NCBI GenBank assembly: GCA_005792285.1
Contig: SXSI01000039.1
Span: forward strand, 1 to 38,550
Origin: Bacteroidota bacterium
GTDB taxonomy: Bacteria; Bacteroidota; Ignavibacteria; UBA10030; UBA8401
Direction: 5' to 3'
Length of the DNA: 38,550 bases
Positions 1 through 38,550 of this stretch are shown piece by piece. The notes beneath the pieces were generated by a model that was not told the origin of the DNA, ran no database searches, and saw nothing but the letters and a program-made list of their open reading frames with translations. Position 1 is the first letter of the stretch. Every line of letters begins with the position of its first letter. The translations under genes were made by a program, and so were the position numbers.

Positions 1-10
1 AAACGCCAAC

Positions 11-142
11 CACTAACATCGGTTTGCCGCAATGGGGGCTGACGCGCTCTTATGACAGTTTAGTGCTTAACCGAAGTGCTGTACCTCTATTGAATTTTTG
101 TGCTAAAAATCCCCCACTGCGGCAAGCCGAGAACCGTTAGCG
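11..142 (+). repeat. attC-like recombination site 1
   Basis: The outer core arms are CACTAAC (11-17) and GTTAGCG (136-142). The inner arms are 20-38 and 111-129, and 17 of 19 positions are complementary. The loop of about 72 bases contains TTTAGTGCTT at 60-69. Length and architecture fit a folded single-stranded attC site. It closes a cassette whose body lies left of the window. Recombination would be expected after the G at 136. Confidence 0.72.
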
Positions 143-177
143 TTCATTGGTAAACAGGACAGAAACAAAAAAACGGT

Positions 178-327
178 GCATAACAGCACCTACAAGAAAT
201 TGGGGGTTTAGTGCTTCGTAAGAAAGTTTGTTTTATATTTGAAGAGTGTGCTTCGTAAAAGTTTTGTGGTGGCAGATAGTTTAGTGCTTCGAAATCCGCT
301 TCTTCGCCAAGCGCCAAAACGTTAGCG
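178..327 (+). repeat. attC-like site 2, degenerate or chimeric
   Basis: The right core GTTAGCG (321-327) and a left core GCATAAC (178-184) are visible. The inner arms (about 186-207 and 295-315) pair poorly, unlike in the two other sites. The loop holds three copies of a GTGCTTCG motif (212-219, 250-257, 284-291), two of them followed by similar GTAA...GTTTTGT sequence. This looks like two unrelated half-sites joined, or an internal duplication, rather than a regular attC. Confidence 0.48.
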
Positions 328-381
328 GTCATTGTAAAGACGACACTACATAATTCAACAGACAAATATAGAAGAATAAAA

Positions 382-918
382 ATGAAACATTTAATAATTT
401 TACTCGTACTCGGCTTATCCGATAATTCAAACATGAAAGATATTTATAATTTTTCAACTCAATCGAATATCAAGGAATGGCGTATTGTCAACGATGGTGT
501 GATGGGTGGTATATCCAAGAGTTCATTAGTACTTACCGATGAAGGACATGGACAATTTTCAGGTCACGTTTCATTGGCGAACAACGGAGGTTTTGCCTCG
601 TCTCAATTGAACACAACAATCAAACTAGCAGAAGAAAAGACATTTGTTGTTTTGCGGGTAAAAGGCGATGGTAAGAATTATGAGTTTCGTTTGAAAGGCA
701 GTATTTCGCAGTATGAGTCTTATGTGCACCAATTTAGTACTTCAGGAGAATGGGAAAACATTAAGTTAGAAATCAAGGAATTTTACCCGCAGTATCGAGG
801 GAGCAAAATAAACATCCCGAATTTTAATTTTCCAAGCATCAAGCAATTGAGTTTTTTGATTGCCAACAAGCAAGACGAAGACTTCGAATTATTGATTGAT
901 TGGATAGGCTTGGAGTAA
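382..918 (+). CDS. CIA30-family protein, cassette-borne
   Basis: This 178-residue protein matches the CIA30 (complex I intermediate-associated protein 30, NDUFAF1-like) family, a jelly-roll fold related to carbohydrate-binding modules. The visible family hallmarks are W33 followed by VNDGVMGG (36-43), then F59-x-G-x-x-SLANNGGFAS (59-73), then the RVKGDGKNYEFRL strand and a C-terminal L.IDWIGL. In mitochondria the family helps assemble complex I. Bacterial homologues are mostly uncharacterised, so no role is claimed here. The first ATG (382) gives a short hydrophobic leader; a second ATG at 433 would start directly at the domain, and neither has a strong ribosome site. The gene lies alone between two attC-like sites in the same orientation as the cassettes, as expected for cassette cargo. 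Confidence 0.85.
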   Translation: MKHLIILLVLGLSDNSNMKDIYNFSTQSNIKEWRIVNDGVMGGISKSSLVLTDEGHGQFSGHVSLANNGGFASSQLNTTIKLAEEKTFVVLRVKGDGKNYEFRLKGSISQYESYVHQFSTSGEWENIKLEIKEFYPQYRGSKINIPNFNFPSIKQLSFLIANKQDEDFELLIDWIGLE

Positions 919-984
919 ATTCAAAGTTGCCAGCGACTAATTTGAACGAGCGTAAAACACATGCAGCAGCTAAAAAGTCCGACT

Positions 985-1116
985 CGCTAACAGCGGCTCA
1001 GCAAATTGGCGGGTGCAGTGGTTCTATTACAGTCTATTGCAAGGTTCAAGTTCAGTTTTTCAATTGAACATTTGTTCTAAAAATCCGCCACTTCGCAAAG
1101 CCGAGAAACGTTATGA
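985..1116 (+). repeat. attC-like recombination site 3
   Basis: The outer core arms are CGCTAAC (985-991) and GTTATGA (1110-1116). The inner arms are 994-1013 and 1084-1103, with 15 of 20 positions complementary. The loop is about 70 bases. The site is 132 bp long, as is site 1, and follows the CIA30-family gene by 66 bp, the normal place for the attC of that cassette. The ATG at 1113 inside the right core is also the start of the next, decayed gene. Confidence 0.72.
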
Positions 1117-1762
1117 AAAATTTATTTATTCTTTTTCTTTTTTTTTGTTTTAAGTAGTAAAACCGTTTTATCCCAGGACTTAACAATTGATTCTTCAAAA
1201 ATAAAATTTACTATTTATGGATGAGCATCATTACCGCAAGGAGATTTTGGTAGTTCGTCAATCCGAGACGAGAAAGGTAGTTTTGGTAAAACTGGGTTTT
1301 GTGCAATGGCAGAAGGTTCAAAATACTTAACACCCAGTACCGACTTACTTGCTTCGGTTTCATTAAATGGATTAGATACTAAAGAAGTAAAAAAAACAGA
1401 TGGGTGCTCCTCCGGGTTTTTCTGTATCAGCTACTAGCTATATTAATACTTGGGCAATGACTGGCGTAAAGTATAATTTGCCCTACTCTGAGAATGTTAA
1501 AATTTATGGAACTGGACAAATTGGTATTCTTTTTTCAAAACGCCCAGATATCACAATTTCTCTTGGCGATGTATTTTCTGAAACTTCAAACTTTCCATTT
1601 TTAATCCCTGGCACAATTGCTTGGATCGTTGGATTGTATTTAGGATTAGAAGCTGTAGTAGAGTATAATAAACCAGTAGCACCTTTTCAAGCAGCAGCTG
1701 AAGTTGCAGATGAATATAACAAGAAAATAATAAATGAACTTATTATTAGTACTTTAAAATAG
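1113..1762 (+). pseudogene. Decayed outer-membrane beta-barrel protein gene
   Basis: Reading from ATG 1113 gives a signal-peptide start (MKNLFILFLFFCF) that runs into stops after a poly-T tract. Continuing in a shifted frame from about 1154 restores a mature-protein sequence starting SSKTVLSQDL. A TGA interrupts it at 1222-1224, and sequence of the type GDFGSSSIRDEKGSFGKTGF and SKYLTPSTDLLASVSLNGL follows, as in small Bacteroidota beta-barrel (porin-like) proteins. A second shift in the A-run near 1391-1398 leads into an open frame from 1400 to 1762, with VKYNLPYSENVKIYGTGQIG as typical barrel strands. Two frameshifts and one stop make loss of function likely. The C-terminal end (VGLYLGLEAVVEYNKP onwards) is not recognised. 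The start codon lies inside the attC-like core. Confidence 0.72.
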
Positions 1763-1807
1763 AATTAAACATTAATAAAATAATTTACCAACATCACGAA
1801 TTTATCT

Positions 1808-2326
1808 TCATCCATTTTGTACTAAAATTAATAAATCACAAATCTCACGAACGCAACCATCTCCCCCTTTTTTAGTTGTAATATAATGCGCAATATTTAA
1901 ATTCTGTAAAATTGCATCGCTTGGTGTAATTGCAAGTCCAACAATTTTTAGTAAAGAAGTATCGTTTATATCATCTCCGATAAATGCAACTTCATCCATT
2001 GTAAGATTATATTTTAAAAGTAATTTTTTCATTGCAGGAATTTTATCAAATGAACCTTGATGTAAATCCACAATTTTTAATTTGGCTGCACGGAACTTCA
2101 TAATCGAAGTTGACTCACTTGTTATAACTGCAACTTTAATTCCAGATTTCTGAAGTTGCATAATTCCCATTCCATCCCGAACATTAAATTTTTTCATTTC
2201 CTCGCCGGTTGAAGAATAAAACATACTGCCATCAGTTAAAACTCCATCAACATCAAGAGCGAGCAATTTTATATTTTTAAGTTTTTTTTGTAGTGCCGAT
2301 TTGGAAAGAATTCTGTTAGTTTTCAT
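1808..2326 (-). CDS. kdsC: 3-deoxy-D-manno-octulosonate 8-phosphate phosphatase (KdsC-type HAD)
   Basis: KdsC removes the phosphate from Kdo-8-phosphate in the cytoplasm, giving Kdo for the lipopolysaccharide inner core. The 172 residues match the compact, cap-less C0 HAD phosphatases. The nucleophile motif is LALDVDGVLTDG with D25 and D27; motif II has T69-S70 in VITSES; the motif III lysine is K95 in QGSFDK; motif IV is GDDIND (117-122); GGDGCVRE near the C-terminus is also typical. Length is normal for the family. The gene follows the DegT-family aminotransferase on the same strand with one base between them, so they are probably co-transcribed. The related HAD domains of N-acylneuraminate cytidylyltransferases share these motifs, so activity on another sugar acid phosphate is possible. 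Confidence 0.88.
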   Translation of the reverse strand: MKTNRILSKSALQKKLKNIKLLALDVDGVLTDGSMFYSSTGEEMKKFNVRDGMGIMQLQKSGIKVAVITSESTSIMKFRAAKLKIVDLHQGSFDKIPAMKKLLLKYNLTMDEVAFIGDDINDTSLLKIVGLAITPSDAILQNLNIAHYITTKKGGDGCVREICDLLILVQNG

Positions 2327-2327
2327 T

Positions 2328-3491
2328 TTAATTGAAGAATTTATTTATTGTTTCAACTACATATGAAATATGCTCTTTTGTAAGTTCCGGATAAATTGGA
2401 AGTGCAATTGAATGCTCCGCCGAGTTATTTGCAACAGGGAAATCCGAATCATTAGTATTCAAATATTTAAAACATTCCTGCCGATGAAATGGAACTGGAT
2501 AATAAATTTCCGAAGCAATATTATTTTCACTTAAAAATTTACGAAGCTCATCTCTTTTTTCAACACGAATTATATATTGGTTGAAAATATGATAATTTTT
2601 TATTGAACTACTTTTATAAACTGCTTTTGGTAATAAAACTTTTTCTGTTTCGGAATAATTTATTTTTCCGGTTTCGCTTGCAAGTTTGTGAGAAATAAAA
2701 AGTTGATTATATAATTCAGCATTTGTTCTTCTTCCTTCGCACCAGGAATCGAGATGAGGAAGTTTAACTCGTAAAACCGCAGCTTGAATAGCGTCAATTC
2801 TAAAATTTCCGCCGATAACTTTGTGATAATATTTCGGCTTTCCGCCGTGAACGCGCATAATTTGAAGTTGCTCAGCAATTTTTTCATCATTTGTTGTAAC
2901 TAAACCGGCATCTCCAAAACATCCTAAATTTTTACTTGGAAAAAATGAAAAGCAACCAACATCACCAATTGTACCGACAGATCTGTCATCTTTATATTGA
3001 ACTCCAATTGCTTGTGCGGCATCTTCAACAATTTTTAAGTTATATTTTTTTGCAATCGAAACTATTTCCTCCATCTCAACACTTTGTCCGTATAAATGTA
3101 CCGGAATGATTGCTTTTGTTTTTGAAGTTATTTTCTTTTCAATTAATGAAGGATTAATATTAAATGTAACAGGATCGCTATCAACTAAAATTGGTTTTGC
3201 ATTTAATCGTGCAACAACTCCGGCAGTTGCAAAAAAAGAATAAGTTGGTACAATAATTTCATCATCCGGTTGAATTCCTAAAGTCATTAAAGCCAAAAGA
3301 AGTGCGTCTGTTCCGGAAGAAATTCCGTACGCATATTTGCAACCGATATAATTAGCAATTTCTTTTTCGAAGTCATCAACTTCTTTACCGAGAATAAAAT
3401 ACTGCGACTCTGCAACTTTTAAAAGTGCATTGTCTAATTCAGTTTTTAAAGCGTTGTATTGGATTTTTAGATCGAGTAATGGGACATTCAT
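2328..3491 (-). CDS. DegT/DnrJ/EryC1/StrS-family sugar aminotransferase
   Basis: This PLP-dependent aminotransferase of fold type I transfers an amino group to a keto-sugar nucleotide for surface polysaccharide or lipopolysaccharide synthesis. Visible motifs are GISSGTDAL (57-64), the EDAAQ segment with D157 that contacts the PLP ring nitrogen, and SFFPSKNLG with the Schiff-base lysine K187, followed by GDAGLVTTND. The 387 residues are full length. VPLLDL at the N-terminus is the usual start of this family and supports the ATG at 3491. Pairing with kdsC suggests cell-envelope sugar metabolism. The exact substrate cannot be told from sequence; WbpE/WlbC-like and FdtB-like members share all these motifs. 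Confidence 0.88.
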   Translation of the reverse strand: MNVPLLDLKIQYNALKTELDNALLKVAESQYFILGKEVDDFEKEIANYIGCKYAYGISSGTDALLLALMTLGIQPDDEIIVPTYSFFATAGVVARLNAKPILVDSDPVTFNINPSLIEKKITSKTKAIIPVHLYGQSVEMEEIVSIAKKYNLKIVEDAAQAIGVQYKDDRSVGTIGDVGCFSFFPSKNLGCFGDAGLVTTNDEKIAEQLQIMRVHGGKPKYYHKVIGGNFRIDAIQAAVLRVKLPHLDSWCEGRRTNAELYNQLFISHKLASETGKINYSETEKVLLPKAVYKSSSIKNYHIFNQYIIRVEKRDELRKFLSENNIASEIYYPVPFHRQECFKYLNTNDSDFPVANNSAEHSIALPIYPELTKEHISYVVETINKFFN

Positions 3492-3560
3492 AACTTAATT
3501 TTCGGAAAAATACTTTTAAAAGGTTAAATAAAAAAGAGAAATGAAGTTTGGAAAAACAAG

Positions 3561-5144
3561 TTATTTAACCAAAGCCATCGCCTTCATTTCTGTATAAGAA
3601 CCAGATTGAAGTCGATAATAATAAATCCCACTTGGCAATCCATTAGCATAGAAAGTTACTTCGTGTGAACCGGAAGGATAATTGCCTTCAGCAATTGTTT
3701 GAATTTCTTTCCCGGTCATATCATAAACTTTTAAAGTTAAATTTGAACCGCTTGAATTAAATCTAATTTTTGTTGAAGGATTAAATGGATTCGGATAATT
3801 TTGGAATAACTCAAATCTGTTTGGTTTTACATCTTCATGAGTTGCAATATTTGTAGAAGTAATTATTGGTAGTGATTGGAAATTTTTAAATAAAACTCTT
3901 TGCAATTCAGCATCAGGAACTCCGAACCAGCTTTTTAATACTGAAGCATAAACTGATCTAAAATCGTATTGCATTGGTACATTATCGTTCGCCGAAACCG
4001 AAGAAGAAATAATTGGATTCGATCCGAGAATTCCACTTTTAACATTTTTTCCAAAAAGAAATAATGGAGCAGCAGAACCGTGATCAGTTCCTCCACTTGA
4101 ATTCGATTTTATACGGCGACCAAATTCTGAAAAAGTCATTCCGAGAACTCGATTTTCTGCGCCCAATAATTTTATATCATCTTGAAATGCTTCAATTGCA
4201 GAAGATAAACGGCGTAATAAATTTGCATGAGTTCCTGTTTCAGTTTGGCCCGCAACTGCTTGAATAGAATGTGTATCGAAGCCGCCGATACTAACAATAT
4301 AAATTCTGGTTTTTAATCCGCCTGCAATTAAACGAGCAACAATTTTTAATTGATCTCCCAAAGAATTATCTGGCGCAACAGGATAAAGTGTAGATTTATT
4401 AGTTGCTTTCGTCGCTGCATTTTTTATTGCGCCTGCAAAAAGATTTGTTTGTTGAGCAACTTGCCGAATATAAGTTAGTTCGTGTCCAGCCGGTGTATTT
4501 GGCGCAGGATCAACTGTATTTGAAATGAACTGATAAAAATTTGTTGGACTCGTAATTGCCATTCCCATATTCGCTGAATATCCTTGCAGGCCGGAACTAA
4601 TTACTGAACCAATTTGTATTGCAAGTGGATCTGGCATAACAGAATTTGGATAACCAGTTGGGTATTCTGGAAATTCATTTTGATCGGATAAATATCTTCC
4701 CATCCATCCTGAAGTTTCGTATTGGTTTGAATCGGAAGCAGTTAACCAAATATCAGTTGCACGGAAATGAGAAAAATTTGGATTTGGATATCCAACACTT
4801 TGCACAACAGACAATTTTCCGGAATCGTATAATTTTTTCATTCCGGTCATTGCAGGATGTAAACCAGTTGCGTTTGTTAATTTCAGAATTTTATTTTCTG
4901 CAATTAAAATATTCGAACGAGCATTCGAGAGGTTACTATATTGATCAATCGGAAGAACTGTATTTAATCCATCATTCCCACCATTAAGTTGAATAAGAAC
5001 TAAAACGTTATTTGTTTCAGTTGCCGCACTTATTAAAGATTCAAGAAATGGAGATCGGCCGAAAGCTTTAATTGAATATCCGCCAATGAAGAATGGCAAG
5101 AAAGAAAGAGGAACAGTTTTTTGTATAAAATCTCTTCTATTCAT
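3561..5144 (-). CDS. DUF1501-family exported protein with T9SS type A sorting domain
   Basis: This 527-residue protein belongs to the DUF1501 family, related to alkaline phosphatase/sulfatase-like folds. Hallmarks are LVLIQLNGGNDGLNTVLP (about 48-65), SIGGFDTHS, and SEFGRRI followed by GTDHGSAAPLFLFG. The N-terminus, NRRDFIQKTVPLSFLPFF, has twin arginines before a hydrophobic stretch, as in Tat signals. Residues 444-527 form a type IX secretion C-terminal domain with FQNYPNPFNPSTKI, LKVYDMTGKEI and GIYYYRL, so the product is predicted to reach the cell surface or medium. It lies two bases downstream of the DUF1800 gene, its usual genomic partner. No enzymatic function has been established for the family to my knowledge. 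Confidence 0.92.
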   Translation of the reverse strand: MNRRDFIQKTVPLSFLPFFIGGYSIKAFGRSPFLESLISAATETNNVLVLIQLNGGNDGLNTVLPIDQYSNLSNARSNILIAENKILKLTNATGLHPAMTGMKKLYDSGKLSVVQSVGYPNPNFSHFRATDIWLTASDSNQYETSGWMGRYLSDQNEFPEYPTGYPNSVMPDPLAIQIGSVISSGLQGYSANMGMAITSPTNFYQFISNTVDPAPNTPAGHELTYIRQVAQQTNLFAGAIKNAATKATNKSTLYPVAPDNSLGDQLKIVARLIAGGLKTRIYIVSIGGFDTHSIQAVAGQTETGTHANLLRRLSSAIEAFQDDIKLLGAENRVLGMTFSEFGRRIKSNSSGGTDHGSAAPLFLFGKNVKSGILGSNPIISSSVSANDNVPMQYDFRSVYASVLKSWFGVPDAELQRVLFKNFQSLPIITSTNIATHEDVKPNRFELFQNYPNPFNPSTKIRFNSSGSNLTLKVYDMTGKEIQTIAEGNYPSGSHEVTFYANGLPSGIYYYRLQSGSYTEMKAMALVK

Positions 5145-5146
5145 TT

Positions 5147-6847
5147 TTATGATAATTGATATTCACTCATTCCAGACATCATATATTTTAAAAGCATTTG
5201 TAATCTATCTGTTACAATTTTTTTTGTTGCGGCATTTGTAGGATTTGCTTTGTATGCATTCCAAGCATCAGTCCAATAAACATCACTTGTTTGTCCGGAA
5301 AGTAAAGTATTAGTTTTTAAAAAATTTATTTGATCAGTCGAAATTGAAATCGGATATAAATATTCTACAAGTTCTTGAATAAGTGAATTTGGATTCGAAG
5401 GATTTGTAAGTTTGTTAGCTAAAATCAAAGTATCAATTACTAATTTAAATCCACCTCTTGTAGTTCCATTTGTTGAAATTAATAAATCTGAAAATTGCGC
5501 TCTCTTTGGAAATGTATCTGAATTAATCCATAACTCGTAATATTGTGGTTCTTGCCAAAATGCTGGCCATCCGGCAACATTTGGTGGATCTGTCATTTTT
5601 AATTGCATCGATCCGGCAAGATCATAAATATATCTCCAAGTATCATACACAACTGCAATATTTGTTTGTTCCGGAAGTGCTACATAATATTGTTTGAATG
5701 ATGAAATCATAAAATCGATTGGATTTTTTATTACACATCCAATATTTACGAATTCAAAAAAATGAGCGCTATTAAATAATGCATTCAAAACGGGTTTAAT
5801 TTCATAATTACTATCTCGGAAAATTTTTGCTAACGGTGTAATTACATTATCTTCGGCATTTTTATCAATTACATAATAAATAAACCAACGATATAATTTT
5901 CGGCAGATATGTTTTGAAACTTCTTCCTGCGTAAAAATCATTTTTAATAAATCATCTAATTCTTCTTCGCCGGCAGTTGAAGAGTTTTTTCCAATTATAA
6001 TTGTATTATTATAAAATGAAGAAAATTGTTTATTGGTTTTATCATGTTTTGTGTTATCGTAAAAAGTTGTCGGTGGAAAAGTTAAATTATTTATTCGCCA
6101 TCCCGAAAGAACACGAGCTGCTGCTTTAATATCAGCTTCAGTGTAATTTGAATCGGGACCTTTTCCTAAAGTAAAAAGTTCTTGCAATTCTCTTGCATAA
6201 TTTTCATCTGGAGCTGTTGCTGAATTTAGATAACCATTTAAATATCTGAGCATTGCCGGAGTTAATGTTATCTGCTTCGTAAGTGCCTTAAAATTTCCAA
6301 GTGCATTTGTTCGGAGAATATTATTAAGAACATATCCAGATTTTGGCTCATCAATTTCATCAAGTTCAGTTGCAAAATGATTATTCCAAAAGAGAGTCAT
6401 CTTCTCACGAATATTTACAGATTCATTTAACATCAATCCAACCCACCACGATCGTAAAGAAGTTTTTCTATACGAATTTATAACTCCGCTGTTTATCCCA
6501 TAATTATAAATTGCGTTAATCCAAGTATCACCAATTGCAAGTTCTGTATCGTCTCCAATAATTTGTTTTACAGGAGGGGTTGGTAAAGTTTGCGCAGTTA
6601 AAAGGTGATCAACAGATTGTTTTAATGTTTTAGTTTTAAGAAGTGAAATATCTTCGAGTCGTTGAGAAAAAGTAGTTCGTCTTAATAAATGTAATATTTG
6701 TGAATTTCCCCATTCTCCTGAATATGCTTCAAGTCCCGCGGAAGTTCTAGGAACATTTGGAATTGATTTATTAGCAAATTTATAAACTAAATCTTTTGAA
6801 GTATCAACTGGTGAAACTTTAGATCTATTTTTTATTTGCTCAGCCAT
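5147..6847 (-). CDS. DUF1800-family protein
   Basis: The 566 residues match the DUF1800 family in order: ILHLLRRTTFSQRLED near the N-terminus, REKMTLFWNNHFAT, DENYARELQELFTLG, then LSGWRI and the C-terminal DPPNVAGWPAFWQ with YELWINSDTFPKRA. The family almost always accompanies DUF1501, as here with a two-base gap, and is thought to act with it outside the cytoplasm, but its activity is unknown. The N-terminus from the ATG at 6847 (MAEQIKNRSKVS) shows no recognisable signal peptide and no sorting domain, in contrast to its partner. Either the true export signal is absent or the protein travels with the DUF1501 product. Confidence 0.9.
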   Translation of the reverse strand: MAEQIKNRSKVSPVDTSKDLVYKFANKSIPNVPRTSAGLEAYSGEWGNSQILHLLRRTTFSQRLEDISLLKTKTLKQSVDHLLTAQTLPTPPVKQIIGDDTELAIGDTWINAIYNYGINSGVINSYRKTSLRSWWVGLMLNESVNIREKMTLFWNNHFATELDEIDEPKSGYVLNNILRTNALGNFKALTKQITLTPAMLRYLNGYLNSATAPDENYARELQELFTLGKGPDSNYTEADIKAAARVLSGWRINNLTFPPTTFYDNTKHDKTNKQFSSFYNNTIIIGKNSSTAGEEELDDLLKMIFTQEEVSKHICRKLYRWFIYYVIDKNAEDNVITPLAKIFRDSNYEIKPVLNALFNSAHFFEFVNIGCVIKNPIDFMISSFKQYYVALPEQTNIAVVYDTWRYIYDLAGSMQLKMTDPPNVAGWPAFWQEPQYYELWINSDTFPKRAQFSDLLISTNGTTRGGFKLVIDTLILANKLTNPSNPNSLIQELVEYLYPISISTDQINFLKTNTLLSGQTSDVYWTDAWNAYKANPTNAATKKIVTDRLQMLLKYMMSGMSEYQLS

Positions 6848-6880
6848 TTAATTTTTTAACAACCATAGACATAACTAAGT

Positions 6881-7390
6881 TTAATGCTTGTTATTAATTT
6901 CTTTTTCAATTGACTTAATAAATACTTCTTTTGTTCTTAAACCTAATAATTTTTCTTTAATCTTTCCATCTCTTCCAACTATAAACGTAGTTGGGATCCC
7001 TCTCATTCCGCCAAATGATTTTTGAATTGATTGATTTTTGTCGATAACAACTGGATATGGAATTTTATATTCCTTTATAAATTCATCAACTAATTCTTTT
7101 GCATCAGAACCTTCATCAACTGAAACTCCGACGAATTTAACTTTTTTATATTTGTACTCTTTTGATAACTCGATAAGATCGGGCATTTCTTCCACACAAG
7201 GACCACACCAAGTAGCCCAAAAGTTAACAATAACAATATTATCTTTTGCGTATTCTTTGAATGTAATTTCTTTTGAATTATTATTTAAAATGAATGAAGG
7301 TAAATCAAAATTTGCATTTGCCTTTTGATTGCAATTAAGTATGAGAAATGCAAAGGGTAAAAGTAATAAAAGTAAAAATCTAATTTTCAT
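6881..7390 (-). CDS. TlpA/ResA-like thioredoxin-fold lipoprotein
   Basis: This is a periplasmic thiol-disulfide oxidoreductase of the TlpA/ResA type. A signal peptide ends in the lipobox LILNC (C20), so the protein is probably lipid-anchored. The active site is W61-CGPC (C62, C65) in NFWATWCGPCVEEMP, followed by VGVSVDEGSD and the cis-proline loop GIPTTFIV. Its 169 residues fit the family. Likely roles are reduction of apocytochrome or other exported thiols. It is the first gene of a minus-strand run ahead of the DUF1800/DUF1501 pair (33-bp gap). The 117-bp gap to the divergent gene at 7508 should hold both promoters. Confidence 0.9.
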   Translation of the reverse strand: MKIRFLLLLLLPFAFLILNCNQKANANFDLPSFILNNNSKEITFKEYAKDNIVIVNFWATWCGPCVEEMPDLIELSKEYKYKKVKFVGVSVDEGSDAKELVDEFIKEYKIPYPVVIDKNQSIQKSFGGMRGIPTTFIVGRDGKIKEKLLGLRTKEVFIKSIEKEINNKH

Positions 7391-7466
7391 GTTATTTTAT
7401 CCGTAGTATACTTTTTTATTCAGTCTAATCCAACACTACAATAAATATAGATTTAAGTGTTTCGAT

Positions 7467-7504
7467 AATTCAATTTATTTGTCGATATTTAATAAATTGA
7501 AATT
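7467..7504 (+). promoter_or_regulatory. Inverted repeat abutting the start codon of the Cys/Met enzyme gene
   Basis: The left arm AATTCAATTTATT (7467-7479) and right arm AATAAATTGAAATT (7491-7504) are complementary apart from one extra A, with an 11-base loop containing TCGATA. The right arm ends three bases before the ATG at 7508 and covers the place of a ribosome site. It could be an operator for a dimeric regulator or an RNA hairpin affecting translation. No SAM-riboswitch pattern is recognised. AT-rich chance palindromes are common in this genome. Confidence 0.35.
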
Positions 7505-7507
7505 CAA

Positions 7508-8707
7508 ATGAAAAATAAAACCCAACACTCTATTTCAACAAAAGCGATTCATGGTACAAAGTTCGGTCCAAGAAGAGGTCCTGTAACAACACCAATTTAT
7601 CAAACATCGAATTTTCGTTTTGAAGATTCTGGTGATGCGATCCGTTATGCGAATGGCGATGAATCGGTTTATATTTATACTCGATATAAAAATCCAACAA
7701 TTGAGGAAACTGAAAGTAAACTTGCAGCAATTGCAAATACCGAAAGAGCAATTTTATTTGCATCTGGAATGGCTGCGATAACTACCACTATTCATACTTT
7801 TGTTACCGCCGGTGGAGAAATGCTGGCATTAAAAAGTTTGTATGGTGGAACTTATAGATATTTTCGGGACAATCTTTCCGAAATGGGAATTGGTGTTAAA
7901 TATTTTTCAAATAATCTTTCTGATTTAGCAAATCAAATCACTTCAAAAACTAAATTAGTATATTTTGAATCGCCAACTAATCCAACTTTATCAATGGTTG
8001 ATATTGAATCACTTGTAAAAGTTGTTCGTGCGAGAGAAAAAAAATTAAAATCTAAAATTATAATTGTTATCGATAATACGTTTGCTACATTTTTAAATCA
8101 AAATCCTTTGAGTTTAGGAGTTGATCTCGTAATGGAAAGCGCAACAAAATTTCTCGGTGGCCATAGCGATTTATTGGCTGGTGCATTATTCGGTAAATCA
8201 AGTTTAATTTCTAAAGTAAAATTAAAAAGTAAATATTTTGGAGGGACTGCCGATCCATTTATGGCTTTTCTACTTGGAAGAAGTTTAGCAACTTTTGAAT
8301 TACGTGTATCAAGATGTAATTCAAACGCACTTATTATTGCGACCGAATTATCAAAACATAAAATGATAAATAAAGTTGTATATCCATTTTTGCCTTCACA
8401 TCCCGATTATAAAATTGCAAAAAAACAAATGTCCGGCGGTGGCGGAGTTGTAACTATTGAAGTTAAAGGTGGTGTTAAAAATGCAATAAAATTTGTCGAT
8501 TCACTTAATGTTGCAATAAATGCGATGTCACTTGGTGGAGTTGAAACGTTGGTAAGTATTCCGGTTTATTCAACTCATGTAAATTTAAGTCAAAAAGAAT
8601 TAGACGAGCATGAAGTTACTCCGGGAATGGTTCGGATTTCAATTGGAGTTGAAAATATTGACGACCTTCTGAAAGATTTTACAGATTCGTTAAACAAACT
8701 GAAATAA
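7508..8707 (+). CDS. Cys/Met-metabolism PLP-dependent enzyme (gamma-lyase type)
   Basis: This is a member of the trans-sulfuration family, which covers cystathionine gamma-synthase, cystathionine gamma-lyase, methionine gamma-lyase and O-acetylhomoserine sulfhydrylase. Visible signatures are YTRYKNPT (57-64, partner-subunit phosphate contact), FASGMAAI (84-91), FESPTNPT (153-160), VIDNTFAT (187-193) and the Schiff-base lysine K214 in ESATKFLGGHSD. The C-terminus has SLGGVETLVSIP and GMVRISIGVE. The 399 residues are full length. It precedes mnmH by 8 bp, so the two are probably co-transcribed, and may supply or remove sulfur or selenium amino acids near a selenium pathway. That link is inference. 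The sequence alone does not separate lyase from synthase activity. Confidence 0.88.
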   Translation: MKNKTQHSISTKAIHGTKFGPRRGPVTTPIYQTSNFRFEDSGDAIRYANGDESVYIYTRYKNPTIEETESKLAAIANTERAILFASGMAAITTTIHTFVTAGGEMLALKSLYGGTYRYFRDNLSEMGIGVKYFSNNLSDLANQITSKTKLVYFESPTNPTLSMVDIESLVKVVRAREKKLKSKIIIVIDNTFATFLNQNPLSLGVDLVMESATKFLGGHSDLLAGALFGKSSLISKVKLKSKYFGGTADPFMAFLLGRSLATFELRVSRCNSNALIIATELSKHKMINKVVYPFLPSHPDYKIAKKQMSGGGGVVTIEVKGGVKNAIKFVDSLNVAINAMSLGGVETLVSIPVYSTHVNLSQKELDEHEVTPGMVRISIGVENIDDLLKDFTDSLNKLK

Positions 8708-8715
8708 TAAAGTGG

Positions 8716-9756
8716 ATGTCAACTACAATTTCAATAGGAGAATTTTTATTAAACGAAAAAAATTTTCCAATTATTGATTCACGCTCGCCAATAGAATTTC
8801 AACAAGGGAATATTCCGACTTCGATAAATATTCCACTTTTTACAGATGAAGAAAGAAGTAAAGTTGGAATTTTATATAAACAAAAAGGGAAAGAACAAGC
8901 TACACTTTTAGGTATTCAATTCGCTACAGAAAATTTAGAAAAAATTATTTCTGAATTACAAAATATCTCGACTGGCAAAAATAAAATTTGCATTTATTGC
9001 TGGAGAGGTGGAATGAGAAGTAAAGCAATTTCATGGATTGCTTCAAAAACAAAAATTGAAACTTATAGAATTGAAGGGGGATACAAATCGTTTCGCGGAA
9101 AAGTTAGAAATACTTTTCGAAAAATTTTTAATTTAATTGTGATTGGTGGTTACACAGGTTCGGGTAAAACAAGTTTGCTTCACGAAATAAAAAAAATGGG
9201 AGAACAAATTATTGATATTGAAGAAATTGCACAACATCGAGGTTCTGCTTTTGGTGGAATTGGAACGAAGGGATTTCCAACACAGGAACAATTTGAAAAT
9301 ATTCTTGGATGGGAATTATTAAAACTGGATTGCACGAAACCAATTTTTATTGAAGATGAAAGTCGATTAACCGGAAGATTAGTTTTGCCAGAAGATTTAT
9401 GGAATCAAATTCGTTCTTCGTATGTAATATTTTTGGATCTTCCGCGCGAGTTAAGATTGGAAAATTTGGTTAACGAATATGGAAAACATTCTGAGGAAGA
9501 ACTTTCGACATCATTTATAAAGTTGAAAAAGAAAATTGGTGGAGAAAAAACTACACTCGCTCTAAATTATTTGGCTCAAAAAAATTATTATGCTGCCGCT
9601 GATATTGCTTTAACTTATTACGATAAACTTTATAATAAAGGATTATTATTTAGGAAAAAGGAATTAATTTCGAATCTCAATCTTGCAACTTCAAATGTCG
9701 AATTAAACGCAGAAAAAATATTAAACTTTATTCCAAACTATGTCGAATCAAACTGA
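8716..9756 (+). CDS. mnmH: tRNA 2-selenouridine synthase
   Basis: MnmH (SelU, YbbB) replaces sulfur in 2-thiouridine at wobble position 34 of certain tRNAs by selenium from selenophosphate, via a geranylated intermediate. The 346 residues show the two expected parts. The first is an N-terminal rhodanese domain starting FPIIDSRSPIEF and carrying the catalytic C95 in CIYCWRGGMRSKA. The second is a C-terminal P-loop domain with GGYTGSGKTSLL (144-155), then DIEEIAQHRGSAFGGIG, a strong family mark. The gene overlaps selD by 17 bases, which ties it to the selenium donor. No other mnm gene is nearby. Confidence 0.95.
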   Translation: MSTTISIGEFLLNEKNFPIIDSRSPIEFQQGNIPTSINIPLFTDEERSKVGILYKQKGKEQATLLGIQFATENLEKIISELQNISTGKNKICIYCWRGGMRSKAISWIASKTKIETYRIEGGYKSFRGKVRNTFRKIFNLIVIGGYTGSGKTSLLHEIKKMGEQIIDIEEIAQHRGSAFGGIGTKGFPTQEQFENILGWELLKLDCTKPIFIEDESRLTGRLVLPEDLWNQIRSSYVIFLDLPRELRLENLVNEYGKHSEEELSTSFIKLKKKIGGEKTTLALNYLAQKNYYAAADIALTYYDKLYNKGLLFRKKELISNLNLATSNVELNAEKILNFIPNYVESN

Positions 9757-10795
9757 AATAAAACTTACTTCATATTCACACGGAGCAGGTTGTGGTTGTA
9801 AAATTTCTCCAGCAGTTTTGGATGAAATACTCGGATCTTCCGAAAATAAAAAAGCATTTAAAGAGTTAATTGTTGGGAATGAAACTAAAGATGACGCTGC
9901 AGTTTATGATTTAGGTGATGGGAATGCGTTAATTTCAACAACAGATTTTTTCACACCCATTGTTGATGATCCATTTTTATTTGGACAGATTGCATCAGTT
10001 AATGCAATCAGTGATATTTACGCGATGGGAGGAAAACCAATTTTTGCTTTGGCAATTTTAGGTTGGCCGATTTCAAAAATTCCTGCGAGTTTTGCTAAAA
10101 AAGTAATTGAAGGAGCAAGAAATATTTGCAACTTAATTAATATTCCATTAGCCGGCGGTCATAGTATAGATGCATTGGAACCTTTTTATGGACTTGTGGT
10201 AAATGGAATTGCTCCATTAAATAATATTAAAAAAAACTCAACTGCAAAAATTGGAGATTCTATTTTTATTACAAAAAAAATTGGAGTGGGAATTCTTTCA
10301 ACTGCAGAAAAAAAAGGAATTATTTCTGATGAAGATAAATTAATTTCTCACAAAAATATGTTGACATTAAATAATGCAGGGGAAATATTGGGAAGTTTAA
10401 ATTATGTATCATCGATGACAGATGTTACTGGCTTCGGATTAGCAGGGCACTTACTTGAAGTTTGTGAATCTTCAAATACTTCTGCAAAACTTAAACAAGA
10501 AAATATTCCTTTACTTTGTAGTTTGGAAAAATATATAAATGAAAATGCAATTCCTGGCGGAACAAATAGAAATTGGTCGAGTTATGGAAATAAAATAACT
10601 TCAATTTCAAAAGAACTGCAAATAATTATTTCCGATCCACAGACAAGTGGTGGTTTACTTTTTACAATTCCAAAAAATTATGAGGAAGAATTTCTAAAGT
10701 ATTGTGAAAGAAGTGAAGTGAAGGAAAAACTACCATTTATTTGCAAAATCGGAAAAATGGTTAAATCGGAAGATAAAAAGCTAATATTCGAATAA
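9740..10795 (+). CDS. selD: Selenide, water dikinase (selenophosphate synthetase)
   Basis: SelD makes selenophosphate from selenide and ATP in the cytoplasm, the selenium donor for MnmH. The 351 residues match the PurM-like family. The N-terminal SHGAGCGCKIS carries catalytic C18, C20 and K21. This is the cysteine form, not the selenocysteine form. DDAAVYDLGDG, STTDFFTPIVDDPFLFGQIA, AGGHSI and the glycine-rich DPQTSGGLL near the C-terminus follow. The start at 9740 lies inside the end of mnmH, as in translationally coupled pairs. No selA or selB is seen in the window, so the local evidence supports selenium for tRNA modification only. Confidence 0.96.
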   Translation: MSNQTEIKLTSYSHGAGCGCKISPAVLDEILGSSENKKAFKELIVGNETKDDAAVYDLGDGNALISTTDFFTPIVDDPFLFGQIASVNAISDIYAMGGKPIFALAILGWPISKIPASFAKKVIEGARNICNLINIPLAGGHSIDALEPFYGLVVNGIAPLNNIKKNSTAKIGDSIFITKKIGVGILSTAEKKGIISDEDKLISHKNMLTLNNAGEILGSLNYVSSMTDVTGFGLAGHLLEVCESSNTSAKLKQENIPLLCSLEKYINENAIPGGTNRNWSSYGNKITSISKELQIIISDPQTSGGLLFTIPKNYEEEFLKYCERSEVKEKLPFICKIGKMVKSEDKKLIFE

Positions 10796-10902
10796 ATTAA
10801 TTTTAACAACACTTGCAGAGGAAGTAATGTTTCAGCAAGTTTGAAAGCTCACAGTTTTTATTAAAAAATTATTTAACATTTAAAAACTTATCAAAATCAT
10901 AA

Positions 10903-11229
10903 ATGAAGTCAGTTGAAAGAATTGAAAAATTAAAAGAAGCATTAAAGAAAGATCCAAATGATTCATTTTCAAGATATGCTTTAGCCTTAGAATATAAAAG
11001 TTCCGAAGACTTTCAAAATAGCATAAATATTTTAACGGAAGTTATTCAGCGAGATGAAAGATATGTAGCCGGATATCATCAATTAGGGCAACTTTATGTA
11101 CGATTAAATAGAACAGATTTAGCAAAATCGACATATAGAAAAGGAATTGAAATTGCGGATTTAGTTGGAGACAAAAAAGAAAAATGCGAAATGGAAGAAG
11201 AACTTGAAGAAATTGAAGATGAGTGGTAA
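10903..11229 (+). CDS. Small TPR-repeat protein
   Basis: This 108-residue protein has two to three tetratricopeptide helices. DSFSRYALALEYKSSEDFQNSINILTEV and YVAGYHQLGQLYVRLNRTDLAKSTYRKGIEIA show the A/Y/G/L/A pattern of TPR units. The tail is strongly acidic (EMEEELEEIEDEW). There is no signal peptide or membrane segment, so it is probably cytoplasmic and involved in protein contact. It follows selD after 107 bp and precedes pyrE by 6 bp, so it is likely co-transcribed with pyrE. Its partner is unknown. Confidence 0.82.
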   Translation: MKSVERIEKLKEALKKDPNDSFSRYALALEYKSSEDFQNSINILTEVIQRDERYVAGYHQLGQLYVRLNRTDLAKSTYRKGIEIADLVGDKKEKCEMEEELEEIEDEW

Positions 11230-11235
11230 AAAATT

Positions 11236-11826
11236 ATGAGCGTACATTTAACACAAGAAATAATACAAAATATTTTTACAGAAACTCACGCACTTTTAAA
11301 CGGGCATTTTGTTTTAACTTCAGGATTACACAGTCCTAATTATTTTCAATGTGCAAAAGTTTTACAGTATCCAAATTATCTCACATTATTTTCAACAGCG
11401 CTTGCAAATACATTTCGTTTGAAAGAAATTGAAGTTGTGCTTTCACCGGCAGTTGGTGGAGTTGTAGTTGGAACTGAAGTTGGCAGATTATTGGGAACAC
11501 GAACAATTTTTGCAGAACGCGAAAATGGAATAATGAAACTTCGACGCGGATTTGAATTAAAAAAAGGTGAACGCGTTTTAGTTGTTGAAGATGTAATTAC
11601 AACAGGAGGTTCTGTTAATGAAGTTATTTCTATCGTGCAATCTTCCGGATCGCAACTCTGTGGAGTTGGATATATTGTTGATCGCAGCAATGGGAAAGTG
11701 CAATTTGATGCAAAAAGTTTTTCATTGCTCACAATGGAAGTTATAACTTATAAATCAGATTCATGTCCTCTTTGCAAAGAAAATATTCCAATTACAAAAC
11801 CGGGAAGTAGAGCAATACAAGTATGA
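11236..11826 (+). CDS. pyrE: Orotate phosphoribosyltransferase
   Basis: PyrE joins orotate and PRPP to orotidine 5'-phosphate in de novo pyrimidine synthesis in the cytoplasm. The 196 residues contain GHFVLTSGLHSPNYFQ (23-38, orotate side), PAVGGVVVGTEVGR (71-84), RENGIMKLRRGFEL for the flexible loop, and the PRPP-binding VLVVEDVITTGGS (114-126). A C-terminal CPLCKE pair of cysteines is seen in several clades. The stop overlaps the start of the MscS gene by four bases (ATGA), so the two are translationally coupled. Confidence 0.94.
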   Translation: MSVHLTQEIIQNIFTETHALLNGHFVLTSGLHSPNYFQCAKVLQYPNYLTLFSTALANTFRLKEIEVVLSPAVGGVVVGTEVGRLLGTRTIFAERENGIMKLRRGFELKKGERVLVVEDVITTGGSVNEVISIVQSSGSQLCGVGYIVDRSNGKVQFDAKSFSLLTMEVITYKSDSCPLCKENIPITKPGSRAIQV

Positions 11827-12917
11827 TATTTTTTTTATCGCTTTTTAATAATATAGATGAAAAAATAATTCAATTAATTGGAAAGGGAATGTTGTATTAT
11901 ATTATTAATACAATTATAATTTTATTAATAAGTATTTTAATTGGGAAAATTTTAAAGTTTTTACTTCGCAAAATCGGGAAACAAATTAGTAAAAAGACAA
12001 CCACAACTCTTGACGATCGAATTATTGATGTTTTATTATCTCACGACGTTTCAATTTCACTTATAATTGGTACATACTTTTCAGTTCAATCTATTGCTGA
12101 AACATTACCAAAACGATCAACTTTTTATCGCACATTTGATTTTGCCGATAAAATTCTTTTATCACTTTTAACAATTGTAATTGCAACTGCACTTGTAAGA
12201 GGGATAAATTTACTCACTCGGCAATCGATGATTGCAACAGCTGCTAAAAATAAAACAAGTTTCGATAGAGCGCAGTCTTTATTAATTAAACGAGTTGTTA
12301 CATTTTTTGCGAGTTCAATTTCTATAATAATAATTCTGGATCTTTTTGGACAAAACATTACAAGTCTTTTAACAATTTTAGGGATTGGTTCGTTGGCAAT
12401 TGGTTTGGCTTCACAAGATACAATTGCAAATATTATTTCGGGATATACAATTATGCTTGATCATCCATTTAGACTCGGAGATAGAATTAAATTACAATCT
12501 GGTGAAGAGGGTGATGTTTATGAAATTGGAGTTCGATCTACAAAAATTCTTGATTTCGATAATAATTTAATTGTTGTGCCAAATTCTGAATTAGTAAAGA
12601 CACGAATAATTAATTATTCCGCACCACATGAAGAAACGAGAGTCGTTGTAGATTTTACACTTGCATTTGATACTGATAGTCGAAAAGCAAAAGAACTATT
12701 AACTCAAGTTTTAAAAAATGAAAAAGAATTTCTCGTAAAACCAGAACCGGAAATATTTTTAGTTAAACTAACGGAAAATGGTTTACAATTTAAAATAGTT
12801 GGAAGGGTTGCATCAGTTAAAAATCAAATTAAAGTAGCCGATAGATTGAGATACGAAGTTTATGAATTAATGCGAGCAAATGATATAAAGTTTGCAGCAC
12901 CAAAAATAGCAAAATAG
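11823..12917 (+). CDS. MscS-family mechanosensitive ion channel
   Basis: Small-conductance mechanosensitive channels in the inner membrane release osmolytes on hypo-osmotic shock. The 364-residue protein has an N-terminal hydrophobic helix (about 23-45), further membrane segments near 70-125 and 150-175, and the conserved pore helix TM3 with LLTILGIGSLAIGLASQDTIANIISG. HPFRLGDRI, the beta domain with VYEIGVRSTKILDFDNNLIVVPNSELV, and a C-terminal alpha/beta domain follow. It ends with TAG, which shows that TAG is a normal stop in this genome. It is coupled to pyrE by a four-base overlap, with no evident functional link. Confidence 0.93.
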   Translation: MIFFLSLFNNIDEKIIQLIGKGMLYYIINTIIILLISILIGKILKFLLRKIGKQISKKTTTTLDDRIIDVLLSHDVSISLIIGTYFSVQSIAETLPKRSTFYRTFDFADKILLSLLTIVIATALVRGINLLTRQSMIATAAKNKTSFDRAQSLLIKRVVTFFASSISIIIILDLFGQNITSLLTILGIGSLAIGLASQDTIANIISGYTIMLDHPFRLGDRIKLQSGEEGDVYEIGVRSTKILDFDNNLIVVPNSELVKTRIINYSAPHEETRVVVDFTLAFDTDSRKAKELLTQVLKNEKEFLVKPEPEIFLVKLTENGLQFKIVGRVASVKNQIKVADRLRYEVYELMRANDIKFAAPKIAK

Positions 12918-12942
12918 TATTTTTTTTATTTCTCACAATTAA

Positions 12943-13143
12943 ATGGAAAATAATAAAGATAAAAAAAGTTCATTAAGCTCTTCTGAAAGTAGACAGTATA
13001 AAATTAATATTAGTGGGTGCATTGTAAAATCTTGCGATGGAAAACTTATTGAGTGTTCTTATTATGAAAGAAATAATTGGGTTACAGTTGAAGTCCAATG
13101 CGAAAAATGTAATAAACTGTTTACTGTGAAAGTTGAATATTAA
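12943..13143 (+). CDS. Small cysteine-rich protein of unknown function
   Basis: This 66-residue protein has five cysteines: C26, C31, C38, C53 and C56. The last two form CEKC in VQCEKCNKLF, a zinc-knuckle-like turn. A serine-rich N-terminus (12 to 16) precedes a probable small beta domain. No family is recognised. There is no signal peptide. It sits 25 bp after the MscS gene and four bases before the TTG start of the HAD gene, within a tight same-strand run, which supports that it is real. Binding a metal ion such as zinc is inference from the cysteine pattern. Confidence 0.68.
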   Translation: MENNKDKKSSLSSSESRQYKINISGCIVKSCDGKLIECSYYERNNWVTVEVQCEKCNKLFTVKVEY

Positions 13144-13146
13144 GAA

Positions 13147-13809
13147 TTGAATAAAACTTTTTTTGACATTCGTAATATTATTTTTGATTTAGATGGAACT
13201 ATTGTTGACTCTAAAAAAGATATCGCAGCTGCACAATTAAAAGTATTGCAAGATTATGGAATAAATAATTATTCCGAAGAAGATCTTTATCCGCACATTG
13301 GTAAATCTTTACATGAAACTTTTACAACATTACTTCCTCCAAAATTACACAATGGAATAGATGAAGCATCAAAAAAATATGCAGATTATTATGTTCCAAT
13401 TTCTTTAAACACCACTAAATTGTTTCCTGAAATATTTGAGATTCTAAAAATTTTAAAACAAAATAAATTTAGAATGGCAATTGCAACTACAAAAAAAGGA
13501 GTTGGAGCAGTTAGAGTTTTAAACCATTTTAAAATTTCAGATTACTTTATGCAGATTCAAGGATCAGATAATATTCCATATAAACCCGATCCAACAATAA
13601 TTGAACTAATTTTAACCGAACAAAATTGGAAAAAAGAAGAAACAATTATCGTTGGAGATACAGATAAAGATATTTATGCTGGTAAAAATGCAGGAATTCG
13701 AACTTGTGCCGTAACTTATGGAGCATTAAAAATTGAAGAACTAACAAAATATTCACCAGATATAATTATTAACTCACCATTAGAAATAATTTCTTATTTA
13801 ATACCATGA
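13147..13809 (+). CDS. HAD-family phosphatase, phosphoglycolate phosphatase-like
   Basis: This soluble haloacid dehalogenase hydrolase with a C1 cap is Gph/PpaX-like. The nucleophile motif is IIFDLDGTIVDS (D14, D16), motif II lies in AIATTKKG (T115), motif III is K146 in YKPDPT, and motif IV is VGDTDKDIYAGKNAG (169-183). Length is 220 residues, usual for the family. The start must be TTG at 13147, because an in-frame TAA lies directly before it (13141-13143) and the next ATG is far inside the domain. The end overlaps the nucleoside phosphorylase gene by four bases. Possible substrates are phosphoglycolate, pyrophosphate or nucleotide/deoxyribose phosphates; the neighbour suggests nucleotide metabolism. 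Confidence 0.87.
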   Translation: MNKTFFDIRNIIFDLDGTIVDSKKDIAAAQLKVLQDYGINNYSEEDLYPHIGKSLHETFTTLLPPKLHNGIDEASKKYADYYVPISLNTTKLFPEIFEILKILKQNKFRMAIATTKKGVGAVRVLNHFKISDYFMQIQGSDNIPYKPDPTIIELILTEQNWKKEETIIVGDTDKDIYAGKNAGIRTCAVTYGALKIEELTKYSPDIIINSPLEIISYLIP

Positions 13810-15134
13810 ACGTTGTTGAAATAATTCGAAAAAAAAGAAACAATAATGAACTTCATCAAGAAGAAATTATTTATTTGATAAATGAATTTTGCAATAATAA
13901 TATTCCCGATTATCAAATGTCTGCATTTCTTATGTCAGTTTATTTTCAAGGGATGACGACAACCGAAAGATTTAATTTAACCTCCGCATATATAAATTCC
14001 GGACAAAAGATTGATCTCTCTTTTTTAAATGGAATTAAAATTGATAAACATTCAACCGGTGGAGTTGGTGATAAAGTTTCTCTTATTTTAGGACCACTTG
14101 TAGCTTCTTGCGGACTTTATATTCCGATGATAAGTGGAAGAGGTTTGGGTTTCACCGGAGGGACACTTGACAAATTAGAATCAATTCCAAATTTTCGAAC
14201 CGATCTTTCAATTGCTGAATTCAAAAAAATTCTTTCTACAACAGGAATTGCAATGATGGGACAGTCAGCCGAAATAGTTCCGGCTGATAAAAGAATTTAT
14301 GCGCTTCGAGATGTAACCGCAACAGTTGAATCGCTTCCACTAATTGTTGCAAGTATAATGAGCAAAAAAATTGCAGAAGGAATTGATTCATTACTCCTGG
14401 ATATAAAATATGGCAATGGAGCAATAATGCAGGAATATTCAAAAGCAGTTGAATTGGCAAATGCATTAATTGAAGTTGGAACTCGCTACGATAAAAAAGT
14501 TATTGCATTAATAACTTCGATGGAGCAACCGCTCGGAAATATGATTGGAAATTGGCTTGAGGTTGTTGAATCAGTTTTGTGTTTGAAAGGTAAACAAGTT
14601 CCCGATTTACTTGAAGTTACTTTTAGAGAATCGGCAGAAATGTTTCTTCTCGCCGGGAAAGTTAATTCAATTTCCGAAGGAATTGATCTTTGCAAAAAAC
14701 AAATTCAAAATGGATCAGCGTACAATAAATTTTTAGAAATGGTTAAAGCGCAAGGAGGAGATGTTTCGATGATCAATGATCTTTCGCAATATCCAAAATC
14801 AAAATATACTTTCCCCGTTACTTCATTGCAAGGTGGTTTTATAACTTCAATTAATACACGTGAAGTTGGAATTATTTCAAATGAAGCCGGTGCCGGAAGA
14901 GGAAATTTAACCGATGTAATCGATCCAAAAGCTGGAATTATATTATCCAAAAAGGTCGGCGAGAAAGTTAAAAAAGGGGAATTTATAGCAACACTTTTTA
15001 CAGATAAGAACAATCCTCAGTTAGCTACAAATTTGCAAAAAACATTTTCAATTGGTGCAGAAAAAATTAATTTACAACCACTTATTCGTGCAAAAGTTAC
15101 AATTAGTGGTGTTGAAGAGTTAACTATTTCTTGA
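13806..15134 (+). CDS. Pyrimidine-nucleoside / thymidine phosphorylase
   Basis: This enzyme cleaves pyrimidine (deoxy)nucleosides with phosphate to the free base and (deoxy)ribose 1-phosphate, for salvage or catabolism in the cytoplasm. The 442 residues match the family. KHSTGGVGDKVSL (81-93) binds phosphate; SGRGLGFTGGTLDKLE (110-125) is the family signature; SIMSKKIAEGIDSLLLDIKYGNGA follows; the C-terminal barrel-sandwich domain has EAGAGR and GEFIATLF. It could be DeoA or Pdp, since the two are not separable by eye. It is translationally coupled to the HAD phosphatase gene upstream. Confidence 0.93.
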   Translation: MNVVEIIRKKRNNNELHQEEIIYLINEFCNNNIPDYQMSAFLMSVYFQGMTTTERFNLTSAYINSGQKIDLSFLNGIKIDKHSTGGVGDKVSLILGPLVASCGLYIPMISGRGLGFTGGTLDKLESIPNFRTDLSIAEFKKILSTTGIAMMGQSAEIVPADKRIYALRDVTATVESLPLIVASIMSKKIAEGIDSLLLDIKYGNGAIMQEYSKAVELANALIEVGTRYDKKVIALITSMEQPLGNMIGNWLEVVESVLCLKGKQVPDLLEVTFRESAEMFLLAGKVNSISEGIDLCKKQIQNGSAYNKFLEMVKAQGGDVSMINDLSQYPKSKYTFPVTSLQGGFITSINTREVGIISNEAGAGRGNLTDVIDPKAGIILSKKVGEKVKKGEFIATLFTDKNNPQLATNLQKTFSIGAEKINLQPLIRAKVTISGVEELTIS

Positions 15135-15197
15135 TTAACTATTCATTTTTTTTTACTTTTCTAAATATAAATCAACAAAAATAATTCGGAATAAAAA

Positions 15198-15638
15198 ATG
15201 TCAGTACTAACTTTAGTAAACGAGAATAAAACAGTTGAAGTACCAATTGGTGCAAATTTAAGACAAACACTTCGATTCAATAAAATTTCGCCGTATAAAG
15301 GAATTGCAAAATTTATAAATTGTCGTGGAGAAGGATTGTGCGGAACTTGTCGTGTTGAAATTGTTGATGGAAAAGGTGTTTCGTCCCGCAAAGAGGATGA
15401 AGAAAGTGTTCTCATTTCCAGCTTACCTTTTTACGCAAGAAAAATAGAAAAAAATATTCGGCTCTCTTGTCAAGTTTCAGTTACCGGAGATGCAACAATT
15501 AAAACTTATCCTCTTGTTGAAATTGATAAAGTTGAAACAGAAAGACTTATAATAAAATCCGGAATTGTTGCACTCTTTACATTAATGTTTGGTGGAACTT
15601 TTATTTTTATTTTTCTGGATATGATTAAGATTATTTGA
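15198..15638 (+). CDS. 2Fe-2S ferredoxin with C-terminal membrane anchor
   Basis: Residues 1-105 form a plant-type [2Fe-2S] ferredoxin domain. The four cluster cysteines are C42, C48 and C51 in CRGEGLCGTC, and C91 in RLSCQ. Residues about 119-143 (IIKSGIVALFTLMFGGTFIFIFL) form one transmembrane helix ending just before the C-terminus. The domain has no N-terminal signal, so the ferredoxin should face the cytoplasm as a tail-anchored protein. The redox partner is unknown. The gene stands 63 bp after the phosphorylase gene and 48 bp before the lipoprotein gene. The length (146) exceeds that of soluble ferredoxins by the anchor alone. Confidence 0.88.
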   Translation: MSVLTLVNENKTVEVPIGANLRQTLRFNKISPYKGIAKFINCRGEGLCGTCRVEIVDGKGVSSRKEDEESVLISSLPFYARKIEKNIRLSCQVSVTGDATIKTYPLVEIDKVETERLIIKSGIVALFTLMFGGTFIFIFLDMIKII

Positions 15639-15686
15639 TAATCATTAAACCAATTCATAAAAACTTCGTCGGACAATTTAGATAAA

Positions 15687-17066
15687 ATGAAATCACGGCG
15701 AATAATATTTTTTCTTTTTAATTCCTTATTTTTATTTATTGGATGTGGTACAACCGAGAAAACACTTGTCGATTGTTATTCAATAGAAAGATTTAAGCGA
15801 TTAAGTTTACCAAAATTTGAAGCGCATGTAATTAATTTAAAACCGAGCGATACACTTCAAAATTCTCAAATAAGTAGATTTGATATTTACACTCAAATCG
15901 CATGGAATAAAATCAGATTTATAAAACAGGGTGATCTTTTTGAAGCTAATTATACTTTATCCCTCAACGTAAATAAAAACGATTCGCTGGTCGTTTCAAA
16001 AGAAATTAATCTCCAACCTCGAACTTTTAACTATGAAGCAACACAACTTTCTATTAATGATTTTAATTTGCAAACATTTCATATTGATAGCGGAAAATAT
16101 AAAATTCAAATTCAACTCACCGATAATATTTCTGGATTAAAATATCGAACTCAATTTCTAGCAGAAGCAAGAAATTTTAATTCAACTGCAACTTTAAGTA
16201 ACGGTTTATTATTAGAAGCAAGCAATGGTAAATTAAAGCCACTATTTTTAAATGATATCAGATTTCGTGCAGATCGAGATACATTGGTTTATTATCAAGA
16301 ATTGTATAATGTAAATTCTTTGGATCCAATAAAAATTGTAAGTGAGTTCAAAGTTCGACAACCTATGAAATTAAGTTCCGAAAAATCACGTAGTTTTTAT
16401 TATCCTGATTCTGCAGCTTGTGGTTTACCTTTCGCTACAACTTTACAAAAATATGAAAGAATTATTACTCCAACATCAGAAAAAAGAATTCAACTAATTG
16501 ATACTTTTATAGTTCCACTTCAGCAACAATATTATTTTCAGAGAAATGTAGTTTATTCGAAATCAAAAAATATTAAAGACACTTTAATAACTTCAGGATT
16601 AATGAATATTAATGATAATTATTTTCCACAGCTATCCAATTTGGAAGATAGTTTAACGGTAACAAAATATATTCTCTTTAATTATGAATGGGATAGTTTG
16701 TCGGTGCTGAAAACAAATTCAGAAAAACGTAATTGGCTCACAAGTTGGTGGCAGAAACATGGTGGCATTTCTAAAAAAAATGAATTTTACGAACGTGCAA
16801 AAGATGCCAATTTACTTTTTACTTCGTGCGATGCCGGATTTCGTCTTCCAATGGGAGTTGTATTTATTGTTAGCGGATATCCAAATAATATTGAATGTCA
16901 AGGATTGAATAATGAAATGTGGCAATATATTTTAAATAACCAAAATTTTTATTTTAATTTTAGAAAATCTGGAACAGATGAAAAAACAAGTTTTTATAAT
17001 CTGCAGCCATTTTCAATGGATGAAAATTTTTGGAGATATTCAATTGAACAGTGGAGAAAAAAATAA
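15687..17066 (+). CDS. GWxTD-like lipoprotein
   Basis: This 459-residue exported protein has a signal peptide ending in the lipobox LFIGC (C20). The middle part is rich in predicted beta strands. The C-terminal third resembles the GWxTD domain of Bacteroidota/Chlorobiota: EKRNWLTSWWQKHGG, then EFYERAKDANLLF, then GVVFIVSGYPNNIE, corresponding to the GxVYIxYGxPxxIE segment. The name-giving GWxTD motif is replaced by GFRLP, so it is a divergent member. No function is established for the domain. The gene is followed after three bases by the GT9 gene (GTG start). Confidence 0.72.
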   Translation: MKSRRIIFFLFNSLFLFIGCGTTEKTLVDCYSIERFKRLSLPKFEAHVINLKPSDTLQNSQISRFDIYTQIAWNKIRFIKQGDLFEANYTLSLNVNKNDSLVVSKEINLQPRTFNYEATQLSINDFNLQTFHIDSGKYKIQIQLTDNISGLKYRTQFLAEARNFNSTATLSNGLLLEASNGKLKPLFLNDIRFRADRDTLVYYQELYNVNSLDPIKIVSEFKVRQPMKLSSEKSRSFYYPDSAACGLPFATTLQKYERIITPTSEKRIQLIDTFIVPLQQQYYFQRNVVYSKSKNIKDTLITSGLMNINDNYFPQLSNLEDSLTVTKYILFNYEWDSLSVLKTNSEKRNWLTSWWQKHGGISKKNEFYERAKDANLLFTSCDAGFRLPMGVVFIVSGYPNNIECQGLNNEMWQYILNNQNFYFNFRKSGTDEKTSFYNLQPFSMDENFWRYSIEQWRKK

Positions 17067-17069
17067 ATT

Positions 17070-18116
17070 GTGAAAGCTATTGATAGAAATTCTATTCATA
17101 GCATTTTACTTACACGATATAAATTTATTGGAGATGTAGTTTTAACAACTCCAATTATTCGTTCAATTCGAAATTCATTTCCAAACGCTCACCTTGTATA
17201 TCTTTGCGAAACTAAAGGAGCATCTTTATTAAAAGGGAATCCTTTTCTTGATGAAATAATTGAATTTAATGATAAGAAAAATACATTTTTAGAAACATTT
17301 TTATTATTAAAAAAAATCCGTCAAAAAAAATTTGATGTTATAATTGATCTCTTTAGTAATCCGCGAACTGCATTGTGGACAAAATGGAGTGGAGTAAAAA
17401 ATAAAATTGGATATAAAAAGGGAGCTCGTTCATCAGTTTATACACATCAAATTGAAATTGAAAATAATCTCGAGTCAGCAATTTCGCAATATTATAAAAC
17501 TTTAATGCCACTTGGAATTGAACCAAATAATTATGAAACAAAAATATATTTATCTGATTCCGAAAAAGAAGAAGCAAAAAGATATTTACACTGGCAGGGA
17601 ATTGAATTAACTAAACCAATTATTACAATTCATCCGGGAGCAACTTGGAAAAATAAATGTTGGTTGCCGGAAAATTTCTCCGCACTCATTGATTTACTTT
17701 CTGCTAAAACTGATTCTGAAATTATAATCAGTCCAGGACCAAATGATTCAGAATTAATTAATTCAATTGTAAATAATTCATTTGGGAAAGTAAAAATATT
17801 GCCATTGCTACCGATTCGGCAACTCGCTGGAATTCTTTCCATTTGTAAAGTTTTCGTTTCAAATGATTGTGGCCCGATGCATATTGGTGTCGCAGTTGGA
17901 ACTCCGACTATTGGAATTTTTGGACCGGAACCACCTGAAATCTGGTTTCCGTATTCTGAAAAAGATGGACATAAATATTTCTTTTCAAAATTAGAATGCA
18001 GCCCTTGCAGAGCGACATTTTGTAAATTTACGGAAGAGAACTATTTACTTTGTATGCAGAAAATTACTACCGAAGAAATATTTTACGCTGTAAAAGAAAG
18101 ATTATCCATTAATTGA
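17070..18116 (+). CDS. Glycosyltransferase family 9 (heptosyltransferase-like)
   Basis: GT9 enzymes add heptose or a related sugar from a nucleotide sugar to the lipopolysaccharide inner core at the cytoplasmic face of the inner membrane. The 348 residues have the N-terminal ILLTRYKFIGDVVLTTPIIRSIR and the C-terminal donor-site motifs HPGATWKNKCWLP and SNDCGPMHIGVAVGTPTIGIFG, typical of ADP-heptose:LPS heptosyltransferases. GTG at 17070 is chosen as start, since the conserved N-terminal strand begins about 12 residues later and the next in-frame ATG is deep inside. Together with kdsC it indicates lipopolysaccharide production. Whether the donor is heptose is not visible. Confidence 0.9.
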   Translation: MKAIDRNSIHSILLTRYKFIGDVVLTTPIIRSIRNSFPNAHLVYLCETKGASLLKGNPFLDEIIEFNDKKNTFLETFLLLKKIRQKKFDVIIDLFSNPRTALWTKWSGVKNKIGYKKGARSSVYTHQIEIENNLESAISQYYKTLMPLGIEPNNYETKIYLSDSEKEEAKRYLHWQGIELTKPIITIHPGATWKNKCWLPENFSALIDLLSAKTDSEIIISPGPNDSELINSIVNNSFGKVKILPLLPIRQLAGILSICKVFVSNDCGPMHIGVAVGTPTIGIFGPEPPEIWFPYSEKDGHKYFFSKLECSPCRATFCKFTEENYLLCMQKITTEEIFYAVKERLSIN

Positions 18117-18146
18117 TTTATAAGTTACCTGTAACTATATTATTTA

Positions 18147-18656
18147 ATGGAAAGATTATTTTCACCTTGGCGATCTCAATATATCAGTACTTTTAAAAAT
18201 CCTTCAAGTGATGCAAAATGTATTTTTTGTTCGGCACTTAAAGAAAAGAAAGACAAAAAAAATCTAATTCTTTATTATACAAAAAATTGTTTTGTGATGA
18301 TGAATTTGTATCCATATAACAATGGACACTTGATGGTAGTTCCAAATAAACATACTTCAGATTTAAATTCTCTTTCAAAAAATATTTATACTGACATCTT
18401 AGTTACTATTAATAAAATGATAAAAGCACTTGACGTTTCACTAAAACCACAAGGGTATAATGTTGGTGCAAATTTTGGAAGAATTGCCGGCGCTGGAATT
18501 GACACACATTTACATTTTCATATAGTTCCTCGTTGGAATGGTGACACAAATTTTATGCCGGTTCTAAATAATGTAAAAGTTGTATCCGAAGGAATTACCA
18601 AAACTTACTCAAATCTAAAAAAAAACCTCACCAAACTTACCAGAAAGAAAAAATAA
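18147..18656 (+). CDS. HIT-family nucleotide hydrolase/phosphorylase
   Basis: This cytoplasmic protein has the histidine triad fold. The triad is H121, H123 and H125 in DTHLHFHIVPRWNGDTNFMP, which is the long form of the motif seen in Ap4A phosphorylase-like proteins. The start MERLFSPWRSQYI and a CxxC (C25, C28) that often binds zinc are also typical of this subgroup. YNNGHLMVVPNKH (57-69) is the other conserved strand. Length 169 is normal. Substrates of relatives include diadenosine polyphosphates and nucleoside phosphoramidates. It lies between the GT9 gene (30 bp) and the M28 peptidase gene (2 bp). Confidence 0.9.
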   Translation: MERLFSPWRSQYISTFKNPSSDAKCIFCSALKEKKDKKNLILYYTKNCFVMMNLYPYNNGHLMVVPNKHTSDLNSLSKNIYTDILVTINKMIKALDVSLKPQGYNVGANFGRIAGAGIDTHLHFHIVPRWNGDTNFMPVLNNVKVVSEGITKTYSNLKKNLTKLTRKKK

Positions 18657-18658
18657 CA

Positions 18659-20038
18659 ATGAAAAAATTTAGTTTATTTACAGCGACAGTTATCTGTTGC
18701 ATTGTAATATTAACATCAAATCTTGTCGCACAAGTAAATAATGATTTGCTGGAAACTTCACGCAAAATTGTGAAAGAAGGATTAACCAATCAAACTTCAT
18801 ATAAACTTTTATATGAACTAACTTCAAAAATCGGTCCCAGATTATCTGGTTCGCCACAAGCACAACAAGCAGTCGAATGGGGAAAAAGAAAAATGTTGGA
18901 AATGAATTACGATTCAGTTTGGCTTGAAAATATGATGGTGCCACGTTGGGTGAGAGGCAAATATGAAGAAGTAGAAATTATTTATCCTTCGAAAATAAAA
19001 TTAAATAGTTGCGCACTTGGTGGATCTGGTGGAACTGATAATAAATGGATTAGTGCTGAAGTTATAAAAGTAAATTCCGTTGAAGAAGCGAAGCAACTTG
19101 GCGAAAAAGCAAAAGGAAAAATAATTTACTTTAGTCGACCATTTGATCAAACTTTAATTGATCCGGGAGCTGCATATGGAAGTGCAGTTGATCAACGTGG
19201 TCGTGGTCCAAACGAAGCAAGTAAACTTGGCGCAGTTGCTGCAATTGTTCGATCGATGACTCATGCTTTGGATGATAAACCACACACCGGAGCAACAAAC
19301 TTCGAAAACGATGTAAAAAAAATTCCCGCTCTCGCAATTTCTACAATTGATGCAAATAAATTAAATGAACTTCTCGCAAACGGAAAAGTTGAAATAAAAG
19401 TAAAACTTTCTGCGCAAACTCTTCCCGATGTTGAATCTTCAAATGTAATCGGGCAAATAACCGGTAGTGAATTTCCTAATGAAATTATTCTTGTTGGTGG
19501 TCATCTCGATAGTTGGGATAAAGGAACCGGAACTCATGACGACGGGACCGGTTGTGTTCAAGCGATGGAGGTTGTAAATATTTTAAAAAATTTGGGAATT
19601 AAACCAAAAAGGACAATCCGTGCTGTGCTTTTTATGAATGAAGAAAATGGTTTACGTGGCGGACTTAATTATGCTGAAAGAAGAAAGTCATTAAAAGAAA
19701 AACATATTGCGGCAATCGAATCAGATGGCGGCGGATTTGTTCCAACCGGATTTGGAATTACAACTGATTCTCTAAAATTTGAAAAAATAAAATCGTTTGC
19801 ATATTTATTAGAGGAGTTTCATGCTTCGAGAATTACTAAAGGTGGAGGTGGCGCAGATATTAATCCTTTGCGCGAATCAGGAACAGTTATGATTGGGCTT
19901 GATCATGACAGTCAAAGATATTTTGATTATCACCATTCAGACAACGATACAATTGATAAAGTTAATTCGCGTGAATTAGAACTCGGCGCAATTGCGATGA
20001 CGATTTTAGCTTATGCAATTTCTGAAATAGGATTATAA
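18659..20038 (+). CDS. Exported M28-family zinc peptidase, carboxypeptidase Q-like
   Basis: This exported metallopeptidase has a signal peptide (1 to about 24, ending LVAQ), a PA domain insert around 115-260 and the M28 catalytic core. Predicted zinc ligands are H282 in GGHLDSWDKGTG, bridging D294 in THDDGTG, E329 next to catalytic E328 in MNEENG, D356 in ESDGGG, and H426 in YHHSDNDT. The 459 residues and the architecture match plasma glutamate carboxypeptidase (CPQ)-like proteins, which hydrolyse dipeptides and oligopeptides. There is no C-terminal sorting domain, so it is expected in the periplasm. It converges with the S10 peptidase gene, 8 bp apart. Confidence 0.92.
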   Translation: MKKFSLFTATVICCIVILTSNLVAQVNNDLLETSRKIVKEGLTNQTSYKLLYELTSKIGPRLSGSPQAQQAVEWGKRKMLEMNYDSVWLENMMVPRWVRGKYEEVEIIYPSKIKLNSCALGGSGGTDNKWISAEVIKVNSVEEAKQLGEKAKGKIIYFSRPFDQTLIDPGAAYGSAVDQRGRGPNEASKLGAVAAIVRSMTHALDDKPHTGATNFENDVKKIPALAISTIDANKLNELLANGKVEIKVKLSAQTLPDVESSNVIGQITGSEFPNEIILVGGHLDSWDKGTGTHDDGTGCVQAMEVVNILKNLGIKPKRTIRAVLFMNEENGLRGGLNYAERRKSLKEKHIAAIESDGGGFVPTGFGITTDSLKFEKIKSFAYLLEEFHASRITKGGGGADINPLRESGTVMIGLDHDSQRYFDYHHSDNDTIDKVNSRELELGAIAMTILAYAISEIGL

Positions 20039-20046
20039 AAAATATT

Positions 20047-21534
20047 TTATTTTTCTAAAGCCGAATTAATAAACTTAATAGTTTCTTCTTTCATCTTCTT
20101 CATTGAAGGAAGATGAATATACATCATGTGTCCGCTTTCGTAGAAGGATTGCGTAATATTTTTTCGTAATTCCGAATCCACCATTAAATGATTTACCGTA
20201 TAATCAGTTGCAAAATATGGAGTTGCCAAATCGTAATATCCATTATAAATGTGAACTTTTAAAAACGGATTTTTATGCATCGCTTGTCGTAAAGTCTCAC
20301 CAACATTTAAATATCTATTTTGAACATTTGAATAATTCCAGGGTTGAACTCGTGAAGTTAAAATTTCGTAAGTCAAATCATTTTTTAATCCTAAAGTTTC
20401 GCGCAAATAATAATTTACAGCAGTTGAAAATGGTCCGCTAATTGCGTAATTCAATGATGGATCAAATTCATTATTTTCCCCAGCATCATCGTAATCTTTT
20501 CCAGTGAATCTTCCATCAAGTCGACCAACAGTAAATCCATCACTTCTTCGCAATTCTTTTACGAAACGAGAAATATCAATTCGGAATAAAGTTTGCCTGC
20601 AATAAGTTTCGCTCAAACCAGTATATTGCGAAAGTTTTTTAGCTAAATTATTTTTTTCTGCTTCAGTTAATTTATCCCCCTTTGTTAATGCTAGATTATA
20701 TTCTGTAAGTGCAAATTCTTCAACTTTTTTTAATAGTGAATTTAAATTTGAAAATGAAGGATCAAGTTTTTTATGATACCACGCAATTGCAGAATAAGTT
20801 GGCAAGAATAACATAAAAGGAAGATCATTTCCTCTATCAAAACGTGCAGTTTGAAAATTTAAAATTGAAGAAATTAACATTACACCATTTAAATACATTC
20901 CATATTTGTCCTGTAAAAAACCAGCTAAACCAGCCGAACGAGTTGTTCCATAACTTTCGCCAGCTAAAAATTTTGGTGAATCCCAACGCTGAAATTGAGT
21001 TGTGTACAATCTTATAAATTCGCCAACTGAAGAAATATCTTCGTTGTACCCAAGAAATTCTTTTTTGTCAACACCATCTGCCGGTCGCGAATAACCTGTT
21101 TCCACTGGATCAATAAAAACCAAATCGGTGAGATCGAGCCAAGTATAATCATTATCAACTATTGAATATGGTGGAGCAAGTGGATCACCTTTTTCTGACA
21201 TTAAAACTCGCTTCGGTCCAACAACTCCCATATGAAGCCAAACTGAGGCAGAACCGGGACCGCCATTAAATGTAAAAGTAATCGGACGTTTGCTTTGGTC
21301 TGAGATTCCATCAAGCGAATAAGAAATAAAATTTATTTTTGCTTTCGCTTTTCCAGATTCATCTTTGAGAATCATATATCCCGCAGTTGAATTGTAATTT
21401 AAATTTTTACCATTAACTTTTGCAGTTTGCTTTGTAATGGACCAAATCTGAGTTTTGCTTGAATCGTTCTGAGAATAAGAATTATTAATTACAAGCAGTA
21501 ACAAAAAATAAGTAAGTAAAATATTTTTTTTCAT
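20047..21534 (-). CDS. Exported S10-family serine carboxypeptidase
   Basis: This is a secreted serine carboxypeptidase of the alpha/beta-hydrolase fold. The signal peptide covers 1 to about 21. GGPGSASVWLHMGVVGPKR (91-109) forms the oxyanion region, the nucleophile is S194 in GESYGTTRS, the acid is D435 in NGYYDLATP, and the base is H469 in SGHMMYIH. The 495 residues cover the whole family core. Bacterial S10 members are found mostly in peptide-using environmental bacteria. It follows the small membrane protein gene by two bases on the same strand and faces the M28 gene, so two exported peptidases lie tail to tail. Confidence 0.92.
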   Translation of the reverse strand: MKKNILLTYFLLLLVINNSYSQNDSSKTQIWSITKQTAKVNGKNLNYNSTAGYMILKDESGKAKAKINFISYSLDGISDQSKRPITFTFNGGPGSASVWLHMGVVGPKRVLMSEKGDPLAPPYSIVDNDYTWLDLTDLVFIDPVETGYSRPADGVDKKEFLGYNEDISSVGEFIRLYTTQFQRWDSPKFLAGESYGTTRSAGLAGFLQDKYGMYLNGVMLISSILNFQTARFDRGNDLPFMLFLPTYSAIAWYHKKLDPSFSNLNSLLKKVEEFALTEYNLALTKGDKLTEAEKNNLAKKLSQYTGLSETYCRQTLFRIDISRFVKELRRSDGFTVGRLDGRFTGKDYDDAGENNEFDPSLNYAISGPFSTAVNYYLRETLGLKNDLTYEILTSRVQPWNYSNVQNRYLNVGETLRQAMHKNPFLKVHIYNGYYDLATPYFATDYTVNHLMVDSELRKNITQSFYESGHMMYIHLPSMKKMKEETIKFINSALEK

Positions 21535-21536
21535 AG

Positions 21537-22082
21537 TTAATTATATTGTTTTAAAAGTTTAGCAGTCAATTCTTTTTTATGTTCGATACTTAATTTAGAC
21601 AAATCAAACTTTGTATCGCCCATTGTTATCAAACCGAAAACAAATCCCAGCGGAACTCCAACAACTGCTACACCAACTAAAGCATATTTATAAATTCTTT
21701 TTTTAGTATCCATCAATTTATCTCTTTCAATATCATTTTTAGGGGGAGTGCCACCTGAAATTTCAATTAATTTATCTGCAGTAGAACCGTTCGAAATTAA
21801 ATAATAAGTTCCACCACCACCGGCTAAGCCACCTAAAAATAATCCCCATAAAAATCCTTTTGAAAACTTTCCGAGTTTTCTAATTTCTTTAACTTTATTC
21901 AGATCAATATTTTGCGTATCCTTTTTTGCATACACAGAATAGACAAGATGATTTCTTTGAAGAACAATATTTTTCTCATATTTAATTACAACACTATCAG
22001 TAGTTGTAATTTGCCAACTTTGTGAATATGTAAAACTAGATGTTGAAATCAGAAAAAAGAAAATTAAATAATTTTTTTTCAT
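21537..22082 (-). CDS. Hypothetical exported membrane protein with two glycine-rich helices
   Basis: This 181-residue protein is of unknown family. A signal peptide (1-20, ending FTYSQ) is followed by a beta-rich stretch. There are two hydrophobic helices, about 76-95 with a glycine zipper (GLFLGGLAGGGG) and 132-153 (ALVGVAVVGVPLGFVFGLI), separated by a charged loop. The C-terminus is basic. Similar arrangements occur in Bacteroidota proteins of unknown role. It is the first gene of a two-gene minus-strand unit with the S10 peptidase. The 135-bp gap to the divergent pirin gene should contain its promoter. Confidence 0.75.
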   Translation of the reverse strand: MKKNYLIFFFLISTSSFTYSQSWQITTTDSVVIKYEKNIVLQRNHLVYSVYAKKDTQNIDLNKVKEIRKLGKFSKGFLWGLFLGGLAGGGGTYYLISNGSTADKLIEISGGTPPKNDIERDKLMDTKKRIYKYALVGVAVVGVPLGFVFGLITMGDTKFDLSKLSIEHKKELTAKLLKQYN

Positions 22083-22189
22083 ATTGCCTTTTATATTTTT
22101 AGTTTAATAATTTTTTGAAAGCTAATTATATCTGAATTAAATAACAACCCCAAAAAAGAAATTATCTAATTAATAAAATGACTTATTTA

Positions 22190-22197
22190 TATATTTG
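22190..22197 (+). promoter_or_regulatory. Possible Bacteroidota-type -7 box upstream of the pirin gene
   Basis: TATATTTG fits the TAnnTTTG consensus of the Bacteroidota housekeeping sigma factor and lies 20 bp before the ATG at 22218. No clear TTG -33 element is seen about 19 bases upstream, and the region is very AT-rich, so a chance match is possible. Confidence 0.25.
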
Positions 22198-22217
22198 CCT
22201 CTAATTAAATTAACTAT

Positions 22218-22919
22218 ATGATTACAAAGCGAATTTCAATAAATCGGGGTACAACAAAAATTGGTTGGCTCGAAAGTTATCACAGTTTTTCATTCAATCA
22301 ATATTACGATCCAGAGTGGATTCATTTTGGACCGTTGAGAGTTTTGAATGATGATAAAGTTGTCGCAGGATCTGGATTTCCTGAACATCCACACAATGAT
22401 GCAGAAGTTATAACTTATGTTTTAAGTGGAGAACTTGAGCACAGAGATAGCTCCGGTGGAAGTGGCATAATTGCTCCAAGTCAAGTTCAGCGAATGACAA
22501 CCGGTAGCGGAGTTACGCATTCTGAATTTAATCATTCGAAAATAAATCCTGTTCATCTTATTCAAGTTTGGTTTTTACCAAACCAACGTGGATTAAAACC
22601 AAGTTACGATCAAATTAATTTTACAAAAGATGATCGGATTAATAAGTTACTAACAATTGCTTCCGGTAATAAAAATGATGGCGGACTTTTTTTTAATCAG
22701 AATGCAAAAATATTTGTTTCGTGTTTAGAAAAAAATAATTCATTAAATATTTCACTTCCCGAAAAAAGAAAAATGTATTGTTATCTAATCGAAGGTGAAG
22801 TTAGTATTAACGAAGAAAAATATTTTACAGGTGATGCCGCAATTATTTTGAACGAAAAATCATTTATAATTAATTCAAATTCTGAATCCGAAATAATTTT
22901 ATTTGAAGTTGAAAGTTGA
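22218..22919 (+). CDS. Pirin-family cupin protein
   Basis: This bicupin protein of the pirin family resembles YhhW-type quercetin 2,3-dioxygenase. Metal ligands are visible in the N-terminal cupin: H57 and H59 in EHPHNDAEVITYVLSGELEHRDS, and H101 and E103 in GSGVTHSEFN. HLIQVWFLPNQRGLKPSY closes the first domain and the second cupin follows. The 233 residues match the family length. Enzymatic activity has been shown for some homologues in vitro, but the physiological role is unclear. The gene stands alone, divergent from the minus-strand gene upstream. Confidence 0.93.
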   Translation: MITKRISINRGTTKIGWLESYHSFSFNQYYDPEWIHFGPLRVLNDDKVVAGSGFPEHPHNDAEVITYVLSGELEHRDSSGGSGIIAPSQVQRMTTGSGVTHSEFNHSKINPVHLIQVWFLPNQRGLKPSYDQINFTKDDRINKLLTIASGNKNDGGLFFNQNAKIFVSCLEKNNSLNISLPEKRKMYCYLIEGEVSINEEKYFTGDAAIILNEKSFIINSNSESEIILFEVES

Positions 22920-22925
22920 TCGTTG

Positions 22926-23021
22926 TCAATTAATTTCATACAAAGCAACTGCGGAAGCATTTGCAACATTTAAAGGAGTAACTTCGTTTGTCGTTGGTAT
23001 GCTATATTGCAAATCTGATGA
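22926..23021 (-). pseudogene. C-terminal remnant of a TrmH/SpoU-type RNA methyltransferase
   Basis: On the minus strand, 31 codons end in TGA and read SSDLQYSIPTTNEV followed by TPLNVANASAVALYEIN. The segment IPTTxxVTPLNVANASAVALYE is the C-terminal knot motif of SpoU/TrmH 2'-O-methyltransferases (compare IPMxGxVxSLNVSVAAxxLLYE). In-frame TAA lies just upstream (23022-23024), and no other part of such a gene is seen in the 222-bp gap, so it is a decayed fragment. The family call rests on a short motif. Confidence 0.6.
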
Positions 23022-23061
23022 TTATAGTTTTTGAATTCATTAAATAATGTTAATTATATAC

Positions 23062-23088
23062 TTGCTTTTTGCTTCAAGAGAGTATAAT
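23062..23088 (+). promoter_or_regulatory. Possible promoter of the TonB-receptor operon
   Basis: TTGCTT (23062-23067) and TATAAT (23083-23088) are separated by 15 bases, 53 bp before the ATG at 23142. Just before that start is GTGAGG at a good distance, one of the clearer ribosome sites in this window. The spacing is short for a sigma-70 promoter, so this is tentative. Confidence 0.3.
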
Positions 23089-23141
23089 TTGAATTAGTAT
23101 TAACGAGCGGTCAATATTTTATCTTTTAAAGTGAGGTAAAA

Positions 23142-25991
23142 ATGAAAAGAGTTGAAACAATTTTTCTTTTATTATTTTACACTGCTTCGATTTTATTTTC
23201 CGGAACTACAGGAAAACTTACTGGTAAAGCAAGTGATTCTAAAACAGGAGAAGCATTACCTGGTGCAACTGTTCAAATTGTTGGTACATCAACTGGAGCA
23301 GTTACAAATGAAAGCGGAGAATTTGTTATTCTCAATATTCCTCCTGGAAATTATTCTGTAAAAGTTTCATTCATCGGATACAATCCTTTTACAATTAATA
23401 ATGTTCGAATCAATGCCGACTTTACAACTACAATAGAAGCAAAACTCGTTTCAACAAGTGTAGATTTAAATGAAGTTATTGTTACTGCAGAAAGAAAATT
23501 AATTCAAAAAGATGCAACTTCAACAGTAACTGTTATTGAAGCTGCAGAAATAAAAGCATTACCAATTCAAAATGTAAATGATGCTTTAGTTTTAAATGCT
23601 GGAATTGTTGAATCACGAAATCGTGGTGGTTCGGATGATGGAATACATGTTCGTGGCGGAAGAACAAGTGAAGTAAGTTATATAATAGATGGAGTTGAAG
23701 TTGATAATCAACTTTATGGTGGACAAGCTTCTGATGTAACTCGAGCTGGAGTTTCGACGTTAACCGTTTTGAGTGGAACTTTTAATGCTGAATATGGACA
23801 GGCACAATCCGGGATTATTAATGTTGTTACTCAAGAAGGAAGTTCAAAATTTGCCGGAACTTTACGTTTAACCGCAGGGAACTTTGAAACCTTTAGACAA
23901 GAGGCAACAATGACAAGTGGAATTCCCGGAATGGAAAATATTGGCAAAGTATTTTTGTCAATCGATAACTTAAATACAACTTCATATTTAAATAAAATTA
24001 AGGGACCAACTTATAAAGCAAAATTAGCAAATGGTGAAATGGGAGATACAACAAACAATTTTAATTTTGGATTGTATGAAAAAAACTTACGCGCAAATTC
24101 AAAAATTTCATTTCAATTTGGATCGGGGATTAAATTGCAACTCGCCGGAATTATTAATGACAAAGAATCCCGAGGATATAGTCATTACTTTAAACAGATG
24201 CCAGAATCAAATGGTATTGATGTAAATAAATCAACTTTATTTTCCGGAACATTAACACACGCGATTGATCAAAATACTTTTTATGAACTTCGCGCTTCAA
24301 AATTTGAAGTCACAAATCAATATTATTTATATCCCGAAGAATTAAAAGGAGATTATCGAAGAATATTTGTGCCGGTTTCGGCATGGGATGGTTTTGGAGG
24401 AACTTCAAATTATGAATTTGCCGGAAACTATGCATTAACAGTTCCAACAACTTATGCAAAATGGTATTATGAAAAATATGGTGGATTACAATTATGGAGA
24501 GATATTACTTCTGCAAGCGGTAAAGTTCTTTTTAGCAAAGGAGACCTTGTCACAACTGATATGATAGCAAAACTTCAAGATAGTTTATTTACAGGATTAA
24601 CAGGAGGAATGAAATCACTTTCGATTAAAGCAATTTCAAGAGATGATTTTGTGCAAGACGCAAAGAACGCAACTACAACTTTTTCCGGAAGTATTTCTAC
24701 GCAACTTGATAAGTACAATACAATTAAAGCTGGCTTTGATTTTAAAAAACACACAATAAATAATTATTTTGTAAATGGAGTAAATGAATATTGGAATTAT
24801 GAAATTGATCCAGTGACTTTCGATCCGGATACATCAATGAGTTTTAGGAAACGGCATTATAATATTGTTGATTTTAATTTTGAACCATGGCAATATTCTG
24901 TTTTCGTACAGGATAAAATTGAAGTGAGCGATATAATTGTAAATCTTGGATTAAGGTATGATTACATTCAACCAAAAGCGCCAGATGTTTATAAAGGATA
25001 TGATCCAAATCTTTCTCCTGAAGAAGCAAAAGCATTAATTACAAGCTCAACTGTAAAACCAAAATCACATTTAAGTCCGAGAATTGGTATTGCATTTCCA
25101 ATTTTAGAAAATGCAAAAATTCATGGATCATACGGAGTGTTTTATCAATTCCCAGATTATAATTTTCTGTATCAAAGATTTGATCAAAACCATCCCGATT
25201 ATCCATACATAGATCTTGGAAAAGGAATTCCGACAGTTGGAAATCCAAATCTCAAACCGGAAATTACAAATGCATTTGAATTTGGAGCCGAAGTTTTATT
25301 TACAGATGATTTTTTAGGAAGTGTAACGGTTTTCTATAAAGACACTTACGATTATATTTCCACAGTACAGAAAAAACTTCGCACAACATTTTATTTTGAA
25401 TATACAAATTTAGATTATGCAAATTCCCGTGGAATAGAATTTTCATTTAAAAAACGGATGAGCAACCATCTCGCATTTACAGCTACATACACATATTCCC
25501 GAGCAGAAGGAAATGCCGATAATGCTTCAACGCATTTTAGTGAATATATAAATTCTTCAGTATTAGGAATTGTTCCACCAAAACGAACAGTTACACTTTC
25601 ATGGGATCAGCCACATACACTTTCATTCAGTAGTACAATTTCTTACGATACTTGGGGAACAAGTTTTGTTGGGCAATTTGGAAGTGGATTACCATTTACA
25701 CCAACTGATGCGCGTGGGAGTGCAATTGGAGAAATCAACAGCCAACGTCAACCATGGACAGGAACAATTGACATGAGAACTTTTTACACATTTAAATTCC
25801 AACCAGTTGCTGCAACTATTTATTTGGATGTTACTAATTTATTGAATAAAAGAAATATTTATCGAGTATTTACAAATACAGGAACACCTGATTTTTCACT
25901 TAACCCAAATGTCTCTCCGGAAAATCTTCACCGCCCAAATTATTACGGACCATTAAGACAAATTCAATTAGGCGTGGAGGTTGGACTATAA
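23142..25991 (+). CDS. TonB-dependent outer-membrane receptor with carboxypeptidase-like N-terminal domain
   Basis: This is an outer-membrane gated channel for active uptake, or a docking site for a surface protein. The 949 residues comprise a signal peptide (1 to about 21), a carboxypeptidase-regulatory-like domain (about 24-100: GKLTGKASDSKTGEALPGATV, IPPGNYSVKVSFIGY), a plug domain (about 118-240: VNDALVLNAGIVESRNRGGSDDGIHVRGGRTSEVSYIIDGVEV, then GTFNAEYGQAQSGIINVVT), and a 22-strand barrel with late motifs such as NLKPEITNAFEFGAE and LDVTNLLNKRNIYRVF. The arrangement resembles SusC/RagA and CirA-like receptors, but no SusD follows. Its stop overlaps the start of the next gene (TAATG). The ligand is unknown. 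Confidence 0.93.
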   Translation: MKRVETIFLLLFYTASILFSGTTGKLTGKASDSKTGEALPGATVQIVGTSTGAVTNESGEFVILNIPPGNYSVKVSFIGYNPFTINNVRINADFTTTIEAKLVSTSVDLNEVIVTAERKLIQKDATSTVTVIEAAEIKALPIQNVNDALVLNAGIVESRNRGGSDDGIHVRGGRTSEVSYIIDGVEVDNQLYGGQASDVTRAGVSTLTVLSGTFNAEYGQAQSGIINVVTQEGSSKFAGTLRLTAGNFETFRQEATMTSGIPGMENIGKVFLSIDNLNTTSYLNKIKGPTYKAKLANGEMGDTTNNFNFGLYEKNLRANSKISFQFGSGIKLQLAGIINDKESRGYSHYFKQMPESNGIDVNKSTLFSGTLTHAIDQNTFYELRASKFEVTNQYYLYPEELKGDYRRIFVPVSAWDGFGGTSNYEFAGNYALTVPTTYAKWYYEKYGGLQLWRDITSASGKVLFSKGDLVTTDMIAKLQDSLFTGLTGGMKSLSIKAISRDDFVQDAKNATTTFSGSISTQLDKYNTIKAGFDFKKHTINNYFVNGVNEYWNYEIDPVTFDPDTSMSFRKRHYNIVDFNFEPWQYSVFVQDKIEVSDIIVNLGLRYDYIQPKAPDVYKGYDPNLSPEEAKALITSSTVKPKSHLSPRIGIAFPILENAKIHGSYGVFYQFPDYNFLYQRFDQNHPDYPYIDLGKGIPTVGNPNLKPEITNAFEFGAEVLFTDDFLGSVTVFYKDTYDYISTVQKKLRTTFYFEYTNLDYANSRGIEFSFKKRMSNHLAFTATYTYSRAEGNADNASTHFSEYINSSVLGIVPPKRTVTLSWDQPHTLSFSSTISYDTWGTSFVGQFGSGLPFTPTDARGSAIGEINSQRQPWTGTIDMRTFYTFKFQPVAATIYLDVTNLLNKRNIYRVFTNTGTPDFSLNPNVSPENLHRPNYYGPLRQIQLGVEVGL

Positions 25992-28954
25992 TGCAAAAAC
26001 TTATTTACTTTATTTTTGTTACAAGTTTTATTTCCGTAAACATATTTGCGCAAGATCCGCGTGCAAAAGGAAAATCTAAATTAGAATATTATAACAATGT
26101 ACTCGTTCCTGAAAGAGGATTAAAACCACTTAAAAAATCAACCGGCTCCGATAGAAAACTTTCCGTAATGAATGTTGGAAATGTTTTTGCAAGAATTTCA
26201 AATGCAGCAACCTTAGGTTACGACAGATGGGGATTATGTTGGGAATTTCCTGCAAGAAGTCAATTAACTTACAGATGGACAATGGCGCCGATGATTGGTG
26301 CAGTTAAAAATGGAAAAGTTAGCGTAGCTATTTCAACAAGAGGTGCGGCGAGAAAACATGAAGAAGAATTAGATCCTATAAAAGGTTATGACTCCGGCGT
26401 TTTGAATGAAGAAGAAAATATTGGAATTGCTTTTTCAGATATAAAAGCATCCTGGCCAAAAAAGTGGCCTTCATTTACAGACCTTCCTTCTTATGCAAAA
26501 AAAGTAAATTACCCTTTACCAAAAGTTGATAGCATTGGTGGCTTCCCTGGAATTAGAAATGGTGAAGTTGTTTCCACAAGAGAAGCATTTTTTGCAGTTA
26601 CAGATAATTCACCTGTTTCAGGAGAAGGAAATATTCCAAATCCACTTGATGTTAGAGTTGACGTTTGGGGATTACAGTATGACGATATTTTAAATCGAAA
26701 TTTTATAGTTTTCAGACAACTCTTCACAAACGTTGGAACTGATACTTTAAAAGATGTTTATGTTGGAATTCATGATGATCCAGATTGCCCTGAACAAGGT
26801 GCCGCAGAATGGACAGATGATTATGCAGCATTTATAAAATCCGGAACAACAGGAATTCCAGGTTACACTTCTAAAGAAGATACACTACTTTGGAATTTTA
26901 CTTATTTGTGGGATGGCGATGACAAAGCAGAAGGATTTATTCCAAAAAATGTTGCATGGCTTGGTTTAAAATTTTTGGAAACACCAATTAATCCTGCAAC
27001 AGGAAGGCAGAGTGGAATAACTACATTTCAAGTTTTTGAATATAGCGCAGTTCCACAGGGAGATGATGAAGAATACAAACAAATGAAAGCCGGAATAATG
27101 GCTCCTCAAAATGTTGCTCCACATGCAAAAGATTACACACAAACTCCAAACAGTTACGGACCGGATGTTACTTATGTAGTGGCTGCCGGACCATATACTT
27201 TAGCTCCGGGACAATCACTTCCATTTTCTTTTGCATCGGTACATGGAGTAAATAAAAAAGATTTATTTATGAATGCAATATTATGCCAACTTTTGTACAA
27301 TGCACAATTTAATGCAGCCGAAGCACCGCCGGAACCAAAAGTTAAAGCAGTCGGTATGGATAAAAAAGTTGTACTCTATTGGGATGATAGTCCAACAAAA
27401 GGAATTTATAGAAAAGCTGATGGGACTATTGATCATACAAATGACAGATTAACAAAAAATAATGCATTCGAAGGATATAAAATTTTCAGAAGTACAGATC
27501 GTGGAATAACTTGGGGAAATCCAATTTATGATTATCAGGGAGTGCAAAGAGGAATTATTCCACTTGCACAGTATGATTTAAAAAATGGAATTACAGGGGA
27601 AAGTCAACATTCTCTTGGAAGATATTTTAATCTTGGTGAAGACACCGGATTGAAACATATGTTTGTAGATAATAATGTAAGTAATGGATCGGAATATTGG
27701 TATGCAGTTAGTGCATACGACCACGATGACGGACCAATTCCACCATTACAAAATTCTATTAAAGCAGATCCTTATAAAGATGGTGATAATACAGTTGCAG
27801 CAATTCCACAAGCAGCACCAATTGGAAAAATAATGGGAAATGCTGATAATGGCGCAGTTCATAAAACGGGAATTGCAACGTTACCAAAAATTCCGGTTAC
27901 AACACTTTATCCGGCATTTGTTCAGAATGATAGTTTCAAAATAAGTTTTAATGTTAAAAGTAATACAGATAAAAAATATTCATTAACAAATCTCGCAACT
28001 TCAAAATATGTAGTTTCGATTCATGGTGATACTGTAAAAAATTTCTCGTTCTATAATTCAGAAAAAGACAATAATCCAATTTTTAATGGAATGACAATTT
28101 ATGTTAATGATACAACTCAGGGAGTCGCAAAATCTTCTCAAGTTTTCCCGGCAAATACTACGAGATTGGTTTTAGATGCAGTTGTAATTATAAATCCTGA
28201 TTCATTAGCTTGTGAGCAAGATTATCGAATTGAGTTTACAAACGACAGTAGTTGGGTTGGTAATAGTGGGAATGTTAAACAAATTTATAAAGCTCCATTT
28301 AAAGTTTTTAACGCAAATACAAACAAACGAATTCTTGCATTAATAGAAGAACCTGCTTCCGGAGGAACGAGTTTAAAATATGACCATACAATTGATAAGA
28401 TTGTAATAACCGGCTTAAATTATAAAGCTGGAGATTGGGGGGCTGATCAAACTGTAACAATTGATACAACTGCTTCATTCTTTTCTCGCGGAGCAAAATC
28501 GACAACTAACGATAAAAGTATTTTTGTGTCTTTTGCATCGACTTCTTCATTCCAATCAAATGATGTTTATAGTATTGAAATGAAAAAAACTTTGAAATCA
28601 GAAGATACTTATGTTATTACTTCTCTTCAGACTTCAGAAAAAACAATGGTGAAAGATGACCTTAGAGGAATTATGGTTGTTCCAAATCCATACATTGTAA
28701 CTTCTGCTTATGAACAGGAAAAATATGGATTCCAAAAAAAATTACAATTCCAAAAATTACCAGATAATTGTACAATTAGGATTTATAATATTGCCGGAGA
28801 TCTTGTTCGAACTTTAAACCACACGAGTGGATCAATAGAAACTTGGAACATTCAAAATGAAAACGAACAAGAAGTTTCATTTGGAGTTTACATTTTTCAT
28901 GTTGATTCTCCTGGAATTGGAAATTATATTGGCAAGTTTGCCTTAATTAAGTGA
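25991..28954 (+). CDS. Large secreted protein with FnIII-like region and T9SS-type C-terminal domain
   Basis: This is an exported protein of 987 residues with a signal peptide (1-21, ending IFAQ). The N-terminal half is mainly beta sandwich with many aromatic residues. About 448-570 looks like a fibronectin type III domain (EPPEPKVKAVGMDKKVVLYWDDS, then GYKIFRSTDRGITWG and GSEYWYAVSAYDHDDG). The last about 100 residues, with VVPNPYIV, CTIRIYNIAGDLVRTL, SFGVYIFHVD and GKFALIK, resemble the type A sorting domain, predicting surface display. It is fused by a one-base overlap to the TonB-receptor gene and followed by a PorV-like gene. It may be the surface partner of the receptor. No enzyme motif is recognised. 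Confidence 0.82.
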   Translation: MQKLIYFIFVTSFISVNIFAQDPRAKGKSKLEYYNNVLVPERGLKPLKKSTGSDRKLSVMNVGNVFARISNAATLGYDRWGLCWEFPARSQLTYRWTMAPMIGAVKNGKVSVAISTRGAARKHEEELDPIKGYDSGVLNEEENIGIAFSDIKASWPKKWPSFTDLPSYAKKVNYPLPKVDSIGGFPGIRNGEVVSTREAFFAVTDNSPVSGEGNIPNPLDVRVDVWGLQYDDILNRNFIVFRQLFTNVGTDTLKDVYVGIHDDPDCPEQGAAEWTDDYAAFIKSGTTGIPGYTSKEDTLLWNFTYLWDGDDKAEGFIPKNVAWLGLKFLETPINPATGRQSGITTFQVFEYSAVPQGDDEEYKQMKAGIMAPQNVAPHAKDYTQTPNSYGPDVTYVVAAGPYTLAPGQSLPFSFASVHGVNKKDLFMNAILCQLLYNAQFNAAEAPPEPKVKAVGMDKKVVLYWDDSPTKGIYRKADGTIDHTNDRLTKNNAFEGYKIFRSTDRGITWGNPIYDYQGVQRGIIPLAQYDLKNGITGESQHSLGRYFNLGEDTGLKHMFVDNNVSNGSEYWYAVSAYDHDDGPIPPLQNSIKADPYKDGDNTVAAIPQAAPIGKIMGNADNGAVHKTGIATLPKIPVTTLYPAFVQNDSFKISFNVKSNTDKKYSLTNLATSKYVVSIHGDTVKNFSFYNSEKDNNPIFNGMTIYVNDTTQGVAKSSQVFPANTTRLVLDAVVIINPDSLACEQDYRIEFTNDSSWVGNSGNVKQIYKAPFKVFNANTNKRILALIEEPASGGTSLKYDHTIDKIVITGLNYKAGDWGADQTVTIDTTASFFSRGAKSTTNDKSIFVSFASTSSFQSNDVYSIEMKKTLKSEDTYVITSLQTSEKTMVKDDLRGIMVVPNPYIVTSAYEQEKYGFQKKLQFQKLPDNCTIRIYNIAGDLVRTLNHTSGSIETWNIQNENEQEVSFGVYIFHVDSPGIGNYIGKFALIK

Positions 28955-28967
28955 GAAGAGGACAATT

Positions 28968-29996
28968 ATGAAAAAAATAATAAAAAATTTATTTCTACTT
29001 TTACTTCTTCAAAATATTTCTTTTGCACAATTTGATAATGCTGGAACTTCAGTTGCAAATTTTTTAAAAATTGGAGTAGGAAGTCGTTCCGAGGCAATGG
29101 CTGGAGCTTGTGTTGCAAATGTTAGTGATCCATCGGCAATGTTCTGGAATGTTGCAGGATTATCCAAACAAGAAATGGGTGAAGTAGTATTTTCTCAAAA
29201 CAATTGGGTTGCAGATATTACTCATAATTATCTCGGAATTGGAATTCCTCTCGAAAACGGAACAGTTGGAGTGAGCCTCGGTTATCTTTCTATGGACGAT
29301 ATGATTGAAACAACTTGGGATAAAACTGATGGAACCGGGAAAAAATTTTCTGCTTATGATTTTGTAATTGGAATTGCTTATGCTCGAAGATTAACAGATA
29401 GATTTTTATTTGGCGCACAAACAAAATATATTAATGAAACTATCGATCAATCAACAGCAACAGCATGGGCAATTGATATGGGAGCGATTTATGAAACTGG
29501 TTGGAGAAAATTACAGATTGGTGTTACTCTGCAAAATTTTGGAACTCAAATGCGTTTGGAAGGAAGAAATCTCAGAGTTAAAATAGATCCATTCCCAACA
29601 GTTGGCGCAAATCCGCCGGATGTTGTTGCAAATTTAGAAACTCAAAACTGGTCGTTGCCAATGACTTTCCGATTTGGAACAAGTATGGAATTGTATTCAA
29701 TTGATGAAACATCAATTATTGCAAATGTTGATTACCGTGATGAAAGAGATTTTCGGCCACTTGTTGTTGCAGGGGTAGAAGTTAATTATGATAATTTTAT
29801 TTTTCTGCGAAGTGGATTAACTGATCAGTATAAAGAAAAAGGTTCAACAGAATATAATAAAGTCTCTCCAACTTTTGGTTCAGGAATTCGTTATAAACTG
29901 CCAGACACAGATTATTATTTGAAGTTCGATTATTCGTGGGGCGAGATGAATCGTCTTCAACAAAACCACAGAATTACAGTCGGCTTGCAGTTTTAG
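28968..29996 (+). CDS. PorV/PorQ-family outer-membrane protein
   Basis: This beta-barrel protein is related to PorV, the shuttle that takes type IX cargo from the translocon to the attachment complex. The signal peptide covers 1 to about 21. The family start FLKIGVGSRSEAMAGACVANVSDPSAMFWNVAGLS is clear, followed by WVADITHNYLGIGIPL and barrel strands such as DFVIGIAYARRLTDRFLFGAQ and GSGIRYKLPDTDYYLKFDYSW. The 342 residues match the family. The gene ends with TAG. It directly follows the large secreted protein, suggesting a dedicated partner. A paralogue elsewhere in the genome may be the general PorV. Confidence 0.88.
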   Translation: MKKIIKNLFLLLLLQNISFAQFDNAGTSVANFLKIGVGSRSEAMAGACVANVSDPSAMFWNVAGLSKQEMGEVVFSQNNWVADITHNYLGIGIPLENGTVGVSLGYLSMDDMIETTWDKTDGTGKKFSAYDFVIGIAYARRLTDRFLFGAQTKYINETIDQSTATAWAIDMGAIYETGWRKLQIGVTLQNFGTQMRLEGRNLRVKIDPFPTVGANPPDVVANLETQNWSLPMTFRFGTSMELYSIDETSIIANVDYRDERDFRPLVVAGVEVNYDNFIFLRSGLTDQYKEKGSTEYNKVSPTFGSGIRYKLPDTDYYLKFDYSWGEMNRLQQNHRITVGLQF

Positions 29997-30002
29997 TTTT
30001 AA

Positions 30003-31244
30003 ATGAATTCGAATAAGAACCGCTGGTACATATTAAGTGTACTCACCTTCGCTTATCTTGTCAATTTTATTGATAGGGTAATTTTAAATATTCTTTTTAT
30101 CCCAATCAAAAGTGAATTTCAATTTTCCGATCTTGAATTAGCTTTATTAAGTTCAACAAGTTTCATACTATTATATGTAACTCTTGGAATCCCGTTTGGG
30201 AAATTAGCAGATAAATTTTCAAAAATAAAACTTGCGGGAATTGGTTGTGCAATTTGGTGTATCGCAACAGGAGCAATAAGTTTTGCAAATAGTTTTTGGT
30301 TTATTTTATTTTGCAGAATGATTGTTGGAGTTGGACAAGCGATGTTTTATCCTGCTGCATTATCTTTAATTGCAAATTTATTTTCATCATCCCGAAGAGC
30401 AACTGCGATGTCAATTTATGGAAGTGCAATAGGAATTGGAGTGGGAATTTCTTTTTTAATTGGCGGTTGGTTGAACGATGTTGCAGGATGGAGATCGGTT
30501 TTGTTCTGGCTCGGTTTTCCTTTTATTTTTCTTGCGATAGGTATTTTCTTTTTAAATGAGCCAGATAATAATTCAACAGTTCCAAAAAATAATATTCCAA
30601 AAACAAATTTATTGAAGCTGCTTAAAAATAAAATTTTAATATATCATCTTTTGGGTTATGCATTATTTTCAGCCGCAACAAATAGTATTTTTGTTTGGAT
30701 GCCAACCTTCTTTCAACGAACAACAAATATGTCAACATCTGAAGTTGGATTTTTAGTTGGTGGGATAATTATTGTTGCAGGTTCAATAAGTACAATTAGC
30801 GGTGGAGTTATTGCAGATTATTTACACAGAAAAAATCCGGGAAGCAGAATGCTTTTTGCTAGTGTTGTTTCTCTATTTGCATTATTCTGTTGGGGATTAT
30901 TATTATTTACCGAAAATATTTATTGGAGAAGTGTTTTTCTTGTACCATTAATTTTTACTTCGCTGATGTGGTTTGGTTGCGCAACTTCTGATTTAAATGA
31001 AATTGTTGGTTCGGAAAATGGTGGATTTGCCGGCGGAATTTATCTATTCGTCGTAAATTTAATTGGGAATGGAATTGCACCGCCACTTTATGGTTTTGTA
31101 AATGACTATCTTGGTGTTGCTGATAATCCATATAAAATGAAGTTTACATTAATGTTAAGCCCGATTATTTTATTGGGAGCAGGGCATTTTTTATGGCATG
31201 GTGGAAAAATGTTGGAAGAAAATATTAGAAGTAGAACAAACTGA
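30003..31244 (+). CDS. MFS transporter, spinster-like
   Basis: This inner-membrane secondary transporter has 12 predicted helices in 413 residues. Typical major facilitator motifs are visible: NFIDRVILNILFIPIKSEFQFSDLELALLSS, then GIPFGKLADKFSK (motif A between helices 2 and 3), RMIVGVGQAMFYPAALSLIANLF, and SGGVIADYLHRKNPGSRM in the second half. The pattern fits the spinster/organic anion group, but the substrate is unknown. It begins 6 bp after the PorV-like gene and may carry into the cell what the surface module takes up; that is inference. Confidence 0.88.
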   Translation: MNSNKNRWYILSVLTFAYLVNFIDRVILNILFIPIKSEFQFSDLELALLSSTSFILLYVTLGIPFGKLADKFSKIKLAGIGCAIWCIATGAISFANSFWFILFCRMIVGVGQAMFYPAALSLIANLFSSSRRATAMSIYGSAIGIGVGISFLIGGWLNDVAGWRSVLFWLGFPFIFLAIGIFFLNEPDNNSTVPKNNIPKTNLLKLLKNKILIYHLLGYALFSAATNSIFVWMPTFFQRTTNMSTSEVGFLVGGIIIVAGSISTISGGVIADYLHRKNPGSRMLFASVVSLFALFCWGLLLFTENIYWRSVFLVPLIFTSLMWFGCATSDLNEIVGSENGGFAGGIYLFVVNLIGNGIAPPLYGFVNDYLGVADNPYKMKFTLMLSPIILLGAGHFLWHGGKMLEENIRSRTN

Positions 31245-31259
31245 CTTTTAAGTTTTCCT

Positions 31260-31276
31260 TAATTTTGTTATTTTTG
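31260..31276 (+). promoter_or_regulatory. Two overlapping-region TAnnTTTG boxes upstream of gap
   Basis: TAATTTTG (31260-31267) and TATTTTTG (31269-31276) both fit the Bacteroidota -7 consensus TAnnTTTG and lie 41 to 57 bp before the gap start, in the 72-bp gap after the MFS gene. No matching TTG -33 element is seen, so either could be chance in AT-rich DNA. Confidence 0.28.
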
Positions 31277-31298
31277 TCTGCTTAACATTTATAAATAA

Positions 31299-32366
<1,068 letters not shown>

Positions 32367-32390
32367 ATCAATTTTTATCAAAGGAAAAGT

Positions 32391-33140
32391 ATGTTAAAAT
32401 ATTTTGCAACCTTTTTATTTATTTTCTCCTCCTCACTTTTTGCGCAGGAATCATTTAATAGAAATTTTTATTTAGATGGTGGAATTGAAATCGGCAACCC
32501 ATCGGGTGAGTTTAGAAAAAATGTACCAAATTTAAGTGGCGGTCTTGGTTTCGATATTCTGTTTCATCCAACTGAAAATATTTTAGGTTACGGCGCACAT
32601 ATCGGATTTCTGCAATATGGTTCAGTTTCAGATAGCCGGCCATGGAGTAACTCAATTCCAGATGTAACGCTTGATGTTGAACGATCGAATACAATGGCGC
32701 ATGTGCAATTTCTAACTAGAGTAATGCCATTTAAAAAATCTTTCAGTCCATATCTTGATTTGTTTGCAGGATTTACATCAATGACAACTACAACAGAAGT
32801 CAGATCTGAAATGCATGTCGGAAATAATAATGATAATAAAATTGCATCAACAGAAAACTCTTCCGATTGGGCATTTTCATATGGCGGTGGTGTTGGATTT
32901 AAATTTTTATTAATGAATTTGGAGGGCGAGTCAATCGATTATATGACTGGAAATATTACTCCAACTTCAAATCCACTATATTTTGATTTTAACTACAAAT
33001 ATTATTTAAGCAGAGAAGCGAAATATTTAAGGCCGGAAGATGTAGTAGTTGATACTCAAACAGGAAAAGTTACAATGGATTTTCAGAAGTCACGGACAGA
33101 TATGTTGGTATTCCAAATTGGTGTATCAATGAATTTTTAA
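32391..33140 (+). CDS. Outer-membrane beta-barrel protein of unknown function
   Basis: This exported protein has 249 residues, a signal peptide (1-19, ending SSLFAQ) and alternating strands typical of a small outer-membrane barrel: GLGFDILFHPTENILGYGAHIGFLQYG, SPYLDLFAGFTSMT, FSYGGGVGFKFLL, and a last strand MLVFQIGVSMNF with the C-terminal phenylalanine recognised by the BAM complex. No catalytic motif is seen. It is placed between gap and pgk with gaps of 24 and 3 bp, so it should be co-transcribed with glycolytic genes, which is unexpected. An AAGGAAAAG ribosome site precedes the ATG. Confidence 0.8.
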   Translation: MLKYFATFLFIFSSSLFAQESFNRNFYLDGGIEIGNPSGEFRKNVPNLSGGLGFDILFHPTENILGYGAHIGFLQYGSVSDSRPWSNSIPDVTLDVERSNTMAHVQFLTRVMPFKKSFSPYLDLFAGFTSMTTTTEVRSEMHVGNNNDNKIASTENSSDWAFSYGGGVGFKFLLMNLEGESIDYMTGNITPTSNPLYFDFNYKYYLSREAKYLRPEDVVVDTQTGKVTMDFQKSRTDMLVFQIGVSMNF

Positions 33141-33143
33141 GTA

Positions 33144-34343
33144 ATGCCAAAAATTCTTTCAATTGATGATTTTCCGTTAAAAGGAAAAAGAATTTTAGTC
33201 CGTGTTGATTTTAATGTTCCACTTAATGAAAATCAAAAAATAACAGACGACACACGTATAGTTGAATCACTTCCAACAATAAAAAAAATAATTGAACTTG
33301 GTGGAAAAGTAATATTATTAAGTCACCTCGGAAGACCAAAGGGAACTACAAATCTTAAATTCTCACTTCGTCCGATTGTTGAAAGATTGTCGGGGTTATT
33401 ACAAAAGCCGGTAAATTTTTGTGAAGATTGTCTTGGTGAGAAAGTTGAAGAATCTGTTTCTAAAATGAAAGAAGGGGACGTTTTGCTTTTAGAAAATGTT
33501 CGTTTTTACAAAGAGGAAGAAGAAAACGATATGGTATTTGCCAGAAAATTATCTTTCAATAGAGATGTTTATGTAAACGATGCTTTCGGTTCTGCGCATC
33601 GAGCACATGCATCTACACATGGAATCACAAAATTTATGACTCCATCTCTCGCCGGATATTTAATGCAAAAGGAATTAAAATTTTTAGGAGATGCAATCTC
33701 TTCTCCACAAAAACCATTTACAGCAATTCTTGGCGGAGCAAAAGTTTCAGGAAAAATTGATGTAATAAAAAATTTATTTTCAAAAGTAGATAATATTTTA
33801 ATTGGCGGTGGAATGATATTTACATTTTTTAAAGCAATGGGAATTGAAATAGGAAAGTCACTTGTTGAAGAAGAAAAATTAGAACTCGCTTCTCAAATTC
33901 TATCCGAAGCAAAAGAGAAAAATATTAATTTTATTTTACCGGTTGATTGTGTAGTTGCAGAAAAATTTGAAGCAACAGCTTCACATAAAATTGTTGATAT
34001 AAAAAATATTCCAAAAGATTGGCTGGGAGTTGATATTGGTCCAAAAACAATTGAATTATTCCGTTCAACTATTCTACAATCTAAAACCATTTTATGGAAC
34101 GGACCCATGGGAGTTTTTGAAATGGAACCATTTGCAAAAGGAACATTTTTAATTGCAAATTTCTTAAAAGAAGCAACCGAAAATGGCGCAACAACAATTG
34201 TTGGTGGCGGAGATTCAGCAGCTGCAGTTTCGCAGGCAAAAGTTGCAAAAAGTATAACGCATATTTCAACTGGTGGTGGCGCATAGCTTGAATTTCTTGA
34301 AGGAAAAACGTTACCCGGTGTGTTAGCTTTGCAAAGATATTAA
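33144..34343 (+). CDS. pgk: Phosphoglycerate kinase interrupted by an in-frame TAG near the C-terminus
   Basis: PGK transfers phosphate from 1,3-bisphosphoglycerate to ADP. The motifs are complete: RVDFNVPLNE, LSHLGRPKG, LLENVRFYKEEEEND, NDAFGSAHRAHAS, the TAILGGAKVSGKIDV core, WNGPMGVFE and VGGGDSAAAV. The frame from ATG 33144 stops at TAG 34284-34286 after HISTGGGA, giving 380 residues. After the TAG the same frame continues LEFLEGKTLPGVLALQRY and ends with TAA at 34341-34343. That is exactly the usual PGK end (GGGASLEFLEGK.LPGVLAL), so the TAG stands where the family has serine. TCG to TAG is a single change. Without it the protein would have 399 residues. Sequencing error, a recent mutation or readthrough are all possible. 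Confidence 0.93.
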
Positions 34344-34378
34344 CTTCTGTTTTAATCAAATTAAATGTAAATTTACAC

Positions 34379-35263
34379 ATGAGCGAGTATAGAAATAATC
34401 GGGGATCGTATCAACGTCCAAGTTTTTATGGTGGATTCAGTTATTTTCCACCGGTACTTAAAGCATTATTAATTTCGAACGCTGCAGTATTTTTGGGAAT
34501 GGGATTTATCAGCGCATTTCGAATTGGAGATTTTCCAGTTGGTGCGTTAATTCAACAAGAATTTTCTTTGTGGCCACTTAACGATGGATTTTGGCCATGG
34601 CAACTTTTTACATACATGTTCATGCATGCAAGTTTTTCTCATCTCTTTTTTAATATGATTGCGTTGTGGATGTTCGGAATGGAACTTGAAAATTCTTTGG
34701 GCTCAAAAAAGTTTTTAACTTTTTATTTATTATGCGGACTTGGTGGTGGATTATTACATCTTTTGGCTGCACCACTTTTTTCAGTCGCTGGACCGACAGT
34801 TGGTGCATCGGGAGCAGTTTATGGAGTGCTGCTTGCATTTGGATTATTATTTCCAGAAAGATTAATTATGATTTATTTCTTTGTACCGATTAAAGCAAAA
34901 TATTTTGTATTGCTTTACATGGTAATTGAATTTCTTTCTGTCGGAAGTTTAGATGGCATTGCACATTTAACACATATTGGTGGAGCGGTGGTTGGTTTTG
35001 TCTTTCTTCTTGTAGAAGGATTTCAATTTTCATTATTTACCGGAAGCCAACAGTCGATATTTAAATCACAAAAACAAAATCAACAAAAAGAAGAAGTTCA
35101 TACAAACATCAGCGATGCAAAAGTTACAAATGAATCTGCTGAAAATGAAACCACACAAGCTGAGATTGATGAAATTCTGGATAAAATTAGTAACTCAGGT
35201 TACCAAAATTTATCTACAGAAGAAAAAAAGATTCTTTTCGAAGCGAGTAAAAAATTACATTAA
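34379..35263 (+). CDS. Rhomboid-family intramembrane serine protease
   Basis: This is an inner-membrane protease with six core helices. The serine nucleophile is S144 in GPTVGASGAVYG and the catalytic histidine is H199 in IAHLTHIGGAVVG. The HASFSHLFFNMIALWMFG segment with H83, H88 and N92 is the conserved L1/TM2 region, and GMELENSLGSKKFL follows. The 294 residues include a charged C-terminal tail (after about 225) resembling the small helical extension found in Bacteroidota rhomboids. Substrates are unknown. It lies 35 bp after the natural end of pgk and two bases before ispG. Confidence 0.93.
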   Translation: MSEYRNNRGSYQRPSFYGGFSYFPPVLKALLISNAAVFLGMGFISAFRIGDFPVGALIQQEFSLWPLNDGFWPWQLFTYMFMHASFSHLFFNMIALWMFGMELENSLGSKKFLTFYLLCGLGGGLLHLLAAPLFSVAGPTVGASGAVYGVLLAFGLLFPERLIMIYFFVPIKAKYFVLLYMVIEFLSVGSLDGIAHLTHIGGAVVGFVFLLVEGFQFSLFTGSQQSIFKSQKQNQQKEEVHTNISDAKVTNESAENETTQAEIDEILDKISNSGYQNLSTEEKKILFEASKKLH

Positions 35264-35265
35264 AT

Positions 35266-36396
35266 ATGGAATCAATGTTTCCAATAATTCAACCGGAAGT
35301 TACAAATGGCGAGCATCATCAAACTTATAAAGTTGGTGTACGACGCGCAACAAGACAAGTTTCAATAGGTAATGTAAAAGTTGGTGGTGGCGCACCGATT
35401 TCTGTTCAAACAATGACGAAATCGAAAACTGATGATATTGCCGCAACAATTTTACAAATTAAATTAGCAGCAGATGCCGGTGTTGATATTGTGAGAGTTA
35501 CAGTTAATGATAAAGAAGCAGCCGAAGCAATGAGAGAAATTGTTAGACAATCTCCCGTGCCAATTGTTGCAGATATTCACTTCAACCATATTTTTGCATT
35601 ACAAGCAATTGAGGCAGGAGTTGCAAAAGTCAGAATCAATCCGGGCAATATTGGATCGAAAGATCGCATTCGACAAGTTTTAACTGCAGCAAAAGATAAA
35701 AATATTCCAATTAGAATTGGAGTTAACTCCGGTTCGCTCGAAGAAGATATTTTAAATAAATATGGTTATCCAACTGCCGAAGCATTATTTGAAAGCGCAA
35801 TGCGACATGTTGAAATCTGTGATGAATTTAATTTCCGCGACGTAATAATATCTGTTAAATCAACAGATGTGAGATTAATGATCGAAGCATATCGTTTAGT
35901 TGCGCAAAGAACTGATATTCCACTTCATCTTGGTGTAACTGAAGCTGGACTAACACGAATCGGAACAATTAAATCTGCAGTCGGAATTGGAACTTTATTA
36001 GCTGAAGGAATTGGAGATACAATTCGAGTTTCACTTACAGATGATCCGGTGAAAGAAGTTGAAGTTGGAAAAGAAATTTTGCGTTCACTTTCACTTGCAT
36101 CAAGAAATGTAGAATTAATTGCATGCCCAACTTGTGGAAGATTAGAAATTGATTTATTCGGAATTATGAATGAATTGGAAAAGAGACTTGAAGGTGTAAA
36201 AAAACCGGTAAAAATTGCAGTACTTGGATGTATAGTAAATGGTCCCGGTGAAGCAAGCGACGCCGATATTGGAATTGCCGCAGGAAAAGGTGTTGGAATT
36301 TTATATCGAAAAGGGGTAGTTATAAAGCGAGTTAAAGAAAGTGAAATTGTTGATGTGATTGTTGAAGAAGTAGCAAATTTCCAACCGGAAAACTAA
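35266..36396 (+). CDS. ispG: 4-hydroxy-3-methylbut-2-en-1-yl diphosphate synthase
   Basis: IspG (GcpE) reductively converts methylerythritol cyclodiphosphate to HMBPP in the non-mevalonate isoprenoid pathway. It is a cytoplasmic [4Fe-4S] enzyme. The 376 residues have the TIM-barrel part with PISVQTMTKSKTDD, VADIHFNHIFAL, KVRINPGNIG and the reductase part. The cluster ligands are C287 and C290 in ACPTCGR, C322 in GCIVNGPGEA, and E329. It is the short bacterial form without the large insert of plant enzymes. The start at 35266 follows the rhomboid stop by two bases. Confidence 0.95.
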   Translation: MESMFPIIQPEVTNGEHHQTYKVGVRRATRQVSIGNVKVGGGAPISVQTMTKSKTDDIAATILQIKLAADAGVDIVRVTVNDKEAAEAMREIVRQSPVPIVADIHFNHIFALQAIEAGVAKVRINPGNIGSKDRIRQVLTAAKDKNIPIRIGVNSGSLEEDILNKYGYPTAEALFESAMRHVEICDEFNFRDVIISVKSTDVRLMIEAYRLVAQRTDIPLHLGVTEAGLTRIGTIKSAVGIGTLLAEGIGDTIRVSLTDDPVKEVEVGKEILRSLSLASRNVELIACPTCGRLEIDLFGIMNELEKRLEGVKKPVKIAVLGCIVNGPGEASDADIGIAAGKGVGILYRKGVVIKRVKESEIVDVIVEEVANFQPEN

Positions 36397-36416
36397 ATTA
36401 AGGATTTCCACTATTT

Positions 36417-36455
36417 GTGGTTTCGATAAGATTGCTTCGCAATTTACTCAACCAC
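36417..36455 (+). repeat. REP-like palindrome, copy 1
   Basis: The outer arms are GTGGTT (36417-36422) and AACCAC (36450-36455). The inner arms are ATTGC (36431-36435) and GCAAT (36439-36443) around a TTC loop. Between the arms, TCGATA stands opposite ACTCA. This resembles the widespread REP-type motif GGTTTCGATA...TACTCAACC. It lies 20 bp after ispG and is paired with an inverted copy downstream. It may act as transcription terminator, RNA stabiliser or target of a RAYT transposase. Confidence 0.65.
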
Positions 36456-36463
36456 CAAATCTG

Positions 36464-36501
36464 TTCGCTGAGTTTTTCCGAAGGAAAAGTATCGAAGCGA
36501 A
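36464..36501 (-). repeat. REP-like palindrome, copy 2, inverted
   Basis: The outer arms are TTCGCT (36464-36469) and AGCGAA (36496-36501). The inner arms are TTTTCC (36474-36479) and GGAAAA (36483-36488) around a GAA loop. TGAGT and TATCGA stand between the arms. Read on the minus strand, the order TCGATA, inner arm, TTC loop, inner arm, ACTCA equals that of copy 1, while both sets of arms differ but stay complementary. The two copies form a BIME-like inverted pair between convergent genes. Confidence 0.65.
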
Positions 36502-36526
36502 TAAGAGACTACCATGAATAAAAATC

Positions 36527-38548
36527 TTACTTCTTCACTCCAATCTCATTTAATAAAAAGGCATACGCGTACGCCTGTTCTTTTATTGCATCGTATCTTC
36601 CAGAAGAACCGCCATGTCCACCAGCCATATTTGTTTTTAAAAGAAGCAAATTATCTTTTGGTAATAAAGTTCTCAGCTTTGCAGTATATTTTGCAGGCTC
36701 CCAATACATAACTTGACTATCATTAAAAGAAGTTGTAATCAAAATCGCAGGATATTTTATTTGCTGTAAATTTGTATATGGACAATAAGTTTTCATGTAA
36801 TCAAATTCAATTTTCTTTTTTGGATTTCCCCATTCAAGAAATTCGCCGACAGTTAACGGTAAAGTTTCATCGAGCATTGTATTTATCACATCAACAAATG
36901 GAACTGCAAGATGTGCGGCTTTACAAATATCCGGTCGAAAATTTAAAACTGCACCAATTAATAATCCTCCTGCACTTCCACCCTCAATTGAAAGTTTATC
37001 ACGTGATGTATATTTATTATTCACAAGAAAATCTGCACAATCGATAAAATCAAAAAAAGTATTTTTCTTTTTCAACATTTTTCCATCATCATGCCACTCT
37101 TCACCTAAATCTCCACCACCACGAATATGCGCCTGCGCGTAAATTACTCCACGATCGAGTAAACTTAATCGACCAAGTGAAAAAGAAATTGGAAGTGAGA
37201 TTCCATACGAACCATATCCGTATAAAAGCATTGGAGCAGTGCCATCTTTTTTAATTCCTTTTTTGTAAACAATTGAAACGGGGATTTTTACTCCATCTCG
37301 AGAATCGACCATAATTCTCTCACTTTGATATTGATTTGGATCGTAACCTCCGAGAACTTCATTTTGTTTTATTAATTTTTTAGAATTACTTAAAAGATCA
37401 TATTCAAAAATTGATTGCGGAGTTACGAACGATTGATATCCATATCGAAAATACGTAGTGTTGTATTCACGATTTACAGATAAGTTAGCTGAATAAACTT
37501 CTTCGTTAAAAGGTATTTTGGTAAATTTTTTATCAGCAAAATTGTAAATTCGAAGTGTATTCAAACCATTAACTCTTTCAGTTACAACAGCATGATTTGC
37601 AAAAAGTTTTAAATCTTCAACTTTAACTCCTTTTATTGCCGGAATAAATTCTTTCCAATTATTTTTCGAAGCAGAACTTACAGGCACAGTTACAACTTTA
37701 AAATTTTTTGCATTATCATTTGTTAAAATATAAAATAACCCATCCCGATGATCAGCGTAATATTCATGATCTTCTTTTTTTGGATATAATAAAGTTAGCT
37801 TTGCAGTAGAATTTTCAGAAGGAATATAATAAACCTCTGTTGTGTTAGAACTTCCGGATGTTAAAAGAATAAATTTATAATCACTTGAACGTTCAACTTG
37901 AACATTATACAGTTCATCTTTTTCTTCGAAAAGTAACTCGTCATTATTTTGTCCAAGTAAATGACGGAATAATTTGTTCGTTCGTTTTGCAAGATCGAGT
38001 GTTGTATAGTAAATAGTTTTGTTGTCACTTCCCCAAACAACATTACCAATGCGGCCAACATAATCCTGTAAATTTTTCCCTGTTCGAAGATCTTTTATAT
38101 ATAAATAATAATCTCTGAAACCAGTTGTATCAAGAGAATATGCAAGTAAATTCCCATCATCACTCACTGCAAAATTACCGAGTCCTAAAAATTTAAATTC
38201 TTTTGCAATTTCATTTTGATCGAAAATAATATGTTCGGTAGATTCGAGCGTTTCCTTTTTTCTGCAATAGATTGGATATTGTTTTCCCTCTTCAGTTTTT
38301 GTGTAATACCAAAATCCTTTATAAAAATAGGGAACAGAGAGATCGGTTTGTTTCCATCTGGCGAGTACCTCTTTGTAAATTTCATCGGCAAGTGGTTGAA
38401 AGTTTTTTGAATGTACTTCCGTATATTTATTTTCTTCATCGAGATAAGTTTTGACTTCGGGATTATTTTTATCTCGTAACCAAAAATAATTATCAGTTAA
38501 AGACTCGCCATGTAATTGAGTTTTATGAGGAATTATTTTGGCAACAGG
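36527..38548 (-). CDS. S9A prolyl oligopeptidase / oligopeptidase B, 5' end outside the window
   Basis: This serine peptidase has a beta-propeller and an alpha/beta-hydrolase domain. The frame is open from the stop at 36527 to the window edge, giving 673 visible residues. The N-terminal part starts PVAKIIPHKTQLHGE, so only some 20 residues are missing. NYFWLRDKNNPEV, WKQTDLSVPYFYKGFWYYTKTEEGKQYPIYCRKK and LGNFAVSDDGNLLAYSLD are typical of PtrB-like proteins. The C-terminal domain has LLYGYGSYG, the nucleophile serine in EGGSAGGLL, the aspartate in TTSFNDSQVMYWEPAK, and the histidine in MAGGHGGSSGRY. A GTG at 38165-38167 is not the start, because homology continues upstream. No signal is visible in this part. 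It probably cleaves short peptides after basic residues. Confidence 0.93.
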   Translation of the reverse strand, partial: PVAKIIPHKTQLHGESLTDNYFWLRDKNNPEVKTYLDEENKYTEVHSKNFQPLADEIYKEVLARWKQTDLSVPYFYKGFWYYTKTEEGKQYPIYCRKKETLESTEHIIFDQNEIAKEFKFLGLGNFAVSDDGNLLAYSLDTTGFRDYYLYIKDLRTGKNLQDYVGRIGNVVWGSDNKTIYYTTLDLAKRTNKLFRHLLGQNNDELLFEEKDELYNVQVERSSDYKFILLTSGSSNTTEVYYIPSENSTAKLTLLYPKKEDHEYYADHRDGLFYILTNDNAKNFKVVTVPVSSASKNNWKEFIPAIKGVKVEDLKLFANHAVVTERVNGLNTLRIYNFADKKFTKIPFNEEVYSANLSVNREYNTTYFRYGYQSFVTPQSIFEYDLLSNSKKLIKQNEVLGGYDPNQYQSERIMVDSRDGVKIPVSIVYKKGIKKDGTAPMLLYGYGSYGISLPISFSLGRLSLLDRGVIYAQAHIRGGGDLGEEWHDDGKMLKKKNTFFDFIDCADFLVNNKYTSRDKLSIEGGSAGGLLIGAVLNFRPDICKAAHLAVPFVDVINTMLDETLPLTVGEFLEWGNPKKKIEFDYMKTYCPYTNLQQIKYPAILITTSFNDSQVMYWEPAKYTAKLRTLLPKDNLLLLKTNMAGGHGGSSGRYDAIKEQAYAYAFLLNEIGVKK

Positions 38549-38550
38549 TT

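Follow-up and report, generated by a model that had tools for sequence, protein, structure and literature searches.

The left end of the window, the 38,550-nt stretch of DNA analyzed here, carries three long palindromes bounded by TAAC and GTTA, and they raise the question of whether this end belongs to an integron and, if it does, what kind of recombinase moves its cassettes. The window is the entire contig C33 of an Ignavibacteria genome (G000; 1.68 Mb in 50 contigs, 95.6% complete). A first-pass annotation had read the palindromes as attC sites of a directional cassette array with no visible integrase. Since a first palindrome detector missed hybrid sites on another contig of this genome (C45), we built a covariance model, R1, from 53 sites, none of them from the source genome. 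R1 matched all three palindromes, all on the plus strand, which confirmed them as real sites of one kind (Table 1), with cores 3 bases inside the bounds first proposed.

Table 1. Features at the left end of the window, in order of position
Feature	Position (nt)	Strand	Remarks
attC-like site 1 (TAAC...GTTA)	14-139	+	R1, 89.1 bits (E = 1.9e-17); GTTA at 136-139
Gene-less unit between sites 1 and 2	137-321	+	Inverted repeats do not match
attC-like site 2, two arm types combined	181-324	+	R1, 48.7 bits (E = 1.5e-8); GTTA at 321-324
One-gene cassette	322-1110	+	Begins with GTTAGCGGTCATTG; read back, the outer left flank of site 3 gives GTTAGCG followed by a single inserted base
Cassette gene, 178 aa, CIA30-domain protein	382-918	+	PF08547 (E = 9.6e-39)
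attC-like site 3	988-1113	+	R1, 80.1 bits (E = 1.8e-15); GTTA at 1110-1113
Decayed last cassette	1111-1762	+	Frameshifted ORF from GTTATG of site 3; intact remnant at 1400-1762; terminal site absent
Chromosomal flank past the array, HAD phosphatase, KdsC-like by sequence	1808-2326	-	Opposite strand

Sites 1 and 3 are good palindromes, as first described: both fold well, and they are of one length, 126 nt counted from TAAC through GTTA. Site 1 has a 20-bp inner stem and a loop of ~75 nt, and its bottom strand folds slightly better than its top strand. Site 2 contains conserved left and right halves, but these are of different arm types and do not pair, and so it is a poor palindrome. There is no match between its outer left flank and the beginning of its unit, and this hybrid site is possibly inactive. 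Arms of unlike, nonpairing type were also seen at L005:1582-1670, 2546-2670, and 5774-5899 and at L183:3512-3637; such sites look like products of recombination inside the loop or of arm exchange. The single gene per cassette reported at first is found only in the middle cassette, which encodes the CIA30-domain protein; sites 1 and 2 enclose a unit without a gene, and the ORF after site 3 is frameshifted. Beyond this last cassette, the chromosomal genes lie on the other strand. The left end of the window is the distal end of a cassette array, one of the two possibilities that had been considered, and the directional array in an Ignavibacteria genome is borne out.

Where, then, is the recombinase? 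R1 detected six more sites in the source genome, on contigs C1, C3, C28, and C45 (C3 and C45 were found via DNA similarity to the window). At the right end of C3, a gene for a 375-aa tyrosine recombinase is followed by an attI-like palindrome, an alpha/beta-hydrolase gene, and a site that reaches the contig end, so the genome does have a recombinase with an attI-like site and a first cassette, and contig breaks leave it unlinked to the array contigs C33 and C45. The first 5,900 nt of C45 (C45:1-5900) carry three R1 sites and a fourth, divergent palindrome, together with genes for an EcoAI-type restriction subunit R, a sulfatase-fold protein, and a zinc-type alcohol dehydrogenase. Several sites in this genome are partly decayed or hybrid (site 2 and C45a, C45b, and C45d). 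Recurrence next to unrelated genes, on which the first-pass annotation had made its reading depend, was seen here and in many other genomes, and the reading therefore stands on this point. C1 and C28 have single sites. Lone sites away from arrays occur at L183:3512-6148 and L184:4114-5155, one behind a TonB-type receptor gene and another behind two small genes next to uvrB. Cassettes may insert at such secondary places. An ordinary CALIN was considered and set aside as an improbable explanation of the window, as the genome holds the recombinase and a first cassette on another contig and the sites are of another type.

The C3 protein matched PF00589 above the cutoff, identifying a tyrosine recombinase catalytic core, and the catalytic columns (R, HxxR, GH, and Y) are invariant in an alignment of its relatives (A2). 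It is not the IntI-type enzyme with an extra patch that had been anticipated. The integron integrase model TIGR02249 gave 189.7 bits against a cutoff of 265, in a match split in two; the XerA model gave 210 bits against a cutoff of 220. The IntI insertion was absent from the C3 recombinase in the alignment and also in comparison with IntI4 (2a3v). IntI-like traits are present in an SxQNQ region and a C-terminal SPFDDL. In a phylogenetic tree, all 39 sampled close relatives fell into one clade (100%), apart from 20 IntI proteins (100%) and from the genome's own Xer proteins. XerA was the best sequence match among solved structures. A fold predicted with 14 relatives in the input had a mean pLDDT of 81.6 (39 for the single sequence alone); in fold searches covering residues 96 to 365, its best matches were XerA and Xer, and Foldseek placed IntI4 first. 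The protein also has an N-terminal extension of ~75 to 95 aa that forms a domain of ~75 residues, for which we found no family match (HARP appeared at an E value of 0.1 in only 1 of 14 proteins). This domain (L006:4241-4530 and the N termini in A2) has a GA.WS...KAWH.P motif and predicted strands and helices and is apparently tandem in some members.

The sites are as distinctive as the enzyme. The 53 sites used for R1 aligned nearly without gaps over a length of ~126 bp, and 19 of the 20 inner stem pairs showed compensatory changes on both sides. On the assigned structure, 86% of cells were paired, versus 58.6% after shuffling and 30 to 39% when the structure was slid. One column pair, 20/111, fails to pair in all sites but one (52 of 53); it places A opposite C on the top strand and therefore T opposite G on the bottom strand. 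With the three conserved odd positions excluded, wobble pairs favored the bottom strand over the top strand 18 to 1 (P = 8e-5, uncorrected for relatedness). In 40 of 53 sites, the spacer between stem and GTTA is 4 nt longer in the right arm. The shift in stem register that marks extrahelical bases is absent in 43 of 53, whereas most sites in a small set of seven classical IntI-linked ones have two or three such bases. R1 separates the two types: its 188 matches in the loci of recombinase relatives reached 116 bits, against at most 39 bits on 18 classical IntI loci. A blastn search of plasmids with a single site gave no match.

Cassettes of this type begin with GTTANNNNNNANNNN, usually contain one gene, and end in a site of ~126 bp, all on one strand. 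When reverse complemented, the outer left flank of a site reads as the start of its own cassette, namely the bases that follow the previous GTT. Among 64 true neighbors, agreement was 92 to 100% at positions 5 to 9 and 89 to 94% at positions 12 to 15, compared with 30 to 55% for shuffled pairs; because these 64 were chosen from 71 adjacent pairs by agreement at positions 5 to 9, the former values are slightly inflated, and over all 71 pairs they are 89 to 96%. Agreement ended at position 15, with background from position 16, and was 0% at position 11 (n = 64), where the start has A in 64/64 and the flank has G in 57. The flank agreed with the site's own right flank at only ~41 to 45%. Since the flank reads back the start of its own cassette, the cassettes have 15-nt, cassette-specific terminal inverted repeats with one invariant mismatch, and the unit junction is GTT/A. 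In the source genome, the repeats matched at 14/15 positions for C45b, at 13/15 for C45d, and at 14/15 with a bulged T for C3a, and site 2 showed no fit. From these natural junctions, we infer that crossover occurs at GTT/A. The classical core is usually stated as 7 nt. Here, GTTA is conserved, and positions 5 to 7 are variable and often nonpurine, so that GTTRRRY and RYYYAAC do not describe the sites. In a small sample of classical IntI arrays of the phylum (L168, L155, L156, and L166), some pairs showed facing end repeats of 10 to 13 nt, which are longer than this 7-nt core and lack the mismatch at position 11.

The same junction recurs behind the recombinase gene. In 61 loci, an attI-like palindrome lies 3' of the recombinase stop codon at a median distance of 99 nt and ends in TATA(T/A)ACAA, followed by GTTA. 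These loci are constant up to GTTA and variable beyond it, with A at position 11 in 61/61, and the recombinase gene and the cassettes share one reading direction.

To see how far this arrangement extends, we scanned 84,980 species and found 80 loci with recombinase relatives (40 to 73% identity), mainly in Flavobacterium, Algoriphagus, Chitinophagaceae, Pelobium, other Bacteroidota MAGs, and one Ignavibacteria MAG. Many contigs stop shortly 3' of the recombinase gene, as expected if a repetitive array follows. A detector requiring only AAC, arm, loop, arm, and GTTA counted 139 palindromic sites on the downstream side of the recombinase (412 kb) and 14 on the upstream side (774 kb; P of ~1e-47); in shuffled controls, it counted 4 and 7, respectively. 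Among 345 genomes of the phylum, R1 sites (E ≤ 1e-6) were present in 164 and close recombinase relatives, directly upstream of arrays, in 42; sites occurred in 41 of these 42 genomes versus 123 of the 303 others (Fisher's exact test, 7e-14). The sites in those 123 genomes could reflect more distant recombinases, loss, or action in trans. Complete genomes have arrays of up to ~37 kb that start right 3' of the recombinase, with further clusters elsewhere; in G240 the recombinase is at 146.6 to 147.4 kb and sites extend down to 110 kb, and in G456 the recombinase is at 1,361.8 kb and sites lie at 1,363 to 1,373 kb. Three more distant patch-less recombinases (L130, L131, and L134; 45 to 49% identity) also have R1 sites within 20 kb, and the clade that uses such arrays may be wider.

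These data bear on the view that the window is part of an ordinary classical integron, in which a canonical IntI, located elsewhere or since lost, acts on canonical attC sites. Canonical IntI proteins were indeed found in 93 of the 345 genomes, some of which (G169 and G180) hold both types, and the 4-nt spacer asymmetry and short facing repeats are found at classical IntI-linked sites as well. In the same scan, the source genome had no classical IntI above the cutoff. The recombinase that regularly adjoins the arrays is patch-less and falls outside the IntI clade, R1 scores on IntI loci are low, and extrahelical bases are missing from most sites. We therefore regard the classical explanation as very improbable. 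Neither an ordinary CALIN nor a canonical integron fits, because the recombinase is not an IntI and the sites are unlike classical attC; with the patch, the GTTRRRY core, and the extrahelical bases all lacking, this is a variant outside the classical integron family.

Evidence that the units move came from the cassettes themselves. Of the 84 cassettes whose longest ORF reaches 50 aa or more, 78 have it on the array strand. A cassette that is MerTP-like by sequence is common to Pelobium manganitolerans, a Bacteroidia MAG, and an Ignavibacteria-class genome (85 to 94% identity); the similarity starts and stops no more than a few bases from GTT, between flanks that are unrelated. Duplicated cassettes with the same ends and 99.6 to 100% identity occur in two arrays. 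As judged from these natural junctions, cassette-sized units have been exchanged between distant genomes. The palindromes might instead have no part in recombination and be REP-like elements, terminators, or structured RNAs, as long hairpins between genes and lone copies outside arrays (C1 and C28) would suggest. Such elements leave no place for cassette-specific end repeats, an attI junction, or GTT-to-GTT exchange, and an Rfam scan of the left end of the window gave no relevant match. REP elements and terminators were rejected on the ground that natural exchange has its breakpoints at GTT, and we find this explanation scarcely credible.

Parts of this system also accompany resistance genes on Bacteroidota and gammaproteobacterial plasmids (L207:6040-8160, L208:6133-7770, L212:2500-3573, L215:4815-6331, and L216:2295-2421). 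Recombinase relatives on plasmids include that of Chryseobacterium sp. SNU WT5, whose gene is followed by five R1 sites. In Acinetobacter, a truncated recombinase is followed by GTTATGTGCCATTTT, tet(X3), and a left half-site cut by a neighboring IS-linked segment. An Empedobacter brevis plasmid carries, behind an R1 site, tet(X2) with the same start as tet(X3); the end of this cassette reads back as GTTATGTGCCGTTTT, the sole difference being position 11, and its own site scored 70.5 bits with R1. The tet(X) site of a Riemerella plasmid scored 76.6 bits. In Klebsiella, an attI-like palindrome and a recombinase remnant immediately precede blaVEB-3, which starts with GTTAGCGGTAATTTA; in class 1 integrons, blaVEB-1 shares this start and is furnished with a full R1 site (57.1 bits). 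With start, end repeats, and site together, the signature is thus complete for tet(X2) and blaVEB-1, and start and recombinase side are present for tet(X3) and blaVEB-3. The truncated plasmid recombinases are patch-less, and their placement within the clade is not firm. The position of blaVEB-1 in class 1 arrays points to its capture by a classical IntI, which apparently can use R1-type sites; some of the exchange may therefore be the work of IntI. On this sequence evidence, clinical resistance genes, tet(X) and blaVEB among them, appear to stem from the system. A concrete origin can be given for the recombinase fragment that precedes tet(X3), and tet(X2) and blaVEB-1 are tied to the system through their cassette ends and sites.

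Taken together, these results make it highly probable that the window carries the distal array end of a system of integron type whose tyrosine recombinase is Xer-like and lacks the patch. There is strong indirect evidence, from site anatomy and genome comparison, that the system works like an integron, and we propose the following steps by analogy with integrons. The recombinase gene would be followed, ~100 bp past its stop codon, by the palindromic attI-like site and then by same-strand cassettes. The bottom strand of a cassette would fold so that its two 15-nt ends pair, leaving one T·G wobble at position 11, with the inner 20-bp stem stacked behind an asymmetric 1/5-nt spacer. The recombinase would then cut and join at GTT/A, excising the cassette as a circle that could be inserted at attI or beside another site. 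By this analogy, the clade recombinase presumably carries out the recombination and its substrate is presumably single stranded, for which the covariation and the excess of bottom-strand wobbles are indirect pointers. The IntI insertion contacts extrahelical bases, and the combination of sites without such bases and a recombinase without the insertion is the core of our proposal: conserved mismatches would replace the extrahelical bases of classical attC. The insertion is required for integron recombination (PMC9668308).

The same end repeats could be read in another way, with the cassettes as transposon-like units whose recombinase acts on the double-stranded 15-nt repeats while the inner stem stays unfolded. 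The terminal inverted repeats are exact at the cassette ends, and hybrid sites with nonpairing arms persist in arrays, both of which this reading would explain. Strong covariation of the inner stem, conserved asymmetric mismatches, and a wobble excess confined to the bottom strand argue instead for a folded strand, and the units insert in one orientation at one attI. We consider transposon-like units unlikely and favor integron-type recombination of a folded strand.

The prevailing view is that Bacteroidota almost lack integrons. A phylum-wide cassette system, probably missed by tools of the IntegronFinder type, alters this picture. IntegronFinder 2.0 reported complete integrons in Chlorobi, Ignavibacteriae, and one Salinibacter but not in other Bacteroidetes (PMC9024848). 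The literature searched (preprints and most subscription papers lay outside it) contained no description of a patch-less cassette system of Bacteroidota, and the system of Bacteroidota and Ignavibacteria presented here is widespread and apparently undescribed. It is likely, in our judgment, that it represents a second integron class of these groups, with a patch-less Xer-like recombinase, structurally distinct sites present in about half of the sampled genomes, and a role as the platform that passed tet(X) and blaVEB on to Gammaproteobacteria, in part via capture by class 1 integrons.

Among known systems, the simple "integron-like" tyrosine recombinases of Smyshlyaev et al. (2021; PMC8138268) are near; the parts of that report considered here describe neither arrays, sites, nor a Bacteroidota system. 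With Xer proteins (XerA, XerC/D, and XerH), the recombinase shares its catalytic domain, and XerA is its best match in sequence and, with Xer, in fold. The genome's own XerC/D-type proteins are distant and form a separate clade, which places the recombinase outside XerC/XerD, and its ~126-bp hairpin sites stand in arrays, in contrast to single dif sites. The window contig by itself resembles a CALIN in having sites but no recombinase, and differs from one in its site type and in the recombinase and first cassette held on another contig. The system resembles the classical integron in several ways: its tyrosine recombinase adjoins an attachment site, its cassettes, most of them with a single gene, form an array with one direction, and its hairpin sites have TAAC/GTTA cores and 4 additional nt in the right arm. 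Crossover at GTT and movement of the cassette as a unit, both judged here from natural junctions, are common to the two as well. The system differs in a recombinase that lacks the IntI insertion, bears an N-terminal extension, and is encoded on the cassette strand with attI at its 3' end, the opposite of the usual layout. It differs also in a palindromic attI, in sites of ~126 bp without extrahelical bases, and in its cassette ends, whose 15-nt repeats always mismatch at position 11. Because the IntI insertion and the extrahelical bases are missing together, strand choice by integron recombinases becomes testable by comparison of the two systems.
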